64,000 nucleotides of DNA, taken from positions 186,001 through 250,000 of the forward strand of contig JAJCZA010000002.1 of NCBI GenBank assembly GCA_029262635.1, in the 5' to 3' direction. The number at the start of each line of letters is the position of its first letter. The first letter of the stretch is position 1. This DNA comes from Vampirovibrionales bacterium (GTDB taxonomy: Bacteria; Cyanobacteriota; Vampirovibrionia; Vampirovibrionales; Vampirovibrionaceae). The notes under the pieces are model-generated. The model was not told the DNA's origin. It was given only the letters and a program-made list of their open reading frames with translations, and ran no database searches. This document shows positions 1 through 64,000 of the stretch, piece after piece. A program made the translations under genes and the position numbers.

Positions 1-41
1 AGGCTTTAGGGTATATTCTCAACGAAGATAAGGGAGATATT

Positions 42-1517
42 GTGTTACACGAAATCGTTCTGAAAAACTTGCAACAGGAAGGCCTTCTGGTTGATCAAAG
101 GCAGGTTCACCTCGTGTTGGCTTACTCGGGTGGAATGGACTCCACTGTATTGCTGCATGTTCTGAGTACGCTTCAAAAAAATTACAACCTGAAAATCACG
201 GCGGCTTACTTTGATCATGGTTGGCGAGAACAGCCTGCTGAGGAACTGCCTCTCATCCATACCCACTGTAAAATGATGAACATTCCGCTTGTCATGGCCC
301 CGGCGAGTCGGCAGATTCCTCATACGGAAACCGCCGCACGAGAGGCCCGTTATTATACGCTGACTCACCTGACTCAGGACATTAAAGCGCAAGCCCTGAT
401 TACAGCCCATCAAGCGGATGATCAGATTGAGACCATGTTGTTTCGGATTTTTCGAGGGACAGGCATCGACGGTTTAATCGGGATTCAGAGAAAGCAGGTG
501 CTTCACCCCGATATTGCCGCTCCGGTGTCGATTTTACGTCCCATGTTGGATATCAAACGAGCGGACGTGAAGGCTTATGCTAAAGCCAATGGCTTAGAGT
601 ATTTTAACGATCCTTCCAATAGCAGTCGACGACACCAGCGAAATATTATTCGAAACGAAGTGGTGCCCTTTATTGAAGAGCGTTTCCCTCAGGTTAAAAA
701 CACGTTGTATCGTCTAAGCCACGTGACTGATGGTGATTTAACGATTTTGAACGATAAAATTGATGAAATCTGGGCACGGATTTACCGAAAAGAGACATTG
801 GATTCGGCTCTCTTGAATCAATTGGGGCGGCCTTACCAGCGTCGAGTCGTCAAACGTTTCCTTCTTCACCATCACCTGGAGTTCGATTTTCATCATATTG
901 AGGACATTATTGATTTTGTCGAAGGTGAAAACCGGAAAAACCTGAGTTCCGCTTTAATGTCGCTGAACGATAAAAAGTTTTTGTCGATTTATAAAGGTCG
1001 AATCTCAGTGGTTCAGAAGACCCAAAAAGCTACATTGGAGAGTCTTAACCAGATTGAGGCATTAGCGCTTTCCATTCCGGGCCGAGTCTCCTCTGATACG
1101 TTGGGTGTAACGGTTGAGGTGATTGAACTATCCGAAAAAGAAAAAGCGACGCCTGAGTTGTTTAATACTCAGGCCTCGTCAGAAATCTATGTGGACCTGT
1201 CTCATTATCAGGCCGAAGGAACGGCGCTTCAGCTGCGAACCCGAAAACCCGGGGATCGAATTCATCCGTTCGGGATGGCGTCATCCATGCGACTGAAAAA
1301 CTACTTTATTAATCGAGGGGTCCCCCGGTTTGAACGAGATCGAACGCCGCTACTGACTGATGGTAAAAATATCCTGTGGGTTGCGGGGGTTGGTATTAGT
1401 GAGTCACTTCGCGTTGAGAACTACCCAACCCACCGGTTAAAAATTGTCAAACACGATCCGGAAAAAACGGTTACAGAAGATGAATTGGCTTTAGCACCGA
1501 CAGAATCATTGAAATGA
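42..1517 (+). CDS. tilS: tRNA(Ile)-lysidine synthase
   Basis: The product converts C34 of tRNA-Ile(CAU) to lysidine with ATP and lysine, so that the tRNA reads AUA. The N-terminal PP-loop ATPase motif SGGMDS lies at residues 29-34. A C-terminal TilS substrate-binding domain is visible at about residues 395-460 (the RTRKPGDRIHPFG stretch, then the RGVPRFERD stretch). At 491 aa it fits the long, E. coli-like TilS class. The start is GTG, chosen because an AGGGAG ribosome site lies just upstream (about 30-36) and the motif distance is normal. Its stop overlaps the hpt start (ATGA), so the two are probably cotranslated. A tilS-hpt pair is a common bacterial arrangement; ftsH, often next, is absent here. 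Confidence 0.95.
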   Translation: MLHEIVLKNLQQEGLLVDQRQVHLVLAYSGGMDSTVLLHVLSTLQKNYNLKITAAYFDHGWREQPAEELPLIHTHCKMMNIPLVMAPASRQIPHTETAAREARYYTLTHLTQDIKAQALITAHQADDQIETMLFRIFRGTGIDGLIGIQRKQVLHPDIAAPVSILRPMLDIKRADVKAYAKANGLEYFNDPSNSSRRHQRNIIRNEVVPFIEERFPQVKNTLYRLSHVTDGDLTILNDKIDEIWARIYRKETLDSALLNQLGRPYQRRVVKRFLLHHHLEFDFHHIEDIIDFVEGENRKNLSSALMSLNDKKFLSIYKGRISVVQKTQKATLESLNQIEALALSIPGRVSSDTLGVTVEVIELSEKEKATPELFNTQASSEIYVDLSHYQAEGTALQLRTRKPGDRIHPFGMASSMRLKNYFINRGVPRFERDRTPLLTDGKNILWVAGVGISESLRVENYPTHRLKIVKHDPEKTVTEDELALAPTESLK

Positions 1518-2113
1518 AAGAAAGACAAATGACCCATACTGTTGAAAACTCTCCTATCAAGACACTTCGACCCGATCAACTGACCACGGTTATTGACGAA
1601 GAGACTATTCAGAAGCGGCTAAAGGAAATGGGTGCCGCCATTAGTGAAACTTATAAAGAGACAGATAAACTGGTGATTGTCGCCATCTTAAAAGGTTCTT
1701 TTATGTTTTTAGCCGATCTGGTGCGCTACATTGACGTGCCGTGTCAGCTAGAATTTGTCCGGTTGGCCAGCTACGGGAACAGCAAAAAATCCAGCGGATC
1801 CATTCGTCCGGTGGATCTGACTCTGCCGAATCTGGCTGATGAAGATGTGTTGCTGGTGGAGGATATTATCGATTCCGGCCTGACTTTGAGCTTTTTTATC
1901 GATTACCTTCAGTCGCTCCATAAAACCAAATCCCTTCGGTTGGCGGTTTTGCTTAATAAACCGGAGGCTCGTAGCCCTCAAGTTGACCCGGTGGCCATTG
2001 ATTACTGTGGATTTGAGGTGGGTGATGAGTTTTTAGTGGGCTATGGGTTGGATTACGCTGGGTTTTACCGGAACCTGCCTTGTATTGCCGCTATTCCGCC
2101 TGAGCATCAATAG
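1514..2113 (+). CDS. hpt: hypoxanthine phosphoribosyltransferase
   Basis: Purine salvage enzyme that transfers the phosphoribosyl group of PRPP to hypoxanthine or guanine in the cytoplasm. The PRPP-binding motif VLLVEDIIDSGLT is at residues 112-124 and is followed by the family-typical end GYGLDYAGFYRNLP. The length (199 aa) is slightly above the usual 175-185 because of an N-terminal extension. A second ATG at 1529 would remove five residues and is equally possible. The first ATG overlaps the tilS stop, which suggests translational coupling. Confidence 0.95.
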   Translation: MKERQMTHTVENSPIKTLRPDQLTTVIDEETIQKRLKEMGAAISETYKETDKLVIVAILKGSFMFLADLVRYIDVPCQLEFVRLASYGNSKKSSGSIRPVDLTLPNLADEDVLLVEDIIDSGLTLSFFIDYLQSLHKTKSLRLAVLLNKPEARSPQVDPVAIDYCGFEVGDEFLVGYGLDYAGFYRNLPCIAAIPPEHQ

Positions 2114-2133
2114 GAACCCTATAAGACACAGAT

Positions 2134-3258
2134 ATGGTGATGAAACCTTTTACGACGGCCTTGATTATTCCCACGGGCATTGGTGCGTCTATAGGAGGCT
2201 TTGGCGGAGACGCGATGGGAGAAATGAATCTGCTGGCCAGTGTGTCGGAACGGTTGATTACTCATCCCAACGTGGCTAATGCCGCCATGTTCCAGAACAA
2301 GCCTGCCCATGTACTTTACGTGGAAGGCTATGCGCTGGATCAGTTTTTTCTCGATGAGTGGCGATTTGTGCCTTGTGGGTCTCAACCCAATAAAATCGGT
2401 GTTGTTTTTGATTCGGGTATAGAGCCTCGAATGCTGACTCTGCATCTGAATGTGTTAAACGCGGTTCAAACCGTTTATGGGGTTCATTTTATTGGCTATA
2501 CCTTGACCCAATCGCCTGTTGAAGTGGCTTGCCAATGGGATGGGTCGGGTGCTTCTTCAGGCTCGTTAGCCAACCCTGACGTGGTTCTTAATGCTTGTGA
2601 GAGGCTCGTTGAACAGGGTGCGGAGGCCATTGCCCTATGCGTACAAATGCCTGAACTCTCGACTGAGAGCACACCGACGGAAGAACTCTATAAAAGCGGG
2701 CAGGGTGTGGATCCTGTTGGTGGTATTGAGGCTTTGCTTTCTCACCTGGTGGTGTCGCATTTCAAAACCCCGTGTGCCCATGCGCCGGTGTTTACGGAGG
2801 CGCATGCGGCGCTTGAGATGGATGACATCCTTGACCCCCGAACGGCGTCCGAGTACATTACATCGTCGTTTTTGCCCTGTGTGCTCACGGGATTACACCG
2901 AGCGCCTCGCTATCTTCCTCGTTCAGGTAAGGCTTACTCTTCTCAAGAGCTGATTGCGGTTTCTGATGTGGATGTGCTGGTGGTTCCAGGGGACGCTTTG
3001 GGGAGTATCCCGGTGTTGTCAGCTGTTCAAAGGCATATTCCTGTTATTGCGGTCGCGGAAAATAAAACCGTGATGGACATAACCCCTTCGGCCCTCCAAA
3101 TGCTTATCCCCGGCTTGGGCGAGTCATCTATCATCCAAGCAACCACCTATTATGAAGCAGCTGGAATGATTCAGGCCCTAAAACAAGGGCTTTCGGTTCC
3201 TTTTCTCCGGGAAAAAAAGGTGAAAGCCATTGATGGGAATCTTTACGCTAAATTGTGA
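2134..3258 (+). CDS. DUF3326 family protein
   Basis: The product matches DUF3326, a family of unknown biochemical function that I know mainly from cyanobacteria and plastid-bearing eukaryotes. Recognisable family stretches are the N-terminal IIPTGIGASIGGFGGDA, then LITHPNVANAAMF, LYVEGYALDQFF, GVVFDSGIEP, QGVDPVGGIEALLSHLVV and FLPCVLTGLHRAPRYL, in that order over 374 aa. No signal peptide or membrane helix is obvious, so it is probably cytoplasmic. Start codons at 2134 (MVM) or 2140 (MKP) are both possible. It lies 20 bases after hpt on the same strand and may be co-transcribed with it. It overlaps the convergent gene 3248-3697 by 11 bases. I infer no function, but its presence is a lineage hint. 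Confidence 0.85.
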   Translation: MVMKPFTTALIIPTGIGASIGGFGGDAMGEMNLLASVSERLITHPNVANAAMFQNKPAHVLYVEGYALDQFFLDEWRFVPCGSQPNKIGVVFDSGIEPRMLTLHLNVLNAVQTVYGVHFIGYTLTQSPVEVACQWDGSGASSGSLANPDVVLNACERLVEQGAEAIALCVQMPELSTESTPTEELYKSGQGVDPVGGIEALLSHLVVSHFKTPCAHAPVFTEAHAALEMDDILDPRTASEYITSSFLPCVLTGLHRAPRYLPRSGKAYSSQELIAVSDVDVLVVPGDALGSIPVLSAVQRHIPVIAVAENKTVMDITPSALQMLIPGLGESSIIQATTYYEAAGMIQALKQGLSVPFLREKKVKAIDGNLYAKL

Positions 3259-3697
3259 TATCCAATCGGGATTTGCCGTTGGGAGCAAGTAGTTCCTTTT
3301 TCGCCGATTCCAGCCCTGAGAGAATTTTATTGTATTCATTGGGGCTTAAGTTGGCGAGAATGCCATTGCTGTAGACCACTTCTTGCCCCTTAAGCTGGGT
3401 AGTTAGCTTTCTGGTTAGTTGAGTAAGCCCTTGAAAAAGGGAGGCATCGCTCCCTAAGAGAATGGTGGGGTAGATGGGCTCGTCTTCAACCTGTAACGTA
3501 CCGTCTTTAACCGTGGTTTTAGAAGCTGAGATGACTTCTTGTCGTAATTGCTGGCTAACTTCTATGGCTAATCGGCGGTGATAAGCGGCATCTCGGTCTA
3601 TTTCTGAGTGGGCTTGAATCACTTCTCTCGATTTCTCCCGGTGAGGGTCAGCCTCCCAGACGACTTTGAAGTTTCGACCAAATGATACGTTATGCAT
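3248..3697 (-). CDS. hypothetical protein with N-terminal VSFG motif
   Basis: Not recognised. A 149-aa product when the start is placed at 3697, where the strand reads AGGGGG, seven bases, then ATG. A longer reading to 3799 is open but has no such ribosome site. The protein begins MHNVSFGRNFKVVW and continues as a charged, mostly helical-looking sequence with no signal peptide or membrane segment. The N-terminal V-x-F-G element recurs in two other unrelated small proteins of this window (23664-24311 and 30531-31142). It converges on the DUF3326 gene with an 11-base tail overlap. Confidence 0.6.
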   Translation of the reverse strand: MHNVSFGRNFKVVWEADPHREKSREVIQAHSEIDRDAAYHRRLAIEVSQQLRQEVISASKTTVKDGTLQVEDEPIYPTILLGSDASLFQGLTQLTRKLTTQLKGQEVVYSNGILANLSPNEYNKILSGLESAKKELLAPNGKSRLDITI

Positions 3698-3846
3698 CGT
3701 ACAACCCCCTATTCGATTTTCTTTCATTGATTGGATAAGACTGGGTAAAGAAGAATCCAAGTTTAACATAAAAGAATAAAGGAAACCGTATTTAAACAAG
3801 CGGTATCGCTTGTTTAAAAAAATGACCAGGAGAGAGGGATTGCGAG

Positions 3847-4278
3847 CTAGCGAGGTGGGAATATTTTGGCAGGTTCCTGAAGCTGGCTATCGCTTTCGAT
3901 AAAATCGTCATCGATTTTATCGGGCAGGCCGAGGATTAGTTTCTTTTTAAAGAGGCGCCACACCTCTTTTTGACCCTGGGCGGAAAAAATTTCGATAATA
4001 AACGAGCCCATGGCTTTGGTTTCGCCCACATATTTTCGGTTGCGGTTGGTAATGAGAATGTCACGACGACTCGCCAGTTGAATGCGTTTTAAGAGGGAAG
4101 TGGCCCCAGTGGTGGTTTTAATTTTAATGTACTCGCCAGTGACTTCCTGCACTTTGCAATGAAGGATTTCGCCGGTAGCTAAGTACAGGGTATCCAGCTC
4201 GCTCCAGGCATTGGATTGAAAGAAAAACAGAAAGGCAACGAGCAGTAAAAAAGATTTGTAGGCATGGTGTAAGCGCAT
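3847..4278 (-). CDS. hypothetical exported protein
   Basis: Not recognised as a named family. From the ATG at 4278 (AAGGAT about nine bases upstream) the 143-aa product begins MRLHHAYK, followed by a hydrophobic core rich in L, V and F and ending QSNAWS. That is a convincing Sec signal peptide with cleavage near residue 25. The mature part has a short beta-rich stretch (LYLATGEILHCKVQEV, then IKIKTTTGATSLLKR) that looks like a small barrel. The open frame extends to 4356, but that would put the signal peptide internally. It is probably a periplasmic or secreted small protein downstream of aroE. Confidence 0.6.
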   Translation of the reverse strand: MRLHHAYKSFLLLVAFLFFFQSNAWSELDTLYLATGEILHCKVQEVTGEYIKIKTTTGATSLLKRIQLASRRDILITNRNRKYVGETKAMGSFIIEIFSAQGQKEVWRLFKKKLILGLPDKIDDDFIESDSQLQEPAKIFPPR

Positions 4279-4442
4279 TATTTTGTCATCCTTAAGAAAT
4301 GAGATCGCACGACTCTTCTTCTCAGGGTAAAGCGTGAGAGAGACAAAGTGCATCAACTGTTTGGACTGTTTCAGTTGAGAGGCAGAATCGGTGAGCGGTG
4401 TGGCCTTACCTTGCTCTCACAATAAATACCTAAACACCAACT

Positions 4443-5345
4443 TTAAGCATAGGTCTGGATGTGGCTTCTCAGGTGGTCTTGAGTGGCCTGGATAATGGTT
4501 TCAGAGATTTCACGACCGCTCCAAAGTCCTAAAGCAGTAGCCGCCTGCCGAACGAGCATGGACAGCCCGTCTTGTGCTGAAATGTTTAGCTCTTTGCAAT
4601 GATGGGTCAGGGTGGTCTGCTCAGGGCCGTAAACGGCATCATAGACATAGGCATCTTCTGGCAGGGTTTGCAATTGTTCGATAGAAAGCGGTGATTCTTT
4701 GGCCGATTCAGGGGTATTCGGCATTCCAATGGGTGTTGCATTGATGACGAGTTGGTAATTGTTCATGTTTTTTAGTGTGTCCAAATCCACAATGCCCAGG
4801 CCACTGGGTACGTTATAGAGCCGAATTAATTTTCGTCCCAGGTTAATGGTTTCCATTGCTTTTTCTGGGTTGCGAACCGCCAGTGTAATGACCGGAACAT
4901 GGCACTTTATTAGCGCCGCCATGATCGCTCGTGCGGCACCGCCGGCACCAATCAGTAGCGCTGGGCGATGCGGCAGAGTGCTTTTAATGGTTTGTGGCAA
5001 GCTGTCAAGGAAGCCAATAATGTCTGTATTGTGTCCAAGTAGCTGACCGTCACCAATGGCAATGGTATTCACGGCACGAATCAGCTTCACTTCCTCGGTG
5101 GTGTTGTCCAACCAGTCGAGAATCGTAATTTTATAAGGAATGGTTACGTTAAACCCTGTAAGGCCTTCGGCTTTTATCTGTTCCAGTGCCTTGTCCAGTT
5201 GCTCTGGGGGCGTTGGGTAGCAACGGTATTCGCCCAGTACACCGACCTGCTCCATTAAGAAGGAGTGCAAGACAGGAGACAGGCTGTGTTCCAGTGGATA
5301 GCCGATAAGCCCAAGTTTTAATGGTTTTGGGTCGCTTGTACTCAT
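4443..5345 (-). CDS. aroE: shikimate dehydrogenase
   Basis: Reduces 3-dehydroshikimate to shikimate with NADPH in aromatic amino-acid biosynthesis. The substrate-binding segment GYPLEHSLSPVLHS is at about residues 15-28. The catalytic-lysine region FNVTIPYK follows at about 64-71, and the Rossmann glycine motif GAGGAARAI is near 132-140. The C-terminal GLSMLVRQAA stretch is also typical. At 300 aa it is near family length (270-290). It starts five bases after the stop of the cystathionine gamma-synthase gene on the same strand, so translation is probably coupled; I see no strong ribosome site of its own. Confidence 0.94.
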   Translation of the reverse strand: MSTSDPKPLKLGLIGYPLEHSLSPVLHSFLMEQVGVLGEYRCYPTPPEQLDKALEQIKAEGLTGFNVTIPYKITILDWLDNTTEEVKLIRAVNTIAIGDGQLLGHNTDIIGFLDSLPQTIKSTLPHRPALLIGAGGAARAIMAALIKCHVPVITLAVRNPEKAMETINLGRKLIRLYNVPSGLGIVDLDTLKNMNNYQLVINATPIGMPNTPESAKESPLSIEQLQTLPEDAYVYDAVYGPEQTTLTHHCKELNISAQDGLSMLVRQAATALGLWSGREISETIIQATQDHLRSHIQTYA

Positions 5346-5350
5346 TCGTG

Positions 5351-6526
5351 TTAGGCCAGTGCTCTGGTTTGGCTTTGACTCATGGCTTTCAGGGCGTTTT
5401 CCAAGTCGGCCTGAAGGTCTTCCAGATCTTCAATACCTACGGAAAGGCGGATCAGGTTGTCGGTAATCCCCAACGTTTCCCGAACGGACTTTTCTACGGC
5501 CAGGTGGGTCATTCGAGCCGGGTGCTCGACCAAGGATTCAATGCCCCCTAAGCTCTCAGCCAGAGTAAAGACTTTAAGCGCTTTCATGAAGGCCCGCGCT
5601 TCGGCTTCACCGCCTTTAACCCGAATAGAAATCATACCGCCAAAACCGTTGTGCATTTGTCTTTTGGCAATCTCATGCTGTGGGTGAGACGGAAGGCCGG
5701 GGTAAATCACATCGTCGACCAACGGGTGGGCTTCCAGGAATTGGGCCAATGCAGTGGCGTTCTGGCAATGGGCTTTCATCCGAACTCCCAGGGTTTTTAG
5801 GCCCCGAAGGGTAAGCCAGGTGGCGAATGGGTCGGGTGTGGCGCCAATGGAATTCTGGTGGAACCGGATGGATTCTTCATAAGTGTCATCCCTTAAAATG
5901 AGTGCGCCACCCACCACATCGCTGTGGCCACCAATATATTTGGTGGTGCTGTGGAGGACAATATCCACACCAAAATCAAAAGGCGTTTGGAGGTAAGGGG
6001 TCGCAAAGGTGTTATCGACACAAGTGATCAGCTTTTTATTTTTAGCCAGTTCCAGAATGCCCTGAATATCCGCCAACTTCAGTAGTGGATTGGTAGGGGT
6101 TTCCAGGTAAATCATGCGGGTGTTGGGTCGAATGGCCGAGGCGATGTTGTCCAGCCGGGTCATGTCTACAAAATCGATTTCCACACCATAGTGCTGAAAC
6201 ACTTTGGTCAGAAAGCGGTAGGTGCCGCCGTAAACATCATCGCCTACAATCAAGTGATCACCGGGCTTAAATAAGGCAAAACATAAAGTGACCAAGGCGC
6301 CGGTCCCGCTCGCGAAACAAAAACCGTGCTTTCCACCTTCTAGATCAGCCAGAACACCTTCAAGTACGCTCCGGGTTGGATTGCCGGAGCGGGAGTAATC
6401 GTATCCTTTATGGACGCCTGCGTCCTCCTGAGCAAAAGTCGAGGTCTGGTAAATCGGGGTAATTACGGCGCCGGTGGTGGGATCGGGCTCTTGGTGGCTA
6501 TGAATGGCAAGGGTATTAAATTTCAT
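5351..6526 (-). CDS. cystathionine gamma-synthase/lyase (Cys/Met metabolism PLP enzyme)
   Basis: A trans-sulfuration PLP enzyme of the MetB/MetC/CGL fold. The PLP lysine is K196 in HSTTKYIGGHSD. The N-terminal YSRSGNPTR segment and GSVGIEDLEDL-like C-terminal region (RLSVGIEDLEDLQADL) are family-typical. The length, 391 aa, is normal. The start has AGGAAGAG eight bases upstream. Sequence alone does not separate gamma-synthase (cystathionine from an activated homoserine and cysteine) from gamma-lyase (cysteine release). The nearby cystathionine beta-synthase at 7484-8464 favours a role in reverse transsulfuration, making cysteine from homocysteine. It is followed directly by aroE. Confidence 0.9.
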   Translation of the reverse strand: MKFNTLAIHSHQEPDPTTGAVITPIYQTSTFAQEDAGVHKGYDYSRSGNPTRSVLEGVLADLEGGKHGFCFASGTGALVTLCFALFKPGDHLIVGDDVYGGTYRFLTKVFQHYGVEIDFVDMTRLDNIASAIRPNTRMIYLETPTNPLLKLADIQGILELAKNKKLITCVDNTFATPYLQTPFDFGVDIVLHSTTKYIGGHSDVVGGALILRDDTYEESIRFHQNSIGATPDPFATWLTLRGLKTLGVRMKAHCQNATALAQFLEAHPLVDDVIYPGLPSHPQHEIAKRQMHNGFGGMISIRVKGGEAEARAFMKALKVFTLAESLGGIESLVEHPARMTHLAVEKSVRETLGITDNLIRLSVGIEDLEDLQADLENALKAMSQSQTRALA

Positions 6527-6577
6527 CGATATGACTCTTCCTATCTTTTTAATCGTAATTGGCTGATATTTTCGGGG

Positions 6578-7453
6578 TTATCCGGCGGTTTTCGGTTCTT
6601 CTTTGCGAGCCAGGGCATGCTCGGCTGTTGTTCGTGTGATGTTGGCACTATCACCAAATTGCCAAAGAGACGCGGCGGCTTCATGACGAAGAACCGGTTG
6701 TTGGGGTTTCAGTGTGCTTATTTTTCCAAAGCATCGATGGATATTTGGATTGGAAACATAATAATCGGCATGGATGTAACCGGTGTAGCGTGGGTCTACT
6801 TGTTTTGAATCGCTGAATTTCCAGACGTAGGCCATTTGAGACGTCTCAGGACGCATTGTTTTTCCTTTATCAATGCCGACTTTAATGACGAGCATTTCTT
6901 CCCGGGTAATGGGCTGATCGGGTTTAAATGTTTTATCGTCGTAGCCAATCGAATAACCGGCGTTCGCAATGGAGGCAATGTATTTATAAGCGGGATGGTT
7001 TTTATCCAAGTCCGTAAAGCCCGGATCAAACGCGGGGGCCAGCTGAATTTTTTGTGCCGGTGTTTTCGCAATGGTATTATGAGCCTTGTAAAGCCAGGTC
7101 ACATACTCGGCTCGGGTAATCGTATCGTACGGATTAAATTGGTTATTTTCCGTCTTTTCAAAAAGTCCAAGGGTCGCTAAATCTCGGACCAACGGGGTGG
7201 TTGAAAGCTCGTCATCCAGATCGGTAAATAAAGTTTCCAGAGACTCAATGACTTTTTCCTTAAGAGCAGAGGACGTGGCCTTTCCTTTTAAGCGCTGATT
7301 TTCTGCTTTTAAAGCGTCTATTTCCTGTCGGAGAGTATCGAGCTCCTGTACCGATACGGATTGAACCGGCTGAGAGGCACAGCCCACGGAGAGGATTAAC
7401 GAAAAAATCATAAGGCGAAGGATCTGTTTATTAAACCCTTTTTTAAAAAGCAT
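6578..7453 (-). CDS. SLH-domain lipoprotein
   Basis: A predicted lipoprotein of 291 aa. The signal sequence ends in the lipobox LSVGC (cysteine about residue 25). A coiled-coil-like stretch follows (about 36-62). Two clear S-layer-homology repeats come next (NPYDTITRAEYVTWLYKA, then FKPDQPITREEMLVIK, preceded by FTDLDKNHPAYKYI), with a third, degenerate repeat near the C terminus. SLH domains bind cell-wall polymers, so a lipoprotein with SLH repeats could tether membrane to peptidoglycan. The ribosome site AGGAGG sits seven bases before the ATG. It lies between two transsulfuration genes on the same strand without an obvious functional tie. Confidence 0.85.
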   Translation of the reverse strand: MLFKKGFNKQILRLMIFSLILSVGCASQPVQSVSVQELDTLRQEIDALKAENQRLKGKATSSALKEKVIESLETLFTDLDDELSTTPLVRDLATLGLFEKTENNQFNPYDTITRAEYVTWLYKAHNTIAKTPAQKIQLAPAFDPGFTDLDKNHPAYKYIASIANAGYSIGYDDKTFKPDQPITREEMLVIKVGIDKGKTMRPETSQMAYVWKFSDSKQVDPRYTGYIHADYYVSNPNIHRCFGKISTLKPQQPVLRHEAAASLWQFGDSANITRTTAEHALARKEEPKTAG

Positions 7454-7483
7454 GGAAAAACCTCCTGTTGTGGGTACGGGTGT

Positions 7484-8464
7484 TTATGAGTCGGTGAGAA
7501 ATCCGTGTTCTTTCATCCAGTCGTCATTGTAGACTTTTGTCAGGTAGCTGCGACCTGAATCATGAACCAGAGTCACGATTCGCTTGCCCGCAAGTTCATT
7601 GTTGTCTTTCAGTTTTTGCAGAAACTTTCGGATGCCGGCCATCACGGTTCCCGTGGATCCGCCAGCGAGAATGCCTTCTTCCTTGCAAAGGCGACGAGCC
7701 TCTGTGAAGGATTCTGTATCATTGACCCGCACCATTTCATCAATAATATCCAAATTCAGGACGTTTGGGAAAAAATCGTAGCCAATCCCTTCAACTTGAT
7801 AAGGGTGTGGTTCGCCTCCAGAGAAAATGGAGCCTTCGGGATCAATGCCAATGATTTTGATAGCGGGGTTTTTTTCCTTTAGGTATTTAGCGGTGCCGGA
7901 AATGGTACCGCCTGTTCCCATGCCGCAAATAAAGTAATCCAGCTTGCCCTGGGTCTGCTCCCAGATTTCCGGGGCGGTGGTGCTGTAGTGGGCGCCGGGG
8001 TTGCCGGGGTTTTCGTATTGGTTCAGCAAATGCGTGTTGGGGCGCTCTTTGGCAATGCGTTTAGCCACTTCAATATAATTATCTGGGTGATCAAACGGCA
8101 ATTCGGTTGGAGCCAGAATCAGCTCCGCGCCAAAGGCTCGAATCAATCGCCGTTTTTCTTCGCTCATCTTCATGGGCATGGTGATAATCATTTTATAGCC
8201 TTTGACCGCCGCCGCCATGGCGAGCCCGAGGCCGGTATTTCCGCTGGTGGGTTCAACCAGTGTATCGCCAGGTTTAATGCGACCTTCTTTTTCGGCGTGT
8301 TCAATCATACCTACAGCGATTCGATCTTTCATTGAGCCATTGGGGTTCAGATGTTCCAGTTTAACGAGCACTTCAGCTTCCGGGAAATTATTGAAAATTC
8401 GATTCAATCGGACGATAGGCGTCTGGCCAATGGTGTCCAGCACGTTATCGTAAATGGTTGTCAT
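7484..8464 (-). CDS. cystathionine beta-synthase / cysteine synthase family PLP enzyme
   Basis: A fold-type II PLP enzyme. The catalytic lysine is K46 in LNPNGSMKDRIA, and the substrate loop EPTSGNTGLGLA and phosphate-binding GMGTGGTISG are present. The segment YQVEGIGYDFFPN and the ending SGRSYLTKVYNDDWM resemble cystathionine beta-synthase (homocysteine plus serine gives cystathionine) more than CysK. It has no C-terminal regulatory CBS-domain pair. The start at 8464 (326 aa) was chosen because GGAG lies seven bases upstream and the family-typical IYDNVLDTIGQTP begins there. In-frame starts at 8515 and 8536 would add a low-complexity tail. It pairs functionally with the cystathionine gamma enzyme at 5351-6526. 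Confidence 0.88.
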   Translation of the reverse strand: MTTIYDNVLDTIGQTPIVRLNRIFNNFPEAEVLVKLEHLNPNGSMKDRIAVGMIEHAEKEGRIKPGDTLVEPTSGNTGLGLAMAAAVKGYKMIITMPMKMSEEKRRLIRAFGAELILAPTELPFDHPDNYIEVAKRIAKERPNTHLLNQYENPGNPGAHYSTTAPEIWEQTQGKLDYFICGMGTGGTISGTAKYLKEKNPAIKIIGIDPEGSIFSGGEPHPYQVEGIGYDFFPNVLNLDIIDEMVRVNDTESFTEARRLCKEEGILAGGSTGTVMAGIRKFLQKLKDNNELAGKRIVTLVHDSGRSYLTKVYNDDWMKEHGFLTDS

Positions 8465-8659
8465 TCGATTACTCCATTGGGTTTGAGATTGGTCTTGTTG
8501 TGTCGTTGTGCTCATCCTTTTTCTGTCCCTTCTCAATGATTCTTGGATTCTTTTATCGGGTTGCCTGTGACGTTGACAAGGTCCTCCGACCTGTCTTTAT
8601 GGAGAAGCCTCTCTTCTGGCGACCCCGTGATTTTACCAAAAACAGGATGAGAGATCATT

Positions 8660-9442
8660 CTATTCGTCAAAATCATCCGGTTCGGTATGCTCTTCGGTTA
8701 GAAGGGCTCCCAAAGCAATGAGTGCCATTTCTGCGGCTTGTTGCTGAGCTTCTTTTTTGGTGAGGCCCCGGCCATGACCCACGACTTCCTGATTAATCAG
8801 AACCTCAATATGAAAACTCCGCTTATGGGCGGGCCCTGTTTCTTTTACGGTTCGATACTGGGGTAAGCCGTCACCTTCGGCCTGAGTGAACTCCTGAAGG
8901 ACGGCTTTAAAATTTCCTTTGGTTGGATTTAAATCAACTCGGGTGACTTCATCCTCCAGAAAATCCATCAAGAGGGTTCGGGCACTGGTCATCTTGCCAT
9001 CCAAAAATAATGCGCCCAGTAGAGCTTCAAACCCGCAAGCCAAATTCGATGTTTTAGACGCCCCGCCACTTCGCTCTTCGCTGTAACCAAACGTCATGTA
9101 CGAGCCCAGATTTAACTGTTCTGCGAACACGGCCAGTGTCGCGTCACTCACAATTACCGCCCGAATTTTGGTCAGATCCCCTTCTCGGTACTCAGGAAAG
9201 CGTTCAAACAGGTACTCGCTTACAATAATTTTTAAAACCGCATCACCCAGGAATTCCAGCCGTTCATAGTTGTTTAGATGCGACCGTTTATTTTCGTAGG
9301 TAAACGAACTATGAGTTAATGCCCGGTCGTAAAGTGCATAAGAATCATGACATGAGGGGTGTTCGATGCCCAACTCGCTCAGAAGGACGTCTATTTGATA
9401 CATGCGTTCCTGATTCATTTCGAGATAATCCAAAAGACACAT
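8660..9442 (-). CDS. rnc: ribonuclease III
   Basis: Endoribonuclease that cuts double-stranded RNA in rRNA and mRNA processing. The catalytic signature NNYERLEFLGDAVL is at residues 57-70 of the longest reading (the E and D side chains bind metal). A second acidic cluster is in LFLDG with downstream E residues. A double-stranded-RNA-binding domain occupies about residues 183-250 (NFKAVLQEFTQAEG ... KKEAQQQAAEMAL). The C-terminal tail is acidic. The ATG at 9442 has AAGGAG only two bases away, which is very close; an ATG at 9418 gives a protein starting MNQERMYQ and is a real alternative. It is followed, after a short gap, by the CBS gene on the same strand. Confidence 0.94.
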   Translation of the reverse strand: MCLLDYLEMNQERMYQIDVLLSELGIEHPSCHDSYALYDRALTHSSFTYENKRSHLNNYERLEFLGDAVLKIIVSEYLFERFPEYREGDLTKIRAVIVSDATLAVFAEQLNLGSYMTFGYSEERSGGASKTSNLACGFEALLGALFLDGKMTSARTLLMDFLEDEVTRVDLNPTKGNFKAVLQEFTQAEGDGLPQYRTVKETGPAHKRSFHIEVLINQEVVGHGRGLTKKEAQQQAAEMALIALGALLTEEHTEPDDFDE

Positions 9443-9472
9443 GACTCCTTAATATGCAAGTCCTACCCTGTT

Positions 9473-10369
9473 CTAAAATCCGAATAACGAAAAAATCTCC
9501 TGAGACAGTCCCTGTTGAAGAATAATCCAATGAATATAATAGTACGACAAAGCGCCACAAAATAGATAGCTATCTAGTCGATCCAGCAGTCCGCCATGGC
9601 CCATAAATATACCGCCAGAGTCTTTAACACCGGCGTCTCGCTTCATCAGCGATTCAGAAAGATCGCCCAGTTGTGCGGTAATAACCAGTAAGACGCTTAA
9701 AATCAAGGCGTGAACCAAGGTAAACGGCTCGCTTAAGGCGAACAGGCATCCGATGATACACCCGACCACCAATCCGCCAATGGCGCCTTCACGTGTCTTT
9801 TTAGGGCTTATTTCAGGATAAAGCGCTGTTTTTCCAAGGGTTTTCCCTGAGTAATACGCCCCAACATCCGCCATGGCAATGACGGCGCAGGTAAAAAAGA
9901 CGTAATATGTCCCCGGCTGTTCCAATGGGTTGGCTGTTATCGAAGGACCCAGATTCCGGAGCAGAATATAGTGCATGGGTAAAAAGGCCACATAGAACAT
10001 GGCCAAAAGCGTGCCTCCGATGTCATTAATCGTGGCTACTGGCTTACGAAACAGTAGGCGAATAAACCCGGATACGATGCCCAACGTTAACATGGGCAGC
10101 AGGTATTGGGTTTTGCCAAAATGGGCGAGTAAAATCAGGATAATGCCCACGGTTAGGACGATCAGTTGAGAGGGGAAGATCTTTTTGGCCTTAAAAATAG
10201 CGGTTAATTCTTTAAAGCCCTGATACAGGGTAAATAAAACCGCCCCAGTCCAAAACCACCCACCGGCGATGATTAATAAAAAAATGCTAAAGGCGATGGC
10301 AAAGCCGATACCGACCCGGTGCTTTCTTGGTGAGGAGGGTTTCAACGAGTTGTCCGGTTGTTCCGCCAT
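9473..10369 (-). CDS. cdsA: phosphatidate cytidylyltransferase
   Basis: Makes CDP-diacylglycerol from phosphatidic acid and CTP, the entry step to phospholipid synthesis, in the inner membrane. The CDS signature is at about residues 233-259: GDLSESLMKRDAGVKDSGG, then GHGGLLDRLDS. Seven or eight hydrophobic helices are visible over 298 aa. The N-terminal 20 residues are charged and cytoplasmic. Gene order frr-cdsA is a remnant of the widespread pyrH-frr-uppS-cdsA cluster; uppS is missing between them here. The start is supported by AAGGG about eleven bases upstream. Confidence 0.95.
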   Translation of the reverse strand: MAEQPDNSLKPSSPRKHRVGIGFAIAFSIFLLIIAGGWFWTGAVLFTLYQGFKELTAIFKAKKIFPSQLIVLTVGIILILLAHFGKTQYLLPMLTLGIVSGFIRLLFRKPVATINDIGGTLLAMFYVAFLPMHYILLRNLGPSITANPLEQPGTYYVFFTCAVIAMADVGAYYSGKTLGKTALYPEISPKKTREGAIGGLVVGCIIGCLFALSEPFTLVHALILSVLLVITAQLGDLSESLMKRDAGVKDSGGIFMGHGGLLDRLDSYLFCGALSYYYIHWIILQQGLSQEIFSLFGF

Positions 10370-10422
10370 CGGTAAAAATACCCTTTAAGGTCGCTTTTCT
10401 CGTTCTATCCAAAGAAGACCCG

Positions 10423-10986
10423 CTATATAGCCATTACTTCTTTTTCTTTGTCGCCAACCAACTGTTCTAGATTAGTCGTGTATTTATCCGTTAGTTTTTG
10501 AAGGCTATCCTGTCGATCTTTAAAGGCATCTTCCGGCAGGTTTTCCTCTTTTTGTGCCCGATCCAAATCATTAAACGCATCGCGACGCACATTGCGGATA
10601 GCAATTTTGCCTTCTTCACCCATCTTTTTAACCAGCTTCACCATTTCCTTTCGGCTTTCCTCGGTCAACGGCGGGATATTAATCCGAATCACGGTGCCGT
10701 CGTTGTTCGCGGGTAAATTGAGTTCAGAATGGGCAATGGCTTTTTCAATATCGCCCAGTGCCGACTTATCATAAGGTTGGATGACAATGGTTTGGCCGCC
10801 CTGAACGGATACATTGGCCATTTGGTTCACGGGAGTCGGCGTGCCGAAATAATCCACCTGAACCCGATCCAACAGCATGGGATTGGCCCGTCCGGTTCGA
10901 ATCGTACCCATATCACTTTGCGTGACTTGAACTGCCTTTTGCATTTTCTCTTCCGCAATGGATTGAATCTCGTCAATGCTGACCAT
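10423..10986 (-). CDS. frr: ribosome recycling factor
   Basis: Releases ribosomes from mRNA after termination, together with EF-G. The whole 187-aa protein is a standard RRF: the KMQKAVQVTQSDMGTIRTGR helix, then the beta domain with VQVDYFGTPTPVNQMANVSV, then IPPLTEESRKEMVKLVKK and a C-terminal helix with EENLPED. Length and motif spacing are normal. pyrH, its usual upstream partner, is not here; the upstream neighbour is a divergent exonuclease gene. It is 53 bases before cdsA on the same strand. Confidence 0.96.
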   Translation of the reverse strand: MVSIDEIQSIAEEKMQKAVQVTQSDMGTIRTGRANPMLLDRVQVDYFGTPTPVNQMANVSVQGGQTIVIQPYDKSALGDIEKAIAHSELNLPANNDGTVIRINIPPLTEESRKEMVKLVKKMGEEGKIAIRNVRRDAFNDLDRAQKEENLPEDAFKDRQDSLQKLTDKYTTNLEQLVGDKEKEVMAI

Positions 10987-11200
10987 AAGTGCACAAACCC
11001 CATGTTAATATGCTGATAAGAATAGTCTCATCATCTTAATCAAGTTACGATTCTGAATCAAGCCACCAACCCTTAAAAACATGGGGAACGTAAACTGAAC
11101 GTTACTTGATTCGAAAAGCCGCCTCTTTTAATATCATGGCTTAAAATAGTCGAGGGATACTTTAATGACCTATCTACTATTATAGTGGCGAGAGGAAGAG

Positions 11201-11869
11201 ATGATGATGCAACAATCTTTATTTGGTAGCGCGGTTCAGACAACGGGCCCTCAGGAGAACACATCCTTGGAAACCCTTGTGAATAATGTCGTGTTTACCG
11301 TGATTGATTTAGAGACAACCGGGCTGAACGCGGCAAAAAACTCGATTACCGAGATTACAGCCATTAAGTTTATCAACGGGGACGAACAGGATAAATATTC
11401 CACTCTGGTCAAGCCTATGGAAGCTATTCCTCAAGAAGTAGAAGCCATTACCGGTATCTCTAACGACATGGTGGCCCATGCGCCTGCCTTGATTATGGCC
11501 CTGACGGAGCTGTGTAACTTTGTGGGTGACTCTCCGATTATTGTCGGTCATAACGTTGCTTTTGATCTCCGGTTTCTACGAGAAAAACTTCGACAGTCGG
11601 GCTTGTCCAGCTTTATGGATCGCTTTAAGCCGGAAACCTCGGTTTGTAGTAAGGTGCTGGCTCAAAAGACGTTGCCGGGTCTTCATAGTTACGAAGGTGT
11701 TGTGGTGGCAAACCATTGTGGGGTTTATAATCCAAACCCTCACCGGGCCGAGTACGATGTCCGTATGAGCGCCGGTATCCTGTTTGTCTTGCTTAAACGC
11801 CTGAGAGAAAGTAGCGACATAACGACCTTAAACGATCTGATTCAGTACCAGGGCGAATTGTCGCTTTAA
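11201..11869 (+). CDS. DnaQ-like 3'-5' exonuclease
   Basis: A DEDDh-type exonuclease domain makes up almost the entire 222-aa protein. Exo I is VIDLETTGL (D and E metal ligands), Exo II is VGHNVAFDLRFL, and Exo III is HRAEYDVRMSA (H and D spaced five apart). It could serve as the epsilon proofreading subunit or as a standalone DNA/RNA exonuclease of the PolC-exonuclease-like group; sequence does not decide. No polymerase or GIY-YIG domain is attached. Three consecutive ATG codons start the gene after GAGGAAGAG. It converges with xthA, 20 bases away. Confidence 0.85.
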   Translation: MMMQQSLFGSAVQTTGPQENTSLETLVNNVVFTVIDLETTGLNAAKNSITEITAIKFINGDEQDKYSTLVKPMEAIPQEVEAITGISNDMVAHAPALIMALTELCNFVGDSPIIVGHNVAFDLRFLREKLRQSGLSSFMDRFKPETSVCSKVLAQKTLPGLHSYEGVVVANHCGVYNPNPHRAEYDVRMSAGILFVLLKRLRESSDITTLNDLIQYQGELSL

Positions 11870-11889
11870 ACCTCTTATAAAAAACAAGC

Positions 11890-12672
11890 CTAAGTTTCGA
11901 CTTCCAGCATAACGGGGCAGTGATCTGACCCCATGACGTCATCCAGAATATCGGCGCTCAGCAGGTTGTCTTTCATGTTGGGTGAGGTGAAGAAATAGTC
12001 AATCCGCCACCCGACGTTACGCTCTCGTGCCCGCGAACGCATGTTCCACCAGGAATACCGGTCCGGTTCGTCGGGATGAAACTCTCGGAAGGTATCCAGA
12101 TATCCTTCATCAACCAGTTTATCCATCCATGCCCGTTCAATGGGTAGAAAGCCGGAGGTCTTTTCGTTGGCTTTGGGTCGGGCTAAGTCAATGGGACGGT
12201 GCGCTGTGTTCACATCGCCACAGAAAATAACCCGCTTCCCTGCCTTGCGATAGCCGTTTACATGATCCAGAAAAGCGTCGTAAAAATCCATTTTATATTG
12301 CAAGCGGTCTTCCCCTCGCTGGCCATTGGGGTAATAAATTGTATAAAAGACAAATTCCGGAAACTCCAGAACCAATACCCGGCCTTCGGAATCAAAACGC
12401 TCAATTCCCAAACCGTAATGAACGGCAAGAGGTTTTTCTTTTGTAAATACGGCGACTCCGCTGTAGCCTCGTTTTTCCGCATGTGCCCAGTAGCTATGGT
12501 AGCCCGCTCTGCTTACCATATCCAATGTCAGCTGATCCCCACTGATTTTAGTTTCTTGCAAGCCCAAAATATCCGGTGATGTTTCGTCAAACCACTCCCA
12601 AAACCCTTTTTTAATCGCCGCTCGGATACCGTTGATATTCCAAGAGTATAGTTTCAATCGCTTTTTCTCCAT
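11890..12672 (-). CDS. xthA: exodeoxyribonuclease III
   Basis: Apurinic/apyrimidinic endonuclease and 3'-5' exonuclease of base-excision repair. Catalytic elements visible are WNINGIRAA at the N terminus, the metal-binding glutamate in LGLQETKIS (E40), CGDVNTAHRPIDLARP, and the C-terminal GSDHCPVML histidine. It belongs to the ExoIII/Ape family at 260 aa. The reading frame extends ten codons further to a TTG at 12702, but the ATG at 12672 places the family-typical KLYSWNINGIR start correctly. It converges with the DnaQ-like exonuclease gene, giving two nuclease genes tail to tail. Confidence 0.93.
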   Translation of the reverse strand: MEKKRLKLYSWNINGIRAAIKKGFWEWFDETSPDILGLQETKISGDQLTLDMVSRAGYHSYWAHAEKRGYSGVAVFTKEKPLAVHYGLGIERFDSEGRVLVLEFPEFVFYTIYYPNGQRGEDRLQYKMDFYDAFLDHVNGYRKAGKRVIFCGDVNTAHRPIDLARPKANEKTSGFLPIERAWMDKLVDEGYLDTFREFHPDEPDRYSWWNMRSRARERNVGWRIDYFFTSPNMKDNLLSADILDDVMGSDHCPVMLEVET

Positions 12673-12811
12673 TGCCTGATAAACGTTTCCATCCAATAAC
12701 AAACACAGGGAGTTCCCTTGAGCTTATTTTGCGTGAAGTTCTTCAGGCTTTCAAGAGAAAAATCGGATACCGCATTAAAACTTAAGCAATCAGAATCGTT
12801 ACCGATTTTAT

Positions 12812-14581
12812 TTAAAACATGTCCTTTTCCAAATAAGGTAAGACCACCGAAAACACGCTTCCCTTTCCTAAGGCGGATTGAACGTCTAGCCGTCCTCCAT
12901 GCATTTCTGTGATGCTTTTGGCAATGCTTAAGCCGAGACCCGTCCCTTTTTTCTGTGCGAATTCGGTTTTGTTAGAGGCTTGTTCAAACGGTTCAAATAT
13001 TTTTTCAAGTTCTTCAGCCGGAATGCCCATGCCCGTGTCTTTAACTTGAACCACCATTTCCTCTGCGTTAAATCCACAGCTTACTTCAATGCAAGCTTGT
13101 TCTGGTGTGAACTTATGGGCGTTTGACAACAGATTTAAAAACACCTGCTTTAAACGGGTAGCATCGGCCTGAATGGTTGCTGGAAACTTATCATCCACAC
13201 ACAAATAAAAGTGCTGTTGCTTCTTTTTAAACTGAGGCAACATCATGGCGCAAGTTTCTTGAATGACGTGCAGGATATTAATTCGTCGAGGCGTTAAAAT
13301 CAGTTTGCCCGATTCAATCTTAGCCAGATCCAGCAGATCATCAATCATGTTGAGTAGATGTTCGCCACTTTGGTTAATGAGCTGCATGTATTCCATCTGC
13401 TTTTCAGTTAAGGTGCCCAGCATGTTTTCTATTCCCATGTTGGAACAGGTGATAATACTATGAAGCGGGGTTCTTAATTCATGGGTCATACTGGCTAGGT
13501 ATTGGTTTTTCCGAAGCAAGGTGTTGCGAGCATCCTCTTTCGCTTTTTGTTCCTGATAGTACAAGCTGGATTGAAACAGTGCTGCCCCCAGGTGAGTGGC
13601 AACGGTATGAAGGAAGTCGACCTCATGAATACTCCATTGGGGCGCCTCTCCGCATCGATGTAGGACCATGGCTCCCAAGGGAATACCACGATAAATAATA
13701 TTGACCGAATAGTCAGAGGTTGAAGGCGTTTGTTGGGCTTTGCTTTTATCTGGCTCACCTTCTTTTGTCGGGTGGATATTTTTATAGAGCATGCTACGGG
13801 GTAGGTCCGCCAGACGAACGGGCGGAATTGCTTCTTGGCAGAACTGTTCCATGGATTGAACAGAGAGCTGGTCGTCATGAGAATCGAACTGAACCATGAG
13901 GCACCGATCGGCTCCCAAGTACTGGCCGACCTCTTTCGCGGCGGCTTTTAGTATGCGCTTTTCATCAAACGTCTGGCTCATATGGGTGATGATGCGCGAA
14001 ATAACCTGTTCACGTTCGAGTGCTTTTTGCATCTCTTCGCGTTCTTTTTGAAATCTTAAAGAGGCCGATACGTTGAGTGTAATGGATTCCATCCAGGCAA
14101 CCTCTTGAGGAGTCCAGTCCTGCTTTTTTGACTGAATTACCAAGAGTAAACCCTGAAATTCAAACTCTGAAACAACAGGCGCTACAAAAAACGAAGCAAC
14201 TCCTGTTTTTTTGAGTTCTTGAAGAATTCGGCCAGGTAAAACCCCTAAATGAACCAGCGACTCTAGTGTGAAAAAGGATCCGTCCAAATGTTTGATTCGA
14301 GAAAGGAGTTCTTTTTTTAATAAAGGGCTTAAGGCGATTCTGTTTTTTTCGGTTGAAATACACGTGTCATCCGAACCCATCCAAAAAACACTATCCGCCT
14401 CAATAAGCTCTAAAAGTCCGGCGCATAAACGCTCCATCGACTCGTTCAGCGGAACATTCTGTACCAAGGCCTGCAGAAACTGCTGAGAAATCCCTACGCT
14501 GACCGCACTTTTCGCTCCGCTTTCGATTAGGGTGTAAGAAGCGTTTTTCTTTCGATATTCTTCAAGATACACGGGTTCCAT
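12812..14581 (-). CDS. double-GAF sensor histidine kinase
   Basis: A soluble sensor kinase of 589 aa without membrane helices. Two GAF-like sensory regions occupy about residues 36-180 and 195-340, joined by a coiled coil (about 177-195). A HisKA domain follows with the phospho-accepting H367 in MTHELRTPLHS. The HATPase domain carries the N box NLLSNAHKF, G1 DTGMGIPAEELEKIFEPF and G2 KGTGLGLSIAKSI. It is the last gene of a three-gene minus-strand set: DHp-receiver protein (15296-15943), LuxR-type regulator (14646-15266), then this kinase. The signal is unknown. GAF domains in related kinases bind small ligands or bilins; nothing here identifies one. Confidence 0.9.
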   Translation of the reverse strand: MEPVYLEEYRKKNASYTLIESGAKSAVSVGISQQFLQALVQNVPLNESMERLCAGLLELIEADSVFWMGSDDTCISTEKNRIALSPLLKKELLSRIKHLDGSFFTLESLVHLGVLPGRILQELKKTGVASFFVAPVVSEFEFQGLLLVIQSKKQDWTPQEVAWMESITLNVSASLRFQKEREEMQKALEREQVISRIITHMSQTFDEKRILKAAAKEVGQYLGADRCLMVQFDSHDDQLSVQSMEQFCQEAIPPVRLADLPRSMLYKNIHPTKEGEPDKSKAQQTPSTSDYSVNIIYRGIPLGAMVLHRCGEAPQWSIHEVDFLHTVATHLGAALFQSSLYYQEQKAKEDARNTLLRKNQYLASMTHELRTPLHSIITCSNMGIENMLGTLTEKQMEYMQLINQSGEHLLNMIDDLLDLAKIESGKLILTPRRINILHVIQETCAMMLPQFKKKQQHFYLCVDDKFPATIQADATRLKQVFLNLLSNAHKFTPEQACIEVSCGFNAEEMVVQVKDTGMGIPAEELEKIFEPFEQASNKTEFAQKKGTGLGLSIAKSITEMHGGRLDVQSALGKGSVFSVVLPYLEKDMF

Positions 14582-14645
14582 GGTTGAACAAACTTCCCTC
14601 TTTATTTGTATGTCATTGGCTTAATGGGGCAACCTGAAGCGGATA

Positions 14646-15266
14646 TTAAACAACTTTTAGCTTTTGCGCGACATAAGCGGCTTCGGTTCGGTTGGAGACA
14701 TTCAGCTTTTTAAAGATATGCGCCAAATGGTTTTTAACCGTGGTTTCAGAAATAGAAAGGGCGTCCCCTATCTTAGAGTTTGACAGCCCTTTCGCAATAT
14801 AGGTCAGAAGCTCTCGTTCGCGGGAGGTTAATAGCTCAAACGCTCCGAGCATCATTTCTTTTTCCGGGTCGTATAATTGCTCCGCCGCTTTGCTTTCCCA
14901 TTGAGTTCGTCGAGTGAGGGCTTCGATGTGTGCCAAGAGTTTTCCGGGGGCAATGGGCTTAACCAAATATTCATCGGCTCCTCGGCGTAGTCCGGCGATA
15001 ATGGAGTTTTCCTCACTGGCCGAGGTTAACATGATAATTGGAACATTGGGCCGGTGCTCTCCGTTACGGATGTATTTTAAGGCGGCCCAGCCATCCATTT
15101 TAGGCATATGGACATCGAGAATGACAATATCGTAATCGCTTTTTGTGTCCATTAACTTCTGTATTCCCTCAAACCCATCCATGGCCACATCGGTTTCATA
15201 GCCAAACATGGTTAGCATATCCCGAACAATCGTTGGGTTATCGTCAATGAGTAGAATCTTGATCAT
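14646..15266 (-). CDS. NarL/LuxR-type response regulator
   Basis: A two-domain transcriptional regulator of 206 aa. The receiver domain spans about residues 1-120 with the acidic pair DD (8-9), phospho-acceptor D51 in IVILDVHMPKMDGW, the switch threonine in MLTSA and the lysine in YLVKPI. A LuxR-type helix-turn-helix at about 143-200 has the signature LTSRERELLTYIAKGLSNSK followed by ISETTVKNHLAHIFKKL. GGAG lies five bases before the ATG. It lies between its probable partners: the histidine kinase 64 bases downstream and the DHp-receiver gene 29 bases upstream on the same strand. Confidence 0.93.
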   Translation of the reverse strand: MIKILLIDDNPTIVRDMLTMFGYETDVAMDGFEGIQKLMDTKSDYDIVILDVHMPKMDGWAALKYIRNGEHRPNVPIIMLTSASEENSIIAGLRRGADEYLVKPIAPGKLLAHIEALTRRTQWESKAAEQLYDPEKEMMLGAFELLTSRERELLTYIAKGLSNSKIGDALSISETTVKNHLAHIFKKLNVSNRTEAAYVAQKLKVV

Positions 15267-15295
15267 ATTCGCTCCAAAGCCTTTCTCTTTCGGTA

Positions 15296-15943
15296 CTAAA
15301 AACTCGACGGACTTTCTAACGCCTTTTTTTTATAATTTTTTGAACACCTTATAAAGGAGTTGACTTGTTCTAAAAAAAACGATAAAGAAAAGGGTTTTTC
15401 TAAAAAACCAACACACCCAGATTTTAAATAGTCCTGTTTTTCAGCGATATTAGGCATCGCTGAGATAAAGACGACTGGAATGTTTTTTGTCTTCCGGCTG
15501 TTTTTCAATTGTCGGTTTACTTCAAATCCTGAAAAATCGGGTAGATTCAAATCCAGCAAAATTAAATCAGGACATTGTTTTATGGCGCATTGGACAACCC
15601 CGCTTCCACGTGCCATTTCCAATACCGTGTATCCCGATAATTCCAGAGTATCCCGATGAATGACCCGGCTGGCTTCGTTGTCATCAACAATTAAAATATT
15701 TTTTGATGGCGAAAAACCGTGTAATGCCTTGGCTTGATCGCTTTGCTTTTTATTCGTTGGGTCCGAAAAACCCAACGAATTGATTTGTTCCTGCAAAAGG
15801 TCCACGTTTTTACGAATGCGGAAAATATAATCTTTTTGTCGCGGGTTTAATAGACCAATGCCTTCTTCACACAGTAGATCCGAAAAACCGGCAATAGAAG
15901 CGAGGGGTGTTCTTAAATTATGAATCATATATTGGGTGAGCAT
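15296..15943 (-). CDS. DHp-like histidine domain fused to receiver domain
   Basis: A 215-aa protein with an unusual order. Residues 1-58 look like a HisKA dimerisation/phosphotransfer segment with an intact H box (H8 in MIHNLRTPLAS) and a second helix ending near QEQINSLGF. There is no ATPase domain. A complete receiver domain follows (about 82-200), with DD at 87-88 and phospho-acceptor D131 in LILLDLNLPDFSGF. AAGGG lies six bases before the ATG and an in-frame stop is just upstream, so the short N terminus appears real. Having both a potential phospho-histidine and phospho-aspartate, it could be a phosphorelay intermediate between the kinase and the LuxR-type regulator encoded next to it. 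Alternatively it is a kinase that lost its catalytic domain. Confidence 0.75.
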   Translation of the reverse strand: MLTQYMIHNLRTPLASIAGFSDLLCEEGIGLLNPRQKDYIFRIRKNVDLLQEQINSLGFSDPTNKKQSDQAKALHGFSPSKNILIVDDNEASRVIHRDTLELSGYTVLEMARGSGVVQCAIKQCPDLILLDLNLPDFSGFEVNRQLKNSRKTKNIPVVFISAMPNIAEKQDYLKSGCVGFLEKPFSLSFFLEQVNSFIRCSKNYKKKALESPSSF

Positions 15944-16607
15944 TTTTTGCCCTTTTTAAATTTGAAGAATATAAAAGGTTTTTCGTTTCCTTTAAAAAGT
16001 CGATTGGATCTGTTTACTTATTTTAATAGTTACAAAGCGAAACAAAAAGGATGATATGTTCGGATTAAGAAATTCATCCTTAAAACCTATGGTTATTTAC
16101 TGGTTTTTGAGGGGCTTGAAACGGAAATCGCTTTGTCCCGTCAAGGGTTTCATTTTCTTTCCAAAAGACATATTTTCGTTTCGTTTGTTTTTTTAAGTCC
16201 CTATTAACTTATACTCCACTCCTTCCGTTGTTTTTCTTTTCGTCGTCGTGCTAAAGGGTCTGGAATAAAATAAAACAGACGACTTGTAAAAGTAGGAAAA
16301 AAGAATGATTTTCTTTTTGTGTTTTTGTGTTTTTTGCTTCCTATTCCTTGATCCTACAGGCTTGTTCTTTTCTTTAAACTAATTCAAACGAATCAATTTA
16401 TTAATAAACTCGAATAGAAGGCCGCTTCTTCCCTCTGCTTTTGACCCCGAGTTTTAGCCTAAAGAAAAGGGAAGGGTTGTAAGTTTTGTAATTTTTTAGA
16501 CGTTTGATAATAAAAGAGTATCTATGATACGGTTAAGCTTGCTAGATTGATAATTTTTCGTATTTCGTATCATTCGGTTCCATGGTATTAGCGAGGGCGT
16601 TTTACTT
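15944..16607. other. 664-base gene-free AT-rich interval
   Basis: No coding frame with a credible ribosome site or known motif was found on either strand. The stretch is rich in T and A homopolymers (for example around 16180-16195 and 16305-16335). It separates the minus-strand signalling set from the plus-strand DegT gene, so both promoters must lie in it. TTGATA at 16504 and 16546 followed by A/T-rich hexamers are possible -35 elements, but neither pairs convincingly with a -10 box. It could hold an untranslated RNA or a decayed gene; I see no direct sign of either. Confidence 0.5.
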
Positions 16608-17723
16608 ATGTCGGTCACCCACCCGATTCCTCAACTGGATTTACAACGGCAACTGCTTCCTATTCGGGATGATATTAATCGTGCGCTTTCCCAGGCCATT
16701 GACAACACGGCGTTTATTGGGGGAGAGGCTTTAAAAAGATTTGAAGAGCATTTTGCCCAGTTTTGCCAAACCCAACATGTGATTGGTGTGGGAAATGGTA
16801 CGGATGCGCTTCATGGTATTTTTTGGGCCTTGGATCTTGCTCCTGGAGATGAAGTTATTGTTCCGGCGATGTCGTTTATCGCCACCGTTGAGCCTTTAAC
16901 TCAGTTGGGGCTGGTGCCGGTGTTCGCTGATGTTAATCCCGTTACCTACACGCTGGATCCGATTGGTGTTGAGGCGTTGGTCACCCAAAAAACACGTGCG
17001 CTTTTGCCCGTTCATTTGTACGGCCAACCTGCTGATATGGCTCCACTTCAAGCCATCGCAAAGGCTAATAATTTGTTTATTATAGAAGATGCCGCTCAGG
17101 CCCATGGTGCGACCTATTATAATCAGCGGGTTGGAAGCCTTGGCACCGCAGCCTGCTTCAGTTTTTACCCCGGAAAAAACCTGGGTGCTTTTGGCGATGG
17201 TGGTGCTATTACCACATCTGATGCGGAACTGGCTGAGCGCAGTCGTCGTTATTCGGATCATGGTCGGCTGACTAAATACGAACACGCTTTTCCCGGTGTT
17301 AATTCTAGACTGGATGCCCTTCAGGCGCTGGTGCTGGATATTAAATTGGAACATCTGGAACGTTGGAACCAATGTCGGACGCAATGGGCCAGCCTCTACA
17401 GCGACTTATTGGCTGACATCAACGAAATTTCCCTCCCGAAATTGGGCGAAAACCGTACCCACGTTTACCATCAATATGTGATCCGCACGTCAAAACGGGA
17501 TGATCTGATGGCTTATCTAAAAGATCGGCATATTTTCACCGGTCTTCATTACCCGATTCCCCTGCATCTTCAGCCTGCTTATCAGGACTTGGGTTATAAA
17601 CAGGGGGATTTTCCCCAGGCTGAAGCTTTAGGCGAAACCTGTCTTTCCCTACCCATGTTTGCGGAGTTAACCGAGGAAGAGGTACGCGCCGTGGCTGAAG
17701 CCATCCGGTCTTACTTCTTATAA
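16608..17723 (+). CDS. DegT/DnrJ/EryC1/StrS family aminotransferase
   Basis: A PLP-dependent aminotransferase of the sugar-aminotransferase family, 371 aa. The PLP lysine is K190 in FSFYPGKNLGAFGDGG. The cofactor-contacting IIEDAAQAHGA is at about 158-168, and the N-terminal GNGTDALHG is typical. The usual products are amino sugars for surface polysaccharide; the substrate cannot be read here because no other nucleotide-sugar genes flank it. The ATG is preceded by GAGGG about ten bases upstream. It overlaps the convergent CCA-adding enzyme gene by 13 bases at the 3' ends. Confidence 0.9.
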   Translation: MSVTHPIPQLDLQRQLLPIRDDINRALSQAIDNTAFIGGEALKRFEEHFAQFCQTQHVIGVGNGTDALHGIFWALDLAPGDEVIVPAMSFIATVEPLTQLGLVPVFADVNPVTYTLDPIGVEALVTQKTRALLPVHLYGQPADMAPLQAIAKANNLFIIEDAAQAHGATYYNQRVGSLGTAACFSFYPGKNLGAFGDGGAITTSDAELAERSRRYSDHGRLTKYEHAFPGVNSRLDALQALVLDIKLEHLERWNQCRTQWASLYSDLLADINEISLPKLGENRTHVYHQYVIRTSKRDDLMAYLKDRHIFTGLHYPIPLHLQPAYQDLGYKQGDFPQAEALGETCLSLPMFAELTEEEVRAVAEAIRSYFL

Positions 17724-19192
17724 ACGCTTTTTAGCCAATGCTTTGCTTTTTCCGGTGTGGTCACATCACCGAGCTGTTGAGCTTCTTTCAGAGCTTCCAA
17801 GGCCTTGCCAACCTCAGGCCCCGGCGAAAGATGCAATAGAGCCATTACGTCCTGCCCTTTCAAAAGTGGCGGCTGGTTTAGAAGGGCTGATTCCTCATAG
17901 AACTGGTCTAATAGCCACAAGTGATTGGTTGTGGATTTTGCCAGAATTTCAGGGGTAATCTCAGGTCCCAGCGTGCTATGGCGATCCGCTAGCGCCAATA
18001 TAATCACGTCTGGTGTTTCGTCGCCCATTCGTCGAAAGAAGCGCATGACGGATTTTCGGGGTGAGTCTGATCCAAACTGGCAAGGGTACAAATGCCAGCG
18101 TACCAGCTTTTGAACTCGCTTTGTAATGCCTCGGCTCAGTTTTAAGCGACGTCCCACCAGGGCTGTCATTTCTTCTGAGACTTTGTCATGGCCATAGAAC
18201 GTGTGTCTGCCGTCTTCCCGAATGGCCATGGTATTAGGCTTCCCCACGTCATGAAGCAAGCAGGCCAGCTTTATCGCTGCCATGCGAGAGCAGAACGGTG
18301 TAATAAGCTCTTTTAAGTCAACTTGTGCCTGTTCAGGTAGTTCAAGGAAAAGGCGTTCGGCTTGATTCACCAGTTCGAGCGTGTGATCAAACAGCATGAG
18401 GTGATGGTGTCCGTTGGGAGGGATCTGCCGGGTGGGAACCAACTCCGGTAAAATCACTTCGAGTAACCCGGCATGGGCCATAGCTTGCAAGGCTGAGAAA
18501 CTTTCGGGGCAACTCAATAGGCGTAAAAATTCATAGTGGATTCGCTCGGCGGCGGCGGTTAAGAGTTTTTCTCCCTGATTGGCTACGATTTCCAAGGTGG
18601 CAGAGTCAATTTGTTTGGCGCTTAGCTGTGCCATAAAGCGGAATACCCGTAACATCCGCAAGGGATCCTCCAGTAGGTTGGCTTGATTCACCATGCGAAT
18701 TCGGCCCGCCTTCAAATCAGCCTGTCCGTCAAAGGGATCCCAGAAATGGCCGTCAAGATCAATGGCCATGGCATTAATCGTTAAGTCCCGTCGGCACAAG
18801 TCTCGTTCCAGATCGTTTCCCAAGGCGTCGGCAATATCCAACGTTAAATTTGTCTTTTCGCCCGACGCTTTTTCCTGATGAATGACCACCCGGTGAATGC
18901 CAAATTCGGGATCCAGTAAAACATAACGACCATCTAACTTTTCCGCCACCTGTTTTGAGAATGTCTCGGCCGAGGTTTCGGAAGCCTGTCTGTCGGGAAC
19001 TGTCAGGGTAAAATCCAAATCCGTGGGTAGTTCGCCGGTTCGTAATAAATCACGGACGGCGCCACCCACAAGGAAAAGCTCCACGCCATGTGACCGAGCC
19101 AGAACGTTCATCAGTACTACGGCCGGGTGGGTTAAGGCGATTCGAACCAGATCAGGATGGGGGGGTGGCGTCATATTCATAAGCCAATGCAC
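17711..19192 (-). CDS. CCA tRNA nucleotidyltransferase / poly(A) polymerase with HD domain
   Basis: Class II nucleotidyltransferase. The head motif LVGGAVRDLL (about 41-50) is followed by the metal-binding DLD at 58-60. RRDLTINAMAID and the arm segment DPLRMLRVFRFMAQL follow. The C-terminal half has an HD phosphohydrolase-like domain with CLLHDVGKP and a YGHDKVSEEM stretch. At 493 aa it resembles cyanobacterial and Gram-positive CCA-adding enzymes rather than short archaeal types. The tRNA-Ser in this window lacks encoded CCA, so the cell needs such activity. The ATG at 19192 lies inside the rsmE 3' end; internal ATGs at 19180 or 19174 are alternatives. Specificity (CCA versus A-only or poly(A)) is not decided by sequence. 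Confidence 0.88.
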   Translation of the reverse strand: MHWLMNMTPPPHPDLVRIALTHPAVVLMNVLARSHGVELFLVGGAVRDLLRTGELPTDLDFTLTVPDRQASETSAETFSKQVAEKLDGRYVLLDPEFGIHRVVIHQEKASGEKTNLTLDIADALGNDLERDLCRRDLTINAMAIDLDGHFWDPFDGQADLKAGRIRMVNQANLLEDPLRMLRVFRFMAQLSAKQIDSATLEIVANQGEKLLTAAAERIHYEFLRLLSCPESFSALQAMAHAGLLEVILPELVPTRQIPPNGHHHLMLFDHTLELVNQAERLFLELPEQAQVDLKELITPFCSRMAAIKLACLLHDVGKPNTMAIREDGRHTFYGHDKVSEEMTALVGRRLKLSRGITKRVQKLVRWHLYPCQFGSDSPRKSVMRFFRRMGDETPDVIILALADRHSTLGPEITPEILAKSTTNHLWLLDQFYEESALLNQPPLLKGQDVMALLHLSPGPEVGKALEALKEAQQLGDVTTPEKAKHWLKSVYKK

Positions 19193-19994
19193 TCATTAAG
19201 GCTACGGCGGCGGTTTCACTGCGCAGGATTCGCTTGCCCAGTGACGCCGGCTTAAAACCTTTTCTTAACAGATAATCTACTTCATGGTCGCTCCATCCGC
19301 CTTCTGGTCCCACGGCAAAGGCGATGGATTTGGCTACCGCGTGATGGCGAAATAGTTGACGTAGTCGTTCCCGTCGACAGCCCTCTTTTTGAACGCTCCG
19401 TTCCAGTAGAATGATTTTGATCTGACAGCTTTTCACCAGTTCGCAGAATCCAACAACGCCGACGGGCGTTTCCATATGTGGAATGAACAACCCTTCCGAC
19501 TGTTCTGCGGCGGATTGAGCAATCCGGTACCAGCGTTCTTGCTTTCGTTCCGGGGTGCCAACATGAACCACGGCCCGTTCGGATTCCAGTGGTACAATGG
19601 CATTCACCCCGAGTTCGGTTACTTTCTGAATCATCCAGTCCCAACGCTGACCTTTAATTAACCCCGCACCAAGCACCACATGGGGTGTGGACGGACGCTC
19701 CATCTGTTCATGGGAGGTGAGCAATTTAACGGACACCCGATCGCGGGCGGCTTCAGTAATTTCTGCCACAAAGCTCTCTTGTCGTCGGTCATCAACCAAA
19801 ATAAGGTGATGCCCCACATTAAGCCGCAGCACATTGCGAATCTGGTGGACTTGAGAGGACTCCATGATCGTCGCTTCATGAGGAAAAGCCCGTATGGGTT
19901 CTGGCAAGGGAACAAAAAACCGGTTTAAACGATGCGTTTTGGCGGTTTTTTCTGTTTTTTGAGTCGTTTCGGGCCCAGACGATGAAAGGGTCAC
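19152..19994 (-). CDS. rsmE: 16S rRNA (uracil(1498)-N(3))-methyltransferase
   Basis: SPOUT-class methyltransferase that methylates U1498 of 16S rRNA. The SAM-knot signature is clear: AVGPEGGWSDHEVDYL, then LGKRILRSETAAVAL near the C terminus. The N-terminal PUA-like domain starts at about residue 24 (RFFVPLP), preceded by a polar extension of about 22 residues that is unusual for the family. A later start may therefore be used, though no better ribosome site is evident. Its start overlaps the prmA stop by four bases (ATGA), giving the common prmA-rsmE pair, and its end overlaps the CCA-adding enzyme gene. Confidence 0.93.
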   Translation of the reverse strand: MTLSSSGPETTQKTEKTAKTHRLNRFFVPLPEPIRAFPHEATIMESSQVHQIRNVLRLNVGHHLILVDDRRQESFVAEITEAARDRVSVKLLTSHEQMERPSTPHVVLGAGLIKGQRWDWMIQKVTELGVNAIVPLESERAVVHVGTPERKQERWYRIAQSAAEQSEGLFIPHMETPVGVVGFCELVKSCQIKIILLERSVQKEGCRRERLRQLFRHHAVAKSIAFAVGPEGGWSDHEVDYLLRKGFKPASLGKRILRSETAAVALMSALAYEYDATPPS

Positions 19995-20929
19995 GCTGGA
20001 AACCTCCCTCTTAACAGAAACCAGTCACCATCTTGAACTCGTTTAATAGATTCAAATCCGGCTAATTTCAACGATTCTTCTACAATGCCCACCGATTTTT
20101 CCACGAGGCCGCTGAGCAGAACCTCGCCGCCCGGTGCCATGCGCAATACAATGTCATCCATCAACGCCAGCAGAACGGGTGCTACAATGTTGGCGAGAAT
20201 CAAATCGTATCGAGTTTGGCACATGTCAATGAGGGGGGTATCCCGCACTTCGATGCAGTGGTTTACTTGATTCAGTTTGGCGTTATCTTGGGTCATCTGA
20301 ACGGCTTCCGGTTCAATGTCCAGCGCCATAATATCAGACCCTCCCAACAAGGCTGCATAAACGGCTAACACGCCAGAACCACAGCCCAAGTCGAGAATTG
20401 ACCGCTCTTCAAAGGGTCTCTCATAGGACAGTTGTTCCATGTTGCGAAGCATTAGGCGAGTCGTCTCATGGCTCCCTGTCCCGAAGGCACAGCCGGGATC
20501 CAGTTGTAAGACCACTTCGTCAGGCTTTGGTTCGTAAGCCATTCGTTCCCAGGTGGGGCAAATGGTTAAGTGGGGTGTAATGGCCGTCACATGCCAGAAC
20601 TGCTTCCAACTTTCGGCCCAATCTTCTTTAGAAACTTGTTTTACGGTTTCAATCCGGCAGTCTTTTAATATGTCATGGGTCTGAAGCAGGTTGTTGACAC
20701 TGGCTTCCAGTTTGGTCAGATGAGACGCGTTGTCTTCAGCGTCTCCGATAAACAAGCGCACTGCCGAAATAAATTGTTCGTGCAGAGGGCCGGAATACAC
20801 CTCTTCCACGCTACAAACGTCGGGTAGGGCCCACAGTACTTCCGTCAGGTAATCGGAAACACTCGTGTCCTCACGGGTTGGACAGTGAATGGTTAGAACA
20901 ACAGTATCAGCGGTTTTCAATTGGCTCAT
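19991..20929 (-). CDS. prmA: ribosomal protein L11 methyltransferase
   Basis: SAM-dependent methyltransferase that trimethylates ribosomal protein L11. The N-terminal substrate-recruiting domain (about 1-90) precedes the class I fold. GCAFGTGSHETTRLML binds the L11 region, LDLGCGSGVLAVYAA is the SAM glycine motif, and DLILANIVAPVLLAL carries the NxxA catalytic-type motif. At 312 aa it is normal length. It is divergent from dapL with a 56-base spacer that must hold both promoters. rsmE follows with an ATGA overlap. Confidence 0.95.
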   Translation of the reverse strand: MSQLKTADTVVLTIHCPTREDTSVSDYLTEVLWALPDVCSVEEVYSGPLHEQFISAVRLFIGDAEDNASHLTKLEASVNNLLQTHDILKDCRIETVKQVSKEDWAESWKQFWHVTAITPHLTICPTWERMAYEPKPDEVVLQLDPGCAFGTGSHETTRLMLRNMEQLSYERPFEERSILDLGCGSGVLAVYAALLGGSDIMALDIEPEAVQMTQDNAKLNQVNHCIEVRDTPLIDMCQTRYDLILANIVAPVLLALMDDIVLRMAPGGEVLLSGLVEKSVGIVEESLKLAGFESIKRVQDGDWFLLRGRFPA

Positions 20930-20985
20930 ATCCTATTTTATGCTAGATTACAACAATTGACACGATTGATAAAGGAATCCCTATT

Positions 20986-22188
20986 ATGCCGAAGCCCTCA
21001 GAAAACCTAAAGAAGCTCCCACCTTACCTATTTGCCGAACTTGACCGAAAGATTGCGGACGCTAAAGCCAAAGGCGTTGATATTATTAGTTTGGGTGTGG
21101 GCGATCCGGATCTTCCTACGCCGCAACCCATTATCGATGCCATGAAAACCGCTGTAGAAGATCCATCAACTCATACGTACCCGGCTTATAAAGGGAGTCC
21201 GAATTTCTGCCAGTCGGCCAGCCAATGGATGAAAACCCGGTTTAACGTGGATGTTGATCCTGTTAATGAGACCATGGCGTTAATTGGTGCCAAAGAAGGC
21301 ATTGCTCACCTGATCTTGGCCTATACTCAACCCGGCGACGTTGTGCTTTGCCCTTCGCCCGGCTACCCGGTTTACGAAAACTACACGCTTCTCTGTGGGG
21401 GTGAACCTTATACGGTTCCTCTGCTGGCGAAAAATAACTATTTACCCGATCTAAAGGCTATTCCTGAAAACGTGGCCCGAAAAGCGAAACTGCTCTTTTT
21501 AAACTATCCCAACAATCCCACAGGCGCGATTGCGACGGACGAAATGATGCTAGAAGCTATTGAATTCTGCCGAAAGTACGATATTCTGCTATGCCACGAC
21601 AACGCCTATTCGGAAATGACCTACGATGGCTATCGGGCACCAAGCTTCCTGAGTGTTCCAGGCGCCAAGGACGTTTGCCTGGAAATGTTCAGCTTTAGCA
21701 AAATGTTCAACATGACCGGTTGGCGCATTGGATTTGCCGTGGGCAACGCCGACGGGATTAAAGCGCTGGGCACCATAAAAAATAACACCGATAGCGGTGC
21801 TTTTACGGCCATTCAGCGAGCCGCTACTGTGGGCTTGGAACGATGCGATGAGCTGACCAAAGACCTGAACGCTATTTATGGCCGCCGTCGGGACCTCTTT
21901 GTGGAAGGCCTGCGCAAAATGGGCTGGGATATTGAGCCGATGGTCGCCACGTTTTATATGTGGGTTCCGGTGCCGACCGGTATGACCAGCGAGGCGTTTG
22001 CTTCCCTGTTATTGGAAAAATGCGGTATTGTGGTTCCTCCCGGCAATGGCTATGGCCCAGAGGGCGAAGGATTCTTCCGAGTCGCCCTCACCGCCAATGA
22101 AGACCGTTTGAAAGAAGCCCTCCAGCGAATGGAAGATAACGGTGTTACGTTTAATAAACTGGCTAATAAAACGGCTTGTTCTTTATAA
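20986..22188 (+). CDS. dapL: LL-diaminopimelate aminotransferase
   Basis: Aminotransferase that makes LL-diaminopimelate directly from tetrahydrodipicolinate, for lysine and peptidoglycan. This DapL pathway is known from plants, cyanobacteria, Chlamydiae and some others. Fold-type I features are the N-terminal IISLGVGDPDLPTP, NYPNNPTGA at 173-181, and PLP lysine K239 in FSFSKMFNMTGWRIG. The length is 400 aa. It could still be another class I aminotransferase, but the N-terminal PYLFAELDRKIADAKAKG is typical of DapL. The ribosome site AAGGA is nine bases before the ATG. murT, also a cell-wall gene, follows after 48 bases on the same strand. Confidence 0.85.
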   Translation: MPKPSENLKKLPPYLFAELDRKIADAKAKGVDIISLGVGDPDLPTPQPIIDAMKTAVEDPSTHTYPAYKGSPNFCQSASQWMKTRFNVDVDPVNETMALIGAKEGIAHLILAYTQPGDVVLCPSPGYPVYENYTLLCGGEPYTVPLLAKNNYLPDLKAIPENVARKAKLLFLNYPNNPTGAIATDEMMLEAIEFCRKYDILLCHDNAYSEMTYDGYRAPSFLSVPGAKDVCLEMFSFSKMFNMTGWRIGFAVGNADGIKALGTIKNNTDSGAFTAIQRAATVGLERCDELTKDLNAIYGRRRDLFVEGLRKMGWDIEPMVATFYMWVPVPTGMTSEAFASLLLEKCGIVVPPGNGYGPEGEGFFRVALTANEDRLKEALQRMEDNGVTFNKLANKTACSL

Positions 22189-22236
22189 CGGCTATCAATA
22201 TTCAGGGGTCGTTTCCTCAGCTATAATGATGGCATC

Positions 22237-23622
22237 ATGTTAAAAAGTGCGCTGGCCATTGGTGCCGGAAAAATGACCACCTCGTTGGTATCCTTATTGC
22301 ATTTGGGTGCTGGCACGAGCCTGCCGGGAAAAATCGCCCGGAAAATCGACCCGGATCTCTTGCGCACACTGGGGCGGCAAATCAGGGAACAAACCATTGC
22401 CGTCACTGGCACCAACGGGAAAACCACCACCTGTGGTCTGCTGGCGCAATTTCTCGTCGAAGCTGGGAAAACCCATATTCATAACCAATTGGGCGCCAAT
22501 ATGGTGCCGGGTATTACATCAGAATTTATTAAACAAAGCTCATTGACCGGGCTGTTACCAGTGGATTATGGGGTTTTAGAAATTGATGAAGCCTCACTCC
22601 GGGGGTTGGTCAATGAAATGGCCATCCAACGGATTGTGGTGACCAATCTGTTTCGGGATCAGTTGGACCGTTACGGCGAGTTGGATACCACCGCCCGACT
22701 GATCCAGCAAGGTATTACCCAAAGCCAGATTGATACCTCGTCTAGCGGCTGCCTGTATCTGAACGCCGATGATCCGCTGGTCTCTGATATGGGTCTTGAC
22801 GCCAGCCGAGTGGTGACTTATGCCGTTAGGAATGTAACTTATGTTCATCCGGCACCTCCAGATTTTTCCGTTGCCTTTCCTAGAGAAGTGACGCAGTGTC
22901 CCCGGTGTGGTGGTGGACTTTATTATAAATCGGTTATTTATGGTCATTTGGGAGACTATGAATGTCTTGGATGTTGTGGTTACGACCGGCCATCCCCTGA
23001 CGTGGTTGCAGAAGATGTGCGAGTGACTCCTGAAGGCAGTGATTTTATCCTGCGTTTTAAAACAGTTTCAGGGCAAGAGCAGACTCTGCCGGTCCATTTA
23101 CCATTGCCCGGCGTGTTTAATGTCTATAACTTTCTGGCCGCCGCTGCCGTGATTATTGATTTGGGCTTGCTGGAGAATAACCTAAATCTGTTTGAAGAGG
23201 GCTTAGCTCATTACCATAGCGTATTTGGCCGGGCAGAACGCAAGGTAATTGATGGCAAAAAGGTGACGGTTTTTCTGATTAAAAACCCGGTAGGGGCTTC
23301 GGAAGTGTTGAAGCTGGTTGGAGGCGACCCAAAGGGGCGTCTACTGTTTGCCCTTAACGATAATTATGCGGATGGGCGGGATGTTTCCTGGATTTGGGAC
23401 GCTCAGTTTGAAGTGATTCAAGCCGAAAGACCCATTGTGGTGACTGGTATTCGTGCTCATGATATGGCTGTTCGCTTGAAGTACGCAGGGATTCCAGACG
23501 AACAAATCCAGATCATACCCGACTTGCTTCAGGCGACTCGTATTGCTGTAGAGCAAACCCGGTCGGACGAAACCCTTTATATCCTTCCCACCTACACCGC
23601 TTTACTTCAAATGCGAGAATGA
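22237..23622 (+). CDS. murT: MurT-like lipid II isoglutaminyl synthase subunit (Mur ligase family)
   Basis: A Mur ligase relative that, with the glutaminase GatD, amidates the D-glutamate of lipid II. The ATP-binding motif AVTGTNGKTTT is at residues 55-65. The MurT-specific four-cysteine ribbon begins CPRCGGGLYY at 221 and closes with ECLGCCGYD near 250. The C-terminal DUF1727 domain includes NDNYADGRDVSWIWD at about 374-388, holding the proposed catalytic aspartate. The length is 461 aa. No gatD is adjacent: the next gene is convergent and unrelated. A TATAAT hexamer at 22222-22227 lies only nine bases before the ATG and no ribosome site is visible. Confidence 0.9.
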   Translation: MLKSALAIGAGKMTTSLVSLLHLGAGTSLPGKIARKIDPDLLRTLGRQIREQTIAVTGTNGKTTTCGLLAQFLVEAGKTHIHNQLGANMVPGITSEFIKQSSLTGLLPVDYGVLEIDEASLRGLVNEMAIQRIVVTNLFRDQLDRYGELDTTARLIQQGITQSQIDTSSSGCLYLNADDPLVSDMGLDASRVVTYAVRNVTYVHPAPPDFSVAFPREVTQCPRCGGGLYYKSVIYGHLGDYECLGCCGYDRPSPDVVAEDVRVTPEGSDFILRFKTVSGQEQTLPVHLPLPGVFNVYNFLAAAAVIIDLGLLENNLNLFEEGLAHYHSVFGRAERKVIDGKKVTVFLIKNPVGASEVLKLVGGDPKGRLLFALNDNYADGRDVSWIWDAQFEVIQAERPIVVTGIRAHDMAVRLKYAGIPDEQIQIIPDLLQATRIAVEQTRSDETLYILPTYTALLQMRE

Positions 23623-23663
23623 CTTGACTAACGGGCTTGAAAAGCCAGAGCAGACGCTTTAAG

Positions 23664-24311
23664 TTAGATTAGAGTTGATATTTCTTCTTCAGAAACGGGT
23701 TTTTTGGTTGCGGGTAACAGTTCGGTTTGGGTTGTTTTTCCCAGAAGTTCACCCTCTAAGTGGAACACCGATCGATAGGTGCTTCGGTCGTCTTCTATCG
23801 TTTTTTGGTCGTTTGTATTGTCATTCAGGGCTTGTCGTAAATCTAACTCAGAGTCATAAGATGTGATAATGACCTGTTTGGGCAACAATGCTTTCTTGTT
23901 ATCAGAGGTGATCAGGTTGAGAGCCTCAGTATCAAGTTGGCTTGATTCAACGATTTTGAATTGCCCTTCATCATCATCGATAGGAGGCGAGATGTTATAG
24001 TCCTCAGCTACGACAGGTGATGGGTGAAGCATGTCGCATGATTCGAAAAAATCTTGTAAGGCTTTAGGAGCTTCACCCGGACCCGTATAGATTTGTACGC
24101 CTAGAGGGGTTGTGGAGTTAGTGTTAGAATTTCTAACCGTGGCGATAAAGACGTCGTGTCCTTTAATCGTATGTGAACCGTTTGTCTGCCTTTGGCCTAA
24201 GCGCTGATAAAACGTATCACATTTCTCCTGCCGGTGATCGCCCCCATCACTATCCAAACGGAACGGGTACATGAGTGTTTTGCCAAATTGTACCGAGACG
24301 GGTTGTAACAT
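23664..24311 (-). CDS. hypothetical protein with N-terminal VQFG motif
   Basis: Not recognised. 215 aa, polar and acidic, beginning MLQPVSVQFGKTLMYPF; a later ATG 14 codons in (MYPFRL) is possible. No signal peptide, membrane helix or repeat is visible. The middle is rich in D, E, S and T, with a short beta-like stretch (PKQVIITSYDSELDL). No Shine-Dalgarno sequence is evident before the first ATG. The V-x-F-G element near the N terminus matches those in 3248-3697 and 30531-31142. It converges with murT across 41 bases. Confidence 0.55.
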   Translation of the reverse strand: MLQPVSVQFGKTLMYPFRLDSDGGDHRQEKCDTFYQRLGQRQTNGSHTIKGHDVFIATVRNSNTNSTTPLGVQIYTGPGEAPKALQDFFESCDMLHPSPVVAEDYNISPPIDDDEGQFKIVESSQLDTEALNLITSDNKKALLPKQVIITSYDSELDLRQALNDNTNDQKTIEDDRSTYRSVFHLEGELLGKTTQTELLPATKKPVSEEEISTLI

Positions 24312-24406
24312 ACGGAAAAGACTCGCTTAAATTGTACTCACCATCATCATAACAAGACCGGTCCAGCTTGATAAGTGCCGATTGCTTCTTGCTTATTTAC
24401 ATTTAT

Positions 24407-25330
24407 TTATAAAGAGGTTTTCTGGTTTATTTTCAATTGTTTGAGCAGATTCGCTTCAAACAAAGCTTCAAAGGGTTTAAGTACCATTTTTCGTTGTTCA
24501 TAACCTAAAGATGAACTGTAATGGAGTTCATAGCGTCCGTTTTGTTTGAAAATCAAATATTGGACTAAATCATCCTGCTTTAAAGTAGGCAGGTTGAGCC
24601 GCTTTTGAACCCACCGAAGAGGGAGAAAAAGCAATCTGTCGCCGAAAAAAGGCTCGAGCTTTAGCATGGCGTGAAGATAAGTACGCATTAACCCCCGACT
24701 TAAAGGGCGAGGCTTAAGTACATCGAGTAATTCGTTGGCTTCGCTTATGAAATGTTCCCGCGCATGGTGCGTAAGTACCAGGCGTTCATTCTCTTTTAGC
24801 TGCCATAATGCGAACTTTAAGTAGTTTATGACGAGTAATTCGTTGCATAGACGGGGGTTAGTAAGTCCACTTAACGCTTGATACCCTTTATATTGCTCTG
24901 GACGAATGGATTCGGAAATCCATTGCTTTATTTCGGAAAAGGGTTGGTTTTCTGCCTTCATTCGTTTTAGGTTATTTTCCCAAGAATAAATTTGGGTTTC
25001 GTTAAGAATACCCTTTTTCGCCATTCTGTATATTTGGTATTCGGAGAGCAGATCAGCATATTCTTCGAGTAAGCCGAGCTGTCCGTTTTCATAGTATTGA
25101 GCCACGTCATCATGGGTGAGCTGCTTTTTGTTCAGGACTTTATCCACGGTTGCTTTTGAGCTTGGGGGTAATTGTTGATAACGTTTTTGAATATCCTCAC
25201 TTCCGTATTGATTCAATGTGTTCCGATCAAAGACGTCCTGAAAGGCTTTGACGGACGAATAACTGGAGAAATAAAGAAATGGGCGGCTTTTTAATAAGGG
25301 TTTTGATTTTGGATAAAATGTCAGCATCAT
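24407..25330 (-). CDS. hypothetical protein, mostly alpha-helical
   Basis: Not recognised. 307 aa, basic N-terminal 30 residues (FYPKSKPLLKSRPFLYF), then long charged stretches rich in L, K, E and Q that read as helices. No signal peptide or transmembrane segment is evident. There is no ribosome site before the paired ATG codons at 25330/25327 and the surrounding DNA is AT-rich. It lies 95 bases upstream of the equally unknown gene 23664-24311 on the same strand and 240 bases from the divergent sigma-factor gene. A role cannot be inferred. Confidence 0.5.
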   Translation of the reverse strand: MMLTFYPKSKPLLKSRPFLYFSSYSSVKAFQDVFDRNTLNQYGSEDIQKRYQQLPPSSKATVDKVLNKKQLTHDDVAQYYENGQLGLLEEYADLLSEYQIYRMAKKGILNETQIYSWENNLKRMKAENQPFSEIKQWISESIRPEQYKGYQALSGLTNPRLCNELLVINYLKFALWQLKENERLVLTHHAREHFISEANELLDVLKPRPLSRGLMRTYLHAMLKLEPFFGDRLLFLPLRWVQKRLNLPTLKQDDLVQYLIFKQNGRYELHYSSSLGYEQRKMVLKPFEALFEANLLKQLKINQKTSL

Positions 25331-25570
25331 TTAAAAATTGTTATTTCTAGTTATAGAAATAGAATACCCTAAACATGTGTCCCTTCCCCTCAATACAAAG
25401 ATGAGAGGACAAAACAATCGATAAGAATACACGAATGAGATAAGTTATATATAAATTAAATCCTTGACCTCTATCAACTATTCGGTTGATTTCCCGTGAA
25501 AAGCAGGGCAAATTACGGCAGAAGCCTATAATAAGATTTATAATGAACACACGATTTTCATCCATTTTAA

Positions 25571-26401
25571 TTGGGTAGAGTAGGGGCTCAGAAAACCATT
25601 TCAAAACAGACGGACAACCTAAAAAGTACGAAAAAGATTCTGGATACCAAAGGCGAAGAGATTAAAAAGCTTTGGTTTGCTTACCAGGAACAGCCTAATA
25701 ATGCTCAAATACGAGAGCGACTTATTATAAGCTATCTTCATCTGGTCCGTTATGTTGTTAGCCGTCTTCCCATTACCCTTCCCGTCAGTATTGCCCACGA
25801 AGATTTAATCAGTTATGGCACGATGGGGCTTATGGAGGCCGTCGAGCGCTTTGATCCGAGCCGGGGACTAAAATTTGAAACCTATGCTGTTACCCGGATT
25901 CGAGGCTCTATTATTGATCAGCTTCGGTTTCAGGATTGGATTCCAAGAGGCGTTCGAAAGCGAAGCAAGGAACTGGGTGAAGCCATGCAAGCTCTTGAAG
26001 AAAGGCTTGGACGAACCCCTACAAATGATGAACTGGCTGAAGAGCTAGGTGTTGAGAAGACAAAACTCAAGACCATGTTAGCTGAAAGTAATAATCTGGT
26101 CCTTTCTCTTGATGAAAAATGGGGAAATGATTCTGAAGGCAGTAAAGGTTCGCTTATTGATACGGTTGAAGATAAGAGTAGCCCGGATCCTGAAGGAGAA
26201 TTAGAAGTAATTGAGCTTAGAGCCCGGCTTGCCGAGTCTATTTCTTCTCTTCCAGAGCGAGAAAAACTGTTGATTGCCCTTTATTATCACGAAAATATGA
26301 CTTTGAAAGAGATTGGCGAGGTGATCTGTGTTTCTGAATCCAGAGTATGTCAGCTTCATGCCCAAGCGATTCTTCGGTTGAAAGGGAAATTAAGTCAATG
26401 A
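25571..26401 (+). CDS. sigma-28 (FliA/WhiG) family RNA polymerase sigma factor
   Basis: A group 3 sigma factor of 276 aa. Region 2 includes YVVSRLPITLPVSIAHEDLISYGTMGLMEA-type sequence (about 58-90) and FETYAVTRIRGSIIDQLR. Region 3 begins SKELGEAMQALEERLGRTP. Region 4 includes SLPEREKLLIALYYHENM and SESRVCQLHAQAILRLK, the helix-turn-helix for -35 recognition. This order and wording match FliA/WhiG, which in other bacteria controls flagellar or developmental genes. No flagellar genes are in this window. The only canonical start available is TTG at 25571, without a clear ribosome site. AGGGG at about 25584 is followed eleven bases later by an in-frame ATT, so a near-cognate start is possible. 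The next gene overlaps by four bases (ATGA). Confidence 0.9.
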   Translation: MGRVGAQKTISKQTDNLKSTKKILDTKGEEIKKLWFAYQEQPNNAQIRERLIISYLHLVRYVVSRLPITLPVSIAHEDLISYGTMGLMEAVERFDPSRGLKFETYAVTRIRGSIIDQLRFQDWIPRGVRKRSKELGEAMQALEERLGRTPTNDELAEELGVEKTKLKTMLAESNNLVLSLDEKWGNDSEGSKGSLIDTVEDKSSPDPEGELEVIELRARLAESISSLPEREKLLIALYYHENMTLKEIGEVICVSESRVCQLHAQAILRLKGKLSQ

Positions 26402-26997
26402 AGCCTGAAGATATGCGTATTGGCTACTTGCTAATTAGTACGCCCATTCCCAATGTTTATATTGGAGGCGGGATGGTGACAGACGGCCATGGTCTGCCCA
26501 TTGAGTTTCGATACACCGAGCCGATTCAGCCCACAAAAATTCAGCAAATTCTCTACGGTCAGGTTCTCAGTAGCTATATTAAAAAAGAAGTCATACTGGA
26601 AACACTGATTAAAAGTTTAAGCAGTAAGTTTAGCTATCTTTTGGTTGAAGATGAACAGCTACTGACTTATCAAAATTCGAAATTTCTGGTGATTCGTGTC
26701 AGTTCGACCCAATCGGCAAAAATCGGTGAGATTGGAAAGGTTCAAGAACTTTCACCCTCTGAGGTTCTTTTGCAGGTTACCCGGGAGGGAAGCCCCTTGC
26801 GGCTTCAGTTGCCAGAAGAAGGTCAGCACGCTTCGGGGGGTAGCGCGAGTGGGGGAACTGCTGTCCAATCTCCGCCCATCTCTTTGGATGCGTTGGTCGC
26901 GGCTGGGCAAACCATGGATATTTACGAACCTATTAAACGTATTGAAAAGGCACTGGAAACCATATGTCAGGAAGCAGGAATCAAGGGAGAACAATAA
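26398..26997 (+). CDS. unknown protein in sigma-factor operon (first)
   Basis: Not recognised. 199 aa from the ATG at 26398, which overlaps the sigma-factor stop codon. The N-terminal half (RIGYLLISTPIPNVYIGGGM, then EFRYTEPIQPTKIQQILYG) looks like a compact globular domain, followed by an alpha-beta region to about 125. A Gly/Ser-rich linker (SGGSASGG) near 145-155 precedes a helical C-terminal tail. No signal peptide or membrane helix is visible. Its place directly after a sigma factor and before a kinase/anti-sigma-like pair makes a regulatory role plausible, but this is inferred from neighbourhood only. Confidence 0.7.
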   Translation: MKPEDMRIGYLLISTPIPNVYIGGGMVTDGHGLPIEFRYTEPIQPTKIQQILYGQVLSSYIKKEVILETLIKSLSSKFSYLLVEDEQLLTYQNSKFLVIRVSSTQSAKIGEIGKVQELSPSEVLLQVTREGSPLRLQLPEEGQHASGGSASGGTAVQSPPISLDALVAAGQTMDIYEPIKRIEKALETICQEAGIKGEQ

Positions 26998-27899
26998 CCG
27001 AAAAACTGCTGGATGAGATCCGTTCGACTTTCGCACTGGTTAAAAAGGATTTCAGGCAGTTTCCGGTCGATTTTGTCATTGACTCTGAATTGACTATCTT
27101 CTCAGCCGATTTCTATTGTGATACCCACACGATGGACTATCGCCTCTCTCCATTCGGAATCGGTCAAAATTTTGAACCCGTTGAAGGCATCGAAGTATCG
27201 GTTGCCTCTTGCGCCCTTTTGGAAAAAGCCTCGGTTGCCGATAACGAGCAAGTCGCTCTTGATTGGCAACCGCCTGTTTTTCAGGTTCCGGTTTTTGATC
27301 AACCTGACCTTTTTCTTCATGGGGTGTCATTTAATAATATAGAAGCTGTTGAAGGAAGCGGTGTTCGACTGGAGTCGTTTGAAACGAACCCCCGAGCCCT
27401 TCCGGTGCCAAAGCATCCTGAAACCCAAGCGAGAGAAATAGAGTTGTCCCAATTAAAAACCTCACAGAAAACGCGTCATTTTGATGCGCTGAAAGGCAGG
27501 GCACAGCCTTTTTCTAAGGCGATGTACGGGCTTCCCTTTATCCGAAAAGCGCTTCCTTCTCACCGGTTTTCCGCAGAGAGCCGGCAGGTTTTTCGCCAAG
27601 CACTTGCCGAAAAAGTAAAAACCACGCCGAGCAATGTATTGATTAACCGCATTTACGACCGGGTGAACCGTTCTCAGTTTCAGTCGATATCCCAAGACGA
27701 ACGCGGCCAACTGGTTTGTGTTCCAAAATTAAACTATGTGGGCCAAAAACGGAAAACAGAGTTTTCCCAAACGACAGCGTTTCTCATTATGGGACAAAAA
27801 CTGGATACAAAAGAAAACATTAGTGTTCTGGTACCGGTTGCCGATTTATCTGCGGATAGCTCTGACGTACCTTCTTCCCGGAGGCCCGAAGACGAATGA
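26964..27899 (+). CDS. unknown protein in sigma-factor operon (second)
   Basis: Not recognised. 311 aa, starting at an ATG inside the end of the previous gene (34-base overlap) and ending with an ATGA overlap with the downstream kinase gene, so it is translated from the same message. No membrane helix or signal peptide is visible. The N-terminal 45 residues are charged. A central stretch is proline- and acid-rich (QPPVFQVPVFDQPDLFLHG), and the C-terminal third has ordered beta-like strands (TAFLIMGQKL, NISVLVPVADL). No known motif is visible. Both operon neighbours with recognisable domains are signalling proteins. Confidence 0.65.
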   Translation: MSGSRNQGRTITEKLLDEIRSTFALVKKDFRQFPVDFVIDSELTIFSADFYCDTHTMDYRLSPFGIGQNFEPVEGIEVSVASCALLEKASVADNEQVALDWQPPVFQVPVFDQPDLFLHGVSFNNIEAVEGSGVRLESFETNPRALPVPKHPETQAREIELSQLKTSQKTRHFDALKGRAQPFSKAMYGLPFIRKALPSHRFSAESRQVFRQALAEKVKTTPSNVLINRIYDRVNRSQFQSISQDERGQLVCVPKLNYVGQKRKTEFSQTTAFLIMGQKLDTKENISVLVPVADLSADSSDVPSSRRPEDE

Positions 27900-29071
27900 T
27901 ACAGGATATGAAAATACTGAGTAATATCTTTGAAGTTCTGCCCTCCGGGGTGCTGATCTATAATAATCAGGGGGCGATTAGTCAAATTAATAGTCGAGCT
28001 AAGGAGTTACTTCGACTTCCTGCTTCGGGTGATTACGCTCATCTGGAATCGTTTCCAGGCTATTTAAGCGAACTTGTTCAGCGATTAGACGTGGCGGGAG
28101 GAGATATTTCCCGCTCTGAAATAAAAATCCAGTTCCCAGAGCAGGAAACCCCTTCGGTCATTGGATTTACACTAAAGTATGTTCGGCTTGAAACGGGTGA
28201 ACCTTCCGAAGGCGAAGAAAATTCGGCCGACTCCCGTATTTTTATTTTTAATGAGATTACCCACATTGTTCAGGAACGTCTGGCCATGGATAAAATCAAG
28301 GACGAGTTATTTCAGTCTAAAAAACTGGCTTCGATTGGTACCATGATTTCCGGGGTTGCCCATGAGCTTAATAACCCATTGACCGGTATTTCCATGAGTA
28401 CTCAACTCAGTGAAATGACTTTACGTTCTCTGATCAAAACGCTGGATCCCAAAACAGATGCTGACACCATCCGTTCGTTAGAAAGCGCGCTACAAGAACT
28501 AAGGAAATCAGGTGAAGAGGCCAGAAAAGCGGCCGTTCTGGTTAGCGATTTATTAAACTACTCTAAACCCTCTCAGCTTAATTTATCTTTGGAAAACCCG
28601 GTTAAGCTAACCGGGGAAATGGTTCAAACCATCCAATCTCATCCAGAATTTTCTCAGATCCGCTTTCACATTGAACCCTACGAAACCCAAACCGATATTC
28701 TCTGCGATCGGGTTAAAGTTGAACAGGTTTTTTATAATCTTTTTAAAAATGCCAGCGATGCGATGGAGAATGAAGGTGATATTCATATCCGGTTTTCAGA
28801 TACCCGTAACCTTTCTGATAATACGCCCATGATTCAGATTAGCGTTAGTGACGCAGGCCCTGGCATGGATAAAACGTTGTTGAGTCGAATCTTTGACCCC
28901 TTCTTTACGACAAAAGGAGCCAAGGGTGTTGGATTGGGATTGAGCATTAGTTTTAGAACCATTGAACAGCATGGCGGAACCCTTACGGTGGAAAGCCCGA
29001 AAGAGCAAGGAGCCTGCTTCCATATTTCGCTCCCTCTGTTTGTCGAAGAGGAGGAAGCGATTATTTTTTAG
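27896..29071 (+). CDS. PAS-domain sensor histidine kinase
   Basis: A soluble kinase of 391 aa. A PAS domain covers about residues 8-125 (FEVLPSGVLIYNNQGAISQI). The HisKA domain has H156 in SGVAHELNNPLTG, the NtrB/AtoS-like H-box type. The HATPase domain has N box NLFKNASDAM, G1 DAGPGMDKTLLSRIFDPFF and G2 KGVGLGLSIS. No transmembrane helix is present, so it senses an intracellular cue. The start overlaps the upstream stop (ATGA); an ATG at 27908 is the alternative. It sits 26 bases before the receiver-ATPase gene, its probable phosphotransfer partner. Confidence 0.93.
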   Translation: MIQDMKILSNIFEVLPSGVLIYNNQGAISQINSRAKELLRLPASGDYAHLESFPGYLSELVQRLDVAGGDISRSEIKIQFPEQETPSVIGFTLKYVRLETGEPSEGEENSADSRIFIFNEITHIVQERLAMDKIKDELFQSKKLASIGTMISGVAHELNNPLTGISMSTQLSEMTLRSLIKTLDPKTDADTIRSLESALQELRKSGEEARKAAVLVSDLLNYSKPSQLNLSLENPVKLTGEMVQTIQSHPEFSQIRFHIEPYETQTDILCDRVKVEQVFYNLFKNASDAMENEGDIHIRFSDTRNLSDNTPMIQISVSDAGPGMDKTLLSRIFDPFFTTKGAKGVGLGLSISFRTIEQHGGTLTVESPKEQGACFHISLPLFVEEEEAIIF

Positions 29072-29097
29072 TCCAAAATAACCGCCAGAATAATTGT

Positions 29098-30063
29098 ATG
29101 TTTATGAGCTTAGAGCAGACCAATACCTCTCCATCTTCCAAACCTCATCACATCCTTATTGTTGATGATGATAACACCATTCGCGAAAGCATGGTGCGTT
29201 ATCTGGAGAACTTCCACAAAACAACAGTCCCCATCAGTATTCACTCGGTTTCTGATGCGCCAGAGGCTTATGAGTTGATTCAAAAAAACACCTACGATCT
29301 GGTCATCTCTGATATTAATCTTCCTCACGAGGATGGCTTTAAAGTACTTCAGGCGGTTCGCCGAGCCAGTGAAAACACACGAATCGCTTTAATTACCGCT
29401 TATCGGGTTGAAGACTATATTCGCTTGGCGAAAGAGACCGGTATCTATAATATTATTGCCAAAACCGCGCCGTTTAATTTTGACGAGCTTTCTAACGTCG
29501 TCAATAACTTGCTTCACCCCGAAACCGCTTTTGGATTGGCGCCCTATTTTTCGGAGTCCGAGTCTTTTCAGGAATTTACGATTGAAAACAGTCAGCAGAT
29601 CATGGAGGTTTTTAATACGTTGCGTGCGTTCTTCGAGGCGTCGAAGGTAAAAAGTCTGGACACCCTGTCCACCGCCCTAATTGAAGCGTTGACCAACGCC
29701 GTTTACCACGCCGCTAAAAATCCGGACGGGACGCTGAAATATCGAAAGGGTCAGGAAATTAAATCGCTTGAGCCCCATGAGAAGGTCTCTGTCTACTATG
29801 GAAAAGATACTGAACGGGTTGGCGTGTGTATTGTGGATCAAGGTGGACGCATTACCGCTGAGGAGATTCTATTCTGGCTGGATCGCAACATCAGTGGGGC
29901 GGGTCTGCTTGATAGCCATGGCCGGGGAGTTTACCTTATGCATACGTTGGTGGATCGCCTGATTATTAATATTAATCCTCAAAAACGAACCGAAATTATT
30001 GTTTTGGATTACTTTAGCCCTGAATACAGCTCTAACAAGCCTCTCTATATCAATCAGCTTTAA
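29098..30063 (+). CDS. response regulator with RsbW-like (HATPase_c_2) output domain
   Basis: A receiver domain (about residues 18-140, acidic DDD at 23-25, phospho-acceptor D72 in LVISDINLPHEDG) is fused to a GHKL ATPase domain of the anti-sigma/serine-kinase type (about 165-305). The second domain has an N box EALTNAVYHA (E196, N200), a G1-like VDQGG (246-250) and a G2-like HGRGVYLMHTLVDRL (274-288). Such domains in RsbW and SpoIIAB bind sigma factors or phosphorylate antagonists. As the last gene of the sigma-factor operon, it is a good candidate for a phosphorylation-controlled anti-sigma factor or antagonist kinase; that partner assignment is inference. An ATG at 29104 is an alternative start. 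Confidence 0.9.
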   Translation: MFMSLEQTNTSPSSKPHHILIVDDDNTIRESMVRYLENFHKTTVPISIHSVSDAPEAYELIQKNTYDLVISDINLPHEDGFKVLQAVRRASENTRIALITAYRVEDYIRLAKETGIYNIIAKTAPFNFDELSNVVNNLLHPETAFGLAPYFSESESFQEFTIENSQQIMEVFNTLRAFFEASKVKSLDTLSTALIEALTNAVYHAAKNPDGTLKYRKGQEIKSLEPHEKVSVYYGKDTERVGVCIVDQGGRITAEEILFWLDRNISGAGLLDSHGRGVYLMHTLVDRLIININPQKRTEIIVLDYFSPEYSSNKPLYINQL

Positions 30064-30163
30064 GTACCTTAATATTTCATTACAATAACGCACATTCTCC
30101 CCTTCAGTACCCTTTAAAAAGCAGTTAGAAAGTATATTTACTGCATTGGAGGGGCACCCTATT

Positions 30164-30508
30164 ATGACGCAACATAACGATTCATTACGAGATACGCTAA
30201 AAAATAGGATTAAAACAGTGGTACCGATTACCATTGCCCGCCAACCCCATATTACAGCCCTGACTGATGACACGCCCGAGTCGGCTCAGCCAGCGTTTAT
30301 CGCCGGAAAAAGCAGTCGACCTGATGCTCATCGAAAATTGAAGCATCAACCCTTATGTAAGCAAGGTGGTTTTGTTCTTAATGGACAAGACGGTGCTGAA
30401 CTCGACTTATTAACGACCCACGGTGGGTTAAACGCCTTGCGCATTTTTTCTCAAATGGGTTCAGTCAAGCCCCTTTATTTAAATCAGGAATTTTTTGATT
30501 CCCTTTAA
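30164..30508 (+). CDS. hypothetical protein
   Basis: Not recognised. 114 aa when started at the ATG at 30164, which has GGAGGGG nine to ten bases upstream. The sequence is polar and basic in its first two-thirds (KNRIKTVVPITIARQPH; DAHRKLKHQPLCKQGGFVL) and ends with a more hydrophobic stretch. No signal peptide or membrane segment is evident. It is followed after 22 bases by another small unknown gene on the same strand with its own strong ribosome site, so the two may form a unit. Confidence 0.6.
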   Translation: MTQHNDSLRDTLKNRIKTVVPITIARQPHITALTDDTPESAQPAFIAGKSSRPDAHRKLKHQPLCKQGGFVLNGQDGAELDLLTTHGGLNALRIFSQMGSVKPLYLNQEFFDSL

Positions 30509-30530
30509 TGCCCTGCCAGGAGAACCTCTC

Positions 30531-31142
30531 ATGTCTTCCATACCCAACATTAAACCATCCCTTTTACCTTTGCCTGAGGAAACAAACTCTTCACCCCGTC
30601 AGGTCGTCCATTTTGGCAATGGTAATAGCAAAAAAGCCGATCATTTTGAGGCGAACCCAGTGAAGTCCTCGAAAGAAGCGGCTTCAGCCAAAGATGCCTC
30701 TTCAAAAACAGAGACCGCTGACAAGGCTGATAAAAAAGAGGCAGAAGGTTCGAGTGTGAAAAAGGGCGATTTTATTCAAGGCTCTTTTTCGGGCGGGGTT
30801 AAACGCATGTTGGGTATGGCGTTCTTACGACCCACCGGATGGGTGGAAACCGCCATTGACATTGCGGCCATGGTTGGCTTCGGCTCCTTTATCCCGATCC
30901 CTCCACCGTTTGCCATTAAACACTTTTTAGAAGGTTTGGTTGGGGCCAACACTCTGGTGATGAAAGGCGAGCGACAAGGCTGTACAACCTGGCCTTGGGC
31001 TAATAATAAAAAGTTTTATGCCGAAGACTATGGCAACCGAACCTTGGTAAGTGCCATTTGGAATGGGGTGTTCAAAGTGTTTGGTAAAAAGCCCTCTGAC
31101 TTTGACATTGCTAAAGCCAAGGAAATGGCCGCAGCCGGTTAA
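30531..31142 (+). CDS. hypothetical protein with VHFG motif and hydrophobic C-terminal half
   Basis: Not recognised. 203 aa from the ATG at 30531 (AGGAG eight bases upstream). The N terminus contains RQVVHFGNGNSKKADHF, an element also seen near the start of two other small proteins here. Residues about 45-85 are low-complexity lysine/alanine/serine/glutamate. The second half is ordered and hydrophobic (TAIDIAAMVGFGSFIPIPPP), perhaps a hairpin membrane insertion. No Sec signal peptide is seen. It overlaps the convergent protease gene by four bases. Confidence 0.6.
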   Translation: MSSIPNIKPSLLPLPEETNSSPRQVVHFGNGNSKKADHFEANPVKSSKEAASAKDASSKTETADKADKKEAEGSSVKKGDFIQGSFSGGVKRMLGMAFLRPTGWVETAIDIAAMVGFGSFIPIPPPFAIKHFLEGLVGANTLVMKGERQGCTTWPWANNKKFYAEDYGNRTLVSAIWNGVFKVFGKKPSDFDIAKAKEMAAAG

Positions 31143-31996
31143 AAGTCCTGGCTAAAACGTTTTAGGATCATAGAAACGTTTTCGTACCCGTTTTTGACAG
31201 ATTCCGGGTTATAGCGAATGATGCTTTTTTGTGTTCGAGTCATTAGCCGCCCGGTTAAATTGGGTTGATGGGCCAGTTTTTTCAGAAAGCGTTTTGCGGC
31301 GTTTACCGGAACCGCAAACCCAATACCAATGTTGGAACGGTTTCCGTCCGGGTTAAAAATGGATTGATTGATTCCCACCACATAACCCTGTGTATCGAGT
31401 AAAGGCCCCCCTGAACTGCCGGGGTTAATGGCGGCATCGGTTTGGAGCCGGTCTCGTGTTTCATCAATTCGGCTGATGATTCCGGTTGTTAATGTGCGTT
31501 CAAAACCGTAAGGGTTGCCAATGGCCAATACCTTTTGCCCCACTCTCACCTGAGCGGAATCACCGAGCTCCAAGTAGGGAAGAGGCTTGGCCAGGGATAC
31601 TTTAATAAGCGCCAAATCCGCTTTTTCGCCGATGCGTCCGACTAGAACGCCTCGGGTTTTTTTGCCGTCTGCTAACGCGATCATGACCGAAGAGGCGTCG
31701 CCAATAACGTGACTGGAGGTTAAAATGAGTCCAGACTTATCAATAAGCACCCCGGCTCCACTGGAAGGGCGTCCCGAAGCGATGGCGTTAATGGTTACGA
31801 CGCATTGGGCGGCTCGCTCATAAACCGTAATATTTTCCTGCTCTTCAGAATCAAACTGAGGTGTATAAGCCCAGGAGGTTGACATAGTCAGGATAAAGCC
31901 CGAAATAATGAGTGAAACACAAAGCCGCAACCAATGTTTTCCATAGAACTCAGCCTGATTCATCCACCCATTCCTATTATTAACCGCCATACGCAT
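31139..31996 (-). CDS. exported trypsin-like serine protease (HtrA-like, no PDZ)
   Basis: An S1C-type serine protease of 285 aa. A hydrophobic signal segment occupies about residues 22-45 (CVSLIISGFILTMSTSWAY). The catalytic triad is readable: H96 in ILTSSHVIG, D127 in GEKADLALIK, and S195 in NPGSSGGPLL. The protein ends soon after the protease domain, so the PDZ domains of DegP/DegS are missing. It likely acts in the periplasm or outside the cell in protein quality control or processing. Start choice is uncertain: ATGs at 31996, 31990 and 31963 (with AGGA upstream) all leave the signal peptide intact. Confidence 0.9.
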   Translation of the reverse strand: MRMAVNNRNGWMNQAEFYGKHWLRLCVSLIISGFILTMSTSWAYTPQFDSEEQENITVYERAAQCVVTINAIASGRPSSGAGVLIDKSGLILTSSHVIGDASSVMIALADGKKTRGVLVGRIGEKADLALIKVSLAKPLPYLELGDSAQVRVGQKVLAIGNPYGFERTLTTGIISRIDETRDRLQTDAAINPGSSGGPLLDTQGYVVGINQSIFNPDGNRSNIGIGFAVPVNAAKRFLKKLAHQPNLTGRLMTRTQKSIIRYNPESVKNGYENVSMILKRFSQDF

Positions 31997-32289
31997 CTCA
32001 ATCTTCTGATTTGCTATCTCTTGATAAGAGTAGTTTTATCATGCCTTCCACTCTTCTGTCTGTAAAAAAACCTTTACAGGACAAAAAATAAGAAAAACAT
32101 AATCGCTTTAGTAAGCGGAAAAAACGGGCCTTTCATACTAATAAATCCTCTGTTTAGTCCATCTGTTTTATGCGAAAAGCTACTATACTAGTGGAAGCTG
32201 GGTTTCTAGTTTGAGAAAGAGAACGGGAAGTAGAGTCAAGCCGAAATGGTTCAGATGTTTTGTTGAGGAATCCGTTAAAAAAGCGATTG

Positions 32290-34137
32290 ATGTTGTTGTG
32301 GTCTTACTTGCCCGCAGGGCTTTGGCGTTTTAGTTTTCTTGCGTTACTGCTGAGCTTGTTTATGGCAAACAGTGGCTATGCGCAAGTGCCGGATATTCAA
32401 GGGGATACGGCTATTCCACTAAATATTCAACTGGATCCGCAAGATGAAAAGCCGACGACAGACGAGCTACTGGCGCCTAAAAAAGAGGATGAAACGCCGG
32501 TGGTGGATACGGGCGAAAGCGGAGCGCTCTCGGGGCCAGGCGAAGAAGAGACAGGTGAAGCTCCCATGTTTTTCTTGCGAGAAATTTTGCTGGACGGCGT
32601 GACCATGTTTCAACCGGAGGAAATGGCCGACCTGCTGACCCCCAAGGTGGGAAAAGAGGTGAGTTCGGCGGAGTTGGCTAACATTGTAGAGGAAATCCGG
32701 GGCATGTACGTCAAAAACGGTTATGTGACAACCGTTTGCCGGATTCGTCCTGGTGAAGTCGTCAATGGGACTATTATTATCGAAGTGTTTGAGGGGACGG
32801 TGGCCCAACGAGTAATTCATGGGCAAGAGCATACCCAGCCTCGAATGTTGACAGGCCGAATTTCCCTAAAACAGGGAGAAGTGTTTGACTACAAAAAGCT
32901 GGAAGAAGATTTAATCGAGCTGAATTCAAATCCGCTATTTAAAAGCGTACGAGCCGCCCTAAAGCCGGGAGAAAAGCCAGCAACCAGTGATATTCATCTA
33001 TTTGTGGAAGAAGATCGGCCAATTCATATGAATGCGAGCTTTGATAATGGTGGACGGCACGTCATCGGAACGTACCGAAGCCTATTGACTTTGACTCACA
33101 ATAATTTGACGGGTCATGGTGATAGCTTGGCAACGAGTGTGGTGTTGTCTCAAAACGTAAGAACGGTTGGTGTTTCGTCCCAATACCGTTTTCCGGTGAG
33201 TGTTCGGCATCGTATTACGGCTGGTGGAGCGTTTGGGCTGAATCATGTGGATTTAGCCGACCCCTTTGATAGCCCGCAAGATGTGACCGGACTTTCTTCT
33301 AACTACTCACTATTTGTGGAAAAAACCTTTAAAAAATCCCGGCGCTTAACCATGATTGGTGATGCTCGCCTGAATTTTTATGATTCCAAGATTTTTGTTA
33401 ACGGCAAAGCCTTGGACGATGTTCTGCGAGCTGGTCATTTCCAGAGTCGCCGGCGTTTTCCGGTTATTCCACCGCCGGCTGGCGGACCATTGCCGATTCC
33501 TATCATTGGAAATCCGAGTCGCCCCAACCAATTTCGTCAGGTTTTTGAGTTTGATCGAGTACGAACGGTAAGCTACGGTTTGACAGCGATAGAGCAAGAT
33601 CAAAAAGGACGTACTATTGTTCGAGGCAGTGTCGAACATGGTATTGCTATGATGGGGGGAAACCGGCCGTTCTCTAAATTTAATCTGGATGTGACCCGAT
33701 TGCACTCCTTGCCCAAAGGGATGATTCTCATTTTGAGAGGACAATCGCAATTCACGCCATCGAATTTACCGGGCTTGAACCAATTTCAGATTGGGGGCAC
33801 TAATACGGTTCGAGGTTTTAGAGAAGGGTTTTTAATTGGGGACAGCGGCTATTTTATTAGCAGTGAAGTGCGCTTTCCGTTGTTTAAAATGCCGGAGGTC
33901 TTGAAAAAACGTTTCCAGGGTGTCGCCTTTTTCGAGCATGGGCATACGATGGTGACAGGTGATAATAAAGACGCGAACGCTCAGGGAACCTCGGATACAT
34001 TAAATAGTGCGGGTGTTGGTTTACGGGGTCAGTTAATTAAAAAAGTAACGGGGCGGGTGGATCTTGGTTTTACGTGGAACCGAAGGTTCGGACAAAATCT
34101 CCGAGTGCATTTTGGACTGGATTCTCGACTGTTTTAA
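32290..34137 (+). CDS. TpsB/ShlB-like outer-membrane POTRA-barrel transporter
   Basis: A 615-aa outer-membrane protein. A signal peptide precedes about 70 acidic linker residues. A POTRA_2-like domain follows (FLREILLDGVTMFQPEEMAD ... GYVTTVCRIRPG), then a second POTRA-like segment with EVFEGTVAQRVIHG. The remaining two-thirds alternate as beta strands and include the TpsB/BamA-type VRGFREGFLIGDSGYFISSE stretch near the end. FhaC/ShlB proteins export TpsA partners, but no TpsA-like gene is nearby. A proline-rich insertion (PPPAGGPLPIPIIGNP) interrupts the barrel. The open frame starts at TTG 32260; the ATG at 32290 gives a tighter signal peptide, so I chose it. Confidence 0.8.
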   Translation: MLLWSYLPAGLWRFSFLALLLSLFMANSGYAQVPDIQGDTAIPLNIQLDPQDEKPTTDELLAPKKEDETPVVDTGESGALSGPGEEETGEAPMFFLREILLDGVTMFQPEEMADLLTPKVGKEVSSAELANIVEEIRGMYVKNGYVTTVCRIRPGEVVNGTIIIEVFEGTVAQRVIHGQEHTQPRMLTGRISLKQGEVFDYKKLEEDLIELNSNPLFKSVRAALKPGEKPATSDIHLFVEEDRPIHMNASFDNGGRHVIGTYRSLLTLTHNNLTGHGDSLATSVVLSQNVRTVGVSSQYRFPVSVRHRITAGGAFGLNHVDLADPFDSPQDVTGLSSNYSLFVEKTFKKSRRLTMIGDARLNFYDSKIFVNGKALDDVLRAGHFQSRRRFPVIPPPAGGPLPIPIIGNPSRPNQFRQVFEFDRVRTVSYGLTAIEQDQKGRTIVRGSVEHGIAMMGGNRPFSKFNLDVTRLHSLPKGMILILRGQSQFTPSNLPGLNQFQIGGTNTVRGFREGFLIGDSGYFISSEVRFPLFKMPEVLKKRFQGVAFFEHGHTMVTGDNKDANAQGTSDTLNSAGVGLRGQLIKKVTGRVDLGFTWNRRFGQNLRVHFGLDSRLF

Positions 34138-34140
34138 ATC

Positions 34141-34572
34141 CTACTTAAGAGTCGCCAGGTGCCATTGATGCTTCCCCCGAACCCAGAGGGGTTGATTCGC
34201 AGGGTTTAATTGTTTTTCAGAGTAGAGGCTATGCCAAAGATTGTAGCGTTTATGACAAAGGTAACTCATTATGGCTTTAGAAGGTGAAACAACTGGCGGA
34301 GTAGGGAGTTTTGTCGTTTCTATTATTTGGGTCTGATGTTGGTGTGTTGGGCAATCAATGGACTGATTTGCTGTAAGGGGATTTGAACTTAATGGATAGG
34401 GAAGAACCCGGCTCCAAAGATGAATCGGCTTTAACGAGGCTGATGAACGCCCTTGCACGATATGTATTTGTAGTGAGTCAGATTCTGCATAAACGAGAGA
34501 GGAGCTCCATAGCAAGACCAAACATCCGGTCCAGAAAAGAGTTACCCTAAGAAAAGTTGAAAAGTAGTGCAC
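34141..34572 (-). CDS. small hypothetical exported protein
   Basis: Not recognised. 143 aa from a GTG start. The first 29 residues form a Sec signal peptide (hydrophobic core around TLFWTGCLVLLWSSSLVYA). The mature part is rich in S, P, H and Q, with cysteines at CPTHQH and SYLCHKRY that could pair in the periplasm. No ribosome site is strong. It converges on the TpsB-like gene with only three bases between stops. Confidence 0.5.
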   Translation of the reverse strand: MHYFSTFLRVTLFWTGCLVLLWSSSLVYAESDSLQIHIVQGRSSASLKPIHLWSRVLPYPLSSNPLTANQSIDCPTHQHQTQIIETTKLPTPPVVSPSKAIMSYLCHKRYNLWHSLYSEKQLNPANQPLWVRGKHQWHLATLK

Positions 34573-34915
34573 CGATCATTCTGCTTTATATTAATTAGAC
34601 GAAAACTTTGCTTATTTTCCACGGCTTCTTGAGGAAAAGCAAGGAGCGGATAAAAAATGAAAACGGTTAATCGATCATGGGGTCTGTTTTTTTAGGATCT
34701 TCTCTTGGGATAGAAGGATAGAAAGCTATTGCCCTTTTTGTAAAGCACGGTTATTATCGTCTTATAAGAACTGACTGTACCCCGAAACTGACATGGCCAG
34801 CGATTCTTATTAAATGGGCAAGTTACGTGTATGTCATGTCAGGTTCGATAATCGGGCTTCTTTCAGGGGTAGTCGGCCGTTAACCCAATAAAACGTTGGT
34901 TACAATAAGATAAAA
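34573..34915. other. 343-base spacer upstream of the secretin operon
   Basis: No gene of normal size is present. One 12-codon reading frame (34657-34695) has a very good ribosome site and is listed separately. The divergent small exported gene and the plus-strand PilP-like gene must both be served from here. TACAAT just before the PilP-like ATG resembles a -10 box but would leave almost no leader. I see no recognisable RNA element. Confidence 0.4.
34657..34695 (+). CDS. possible 12-codon micro-ORF or gene remnant
   Basis: AAGGAG lies ten bases before an ATG that opens MKTVNRSWGLFF and stops at TAG after a run of seven T. Removing one T from that run would continue the frame for about 26 more codons (including a CPFC pair). 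This may therefore be the start of a frameshifted small gene, a leader peptide for the downstream secretin operon, or chance. Confidence 0.2.
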   Translation: MKTVNRSWGLFF

Positions 34916-35893
34916 ATGATGAAGACCTCAAAAATTGGTACCTACACAGGCGCTTTTTCGCTTTGGTTGGCAAAAAGCCAAACCTTCTGGAGCGTTTTCG
35001 CGGCGGCTTTGTTTGTTGCGATTGGGCTGTTTGGGTATACCCTTTTTATGAGTGAAGGGTCACTTCAACCGACGGGGTTAGAGGGTTCGATGAACAATGA
35101 GTCCGCACTTTTGACGGAGGACGTGGACGAGATTTATCCTGATCATCTGATTGCGATGATTGACCGAATGGATGCTGATATTGACGATGAAATTAATGAA
35201 GTGGTTGAGCCCGTTGAGCCTGTGGGGGAAGACGGTCTCAATGAAGTCGCGGTAGGCGAAAACGAAAATAATGACGATAAGAAACCATTAGAGAAAAATA
35301 ATGCCTGGGAGGGCGTTGAAGACGAGGTCTTTGCTCTGCAGGCTTTGGGCCTGGCACTGCAAGCGGGTTTTAAGCCGCCTGCGGTTGCTTTTAAGTCTGA
35401 AAAAAATGCTTTGTCTGAGGCGGTGGCTGAGCCCACGCCAATGGAGGCAAAGTTGCGTGTTGATCCTTTTGCGCCTTTGATTTTTGATGATGGTAGTGGC
35501 AATATTCAGGTCTTGGGCCCGGATCCCATTGAGACCGATCCGACAGCGAACGTCCAATTCATGGGGATGATTGGCGACGCCCAAGGCTTAGGGAAGGATG
35601 CGGTTGCTATTTTGAGGTTGGTGGACGGCTCTGTTCCGGGAACCTTGGTGATGCGTCCGGGTGATTCTTTTGAGCTGGAAGGCGAAAAGGCAACGCTGGA
35701 AAAAGTTGAAAATGAACGGGTGCTGCTGAAATTTGCCGGGAACAAGCATTATGTGGATCTGGCGGCTTTTGTTGATACGGTCCCCACAACCGTCGGTGAT
35801 GACGATGAGTTACCTCCTTCATCATCAGGAATGGGAGGCCCTTCGGGAAGCCCATCGAGTGATGGTGGCTTTGATGAGTTGGATGAGTTTTAA
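34916..35893 (+). CDS. PilP/GspC-like inner-membrane secretin partner
   Basis: A bitopic protein of 325 aa. One N-terminal membrane helix (about 22-48: FAAALFVAIGLFGYTLFM) is followed by a long acidic linker. A periplasmic domain at about 178-275 is laid out like PilP or GspC: VDPFAPLIFDD, VQFMGMIGD, AILRLVDGSVPGTLVMRPGDSF, VENERVLLKFAGNKHYVDL. These proteins link the inner-membrane assembly to the secretin in type IV pili and type II secretion. The C-terminal tail is Gly/Ser/Pro-rich and acidic. It lies 45 bases upstream of two secretin genes on the same strand. No pilM/N/O genes precede it. Confidence 0.7.
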   Translation: MMKTSKIGTYTGAFSLWLAKSQTFWSVFAAALFVAIGLFGYTLFMSEGSLQPTGLEGSMNNESALLTEDVDEIYPDHLIAMIDRMDADIDDEINEVVEPVEPVGEDGLNEVAVGENENNDDKKPLEKNNAWEGVEDEVFALQALGLALQAGFKPPAVAFKSEKNALSEAVAEPTPMEAKLRVDPFAPLIFDDGSGNIQVLGPDPIETDPTANVQFMGMIGDAQGLGKDAVAILRLVDGSVPGTLVMRPGDSFELEGEKATLEKVENERVLLKFAGNKHYVDLAAFVDTVPTTVGDDDELPPSSSGMGGPSGSPSSDGGFDELDEF

Positions 35894-35938
35894 ATTAGAA
35901 AGAACCTTAGAAGGATTAGAGAGAGGCCATTTAAAAGG

Positions 35939-37924
35939 ATGAAGCAATTGAACAAGTTATGGGTTAAAGCCACTTCGCTTGCGCTAGTGGTTTTAATGCT
36001 GTGTTCACCTCTTTCTGAGGCAAAAAGTGAATATGGCCTTTCAGCCAATGGTCTTTCGCTCTCTCATGAGGTTCGAGTCCCCGGAGGGGATAAGCTGGTT
36101 TCGGTTGAGGCCGCTAACGCTAGTGTGCGGGAACTTTTACGGGATATGTCTAGCCAGGGCGGATTTAATCTGATTTTGGATCCTTCGATCCAGGGCACCA
36201 TTACGCTGGAGCTTCAAAATGTTTCCATCGATAATGCGTTAAGCGCGATTTCAAATCTGGTGGGTATTGAAATTCTTCCTCGAAGTGCCAATATTTTTCT
36301 GGCAATTGCCAAGGATGCGGCGGTTGAAAAGGGGTTAAATCGTCGTCTAACGAAGATGATTAAAGTTAAATTTGGAAATGCGACCCAAATTGCGGCTTTG
36401 TTGAACTCCTCTCTATTCGCTATTGAAAATGCTCAATTATCCCAAGTGGGAGGCAGTGGTGGCCAAGGCGGCGGTTCCGGCGGCGGTCTTGGTGGCGGAA
36501 GTGGTGGGATTGGCCAGTTCCAAAAAATAAAACCGGATCCTCGAACCAATAGTTTGATTATTATTGGTTCTCAACGCGATATTGATTTGGCTGAAGCGGC
36601 GGTTAAGCAAATGGATCGCCCTCGGTTGTCTCGAACATTTTATTTAAGTTATGCCAATGCGCTGGACGTGGCCACTCAATTAACCAGCAGTATTTATAAC
36701 GACGGAACGGCTGGACTCCTGTTTCAAGGCGGTGGCGGTGGTTCTGGTGGCGGCGCCGGTGGTGGCCAGGGCGGCGGCGCCGGCGGTAGTGCGGGTGGTG
36801 GTGCTCAAAGTCGTTCAGGGCCCATGCAGTTGCCGAGTTCCTTGCGTGTTCAGTCAGAAAAAGTGGAAGAAGGCTCTGGGATTAATAATTTAACCGGCGG
36901 AGATGGATCAACCTCCTCTTTTACAGGTGAAATTACCCTTCGAGGGACTGTTAAATCTACGGAGACGGTTCGCGTCTCTCCACTGGGACCTATTGTGGTT
37001 CCGGATACCCGATTGAATGCGGTGACGGTTATGGGAACCGCTCAGCAAATCCAGAGTGCGGCAGAGTTGATTCCTATACTTGATGCGGCGCCTCCTCAGG
37101 TATCGATTGAGGTTTCCATGATTGAGATTACCGAAGATGGGATGAAGGAATTTAGTACTCAGCAAGGGATTGCTGATGGACGACTTCAGCTCGGCTTTAA
37201 TAATGAACCTCTGGCAGGGCTCGCGGATCCAACGGGCTTGGCGCCTGCTGGGTCAGGGCTGATTGGTTTACCTTCTAACGATCCCAATGAAGCCGCCGCC
37301 TTTGCCCGTTCGGGGGCTTCCTTCTCCTCTCAGCCGGTTGTTGATGATGCTAATTTTATGTTTCAGCTTAATGGATTGGTGAATAGCCGTCGGGCAAAAG
37401 TATTGGCAAACCCAACTATTGTGGCAACCCACGATACGGAGTCTATTATCAGCATGGTGGAAGAAATTATCCGGCGGGTTAACGTCACAGTTGATGGACA
37501 GACGGGTACCACCACGATTGAAACAGAGCTGGGTGAAGCAGGCATTGTTTTGGATATCTTGCCGAAAGTGGGCGAAGATGGAACGGTTTCCATGCGGATC
37601 CGCCCATCTATTACCAGCATCCGTTCCGTGATTCGAACCAATAACAATATTACGACGCTCCTGACTAAACGTGATGTTTTGGCTCAGACGGTTCGGATTA
37701 AAGATGGGCAAACACTGGTTTTAGGTGGATTGGTCAATGAGTCGAAGATTAAACGAATGGAAAAACTGCCCTTTTTAGGCGATTTGCCCATTGTCGGCGC
37801 GCTGTTCAGAGCATCCACCAATCAACATGAGCGTAGCGAAGTCGTTATTTTGTTAACACCGCATATTATCCGTAAAACAAAAGTGACCCCGGTTCATTAC
37901 TCGGATCCGTTGGCATCCTACTAG
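35939..37924 (+). CDS. secretin (PilQ/GspD family), first of tandem pair
   Basis: An outer-membrane secretin of 661 aa with a signal peptide (to about residue 28). An N0/STN-like domain follows (SVRELLRDMSSQGGFNLILD, about 60-115). Two secretin_N domains come next, each carrying a glycine-rich insert (about 170-195 and 262-285). The C-terminal secretin core includes VANPTIVATHDTESI-like strands, LPKVGEDGTVSMRIRP and the signature GQTLVLGGLVNES ... KLPFLGDLPIVGALFR ... VVILLTPHII. It would form a multimeric pore for a type IV pilus or type II-like system. It is followed within 20 bases by a second secretin gene. No assembly ATPase is in the window. Confidence 0.9.
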   Translation: MKQLNKLWVKATSLALVVLMLCSPLSEAKSEYGLSANGLSLSHEVRVPGGDKLVSVEAANASVRELLRDMSSQGGFNLILDPSIQGTITLELQNVSIDNALSAISNLVGIEILPRSANIFLAIAKDAAVEKGLNRRLTKMIKVKFGNATQIAALLNSSLFAIENAQLSQVGGSGGQGGGSGGGLGGGSGGIGQFQKIKPDPRTNSLIIIGSQRDIDLAEAAVKQMDRPRLSRTFYLSYANALDVATQLTSSIYNDGTAGLLFQGGGGGSGGGAGGGQGGGAGGSAGGGAQSRSGPMQLPSSLRVQSEKVEEGSGINNLTGGDGSTSSFTGEITLRGTVKSTETVRVSPLGPIVVPDTRLNAVTVMGTAQQIQSAAELIPILDAAPPQVSIEVSMIEITEDGMKEFSTQQGIADGRLQLGFNNEPLAGLADPTGLAPAGSGLIGLPSNDPNEAAAFARSGASFSSQPVVDDANFMFQLNGLVNSRRAKVLANPTIVATHDTESIISMVEEIIRRVNVTVDGQTGTTTIETELGEAGIVLDILPKVGEDGTVSMRIRPSITSIRSVIRTNNNITTLLTKRDVLAQTVRIKDGQTLVLGGLVNESKIKRMEKLPFLGDLPIVGALFRASTNQHERSEVVILLTPHIIRKTKVTPVHYSDPLASY

Positions 37925-37942
37925 AGAAGAGGTTTGATTAAA

Positions 37943-40471
37943 GTGGTTTTTCAACACTCCTGTTTCATGACACAGCGTTTTCGTCTTTTGAGACACTCTT
38001 TAGGACAGTCTATGATGGCTGGCCTATTGACGATGGGGCTTTTGCTTCAGTGCCTCCCTGCACTGGCCCAAACCAACTCCTCGGGTATTTTAATGGGCGA
38101 AGTTAACTTATCCGTGACACCCTCTCAAGTTAAACGGGCTGTTCAGGTTAAAGGAAGCGAACAGCTTGTGAATCTGGCTTTTCGGGACATCGCCATTGGG
38201 GATGCCCTTCGTGCTTTAGGCCGTAAAGGTGGTTTTAACGTTGCTATTAATGATTCGGTTACTGGGCGGATTAGTATTGATTTAAAAGGCATCACGATTC
38301 AAGAAGCGCTTGAGGCCATTCGAACTCAAAGTGACTTAAGTTATTCGACTCGAGGTGAAAACACATTGATGGTTTCGACCATCGAGTCTCTTCAGGGGCA
38401 GGAATTGCAGCGAACCCACTCGGATGTTATCCCTTTAAGCCATGCGAATGCAAGTGTGTTAGCGCAAATTTTGAACCAATCCGTCTTTGCCCCTTCGGGT
38501 GTCGGACAAGTTCAAGGGAATGCAGGCGGTGGTGTTCTTCTGACGATTACGCCAGACTTTAGAACTAATTCACTGATTGTTGTGGGGCGGCCCGATGATG
38601 TGAAAACCGCCCATGAATACGTGAAAGTGCTGGATGTTCCCCGTGAAAGTAAAACATGGCGACTCAGCCACTCGGATGCGGTGGATGTGGCGTCCATTCT
38701 TTCTTCAAGCTTGTTTAATGAAGGGAACCCAACGCTCCAGTTCCAAGGTTCTGGCGGTGGCGGAGGCAGTGCTGGTGGCGGCGGTCAAGGCCAATCTTCC
38801 ACCTTAGGGGTTCTGCCCAGCACGCTGCGTGTTCGCACAGAAGATATTGAGGAAGGCGAAGGCGGTGAATCAACCGGAAACACTGGCGGTGGCGATGGAA
38901 GCGAAGGGGTTGCTACCGATGTGACCTTGCGAAGCCAAGAGAAAATGGAAGCACTCGTTCAAATTACTCCCAACGGGGTGATTATGGTCCCTGATTCCCG
39001 TTTGAACACACTCACCCTCTTTGGAACAGCAGAACAAATTGCGGTGGCGGATCAGATGATTGCTAGTCTGGATCGGCGGGCGCCTCAGGTGGTGATTGAA
39101 ACTACCATGATTGAAGTCGATGAAACGGCTCGAAAAGAATTGAGTTTTAATTATTCTGTGGATGGTTTGCATGTGGGAGCGAGCGGGAATAACCCGGCCC
39201 CAGCAGGAAATTTGGGTGGCCCGATTCCCTTTCCAGGCGGGATTGGTATTCCTTCCAATGTGACGAATGTGTTTTCTAATTTATTCCGTTACACATCCAA
39301 CTTTACAGGGACTGGAACCGCCAACGAGTTCTTCTATCAATTGAACGCATTGGTTAATAATCAAAAAGCAAAAGTGATTGCCAATCCGACTATTGTGGCT
39401 CTGTCAGACAAGGAGTCCATCGTCAGTATTGTTGATGAAATTATCGAAAGTATTTCGGTGACCATTGACAGTAACGGGGGCGGTGCTGTTGGGCAAGAAA
39501 CCAATATTGGGGAAGTGGGTGTGGTGCTCAACGTTTTGCCTAAAGTTGCCCCTAATGGGGACATTAACATGCGGATTCGTCCTTCGCTGACCACCATTTC
39601 AAGTATTCAAGTCGATGTTAATGGAAACCTGATTACCTTGCTCAATCGTCGGGAGGCCCTAGCACAAAACATCATTATGCGTGATGGGGAAACGTTTGTT
39701 TTGGGCGGCATGATTATTGAGGAAGATAGTAACACCCTGAATAAAATACCGTTTTTAGGCGACTTGCCCATCTTGGGTGCCTTGGCTCGCTCATCACTCC
39801 GAAACAAAGGTAAACGAGAGCTGATGATTATTATTACACCCCATATCGTTAATGATGATTATGGTCGGGTGGCATCATCCCATGCCCCTATCCATAAGGG
39901 TCGGCAAGCGATTCATAAAAAAGGCGCTCATAAAAAATTAGCACTGACCAAGGCGGATGATAAATCGCGGCCGGGGAAAGAGGCTGAATCGGAGGAAACG
40001 TTTAACTTACAGGCATTGACGGTTGACGGGACAAAAGATTACCTTCCTGCCGTGAATCCGACCACCTCCCTGTCGAAATTGGCTTTTCCGAGAGAAAAAG
40101 GGATTCATGCCCATCCGATTCCTAAAACACCAGCGAAGCAGAATTCCCGATTTTTACCTAAAATTAAGGAATCTCAAGCGATTCGGGTTGATAAAGCGAA
40201 GGTCGTTCCCCCGGCTCCAAAAGCCGTACAAACGAGGATTACTCGTCCGTCTCGGGTTCGACAGCATGGTATCAAACCCTCTTTTGTCCAACCCGCTCAG
40301 AGAGGGAGTCAGATCCAGCCCCGATTGAATCCGGCGAAGCTGCCACCTCGTCGAGTAAAGCAAGAGACACGCCAACCCATTGTTAGGCCACTAGATACAA
40401 GTAATGAAGCCATTGAAGCGATTATGCGGAAATTCTTGCCACAATTTGACCCGACAAAGGATCTGTACTAA
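37943..40471 (+). CDS. secretin (PilQ/GspD family), second of tandem pair, with basic C-terminal tail
   Basis: A second secretin of 842 aa, paralogous to its upstream neighbour. Order: signal peptide, STN-like domain (IGDALRALGRKGGFNVAIND), secretin_N domains with one glycine-rich insert (about 270-285), then the core with DGETFVLGGMIIEE ... KIPFLGDLPILGALARSS ... MIIITPHIV. After the core, about 190 further residues are lysine/arginine/proline-rich and low-complexity, then end in a short helical segment (NEAIEAIMRKFLPQFD). The tail is absent from the first secretin. I chose the GTG at 37943 (AGAGG about ten bases upstream); TTG 37934 and ATG 37967 are alternatives. Confidence 0.88.
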   Translation: MVFQHSCFMTQRFRLLRHSLGQSMMAGLLTMGLLLQCLPALAQTNSSGILMGEVNLSVTPSQVKRAVQVKGSEQLVNLAFRDIAIGDALRALGRKGGFNVAINDSVTGRISIDLKGITIQEALEAIRTQSDLSYSTRGENTLMVSTIESLQGQELQRTHSDVIPLSHANASVLAQILNQSVFAPSGVGQVQGNAGGGVLLTITPDFRTNSLIVVGRPDDVKTAHEYVKVLDVPRESKTWRLSHSDAVDVASILSSSLFNEGNPTLQFQGSGGGGGSAGGGGQGQSSTLGVLPSTLRVRTEDIEEGEGGESTGNTGGGDGSEGVATDVTLRSQEKMEALVQITPNGVIMVPDSRLNTLTLFGTAEQIAVADQMIASLDRRAPQVVIETTMIEVDETARKELSFNYSVDGLHVGASGNNPAPAGNLGGPIPFPGGIGIPSNVTNVFSNLFRYTSNFTGTGTANEFFYQLNALVNNQKAKVIANPTIVALSDKESIVSIVDEIIESISVTIDSNGGGAVGQETNIGEVGVVLNVLPKVAPNGDINMRIRPSLTTISSIQVDVNGNLITLLNRREALAQNIIMRDGETFVLGGMIIEEDSNTLNKIPFLGDLPILGALARSSLRNKGKRELMIIITPHIVNDDYGRVASSHAPIHKGRQAIHKKGAHKKLALTKADDKSRPGKEAESEETFNLQALTVDGTKDYLPAVNPTTSLSKLAFPREKGIHAHPIPKTPAKQNSRFLPKIKESQAIRVDKAKVVPPAPKAVQTRITRPSRVRQHGIKPSFVQPAQRGSQIQPRLNPAKLPPRRVKQETRQPIVRPLDTSNEAIEAIMRKFLPQFDPTKDLY

Positions 40472-40510
40472 AACCATATAGAACCACTTGTTTGATGGAT
40501 AGTTACCCTT

Positions 40511-40592
40511 GGAAGGGGTCCGGGTGGTGAGGACGCGGTCTTGAAAACCGTTGCCCCGCAAGGGGTTGCAGGTTCGAATCCTGTCCCTTCCG
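40511..40592 (+). tRNA. tRNA-Ser (anticodon UGA)
   Basis: An 82-base serine tRNA. The acceptor stem GGAAGGG (40511-40517) pairs with CCCTTCC (40585-40591), followed by discriminator G. The D arm GGGTGGTGA is typical. The anticodon loop CTTGAAA places TGA at 40542-40544. The long variable arm pairs CCCC with GGGG around GCAA, as expected for type II tRNAs. The T arm contains GGTTCGAATCC. CCA is not encoded, so it must be added by the nucleotidyltransferase (candidate gene at 17711-19192). Confidence 0.95.
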
Positions 40593-40648
40593 ATTTGAAT
40601 CCTCTTAAATAAATTAACCCGTTAGAGAGAGCGAAAGGCACTTGAGCT

Positions 40649-40828
40649 ATGAGAGAAAAAATGAGTCGAGAGAGCAAACTCCATGTGGCAAAAGACATTG
40701 TCGCGAGTTATGCGCGAGGCAACGAGAAGATTTCAGCCGATGAGCTGTGCGAAATTCTGAAAAAAGTTTATAATGCGGTGGATGAACTGGTTCCCGATCC
40801 AGATGGGCATCGTATTGGACTCGCTTAG
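40649..40828 (+). CDS. 59-aa MucR/Ros-like small protein
   Basis: A short frame of 59 codons. Its central region (LHVAKDIVASYARGNEKISA, then DELCEILKKVYNAVDEL) follows the pattern of the N-terminal part of MucR/Ros regulators: DIV-x-x-Y, a short turn, SA-x-EL, then a helix with V-x-x-AV-x-x-L. The zinc-finger DNA-binding half of MucR is missing. It may be a stand-alone multimerisation module or a remnant. An ATG at 40661 is an alternative start. It begins 57 bases after the tRNA on the same strand. Confidence 0.6.
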   Translation: MREKMSRESKLHVAKDIVASYARGNEKISADELCEILKKVYNAVDELVPDPDGHRIGLA

Positions 40829-40862
40829 AGGCAAAACGAACCCGTGAAGATAATGACTGGCT

Positions 40863-41408
40863 TTAGCTTTTCTCATTCTTCTTTTTGGGTTTCTTAGCTT
40901 TCGGTTCCTTGGCCTCATAAATGGGATCAGGAAAATAGTTGTCGCCGAGCAGACGCTTCATACTGCGAATTTCGCTATTGGCTCTCAACCCATAGGGGTT
41001 ATCGGGAAAACTGCTGGAAAGAAACGTATAGAGTTCATAGGCCTCATCATAGAGTTCACGCTTTTGGTAAAGCACCGCCGCCTGATACACAGGCTGAACC
41101 ATCTGCTTGTTTTTGGGGTGTTTTTTCATGAGTTCCATGAGCTTGTACCGAATGTCAGCCAACTCACCAGAATCCTCTGGAGAAAATAGGTAACGAGACT
41201 GGATTTTAATGAGGAGCTTGTTCAGGGATTCAGAAAGGGGCTCTAAGCCTTCTTTTAGTTTGGCCTCGGCCTGTGGGTCCACTTCTTTTTTCTTTTTCTT
41301 GGCATTCGCGGATAAATTACCGACACCCATACTGAGAAAGACACTGCCGATTAGAATTAGGCTGGTGCCTTGTCGTAAACGTCTGAGTAAAAGTGAGAAA
41401 AAAGACAT
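40863..41408 (-). CDS. exported TPR-like protein
   Basis: 181 aa from an ATG with GAGG six bases upstream (a TTG four codons earlier is also open). A basic N terminus and hydrophobic stretch (TSLILIGSVFLSMGVGNLSANA) form a signal peptide. The mature part starts with a poly-lysine run. A helical repeat resembling tetratricopeptide pairs is visible (PVYQAAVLYQKRELYDEAYE, then LYTFLSSSFPDNPYGLRA). The C terminus is again lysine-rich. Related small periplasmic TPR proteins act in envelope assembly, but no specific partner is indicated. It ends 34 bases from the convergent MucR-like ORF. Confidence 0.6.
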   Translation of the reverse strand: MSFFSLLLRRLRQGTSLILIGSVFLSMGVGNLSANAKKKKKEVDPQAEAKLKEGLEPLSESLNKLLIKIQSRYLFSPEDSGELADIRYKLMELMKKHPKNKQMVQPVYQAAVLYQKRELYDEAYELYTFLSSSFPDNPYGLRANSEIRSMKRLLGDNYFPDPIYEAKEPKAKKPKKKNEKS

Positions 41409-44308
<2,900 letters not shown>

Positions 44309-44314
44309 CCCCCC

Positions 44315-44337
44315 CCCATCTCCCTCTTTTAGATGGG
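44315..44337 (+). terminator. hairpin after gyrB
   Basis: CCCATCT (44315-44321) pairs with AGATGGG (44331-44337) around a nine-base loop, seven bases after the gyrB stop. It is preceded by a run of nine C and lacks a downstream T-run, so it may be only a weak terminator or a 3' stabilising hairpin. Confidence 0.35.
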
Positions 44338-44471
44338 AATATCAAGGTAAATTCTTGTAAAAAATGGTACTTAATCGGGCGCTTCGCATTGGTGTTTGCG
44401 AATTTTAGGGGGAGAATAAAAGCAAACTCAATATTGAATTACTGTCTTGACAAGAGAAGATCCGGAGCGCA

Positions 44472-45971
44472 ATGCTGTTAAGCCAAAGAGATAGAGTATT
44501 CAGGCGGTTATGCTTGGTGGTTATGCCATGGGTCTTGTGGTGCGCTGGTGCGGTGGCCTTGGCGCAATATGCAGCCCAGCCTGCTTCTGTATCGTCCTCA
44601 TCTTCGGATAAGGCGGTTTCAGAAAAAACGGTACTGAATCGACAGCCCGATATAGTTTTGCAGGGAACGCTTCTCAAAACGGAGTCTTTTCCCATTGATC
44701 TGAAAACCGTGTTGCAACTCACCGAGGATCAAAATCTGCTGATCGCTCGTCAGCGGTTGGGAACTAAAATTGAGAAGAGTCGTTTCTATCAGGACTTGGC
44801 TGGATTTTTGCCGGATTTTAAAGGCTTTTATGACCACCGACGCTTTCAGGGGGTTGTCCAGTTGTTTGGAAACCAGACGCTGGCAATTCGGCAAACCGTG
44901 ATTGAACCCGGCATGTCTTTGAGTCACCGACTGTATCCGGGAGGAAAACGGATTTTTGATGCACTGGCCTCCCGTCGCCGAGTCAATGCCAGTCAGTCGT
45001 TGGTAAAGGAAACGTATCAACAACAACTGGCCCGGGCCGTTGAGGGGTATTATGATTTACTAGGGGCTCAGTACCTTGAGGAATTTGCCCGAAAAAGTCT
45101 GGCCGAAGCTGAGGCACAAATGGCCGTGGATGAAGCTCGACTGAAAGCGGGCGTCGGAACCCGGCTGGAAGTGATGCTTTCTAAGACCGCTGAAGCGAAG
45201 CGCCGCCGGGAATGGATTGATGCCAACAACGGGATCGTTAAGGCGGAGCAAGCATTACTAAATCGTTTGAATCTGGATGTCAATATTCATTTACTGGCCG
45301 AGCCTTCGGATGCGACGATTCATCGTTTGCTGGCGAGCGATCTGCCATCCGAGACGTTAATTGCCCAAGCTCTGAAGAAACATCCGGCTCTTCATCGATT
45401 GAGGCAGGAATTAAAATCCATGAAGTGGGAATCCCGGAGTGTGCTTTCTGAAATGGTTCCCTCGGTGGATCTGAATGCCGCGATGAGCTACAGAGGCCCC
45501 CATTTTAATCAGTTGGGGCTAAATCGCTCCGGTGGTTTTTCAGTGCAAACCTCGTTTGGGGATGGATTGGGGTTGGCGATTCCGACTCGTTGGCTGGAAA
45601 AGCACCGGCTGGTGAAGCAGAAACTGCTGGAACAACAGGCGCAAATCCGGGATATTGAGTCGGCCGTTATTAATGCCCATTTGGACAGTCAGAGTTTCGA
45701 GCAGGCGATCACCGCCTCTAAAGAGGAAAAATCGGCGGCAGAAGAGAGCCTTCGCCTTTCTTTAGGGCGCTATAAGGCGGGTGTTGGTATTCAGCTCAAT
45801 GTTCTCAAGGCAGAAGCCTCTTTGAGCAGTGCTCGTTCTGCTTGGGTTCAGTCGGTTATTGACTTTAATAAGGCGCAAATCCAACTACTGGAAGCGTTAG
45901 GCGAAGTTTCAAAAAAAACACTGCTTCAAGGACTGGAACGCTTGGATGGAGACAAATCATCGGATGACTAA
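44472..45971 (+). CDS. TolC-like outer-membrane efflux protein
   Basis: A 499-aa outer-membrane factor with a signal peptide (about 1-31). The duplicated coiled-coil and strand pattern of the TolC/OprM family is visible, for example LARAVEGYYDLLGAQYLEEF and SVINAHLDSQSF-like helices, with paired repeats ARLKAGVGTRLEVMLSK and GRYKAGVGIQLNVLKAE in the two halves. It would form the exit duct for the RND pump encoded downstream. GGAG lies four bases before the ATG. The next gene overlaps by 26 bases. It starts a tolC-hlyD-acrB operon. Confidence 0.9.
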   Translation: MLLSQRDRVFRRLCLVVMPWVLWCAGAVALAQYAAQPASVSSSSSDKAVSEKTVLNRQPDIVLQGTLLKTESFPIDLKTVLQLTEDQNLLIARQRLGTKIEKSRFYQDLAGFLPDFKGFYDHRRFQGVVQLFGNQTLAIRQTVIEPGMSLSHRLYPGGKRIFDALASRRRVNASQSLVKETYQQQLARAVEGYYDLLGAQYLEEFARKSLAEAEAQMAVDEARLKAGVGTRLEVMLSKTAEAKRRREWIDANNGIVKAEQALLNRLNLDVNIHLLAEPSDATIHRLLASDLPSETLIAQALKKHPALHRLRQELKSMKWESRSVLSEMVPSVDLNAAMSYRGPHFNQLGLNRSGGFSVQTSFGDGLGLAIPTRWLEKHRLVKQKLLEQQAQIRDIESAVINAHLDSQSFEQAITASKEEKSAAEESLRLSLGRYKAGVGIQLNVLKAEASLSSARSAWVQSVIDFNKAQIQLLEALGEVSKKTLLQGLERLDGDKSSDD

Positions 45972-47295
45972 TCGGGTAAAATCAGGATTTCAAGGGACGT
46001 TTCTTTTTTGGCTAATCATCGCTCTGGTGGTTTTGGCTGTGGTTGGTATGGTGGCCTATCAGTTCAGTCAGATGGGCGGTGGGCCGGATCCGTCGAAGTT
46101 TCCAAAAGCGGTGGATACCCTTGTTATTAATCCTCAGCCGGTGGATGTGACCTATGAAGCTCAGGGAACGGTGGAGGCCCGGAATCGAATTGATTTAAAT
46201 GTTGAAGTGGCAGGTGTTGTGTCGACGATTGAGGTCATCGAAGGTGCACCGGTTCGTCGAGGGCAGGTTTTGTTGCGTCTGAAAGCAGGCCGACAAAGTG
46301 CCCAACAGCAAGCCGCCATGGCAGGGCGAAATTCGGCCCTAGCGCTGGTTGAATCTCGAAAAGCGGAGATAGCCCAAGCAAAAGCGAACGTGGCGGCGGC
46401 GCAGGCGGCAGAAGAGTTGGCTGAGTCTGAATATCAACGCTATGACTCTCTGTATCGAGAACAGTTTGTTTCAGCACTGGAACGCGATCAGAAACGGCTA
46501 ACGTTTAAAACCGAAACCGCCCGACGAGAAGCGGCGGAGGATACGCTGGAACAAGCCCAAGCTCAGGAAAAGCAGGCGAGAGCACAGTTAGGCGAAGCGT
46601 CAGCCCAAGAGCGGTTTAATCAGGTGGCAGTGGGTGAATCCATTATTCGGGCACCGTTTGATGGCGTGGTGGGCGAAAAATATGTGGATTTGGGCGATTA
46701 CATTATCCCCGGCGAAAAAGTGTTGACGCTAGTAGATAACCATGAGCTGAATATAGCGTTTAAGGTACCGGAACGTTTGATAGGGCAGTTGAAAACGGGT
46801 CTGCCAATTCGGGCTTTCCACAATGAACAGGCGGTTCAGACTCAGCAAAAATCGTTGCAAGGAACCGTCTGGTTTATTTCACCTACGGTGGATTCGGATA
46901 CTCGGAGTGTGACGCTAAAAGCTCGTGTTCTTCAAGGTGATGATAATCTTAATAGCCGCCTTATTTTGCGGGATGGGCAATTTGCTCATGTGGCCCTAAC
47001 TCTTCTGACCAAGCCCGATGGGCTTCTTCTTCCTGAAGAGGCACTGGTGCCTCAGGGTGAAAAATTCTTTGTGTATTTGTCTCGGGATAAAAAAGCTGTT
47101 TTCCGGGAAGTTAAGCTGGGTGAGCGTCAGCCGGGTTGGGTAGAAATAACCGAGGGCCTAAAATCGGGCGATGAAGTGGTAACTTCTGGGCTCCAAAAGC
47201 TGTTTGAGGGAGCCATTCTTATTAAAAAAGAGGATGAGCCTGCTCCCGCAACCCATGGGCGACAACCGTCGGCCCGAGTCAATGATGGAGCCTAG
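45946..47295 (+). CDS. RND efflux periplasmic adaptor (HlyD/AcrA family)
   Basis: A membrane-fusion protein of 449 aa. One N-terminal membrane anchor (FLFWLIIALVVLAVVGMVAY) is followed by the split biotinyl-lipoyl halves (GTVEARNRIDLNVEVAGVVS and SIIRAPFDGVVGEKYVDLGD). A long alpha-hairpin rich in A, E, Q and R (about 115-215) lies between them. A barrel domain follows with VDSDTRSVTLKARV. It bridges the inner-membrane pump and the TolC partner. The ATG at 45946 lies within the end of the TolC gene; an ATG at 45964 (MTNRVK) is also possible. Eight bases separate it from the pump gene. Confidence 0.93.
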   Translation: METNHRMTNRVKSGFQGTFLFWLIIALVVLAVVGMVAYQFSQMGGGPDPSKFPKAVDTLVINPQPVDVTYEAQGTVEARNRIDLNVEVAGVVSTIEVIEGAPVRRGQVLLRLKAGRQSAQQQAAMAGRNSALALVESRKAEIAQAKANVAAAQAAEELAESEYQRYDSLYREQFVSALERDQKRLTFKTETARREAAEDTLEQAQAQEKQARAQLGEASAQERFNQVAVGESIIRAPFDGVVGEKYVDLGDYIIPGEKVLTLVDNHELNIAFKVPERLIGQLKTGLPIRAFHNEQAVQTQQKSLQGTVWFISPTVDSDTRSVTLKARVLQGDDNLNSRLILRDGQFAHVALTLLTKPDGLLLPEEALVPQGEKFFVYLSRDKKAVFREVKLGERQPGWVEITEGLKSGDEVVTSGLQKLFEGAILIKKEDEPAPATHGRQPSARVNDGA

Positions 47296-47303
47296 ATTGA
47301 TTC

Positions 47304-50300
47304 ATGTGGCTGTCTGATTTATCGATTCGTCGCCCGGTGTTATCCATTGTGATGGCTATCATTTTGGTCCTGTTTGGTGTGATGGGTTACTCTCGCCTAT
47401 CGGTACGGGAATATCCAGACATTGATCCACCCATTATTTCGGTTAGCACCATCTATGAAGGTGCCAGCCCTGAGGTGATTTCCTCCACCATTACCGAACC
47501 GCTGGAAGACGAGCTGACTAGTATTGAGGGTATAAAAACCCTTTCTTCCACGAGTGGTGAAGGCAATAGTTTGATTATTATTGAATTCGAGTTGTATCGG
47601 GACGTCAACATCGCGGCGCAAGATGTGCGAGATCGTGTGTTTCGGGCGAGAGGACGTCTGCCAGATAGTGTGGAAGAACCGGTGATTGTAAAACAGGATT
47701 CTGACGCCCGTCCCATTCTCTGGCTGGGCTTGGGAGGCGAAGGCTTTTCTCAGCTTCAACTGACGGATTATGCAGATCGCTATATTATTGATCAGCTTCA
47801 AGTTGTGCCAGGCGTTGGGAACGTTGTTATTGGCGGCTCTCGGGAGTATGCCATGCGGCTGTGGCTGGATCCGCTGAAAATGGCGGCGCGGCAGGTCACG
47901 GCGCTGGACGTGCGAGATGCCCTGTTTAACGAGAACATTGAGCTTCCTTCCGGTCGGGTAGAGGGTGATTATCGGGAATTTACCATTCGTACGCTGGGTG
48001 AGATGAAGGCACCTAAGGAGTTTAACCGGTTGATTGTCAAAACCGTTGACGGCACACCTGTGCGCCTTGAGGATATTGGTCGAGCCGAAGTGGGTGCCCG
48101 CTCAGATCGTTCTATGGTGCGAATGAATGGAAAACCGGCGGTGGGACTGGGGGTGGTTAAACAGTCCAAGGCCAATACGCTGGAAGTCGCTGAAGGGATT
48201 AATACGGTGGTCCAACGACTTCAGGCTAACCTGCCACCGGGAATGACTTTGGAGGTTGGGTATGATTCTTCCCGGTTTATCGATCAATCGATTAAAGAAG
48301 TAAAAGAATCCCTGCTGTTGGCTGTGGTGCTGGTGAGTGTGGTTATTTTTCTCTTTCTCGGCACGTTCCGAGCCGCGTTTATCCCGGTGGTGGCTATCCC
48401 GGTCTCGCTTATTGCCACGTTTTACCTGATGGATGTCATGCATTTTTCTATTAACACCCTCACGCTGCTGGCCATGACGCTGGCTATTGGGTTGGTGGTG
48501 GATGATGCGATTGTGGTACTGGAAAATATTACCCGGCATATTGAAAAAGGCATGGCGCCGATGGAAGCGGCTTTTAAAGGGATTCGGGAGGTGGCTTTCG
48601 CCGTTATTGCGACAACACTTGTTTTGGTGGCCATTTTTACTCCGTTGGCCTTTATGACAGGGGTGGTTGGGCGACTCTTTTCTGAATTTGCCCTGGCGTT
48701 GGCGGGAGCTGTTATTATTTCCACGTTTGTGGCGTTGAGCCTGTCACCCATGCTGTGTTCTCGGATTTTGTCCCGAAAGGTCGATGGAAAAATTGATGTA
48801 AAAGAGGGTGGCGCTCAAATCTCAACCGTTGTTTCAGCGGGTTGGAACAAATTGACTCGTTTGACCCATCTGTTTCGGAATCAGGTGGATGCCTTGCGGC
48901 AGGTGTACCTCCAATGGCTGGACTGGGCGATGGCCCATAAAATTCAAGTGACAAGCGGGTGTTTGGTGATGCTTCTGCTGACAGGTGTGTGTTATCAGTT
49001 TGTGGCTAAGGAGTTTTTACCGCAAGAGGATCGAGGGTTTCTGCTGACGGCGATTCGAGCCCCGGAAGGTGCGACGCTGGCGTATACGGATAAGGCGGTG
49101 CATCAGGCCGAGGCTGTATTTGCCAATCACCCGGATATCAAGCGCTACTTTTCAGTGATTGCTTTTAGCGGCAATGGGGTGGGTTCAGTGAATGAGGCGA
49201 TCATGTTTGTGACGTTGAAAGATATTGCTGATCGCCAGCACCATCAGTCGCAATCAGATATTTTGGCGGCGATTCAGCCAAAGATGTTTAACATTGCTGA
49301 AGCACAGGTCTTCCCGTTTTCGCCGCCTTCGGGCCCGGCGGGAGCGTTTAACGATCCCATTCAACTGGTGGTCAAAGGGTTTAATGTTCCTCAACTGGCT
49401 GAGGTGTCGGATAAAATTGTGGCACGACTACAGGCTATGTCCGGGGCGGGCGGGCTATTTAATATTCAAAGTAATTTGAAACTTAATAAGCCGCAAGTGG
49501 AGTTGATGATTGATCGTGGGCGAGCTTCGGTGTTGGGCGTTTCGGTCCGGGATGTGTCGAGTACCCTTCAAATTTTGATGGGTGGGCTGGATTTATCCAC
49601 GTTCCAACTGAATAATAAGCGATACGATGTGGTGGCTCAACTGGCGCCGGAGTATCGTAAGGTGCCGGAAAAAATTGAGCAGATTTCCGTAGAGTCCGCT
49701 TCTGGCCAATTGGTGCCGCTGGCTAATTTTACCCACTATCAAGAATCCGTAGCCCCCAAAAGTATTAACCACTATAATCGCCTGAAAGCCGTAACCATTA
49801 CCTCTGGCACGTGGAAATCGTTGGGGGATATGCTGACGAAAATCCAGACCATTACGGAGGAGGAATTGCCGTCGGACATGATGTTTGAGTGGGCGGGCGA
49901 AAGCCGGGAATTCTTTAGCGCTCAGTCTGTGACAACAATTGCGTTTCTGCTGGCCATGCTGGTGGTGTTCCTTGTTTTGTCGGCCCAGTTTGAGAGTTTT
50001 GTCCACCCCCTAGTGGTGATGCTGACGGTACCTTTGGCTATTTGTGGCGGGTTTATTACGATTTTTATGGCCGGAACGTCGTTAAATGTGTATAGTCAGA
50101 TTGGTATGATTCTGCTGATTGGGCTGGTTACCAAAAACGGGATTCTTATTGTGGAATATGCCAATAGCATCCGTCAGGAAAACCCAAGTTATTCAACCCA
50201 AGAAGCGGTGATGGAGGCGTGCGCTATCCGTTTTCGACCCATTCTTATGACGGCGGTGTCTACAATTTTTAGTGCTTTTCCCTTGGTGATGGGACTGGGC

Positions 50301-50432
50301 GCCGGGGCGCAAAGTCGTCAGTCGTTAGGCTTAACGGTTATTGGCGGTATGATGTTTGCTACCCTGCTCAGTCTATTTGTGATTCCCATTGCGTATGAAA
50401 AAATCAACCGGCGGATGAAGCCGACGGTCTGA
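47304..50432 (+). CDS. RND multidrug efflux transporter permease (HAE-1 type)
   Basis: Inner-membrane proton-driven pump of 1042 aa, standard for AcrB/MexB relatives. It begins LSIRRPVLSIVMAIILVLFG with the first helix. Porter-domain motifs such as EGASPEVISSTITEPLE and VQVVPGVGNV-like sequence follow. The proton-relay aspartate pair is in IGLVVDDAIVVLENI (about 405-407). The second half repeats the twelve-helix pattern and includes GLVTKNGILIVEYAN. The substrate cannot be deduced; the HAE-1 wording argues against a metal (CusA) pump. It is the last gene of a tolC-hlyD-acrB operon. Confidence 0.95.
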   Translation: MWLSDLSIRRPVLSIVMAIILVLFGVMGYSRLSVREYPDIDPPIISVSTIYEGASPEVISSTITEPLEDELTSIEGIKTLSSTSGEGNSLIIIEFELYRDVNIAAQDVRDRVFRARGRLPDSVEEPVIVKQDSDARPILWLGLGGEGFSQLQLTDYADRYIIDQLQVVPGVGNVVIGGSREYAMRLWLDPLKMAARQVTALDVRDALFNENIELPSGRVEGDYREFTIRTLGEMKAPKEFNRLIVKTVDGTPVRLEDIGRAEVGARSDRSMVRMNGKPAVGLGVVKQSKANTLEVAEGINTVVQRLQANLPPGMTLEVGYDSSRFIDQSIKEVKESLLLAVVLVSVVIFLFLGTFRAAFIPVVAIPVSLIATFYLMDVMHFSINTLTLLAMTLAIGLVVDDAIVVLENITRHIEKGMAPMEAAFKGIREVAFAVIATTLVLVAIFTPLAFMTGVVGRLFSEFALALAGAVIISTFVALSLSPMLCSRILSRKVDGKIDVKEGGAQISTVVSAGWNKLTRLTHLFRNQVDALRQVYLQWLDWAMAHKIQVTSGCLVMLLLTGVCYQFVAKEFLPQEDRGFLLTAIRAPEGATLAYTDKAVHQAEAVFANHPDIKRYFSVIAFSGNGVGSVNEAIMFVTLKDIADRQHHQSQSDILAAIQPKMFNIAEAQVFPFSPPSGPAGAFNDPIQLVVKGFNVPQLAEVSDKIVARLQAMSGAGGLFNIQSNLKLNKPQVELMIDRGRASVLGVSVRDVSSTLQILMGGLDLSTFQLNNKRYDVVAQLAPEYRKVPEKIEQISVESASGQLVPLANFTHYQESVAPKSINHYNRLKAVTITSGTWKSLGDMLTKIQTITEEELPSDMMFEWAGESREFFSAQSVTTIAFLLAMLVVFLVLSAQFESFVHPLVVMLTVPLAICGGFITIFMAGTSLNVYSQIGMILLIGLVTKNGILIVEYANSIRQENPSYSTQEAVMEACAIRFRPILMTAVSTIFSAFPLVMGLGAGAQSRQSLGLTVIGGMMFATLLSLFVIPIAYEKINRRMKPTV

Positions 50433-50538
50433 CCCCTTCATCTTTTCGGCTTGCGGTCGTTCGGCTTTATGGTATGCTCCCCTCAACAACGTTTTAACGG
50501 TCGCATTATTCCCAAGCATCAATCATAAGGAAGCCATT

Positions 50539-50904
50539 ATGTCAGAGAACGGACACATGACCCAAATGACCATCGACGTCATTGAAACCACCGATGAGAA
50601 CGGGCAGGTTCATATTTTTGAGAAAGTGGAAGAATATGAATGGAATGATCAGCGTTATGCCCTGTTGATTTATCAAGGGGACGATGAAGAAGAGTCCGAT
50701 GAAGATACGGATTACGACGAGGAAATCGTGGTCATGCGGATTGTTAAAGATGATGATGTTGAAGTGTTTGAAGCCATTGACGACGAAGACGAGTTTCAAG
50801 GCGTGGTCAAAATGATTGAAGCGTCAGGCTTTTCCAACCAACCTGATTTTGATTTTGAATTGATGACCGAAGACGATGAATCCGACAAGTCGGATGACAA
50901 ATAG
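50539..50904 (+). CDS. DUF1292-family acidic protein
   Basis: A small, highly acidic cytoplasmic protein of 121 aa. The pattern ENGQVHIFEKVEEYEWNDQR, then YALLIYQGDDE, then VVMRIVKDDDVEVFEAIDDE matches DUF1292, a family of unknown function (YrzB-like). AAGGAAG lies just before the ATG. It stands alone between the RND operon and sucC and is followed by a strong terminator. Confidence 0.8.
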   Translation: MSENGHMTQMTIDVIETTDENGQVHIFEKVEEYEWNDQRYALLIYQGDDEEESDEDTDYDEEIVVMRIVKDDDVEVFEAIDDEDEFQGVVKMIEASGFSNQPDFDFELMTEDDESDKSDDK

Positions 50905-50927
50905 ATCAAAAGAAATAAAGAGAAAAA

Positions 50928-50974
50928 ATGACACCGGTCATCCACTTCTGGTGTCATAATCATTTGATTTTTTT
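50928..50974 (+). terminator. Rho-independent terminator after the DUF1292 gene
   Basis: ATGACACCGG (50928-50937) pairs with CTGGTGTCAT (50948-50957) in a ten-base stem with a single G-T pair and a ten-base loop. A run of seven T follows within 17 bases. It separates the upstream gene from sucC. Confidence 0.75.
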
Positions 50975-51073
50975 GTTAGACTAGCATTAGATCATCTTGG
51001 GGTAACGTTGATTGCTTCACTTTCCTTTGAGATTTGAGAGTCTATTTTAGAAAGAAAAAGGGCCTTTAAACCA

Positions 51074-52246
51074 ATGAAAATTCATGAATACCAAGCCAAG
51101 GAACTGTTCCGGAACTATGCGATTCCGGTTCCCGGAAGTCAGATTGCGTTTACCGCGGATGAAGCGGTTAAAGCGGCTGAAGATCTGAAGGGCCCGAAGT
51201 ATGTGGTTAAGGCCCAAATCCATGCCGGGGGCCGAGGCAAAGGCGGTGGCGTGAAAGTCGTAGATTCATTGGATGGTGTTCGCGAAGCGGCTGGACAGAT
51301 TTTGGGTATGCAGTTGGTGACCCATCAAACGGGCCCGGAAGGTAAAAAGGTGAAGTCCGTTTTGATCGAAGAAGCGTCTAACATTGCTTCTGAGAAATAT
51401 CTGAGCATTATTCTGGACCGAGCCACCGCTGACATGGTGATTATGGTGAGTCCGGACGGAGGCATGGATATTGAAGAGGTCGCGGAAAAAACACCGGAAC
51501 GCCTTTTAAAAGTTCATGTGCATCCAACCGTAGGGATTCAGCCCTTTCAAATTCGAAAAGTTGTTAAATTCCTCGGTATCCCTAAAGAAGGGATGAAAGA
51601 AGCGGGAAAACTCATCGCTAACCTTTATAAGCTCAATATGGAACTCGATTGCTCCATGGTGGAAATTAACCCACTGGTTGTTACAGCCGAAAATCGAGTC
51701 TTTGCGCTTGATGGCAAAATTAATTTTGATTCCAACGCCCTCTATCGTCACAAAGATATTCTTGCTTTCCGAGACACGGACGAAGAGGATCCGCTGGAGT
51801 TAGAGGCCTCTAAATATGACCTGAACTACATTAAGCTTGATGGTAATGTGGGCTGTCTCGTCAACGGCGCGGGCCTTGCCATGGGCACCATGGATATTAT
51901 CAAATTCTACGGTGCGGAACCGGCGAACTTCCTTGATGTCGGTGGCGGTGCGGACGCTGAGTCCATCGAAAACGCATTTCGTATTTTGCTTTCAGATAAA
52001 AACGTTGAGGCGGTTTTGATTAACATCTTTGGCGGCATCCTCCGTTGCGATTTGCTTGCTGAAGGCGTGGTGGCGGCCGCGAAAAAACTTGACATGAAAA
52101 TCCCCTTGGTTATCCGCATGAAAGGAACCAACGTGGAAAAAGGCAAAGAAATCCTAGCCGGTTCCGACCTGGAATTCGCTGTCGCCGAAACCATGAAAGA
52201 AGCCGCCGAAAAAGTAGCCAACCTCGTCAAACAACCGGTGGCGTAA
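51074..52246 (+). CDS. sucC: succinate-CoA ligase (ADP-forming) subunit beta
   Basis: The beta subunit carries the nucleotide-binding ATP-grasp domain of succinyl-CoA synthetase, a citric-acid-cycle step. Readable features are MKIHEYQAKELF, the VVKAQIHAGGRGKGGGVK nucleotide loop, ELDCSMVEINPLVV and the C-terminal CoA-ligase half with FLDVGGGADAE and INIFGGILRCD. 390 aa is standard. AAAGGG lies about twelve bases before the ATG. sucD normally follows within a few bases; here it starts 1.36 kb downstream, after an insertion. Confidence 0.96.
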   Translation: MKIHEYQAKELFRNYAIPVPGSQIAFTADEAVKAAEDLKGPKYVVKAQIHAGGRGKGGGVKVVDSLDGVREAAGQILGMQLVTHQTGPEGKKVKSVLIEEASNIASEKYLSIILDRATADMVIMVSPDGGMDIEEVAEKTPERLLKVHVHPTVGIQPFQIRKVVKFLGIPKEGMKEAGKLIANLYKLNMELDCSMVEINPLVVTAENRVFALDGKINFDSNALYRHKDILAFRDTDEEDPLELEASKYDLNYIKLDGNVGCLVNGAGLAMGTMDIIKFYGAEPANFLDVGGGADAESIENAFRILLSDKNVEAVLINIFGGILRCDLLAEGVVAAAKKLDMKIPLVIRMKGTNVEKGKEILAGSDLEFAVAETMKEAAEKVANLVKQPVA

Positions 52247-52269
52247 ACGGCTCTTCTTACGCAACTCCT

Positions 52270-52296
52270 GTCATTCCCGCGAAGGCGGGAATCCAG
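52270..52296. repeat. left copy of 27-base inverted repeat (dRS3-like palindrome)
   Basis: The sequence contains ATTCCC, eight bases, GGGAAT, itself a palindrome. The copy at 52631-52657 is its reverse complement with one mismatch over 27 bases. The form ATTCCC-N8-GGGAAT is the same as that of the Neisseria dRS3 repeat; homology is not implied. It lies 24 bases after the sucC stop and 26 bases before the GIY-YIG ATG. Confidence 0.85.
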
Positions 52297-52321
52297 AGTT
52301 CAAAAGCTATAGAGACCCTCA

Positions 52322-52690
52322 ATGAAGCAAACCCAAGAATATTACTGCTACATCATGGCCAGTCAACAAAATGGCACGCTTTATGTTGGGGTCACTTCGG
52401 ATTTAATACGCCGAACTTATGAACATAAGTCAAAAGCAGTTGATGGATTCACAAAAAAATATAATGCCAATCAGCTCGTTTGGTATGAAGCTCATTCAGA
52501 TATTGAAACGGCAATTTTAAGAGAAAAACGAATTAAAAAATGGGAACGAGCTTGGAAATTGAAATTAATTGAAGATTTTAACCCAAGCTGGAATGATTTA
52601 TATTTTGAGTTAATTAGTGACTCAACAGGGCTGGATTCCCGCTTTCGCGGGAATGACCAAGAGGAGCTAACTATAAATGCAATGTACTAA
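52322..52690 (+). CDS. GIY-YIG nuclease-like protein within repeat-flanked insertion
   Basis: A 122-aa protein consisting of one GIY-YIG domain of the UvrC-N-like type. YYCYIMASQ provides the YI of the first motif and TLYVGVTSDLIRRTYEHKS the YVG motif and catalytic arginine. ILREKRIKKWERAWKLKLIE holds the conserved glutamate/lysine helix. The last 25 residues (from about GLDSRFRGND) are read through the right inverted repeat, so the gene end lies inside the repeat. Such single-domain proteins often occur near repeats and have uncertain function. It overlaps the next gene by 14 bases. Confidence 0.88.
   Translation: MKQTQEYYCYIMASQQNGTLYVGVTSDLIRRTYEHKSKAVDGFTKKYNANQLVWYEAHSDIETAILREKRIKKWERAWKLKLIEDFNPSWNDLYFELISDSTGLDSRFRGNDQEELTINAMY
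52631..52657. repeat. right copy of 27-base inverted repeat (dRS3-like palindrome)
   Basis: Reverse complement of the repeat at 52270-52296 with one mismatch, again with an internal ATTCCC-N8-GGGAAT palindrome. It forms the last part of the GIY-YIG coding sequence. GGAG just after it, at about 52662-52665, serves as ribosome site for the next gene. Confidence 0.85.
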
Positions 52691-53594
52691 AGATACAGAT
52701 TATAATTGTGATGAATATGATCTTATTCTAAAAAATTACAGAAAGCTGTTTGCAAATGATAAAGGCCTATTAAAAGAGATTAGCCAATGTAATCAATGTA
52801 TGCAATCAGACAAACATGGCTTGCTCAATAACCTCGTTAATGACCCTTTTTTTGAACCACAAAGAACATACGAAAAGCTAAAGAAACTTAAGCCTGATGG
52901 ATTCGAGGGCATGGAAGATTTTCAAAACTATACCGAAACTGATTACCCTCGTTCACTAGAATTTAGTAAAAAATTACGAAAAGAAATGGGCGGTCTTTCA
53001 ATAGGTCTAAATCCTTGGCTCGATTGGAGCTTACTTCAGTTTGGAGAGGGTTACGACCCCGAAAAACATCCTTGTAAATTAATGATTATTGGTAAAGATT
53101 GGTATCCTTTATCTCAAGCAGCAGAACCACCTCTCTATCGAGCAAAATTTAACTACTGTAATTTTTTCGAAGCTTTAGACGAAGATAAGTCGACAAAAAA
53201 CACTATTAAAGAAAACCATATTCTTTTCACCAATGCTGCACTTTGCCACAGAAATGGTAAAGAAGTAAGTGGCTCAAGTAATTTTAAACAGAAGTATATT
53301 AAAAACTGTCGAGATAGGAACTATATTGTTCGTCTTATTAAAGTTTTTAAACCCCAAAAAATTATTACTTGGGGAACTTGGGTAGCTAAAAAATCTTGGA
53401 CACTAGGTGATTTCTCTTCACTAGAGAAAAGAGCATATGACTTCAAAGATTTGATGAAGGAAGCTATTGATACAGAAGCAAAAATTACAATAGAAGGTAA
53501 AGAAATTCCTTGGCTTCCTTTGTATCACCCATCAATGGGTACATATTGGTCTGAAAATGATTGTGATAATTTATCAGGTTTTTTGAAAAGATAA
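52677..53594 (+). CDS. uracil-DNA glycosylase-like protein, probably acquired
   Basis: 305 aa. The C-terminal two-thirds fit the uracil-DNA glycosylase fold: LMIIGKDWYPLS in place of the first catalytic loop, HILFTNAALCHRNGK for the second strand, KNC and FKPQKIITWGTWVA, and a closing LPLYHPSMGTYW with the HPS motif. The N-terminal part has four cysteines in a spacing (YNCDEYD; SQCNQCMQ) that could bind a metal. Codon use is visibly AT-rich compared with sucC and sucD on either side, so transfer is likely. The start has GGAG about ten bases upstream. Activity on uracil or another damaged base is not decided. Confidence 0.6.
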   Translation: MQCTKDTDYNCDEYDLILKNYRKLFANDKGLLKEISQCNQCMQSDKHGLLNNLVNDPFFEPQRTYEKLKKLKPDGFEGMEDFQNYTETDYPRSLEFSKKLRKEMGGLSIGLNPWLDWSLLQFGEGYDPEKHPCKLMIIGKDWYPLSQAAEPPLYRAKFNYCNFFEALDEDKSTKNTIKENHILFTNAALCHRNGKEVSGSSNFKQKYIKNCRDRNYIVRLIKVFKPQKIITWGTWVAKKSWTLGDFSSLEKRAYDFKDLMKEAIDTEAKITIEGKEIPWLPLYHPSMGTYWSENDCDNLSGFLKR

Positions 53595-53605
53595 GGAACT
53601 AAATT

Positions 53606-54490
53606 ATGGCCGTATTGGTTGATCAGAATACAAAATTGATTGTTCAGGGGATTACTGGGAACGAAGGGACGTTTCATGCGACGGGTTGTCTGGAATATGG
53701 CACGCAGGTTGTGGGGGGCGTCACACCGGGTAAAGGCGGAACCACGGTTGATATTGCCGGGAAGCCATTGCCCGTGTTTGACTCCGTTGCCGAAGCGGTT
53801 GAAAAAACCGGCGCCAATGCCACGGTAATTTTTGTTCCCCCGCCTTTTGCGGCGGACGCCATCATGGAAGCGGCGGATGCGGAGGTTCCCCTGGTGATTT
53901 GCATCACCGAAGGGGTTCCCACCTACGATATGGTCAAGGTCAACGAATTTCTAAAATCCAAGCCCAATGTTCGCCTCGTCGGGCCAAATTGCCCCGGCGT
54001 GATTTCTCCGGACTTGGCTAAAATTGGTATTATGCCCGGAAAAATCCATAAAAAAGGCCCCATTGGTGTGGTTTCTCGTTCAGGTACGTTAACCTACGAA
54101 GCCGTGGATCAACTGACGCAATTGGGCATTGGGCAATCCACGTGCATTGGGATTGGTGGCGATCCGGTGAATGGTACGAATTTTATCGATTGCCTTAAAA
54201 TGTTTCAGGCTGACCCGGAAACCAAGGGTATTGTTATGATTGGTGAAATCGGTGGAAGTGCTGAGGAAGAAGCCGCCGCCTTTGCCAAAGCTAACGTGAC
54301 CAAACCCATCGTTTGTTTTATCGCAGGCCAAACGGCCCCTCCCGGAAAGCGGATGGGACACGCCGGTGCCATTATTTCTGGTGGAAAAGGGACGGCCGCT
54401 GAAAAGATGGCTGTTCTTGAAGCTGCTGGCATTACCGTGGTTAAAAGCCCGGCGGTCATTGGCGAAACCATGGCCAAAGCCATGGCGTAA
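53606..54490 (+). CDS. sucD: succinate-CoA ligase (ADP-forming) subunit alpha
   Basis: The alpha subunit binds CoA and carries the phospho-histidine. The CoA-binding Rossmann domain starts [30 protein letters not shown] and [18 protein letters not shown] follow. The active histidine is in [17 protein letters not shown]. 294 aa is standard. It has its own ribosome site (AAGGAA six to seven bases upstream). It is now separated from sucC by the repeat-flanked GIY-YIG gene and the UDG-like gene, and is followed by a terminator. Confidence 0.96.
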
Positions 54491-54517
54491 GTCTGCAATC
54501 TGTTTCTAATCTTTCGC

Positions 54518-54552
54518 CCGCCTCACACTTTTTGTTAGGCGGTCGATTTTTT
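54518..54552 (+). terminator. Rho-independent terminator after sucD
   Basis: CCGCCT (54518-54523) pairs with AGGCGG (54537-54542) around a 13-base loop, followed four bases later by six T. It lies 28 bases after the sucD stop. Confidence 0.6.
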
Positions 54553-54702
54553 AAAAAGCCTTAGATAGCTCAAGGTTGGTTGAGAGAGTGTGTTTGAGGC
54601 TGGTTACTCCAAGTCGGCACTTGTAAAACAAAAGTCATTGCCTTAGACTTCTTAGTACTTGAAGATAACAAATAATACGTGATTATTGATAAGGAGATTA
54701 TT

Positions 54703-55146
54703 ATGAACAAAGCGTTTTCTACCCTAACCTCTGTCATCATTACGAAAAGTAGTGCGCAAAAAACCATTGATTCCTATCAAAAGGCGATTGGTGCCGATGT
54801 TTGTGGCGTTATGAACTGTCCTCAAACAGGAAAAGTAATGCATGCCTGCTTGAAACTAGGCGAATCCACTCTCTTTATTTACGATGAAATGCCTGAAATG
54901 GGAATGTCGGCCACAGGACGACAAGAGTTTTATTTATATGTTGATAATGTGGATAGTGCATTCGATAAAGCAAAAAATGCCGGCTGGCAACCGACTGAAA
55001 CGCCTGCCGATATGTTCTGGGGTGATCGTGTTGGTGCTGTTCAAGATGAAAATGGCAACACATGGAAACTGGCTCAAAAAGTTCGAGACGTTTCCCCAGA
55101 GGAAATGCAGGAAATCATGAAAAAAATGGCTACCGCCGCCGTCTAA
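54703..55146 (+). CDS. VOC (glyoxalase/PhnB-like) family protein
   Basis: A 147-aa protein of the vicinal-oxygen-chelate fold, PhnB-like subgroup. The first half has IITKSSAQKTIDSYQKAIGA and LKLGESTLFIYDEMPE. The second has QEFYLYVDNVDSAFDKAKNA and WGDRVGAVQDENGNTWKLAQ, the last being the usual PhnB closing motif. The substrate is unknown. The ATG was chosen because AAGGAG lies six bases upstream; an open frame extends eight codons further. It is monocistronic between terminators. Confidence 0.85.
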   Translation: MNKAFSTLTSVIITKSSAQKTIDSYQKAIGADVCGVMNCPQTGKVMHACLKLGESTLFIYDEMPEMGMSATGRQEFYLYVDNVDSAFDKAKNAGWQPTETPADMFWGDRVGAVQDENGNTWKLAQKVRDVSPEEMQEIMKKMATAAV

Positions 55147-55214
55147 AAAACAACAAAAATAATCCTTTTGGCTCGGCCTGATTTTTATAACTAAAATTGG
55201 GTCGGGCTAAAATT

Positions 55215-56219
55215 TTAGATGTCTTTATTGAGTGTTGCCAGTTCTTTGATGTTAGAGGAAAACCGGAGCATTAATAAGGCCAGGGCAAGTAAACAAAGAC
55301 CGATAATAAGTGAAAGATATGTCCAAAGGTTATGAACATAACTGGTTGCGAGCATGCCAACCAAAATACAAACGCCGTAAAGGACGGCGACAGTTCGGAC
55401 TTGCGAGAAGCCCGCTTTGAGTAATTTGTGGTGAATGTGTTCGGCATCGGCAATAAACGGGTTTTTCCCTTTGAAAAGTCGGCGCAGTATGGAGTACACC
55501 ATATCCAGCAAAGGCACGGTTAAGACGACCATGGGGACCAGCACCACAGCGACTTGAGTTTTCAGCACGCCGGTTACGGCAATGCCGGCCAGGATAAAAC
55601 CGCAAAAAAGTGAGCCGCTGTCTCCCATAAAAATACGAGCCGGGAAAAAATTATAAACGAGAAACCCAAGACACGAACCGGCTAAAAGAGCGGCTAATAC
55701 GGCGGCAATGGGCTGATGAGTGAATACAGCCACCATAGCCAGCGTGATGCCTGAAATGGTGGCGACGCCTCCAGCCAGGCCATCTACGCCGTCAATCAGG
55801 TTCATGGCGTTGGAAATCCCGACCAGCCAGATCAAGGTGACCGGCAGGCTCATCGAGTGAAGCACCAACAGCTTGCTGTCAGGCAAGTCTAGTGCCTCAA
55901 TGCGAACCCCGAAATAAAACGCGATTCCGGCGGCCATCAGCTGAATTAACAGCTTTAAGTAAGGGGACAAATTGTACCGATCGTCTAGGAGCCCTAGGAA
56001 AAACATCAGACTTCCCCCCACTAGCACACCGGTTAAGCCACTTTCCGGAGGGTACTCTTTGAAAAAGAGGACCAATAAGGCAAATGATGCCATAAAAGCA
56101 AGCCAAATGGCGATGCCGCCAAAGCGAGGGATCGGGACCTGATGAATCTTCCGTTCACCGGGTTCATCCACGAACCCGCACTTCAGTGCATACTTGACCA
56201 CGATGGGCACAAAAATCAA
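55215..56219 (-). CDS. WecA/TagO-type undecaprenyl-phosphate glycosyl-1-phosphate transferase
   Basis: A polytopic inner-membrane enzyme of the MraY/WecA family that starts lipid-linked glycan synthesis by attaching an N-acetylhexosamine-1-phosphate to undecaprenyl phosphate. Readable motifs are VDEPGERKIHQVPIPRFGG, LLDDRYNLSPYLKL, NAMNLIDGVDGLAGG, FMGDSGSLFCGF and DAEHIHHKLLKAG. From the TTG at 56219 (334 aa) the first membrane helix would be cut in half. The frame stays open upstream through a full helix to an ATC at 56279, nine bases after a perfect AAGGAGG inside glyA. The true start is probably there or nearby. Confidence 0.88.
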   Translation of the reverse strand: MIFVPIVVKYALKCGFVDEPGERKIHQVPIPRFGGIAIWLAFMASFALLVLFFKEYPPESGLTGVLVGGSLMFFLGLLDDRYNLSPYLKLLIQLMAAGIAFYFGVRIEALDLPDSKLLVLHSMSLPVTLIWLVGISNAMNLIDGVDGLAGGVATISGITLAMVAVFTHQPIAAVLAALLAGSCLGFLVYNFFPARIFMGDSGSLFCGFILAGIAVTGVLKTQVAVVLVPMVVLTVPLLDMVYSILRRLFKGKNPFIADAEHIHHKLLKAGFSQVRTVAVLYGVCILVGMLATSYVHNLWTYLSLIIGLCLLALALLMLRFSSNIKELATLNKDI

Positions 56220-56271
56220 GCTTAAGATTAAAGCAAGGAAGAAACCAAAGAGTTGGGCGTTTGCAAACGAA

Positions 56272-57567
56272 CTAACGATGGCTAACGGCCTCCTTGGTTT
56301 CGGCGTTTTGAATGTCGGGGTATAGTGGGAACTGTTGGGTGAGTGCTTGCACTCGTTTTTTCAAGTCGGCCTGATTTTGAGGGATACCATTGGTCTGATT
56401 TTTAAGAGCGTCGGCAATAATTTGGCCGACCTCTACCATGGCGTCTGTGGTAAACCCTCGAGAGGTCAGGGCCGGAGTGCCTAAACGGATACCGCTGGTT
56501 ACAAAAGGGCTCTCCGGATCGTCGGGGATGGTATTTTTGTTGGCCGTAATATGGACCTCTTCGAGTAGGTTCTGGGCCACTTTTCCGGTGAGCTGAACGC
56601 TTCGAAGATCCAGCATCATCAGGTGATTGTCTGTTCCACCACTGACAATGTTAATCTTTTGTTCCATCAATGTTTTTGCGAGGGCCTGTGCGTTTTTAAT
56701 GACCTGACCCGAGTAGGTTTTGAACTCGGGAGACAGGGCTTCTTTAAAAGCGACGGCTTTGGCGGCAATCACATGCATAAGAGGCCCGCCCTGAAGCCCT
56801 GGGAAAACGGCTTTATCAACCGCTTTTGCGAAATCGGCCTGACACATGATCAGTCCACCTCGAGGCCCTCTAAGGGTTTTATGGGTGGTAGTGGTGACGA
56901 TTTGGCAGTGAGGGAAAGGGCTCGGGTGATGACCCGTGGCGATCAGTCCGGCAATATGGGCAATGTCACCCATGAGCAACGCGCCTGCTTCGTCGGCGAT
57001 TTCTCGGAATCGTTTAAAATCAATGGTTCGAGCGTAGGCGCTGGCACCGCAGATAATCAATTTCGGCTTTTCCTTTAAGGCGATCTCCCGAAGCTTGTCA
57101 TAGTCAATCTGTCCGGTGGCAATGTCAACGCCGTAAGGAATGACATTAAAAAAGAGCCCCGAAAAGTTAACCGGGGATCCGTGGGTTAAATGGCCGCCAT
57201 GGGATAAGTTCATCCCCATAAATGTATCGCCTGCCTTGAGCCCGGCGGCAAGGAAAGCGGCGGTGTTGGCCTGAGCACCACTGTGGGGCTGAACATTAGC
57301 ATGGTCGCAGCCGAAAATTTGTTTAGCTCGCTCAATGGCCAGTGTTTCCGCATTATCGACGAACTCACAGCCGCCGTAATACCGTTTAGCAGGCAAGCCT
57401 TCTGCGTATTTGTTGGTGAGTACGGTTCCCATGGCTTGCATTACAGCAAGGCTGGTAAAATTTTCGCTGGCGATCATTTCCAGTGTGGCTTGCTGACGGT
57501 GTAATTCATCAAAAATAACAGCATGGATTTCAGGATCCTGGGCTTTTAGTGAATCTAGATTGAGCAT
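56272..57567 (-). CDS. glyA: serine hydroxymethyltransferase
   Basis: PLP enzyme that interconverts serine and glycine with tetrahydrofolate, the main source of one-carbon units. The PLP lysine is in [16 protein letters not shown]. The N-terminal [18 protein letters not shown] and [18 protein letters not shown] are typical. At 431 aa it is slightly above the usual 415-420 through its C-terminal tail. Its start overlaps the rpiB 3' end by 13 bases, and the WecA-like gene is coupled at its end. GGAG lies 13 bases upstream of the ATG, rather far. Confidence 0.96.
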
Positions 57568-58049
57568 TGCGGGGAAGAGTCTCCTATATGTAAGTGATCA
57601 AGTTGGTTAACACGGTTTTCATGGCGTCCCCCTTCAAATGGGGTCGTGAGCCAGGTGTTAATAATCTCATAGGCAAGCTCTGGAGCGATAACACGTCCGC
57701 CCATGCAAAGGACGTTCGCGTCATTGTGCAGGCGGCTGAGTTTGGCGGCATTGATATCGTTTGCCAATGCGGCTCGCACACCCGGAAAACGGTTTGCGCC
57801 AATGGAAATACCGATGCCGCTTCCGCAACAGAGAATAGCTCGGGCGTTTTTCTGTTGTTTCATGGTTTCAATGGCCTGTTGAGCCATTAGGGGGTAATCC
57901 ACACGCTCTGGGCTATAACATCCTGTATCCTGAACAGAAAAACCTTGTCCCTTAAGGTAAGCGGCGATCTTTTCCTTGAGCTCAAACCCGGCGTGGTCGG
58001 CGCCCAAAATAATAGGGGGTGGCGTTGGTGTACTCAAAGGCGGCTCCAT
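57555..58049 (-). CDS. rpiB: ribose 5-phosphate isomerase B
   Basis: RpiB/LacA/LacB-type sugar-phosphate isomerase of the pentose-phosphate pathway, 164 aa. The N-terminal [20 protein letters not shown] and the active-site loop [19 protein letters not shown], which holds the catalytic cysteine, are clear. [18 protein letters not shown] closes the domain. A proline-rich N-terminal extension of about 12 residues is present. It is the first gene of a minus-strand rpiB-glyA-wecA-like set with overlapping ends; this rpiB-glyA-wecA order is known from several phyla. Confidence 0.94.
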
Positions 58050-58085
58050 TTTTCTCTTGGTGGAAGGGAGTGGATAAGGAATACG

Positions 58086-58139
58086 ATGATAAAACTTGAT
58101 GACCTCAGCTTATCACAAGAGGAAAACATCATCGAGTAA
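58086..58139 (+). CDS. possible 17-codon micro-ORF
   Basis: An ATG with AAGGA five bases upstream opens MIKLDDLSLSQEENIIE and then stops. A nine-base-pair hairpin (58128-58153) covers the stop codon and downstream sequence. It could be a small protein, a leader or chance; nothing else supports translation. Confidence 0.2.
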   Translation: MIKLDDLSLSQEENIIE

Positions 58140-58153
58140 CCTTTCTTGATGAT
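58128..58153. terminator. hairpin in rpiB-hemerythrin intergenic region
   Basis: ATCATCGAG (58128-58136) pairs with CTTGATGAT (58145-58153), with one G-T pair and an eight-base loop. The sequence after it on the plus strand is T-rich (AATTTCTTTT), so weak termination is possible. Confidence 0.35.
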
Positions 58154-58271
58154 AATTTCTTTTGGTTCTTACCGCTCATATGTCAGGTGATTAGGCGCTG
58201 ATTTGTGAATAAGCTGATACAATAATAAAAAATAGTGTTGTGTTCTGTTGCTGTATGAAGGTAGGTGTAAA

Positions 58272-58676
58272 ATGGTATTAGGATGGAGTGATTCACTATT
58301 AACCGGGGTTGATTCGGTTGATAATCAACATAAAGAGCTCATTGAGCGTGCCATTAAGTTGGAAAAGGCTGTTGCTGATAAAGATAAGGCGGTTGTCGCA
58401 GAGACAATGGCTTTCTTACAATATTATGTGACTCAGCATTTTAAGGATGAAGAAGAGCTAATGCTCAAGCATAATTATCCGGGTTATGATGCTCAAAAAA
58501 ACGCCCATGATCTTTTTGTTAAGAAGTTAGCTGAAATTAAAGAAGGGTTTGAGAGCACTGGCGTGACAACGGCGCTGATGGCCAAGCTTAAAGTGAATGT
58601 GAACAGTTGGCTGGTCGGGCATATTAACACCATGGATAAACAACTGGGTAAATATATGCAGGAAAAAGGCCTATAA
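58272..58676 (+). CDS. bacteriohemerythrin
   Basis: A 134-aa non-haem di-iron oxygen-binding protein. The hemerythrin ligands are readable in order: H in DSVDNQHKEL, H and E in YYVTQHFKDEEELMLKH, H in KNAHDLFVKKL, and the H and D of GHINTMDKQL. It probably binds or senses oxygen in the cytoplasm. The ATG at 58272 was chosen because AGG lies six bases upstream and the usual MVLGWSDSLLTGV-type start falls there; eight further codons are open upstream. It is monocistronic. Confidence 0.92.
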   Translation: MVLGWSDSLLTGVDSVDNQHKELIERAIKLEKAVADKDKAVVAETMAFLQYYVTQHFKDEEELMLKHNYPGYDAQKNAHDLFVKKLAEIKEGFESTGVTTALMAKLKVNVNSWLVGHINTMDKQLGKYMQEKGL

Positions 58677-58683
58677 TATCCGG

Positions 58684-59604
58684 TTACGAAAGAGCCACCT
58701 TGGTAGAAACAGAGGCTTGTTTAGCCCCTTTCTTTGAAGAGGGTTCCTGTCCAGCTGGAATAACCAGCGGAACCACCTTGTAAACAAGGCCAATAGCGTT
58801 TAAAAACATGATCAATAAATAGGTCAGGTCGATTTCAAACCACCGGTGTCCGGTTTGAGCGGGACGTTGGAAGCGGTGGTGGTTGTTATGCCAGCCTTCG
58901 CCCATGGAAAGCACGGTCAGCCACCACAGGTTTTTGCTGTCGTCCGGGGTTTCGTAATTTTTATAGCCCCAAATATGGGTCGCGGAATTGATACACCACG
59001 TGATGTGCCACATGGCCACAATGCGTAAAAAGCCACCCCAGACCAGTACGGATACGCCGACAGCCCAGCCACCCATTAGGTAACCGATTACAAACAGCGA
59101 CAGTGCGAATAGCAGGTTAATACCGGTAAAATGCTTTTCCATGAAGACAATCCCCTTATCATCATAGAGATCTTGTGTCAGGCGCTGGAGTTGCTCTTCT
59201 GTTTCCACTTCAGGATTTCGAAAAAAGTTCCAAATGATATGAGACCATAGGAACCCGCTTAGTTTAGGCGAGTGAGGGTCACCAGGCTTATCGGATTTGG
59301 CATGATGAATCCGATGGGTTGCGGACCAACGAATGGGGCCGCCTTGTAAAGCAATGATGCCACAGAAAATGGCAAAATACCGGAGAATGGGAACGGCCTT
59401 GAAACTACGGTGCGATAGCATCCGATGAAAACAAAAGGTAATGCCCATGGCTGAAAAGACATATAAAACACAAAAAGCTGTGAAACCTTGCCAGGTGAAC
59501 GTAAAAATGGAAAGGCAGGCCAAAAGGTGAATGAGAATAATAATGGTGGTGACCATGAATGAAAAACGTTGGCGCGTGGCATAAGCAGGAAAAGAATGAC
59601 CCAT
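58684..59604 (-). CDS. acyl-CoA/acyl-lipid fatty acid desaturase
   Basis: A membrane desaturase of 306 aa. The three histidine boxes are present in order: HRMLSH (HxxxxH), HRIHH (HxxHH) and HNNHH (HxxHH, in GEGWHNNHHRF). Hydrophobic helices flank them, as in the DesC/delta-9 type, which introduces double bonds in membrane lipids and adjusts fluidity. AAGGG lies nine bases before the ATG. It converges with the hemerythrin gene. It has no ferredoxin or cytochrome b5 domain, so electrons must come from another protein. Confidence 0.92.
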   Translation of the reverse strand: MGHSFPAYATRQRFSFMVTTIIILIHLLACLSIFTFTWQGFTAFCVLYVFSAMGITFCFHRMLSHRSFKAVPILRYFAIFCGIIALQGGPIRWSATHRIHHAKSDKPGDPHSPKLSGFLWSHIIWNFFRNPEVETEEQLQRLTQDLYDDKGIVFMEKHFTGINLLFALSLFVIGYLMGGWAVGVSVLVWGGFLRIVAMWHITWCINSATHIWGYKNYETPDDSKNLWWLTVLSMGEGWHNNHHRFQRPAQTGHRWFEIDLTYLLIMFLNAIGLVYKVVPLVIPAGQEPSSKKGAKQASVSTKVALS

Positions 59605-59870
59605 TGAGTGTAACCCTTATTTTAAATAATTATTTTTAAAAAGGAGTTTGATAGGTGTTAGTTATCCTACTTACTATACCTGAGTATTTTTTTAGAGGTT
59701 CGTTCATGGTGGTAATCAGGTAAATCCCTTTTAAACATTTATAGCACACTTTCTTTTCTTTTTTAAACTATCCGGATGGGCAATGGCAAGAAGAGTAAGG
59801 CCGATGCAAAATGGGTTTAGGTAGATTGTCAGGCTCTTATCTGCGACAAATGAGAGTTTATTTTTAGCGC

Positions 59871-61304
59871 TTATATCTGAGGGGCTTTGGCCGTAATGCG
59901 TTTGAGTTTTGTTTTTGCCAGTTCATGGGCAAATAGGGTGCGGGCATAACTCAGTTGGGCTTGCCGTAAGGTCAGGATAGCGTCTTGAACCTCCACGTTT
60001 AGAGCTCGCCCGACTTCAAAACGGCGCTGCATTAAGCGGAGTTCTTCTTTTGCCTCATTTACAGCGGTTTTCGATAGATTTACGTTTTCACTGGCAAAGG
60101 TCATTTCGCTCCAGGCCTGAGCCATCTCTTTTGCCAATTGCAGTTCAATTTGGCGGGCTTCGGTTTGCGTTTTTTGGTACTGGATCTTTGAGGCGTGGAG
60201 CCGGTGATCCCGTTCTCGATTGAGCAAAGCCCATGAAGCGGAGAAAAGGCCCACAATCCCGGTTCCGAGTTCTGGCTCGTTTTCCGGCAGGCGGACATTG
60301 CCTGACACCTGACCATAAATCTGTGGAAAATATTCGCTACGGGCCTGATTAATTTGGGCTTTGGCCGTTCGGGTCTTTTGATGAGCCTCAACGACTTTAG
60401 GGTGATGCTTTAGCGCGTTTTTGATGAGGTTGCTGAGTGTTTGACCGGTCCATGGATCCCGTTTTAATTGGTCGGTTAGGGTGATTTCTGAACTTAAATC
60501 AATCCCCATTAAGGCTTTTAATTCAAACAATGCTTGATTCAACCGGTTATGCTGGTTGTTTAATTGCTCCTGTGCTTCGGCGACTTCAGCGTGGATTCGG
60601 AGGACATCGGCTTTGAGTCCTTTTCCGTTTCGGTACTTTGAGCGGGCTTGCCGTAAAAGTTCCTCTTGTACCTCTTTGTGCTTTTGGTGGATGTGGTGTT
60701 CGGCTTTGATAAGCAGAGCGGATAAATAGGTCTTGCGAATTTGAAAGGCAGTTTCTTTTTCCGTATCTGATAAATGGGCTTTAGCCCCTTCCATTTGGGA
60801 ACGGGTCATTTGAATGCCGGCTCGAATTAAACCACCGGTAAACAAAGGCATTTTGGCGTACAGGCTAAACTCCTGAGAGAAGGTATCATCGCTGACGGTT
60901 CGAGTTATCATGCCCGGTGTTCGGAGGAAACCACTGTTTGCGCTTCGAAGATAACTAAAAGATCCGGCGGTTAAAATAGGTAATCGTTTGGCACGAGCCA
61001 TTTTCCATAAGGTTCGTTGGTAGTGGGTGTTGTCTTGTTCCAGATGAAGGGTCAGGTTTTTTTGCAAGCCGATTTGAACCGCCTCCTCCATGCTGAGCGA
61101 TTGGTTAACCACTTCAAATCCGTCGACTAATTGGGCGGGCAAGGTAATTTCAACATGTTCAATTGGGGAATGGTATAGATTATGGGTTGCTGTTGAGGGG
61201 TTGGGTTGGAGTATTTCGCCAAACGCAAACGAATCTGACAGGAGAACGGTACAAAATGCAAAAGAAAAGACCGATGCTAAAATAAGGTGTTGACTGACTC
61301 TCAT
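59871..61304 (-). CDS. TolC-like outer-membrane efflux protein (second)
   Basis: A 477-aa outer-membrane factor with a signal peptide (VFSFAFCTVLLSDSFAFG). The two-fold repeat of TolC is visible: EAVQIGLQKNLTLHLEQ and KTRTAKAQINQARSEYFPQI, with long helices such as HIHQKHKEVQEELLRQARSKYRN. The ATG overlaps the stop of the upstream RND gene by four bases, so the two form an operon. It probably provides the exit duct for that pump. Confidence 0.88.
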   Translation of the reverse strand: MRVSQHLILASVFSFAFCTVLLSDSFAFGEILQPNPSTATHNLYHSPIEHVEITLPAQLVDGFEVVNQSLSMEEAVQIGLQKNLTLHLEQDNTHYQRTLWKMARAKRLPILTAGSFSYLRSANSGFLRTPGMITRTVSDDTFSQEFSLYAKMPLFTGGLIRAGIQMTRSQMEGAKAHLSDTEKETAFQIRKTYLSALLIKAEHHIHQKHKEVQEELLRQARSKYRNGKGLKADVLRIHAEVAEAQEQLNNQHNRLNQALFELKALMGIDLSSEITLTDQLKRDPWTGQTLSNLIKNALKHHPKVVEAHQKTRTAKAQINQARSEYFPQIYGQVSGNVRLPENEPELGTGIVGLFSASWALLNRERDHRLHASKIQYQKTQTEARQIELQLAKEMAQAWSEMTFASENVNLSKTAVNEAKEELRLMQRRFEVGRALNVEVQDAILTLRQAQLSYARTLFAHELAKTKLKRITAKAPQI

Positions 61305-64000
61305 GAGGCGGCTCGCTTCTTGAACGTTTTAGAAAGCCATTGGGCGGCGTCGTCCACTAAACTGTGCATGACCGGTACAATAAACAGGCTTAAAAAAGTT
61401 CCGCTCAACAGCCCCCAAAGAATGACAGTGCCGAGGGGTGAATAGGCGTCCATGCCGGTTTTAGGGAATAGAGATACCGGTACCATGACAATACAGGTGG
61501 TGAGAGAGGTCATCACAATGGGGCGAAGTCGATCCAACGCGCCTTGTCGAATGGCTTGCTGGCGGGGCATGCCAGCTTTTTGGTGACGGTTAATCATATC
61601 AATCATCAAGATAGCGGTGGTGATGTTCATTCCGCTCAAAATGATGACAGCCATTAGAGAAACCGTCGAAAACGATTGCCCCATTAAAAATAGTCCTAAA
61701 AAGACGCCCGTGATCATCATGGGCAGGGATAAAATCATTTGAAACGGTTGTATCCATCCTTTAAACTGAGCGACGAGAACTAGATACATCAGCAGAACAG
61801 CCACGCCCAGTCCCCAAAGAAGGCTTTTGAAGCTTTCCATCATCTGGGTCATGTCGCCCCGAACTTCCAATCCGTAGCCCGGTGGAAAATTGATATGAGT
61901 CACTGCTTTCTGAATAACTTCCATGGTGAGATCCATGGAAGGCGGGCCGTTAGGGCGGTAGAATCCGAGTAGGGTAATTACCCGTCGGATACCGTCATGG
62001 GGAATAGCGGTTGGGGCAAGACGTTCCTCGATGGTGGCGACGGACTTCAGTGGAATAGATGCGCCTTGAGCATTAACCAGATAGGTTTCCTGTAAATCGG
62101 TTGAATTGTCCCGGCGCTGATGATCCGCATATCGAACCAGAATGGTGTTTTGGCGAATATTTGGCAAACGGAAATATTCATGGGTGTAGCCGCCTTGCAG
62201 GGAGTAATAAAGTTGCTGGGCAATTTGCCGGGGAGTCAGGCCAAACTCGCGTGCTTTCTCCCGATTCACCTGAATTTGCTTTTCCGGCAAGCCAAGTGTC
62301 CAATCCAGAGCTGGTTGGGCGAGGCCGGGAGTGTCTTTGGCCAGCTTGAGTAGTTGCTGTCCCATTTGATCGAGAACAGGGAGATCGGGACCGTGGATCA
62401 TGACGGCAAGGGGTGCTTGAGAGGATGCCATGACGTCAGAGCCCATTTCTTTTATCTGAATACGGCGGATTTCATCGGGAAAACGCTGGAGGGCCCGGTC
62501 ATGAATACCGTCGATCAGCTCGAAAACTGTTTTTTGTCGTTGGTCTTTATCTAGAAGTGTTATCATGAGTGTGGCGCTGTTAACACGGTCGGCGGAGTAG
62601 CCGGTATAATAAACCCCGCCGGGTTCATAGCCGATTCGAGTTGAGACGGACTCCACTTCTGGAAGAGTGGCGATGTCTTCCTCAATGGTGCGGACAATTT
62701 GCTGAGTTCGGGCAAAAGAAGTTCCGGGCCGGGTTTCAATGAGTCCATAGGCTTGTCCGACGTCGGCCAGCGGCATCATTTCACTGCCAATAAACGAATA
62801 AAGCCCACCGCCCATTATTAATATCACCAAGCTGAGGGTGACAATCGCTAGTCGGTGGCGAAGTGCCCAATCAATACCCTGGCCGCACCGGATTTCAATT
62901 CGTTGAAGGAAACCGTCGAACGGGCGAAACAGAAAACGCTGGAGGAGGGGCAAGGGGCGAGAATCGGTTTGATTCTTATCTGGAAGCCTTAGGATATAAA
63001 CCGAGAGAACCGGGGTCAGGGTGAGTTCTACCAGGAACGAACAGCCGATGCCGAGTAAGATGGGCGTGACGAGCCCACGGAACATTTCTTCTACCACGCC
63101 GCCAGTAAAAAGGAGAGGAGAAAGGGCAATGCAAAGCATGAGTGCTGAGGCAAACACGGCCAGCCGGACTTCGGTTACGCCTTCTATAATGGCTTGTTTG
63201 ATTGGTTTCCCCATTTTTAAATGGCGCAACATGGCGTGGAGATCCACCACCGTGTCATCCACGAGCAGGCCGATGGAAAGTAGAATACCAATGAGCGTAG
63301 AGCTGTTAAGTCCCATACCAAAAGGTATCAGCCCTAAAATAACCATGCTAATGGTGACGGGAATGGTTATAACGGAAATCATAGCGGCTCGCCAGTTCAG
63401 CAGAAAAAATAGAATGGTCATGCCGGTCAGTAAAATGGCCAGTCCCAGTTCCTCAAAGAGATTATGGAATAAAATATCCACAAAATGAGCATTGTTATAG
63501 GTTATTTCAAAATGAATGCCTGGATAATCTTTTTCTAGCAGGTCCAGCATGGCAACTGTATTTTTAATAACTTTAGGCGAGCTGGCGTTCGGGTTTTGCA
63601 GGACACTGACGCCGATGGCATCCTGAATCTTCCCGTTTTTAATAAAATGATAGGCGCTTCGCTGTTCCTCAAAGGTATCCAGCACCTGAGCCACATCTCG
63701 AATATAAACCTGTTTACCGCCCAGGAGCACTTTAACTGGGTAGTTTTCAATATCTGACGGTGTTCTGGCCAAGTTGTCCATCCGAAGTGAGGATTCATGC
63801 TCACCACTGGTCAGGGTTCCAGCGGTTTGTGAAATGTTGTATTGATCCAGGGTTTGTTTGATGTCCAGAATGGAAAGTCGGTAAGCGGATAATTTATGGC
63901 GGTCAACCAAGATTTGGAGCTGTCGCTTTTTACCGCCGTAGACGCTAGCAGTGTACACGTCAGGGACGCTTTTTAGGCGGTTAATAATCTGATTTTGTGC
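61301..64000 (-). CDS. RND efflux transporter, partial (5' end beyond window)
   Basis: The coding frame is open to the right window edge, so at least the first helix and part of the first porter domain are missing; the visible part is about 900 aa. Porter sequence (KSVPDVYTASVYGG; LVDRHKLSAYRLSILDIKQT) precedes the membrane half. The proton-relay aspartates are in SIGLLVDDTVVDLHAML. The second porter and membrane half follow, with a VILSGMNITTAILMIDMIN stretch in the last helices. Divergence from HAE-1 wording leaves the substrate open. The adaptor gene, if any, is presumably upstream outside the window. A TolC-like gene follows with an ATGA overlap. Confidence 0.92.
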   Translation of the reverse strand, partial: AQNQIINRLKSVPDVYTASVYGGKKRQLQILVDRHKLSAYRLSILDIKQTLDQYNISQTAGTLTSGEHESSLRMDNLARTPSDIENYPVKVLLGGKQVYIRDVAQVLDTFEEQRSAYHFIKNGKIQDAIGVSVLQNPNASSPKVIKNTVAMLDLLEKDYPGIHFEITYNNAHFVDILFHNLFEELGLAILLTGMTILFFLLNWRAAMISVITIPVTISMVILGLIPFGMGLNSSTLIGILLSIGLLVDDTVVDLHAMLRHLKMGKPIKQAIIEGVTEVRLAVFASALMLCIALSPLLFTGGVVEEMFRGLVTPILLGIGCSFLVELTLTPVLSVYILRLPDKNQTDSRPLPLLQRFLFRPFDGFLQRIEIRCGQGIDWALRHRLAIVTLSLVILIMGGGLYSFIGSEMMPLADVGQAYGLIETRPGTSFARTQQIVRTIEEDIATLPEVESVSTRIGYEPGGVYYTGYSADRVNSATLMITLLDKDQRQKTVFELIDGIHDRALQRFPDEIRRIQIKEMGSDVMASSQAPLAVMIHGPDLPVLDQMGQQLLKLAKDTPGLAQPALDWTLGLPEKQIQVNREKAREFGLTPRQIAQQLYYSLQGGYTHEYFRLPNIRQNTILVRYADHQRRDNSTDLQETYLVNAQGASIPLKSVATIEERLAPTAIPHDGIRRVITLLGFYRPNGPPSMDLTMEVIQKAVTHINFPPGYGLEVRGDMTQMMESFKSLLWGLGVAVLLMYLVLVAQFKGWIQPFQMILSLPMMITGVFLGLFLMGQSFSTVSLMAVIILSGMNITTAILMIDMINRHQKAGMPRQQAIRQGALDRLRPIVMTSLTTCIVMVPVSLFPKTGMDAYSPLGTVILWGLLSGTFLSLFIVPVMHSLVDDAAQWLSKTFKKRAAS

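Follow-up and report, generated by a model that had tools for sequence, protein, structure and literature searches.

The operon at positions 25571-30063 of the window (the whole stretch of 64,000 nucleotides that was analysed; the host genome measures 2.99 Mb, and all coordinates of the operon are on the + strand) ends with the gene of a response regulator in which a receiver domain is fused to an RsbW-type ATPase. This fusion protein may be a two-component-controlled anti-sigma factor or kinase acting directly on the sigma-28-type factor encoded at the head of the same operon, a reading to which we assign a probability of roughly one half (about 0.48), the binding of the sigma factor being proposed from sequence comparisons. 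In favor of direct action are the five-gene order, a minimal unit of sigma and ATPase genes, the invariant ATPase residues, the joint degeneration of kinase and receiver, the genome inventory, and the presence of flagellins together with sigma-28-type sites.

Proteins with the REC-RsbW architecture are widespread, occurring in Proteobacteria, Planctomycetes and Spirochaetes (PMC12826045), and their target or sigma factor has been stated to be unknown (PMC12826045, PMC13269768). The architecture itself is already known from LvrC and TciR, and our comparisons suggest that what is new is a named candidate sigma target. As the gene order conserved across families links one REC-RsbW protein with a named sigma factor, the question is reduced to a simple test of binding. 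If the reading is true, response regulators of this widespread class would gain a first candidate target. The locus also suggests that, in a non-photosynthetic, predatory lineage of Cyanobacteriota, FliA is under a layer of control additional to FlgM, and it draws attention to two conserved but uncharacterised sigma-28 partners, named here u1 and u2.

Organization of the operon and its products

The first gene (25571..26401, 276 aa from a TTG codon) encodes a FliA/WhiG-type (sigma-28) factor, which scored 265 bits against the NCBIfam profile FliA_WhiG (TIGR02479; cut-off 190) and 242 against FliA (cut-off 201). The TTG at 25571 stands directly after a stop codon, most relatives begin with ATG, and no ATG or GTG was found 5' of the conserved sigma core, so that either the start is uncertain or the upstream sequence contains an error. 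After the sigma gene come u1 (26398..26997, 199 aa, with an ATG start at 26398), u2 (26964..27899, 311 aa), a soluble PAS histidine kinase (27896..29071; Pfam PAS_8, HisKA and HATPase_c) whose phospho-acceptor was placed by alignment at H156 (codon 28361-28363), and the response regulator (29098..30063). Adjacent genes overlap by 4 bp at sigma/u1 (ATGA), 34 bp at u1/u2 and 4 bp at u2/kinase, and a 26 bp gap separates the kinase and fusion genes. The kinase matched no transmembrane family, u1 and u2 matched no Pfam or NCBIfam family, and none of the five proteins gave a FlgM family match in either collection.

Within the fusion protein, the receiver domain (residues 19-135, positions 29152..29502; Response_reg E 4e-22) carries D23, D24, D72, T100 and K122, with the phospho-acceptor D72 at 29311-29313, and is followed by a HATPase_c_2 domain of the RsbW/SpoIIAB type (29599..29985; E 6e-11). 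In an alignment of 15 proteins, residues E196, N200, H204, D247, G250, R276 and G277 were invariant in all; the N box (E196/N200/H204) reads ExxxNxxxH and is accompanied by a G2 motif (G275-R276-G277), as in RsbW and SpoIIAB. The profile of the fusion matched structure 9QIH, that of LvrC, across both domains; the PDB chain label of this entry, SenB, hinted at other systems, a lead abandoned because the entry corresponds to LvrC.

These data bear out much of the sequence-only reading of this DNA. The ORF coordinates agree with its description of five same-strand genes with three overlaps and a 26-base gap, and the Pfam and NCBIfam profiles agree with its gene identities (FliA/WhiG sigma factor, two unfamiliar proteins, soluble PAS kinase and receiver-RsbW fusion); the residues it had highlighted in the fusion (N box E196/N200, G2 box and D72) are present in the alignment.

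Conservation and decay of the gene set in relatives

The host genome falls within the order Vampirovibrionales (Cyanobacteriota), Vampirovibrio and other members of that order being its nearest named relatives. The five operon proteins were compared by tblastn with loci from relatives, a search for conserved gene order that the sequence-only reading had proposed. Order and strand of the five genes were the same in nine other genomes from families f1 and f2 (L031-L034 and L036-L040, the fusion of L034 being cut by a contig end), a recurrence that argues against chance, and the sigma-ATPase core was also found in family f3. Genus g11 of f3 (L072, L073) presents sigma, kinase and fusion genes, without u1 and u2, and genus g8 (L070, L071) retains sigma and fusion genes, without kinase, u1 and u2. 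In two f1 genomes, G001 and G003, u1 and u2 still accompany the sigma gene, no kinase gene comes next, and the ATPase gene is located elsewhere. Directly 5' of this relocated ATPase gene in G001 there is a gene for a LuxR-type (GerE) regulator (L074:7148-7858), and a similar gene was seen in G003 (L075:8739-9572).

Loci of Gastranaerophilales carry u1 next after the sigma gene and have no ATPase gene; a u2-like gene comes after these two in L046, L050 and L053, recognized by clear tblastn matches in L046 and L053 and only by similarity to the eye in L050. Three further loci (L048, L051 and L052) hold Gastranaerophilales-type sigma relatives for which no adjoining u1 gene was found. Outside Vampirovibrionales, no best match among 58 genomes covered the ATPase part, all of them being of the receiver type. 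From these distributions, the sigma and ATPase genes appear to form a minimal unit kept in three families, with the exception of G001 and G003. Furthermore, the differing gene sets of f1/f2, f3 and Gastranaerophilales indicate that u1-u2 and kinase-ATPase joined the sigma gene separately.

It had been suggested from the operon alone that u1 and u2 serve as antagonists or inputs of the ATPase, an idea not supported, given their presence in Gastranaerophilales, which lack the ATPase, and their absence from f3, which has it; both proteins would rather be older companions of the sigma factor than of the ATPase. The AF2 model of u1 (pLDDT 87) had its best solved Foldseek matches among RNase H-like folds (EndoV and Piwi; E 4e-6, TM 0.39-0.49), a lead on the predicted fold only: an active RNase H-like nuclease was discarded, with a TM of just 0.4-0.5 and a first strand devoid of a conserved acidic residue. 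For u2, alignment and the AF2 model indicated an N-terminal helix (11-26), a low-confidence region (27-190) and a folded C-terminal domain (about 190-300), with no solved structural match. Two other candidate roles were rejected, namely kinship with FlgM or STAS proteins, given the lack of a family match and of a solved relative, and an obligate flagellar function, given that the flagellated family f5 is devoid of u1.

Regarding the kinase and the receiver, D23, D24, D72, T100 and K122 were all kept in the nine proteins (9/9) encoded beside a kinase with an intact H box, and the receiver was degenerate in the four (4/4) without an adjoining kinase and in both (2/2) whose kinase has lost HisKA. 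In the two g8 proteins, which have no kinase, D23, D24 and D72 are replaced by E, P and E; the ATPase proteins of G001 and G003, also without an adjoining kinase, show no recognisable receiver motif; and the two g11 proteins keep D72 and have lost the acidic pair, beside a kinase that retains PAS and HATPase_c with no HisKA match. Since f3 and G001/G003 fall in separate clades of the sigma tree, this decay probably happened at least twice, although the events are few. Joint degradation is as expected if the kinase (H156) serves the receiver (D72), and the ATPase domain would seem to have a job that outlives phosphorylation control.

Partner-switch components and flagellar sites in the genome

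The fusion was the one HATPase_c_2 protein above the cut-off in its own genome, as judged with profile PF13581, which might overlook a second, divergent ATPase of the anti-sigma type. The same genome encodes a single SpoIIE-type (PP2C) phosphatase with a receiver-like N-terminus (L167, G000:C23:55652-56227; L168:398-2079), and exactly one such phosphatase was found per genome in 18 Vampirovibrionales; in an alignment of 17 of these proteins, the catalytic motifs were kept, and most N-terminal domains were without the usual receiver residues. Four stand-alone STAS proteins were identified, all matching the anti-anti-sigma model and none encoded in the operon. One STAS gene has CheY-like and CheX-like neighbours, and a CheR-like gene lies close by (L163:1489-2720). 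In G005, a STAS gene lies directly 5' of the phosphatase gene, and its product has 46% identity to one of the four STAS proteins.

A FlgM-like protein of 119 aa is encoded on a different contig (L076:1360-1719; G000:C23:176405-176761), unlinked to the sigma gene. Its matches to FlgM models were weak and below cut-off for both (Pfam E 0.011; TIGR03824 5e-4), and it is conserved across f1 and in three of the four f2 genomes searched; no homologue was found in f3 with a single-sequence query, which could miss one. The earlier statement that no FlgM or STAS antagonist gene is present thus holds for the locus and fails for the genome, where antagonist, phosphatase and FlgM parts exist outside the operon. 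As judged from gene content, the unlinked STAS proteins with the SpoIIE-type phosphatase are more likely antagonists than u1 and u2.

Flagellins were found in 18/18 Vampirovibrionales and, elsewhere in the class as sampled, in family f5 only. A relaxed scan of longer upstream regions revealed sites of the type TMAAGT-N14/15-CCGATA, a pattern that fits the known sigma-28 consensus, 5' of flagellin genes in several genomes; a search for the E. coli sigma-28 consensus within 300 bp 5' of flagellins had given nothing clear. In the genome under study, a genome-wide pattern count yielded 19 occurrences versus 20 in a reversed control, so that no regulon is claimed and individual sites there prove nothing. 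A sigma-28-like site, TAAAGT-N14-CCGATA on the - strand of the window (41497-41466), lies 5' of a 185-aa ORF (40863-41420) and may be at chance level. A sigma-28-like site was also seen between the sigma and ATPase genes of G011, from family f3 (L071:5008-5040), a possible feedback promoter that is not clearly kept in G013.

Proposed mechanism, alternatives and known systems

In the mechanism that we propose, the PAS kinase would autophosphorylate on H156 and transfer its phosphate to the receiver at D72, and the receiver would in turn control the fused RsbW-type domain. In one of its states, this domain would bind and sequester the co-encoded FliA-type factor; SpoIIAB and RsbW sequester their own sigma factors. 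Gene content suggests that the unlinked STAS antagonists would help the release, that the RsbW domain would phosphorylate and so inactivate them, and that the single PP2C (SpoIIE-type) phosphatase would reactivate them. The separate FlgM-like protein would constitute the usual flagellar check, and u1 and u2 would be older accessory partners of the sigma factor that the ATPase does not need. The fuller proposal, in which a REC-RsbW protein under kinase control acts as a direct anti-sigma-28 factor and integrates, with PP2C, STAS and FlgM, a split partner switch timing the flagellum of a predator, u1 and u2 representing a novel kind of accessory protein for sigma-28, is more tentative, and we hold it to be somewhat doubtful as a whole.

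Several observations count against direct action, namely the ATPase gene of G001 and G003 that does not adjoin the sigma gene, the location of the STAS proteins outside the operon, and the fact that the homologous domain of HsbR reaches FliA indirectly, through STAS and FlgM, in combination with the presence of a FlgM-like protein here. The last of these leads to the main rival, in which the RsbW-type domain would serve solely as a STAS kinase and the fusion would never touch FliA: unphosphorylated STAS would bind the FlgM-like protein, thereby freeing FliA. In Pseudomonas, it is unphosphorylated HsbA that binds FlgM, and the phosphorylation of HsbA is set by HsbR, a REC-PP2C-kinase protein (PMC6482189); the required FlgM-like protein (in all f1 and three of four f2 genomes searched), STAS proteins and PP2C phosphatase are all present. 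However, the ATPase gene stays beside the sigma gene rather than beside STAS or FlgM genes, and the sigma-ATPase pair persists in f3, where the single-sequence query found no FlgM homologue. We regard an indirect switch as rather unlikely.

That the fusion controls a different sigma factor, its adjacency to fliA reflecting co-expression or cross-talk, is improbable. The second-closest sigma factor of the genome is indeed SigF/SigB-like (G000:C5:180962), the type targeted by the known RsbW and SpoIIAB proteins; yet its gene is unlinked to the operon, in contrast to the adjacency of fliA and the ATPase gene across three families. Even less probable is an action on no sigma factor at all, with u1, u2 or an unrelated protein as the target. 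SypE-type RsbW domains do act on STAS proteins without a sigma target, and the target of TciR is open (PMC12826045), but u1 and u2 are absent from f3, where the ATPase is present, and present in Gastranaerophilales, where it is not.

LvrC of Leptospira (PDB 9QIH) likewise has an RsbW-like Bergerat domain after its REC domain, and a histidine kinase serves it; its sigma target is described as unknown, whereas here the operon begins with a FliA-type gene. TciK/TciR of Vogesella indigofera also combine a kinase with a REC-RsbW regulator that keeps the ATPase residues, but they comprise two genes only, no sigma gene being reported in their operon, and Vogesella is without RsbV, whereas STAS proteins exist here; according to the same report, no protein of REC-RsbW architecture had been functionally characterised before (PMC12826045). 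HsbR/HsbA/FlgM/FliA of Pseudomonas aeruginosa, CrsR and SypE share a receiver-controlled RsbW-type kinase, tied in those systems to FliA or RpoS via STAS partner switching; in HsbR, CrsR and SypE a single chain carries receiver, PP2C and kinase, in contrast to the two proteins found here, an intact REC-RsbW and a PP2C whose receiver-like N-terminus is degenerate.

With SpoIIAB and RsbW the fusion has the N, G1 and G2 motifs in common (the nearest RsbW chain, 6m36, being a weak match); unlike them, it carries a receiver, and its proposed target is FliA-type rather than SigF/SigB. A direct RsbW-sigma-28 precedent in Chlamydia was considered and rejected, as the paper gives sigma-66, not sigma-28, as the RsbW partner. 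In the three papers joining FliA, RsbW, partner-switching and motility within the open-licence literature searched, titles and abstract openings announce no direct RsbW-type control of FliA. Finally, as in the FliA-FlgM checkpoint, this genome encodes a sigma factor of the FliA type together with a FlgM-like protein; to that checkpoint the operon would add a second, phosphorelay-controlled layer beside fliA.
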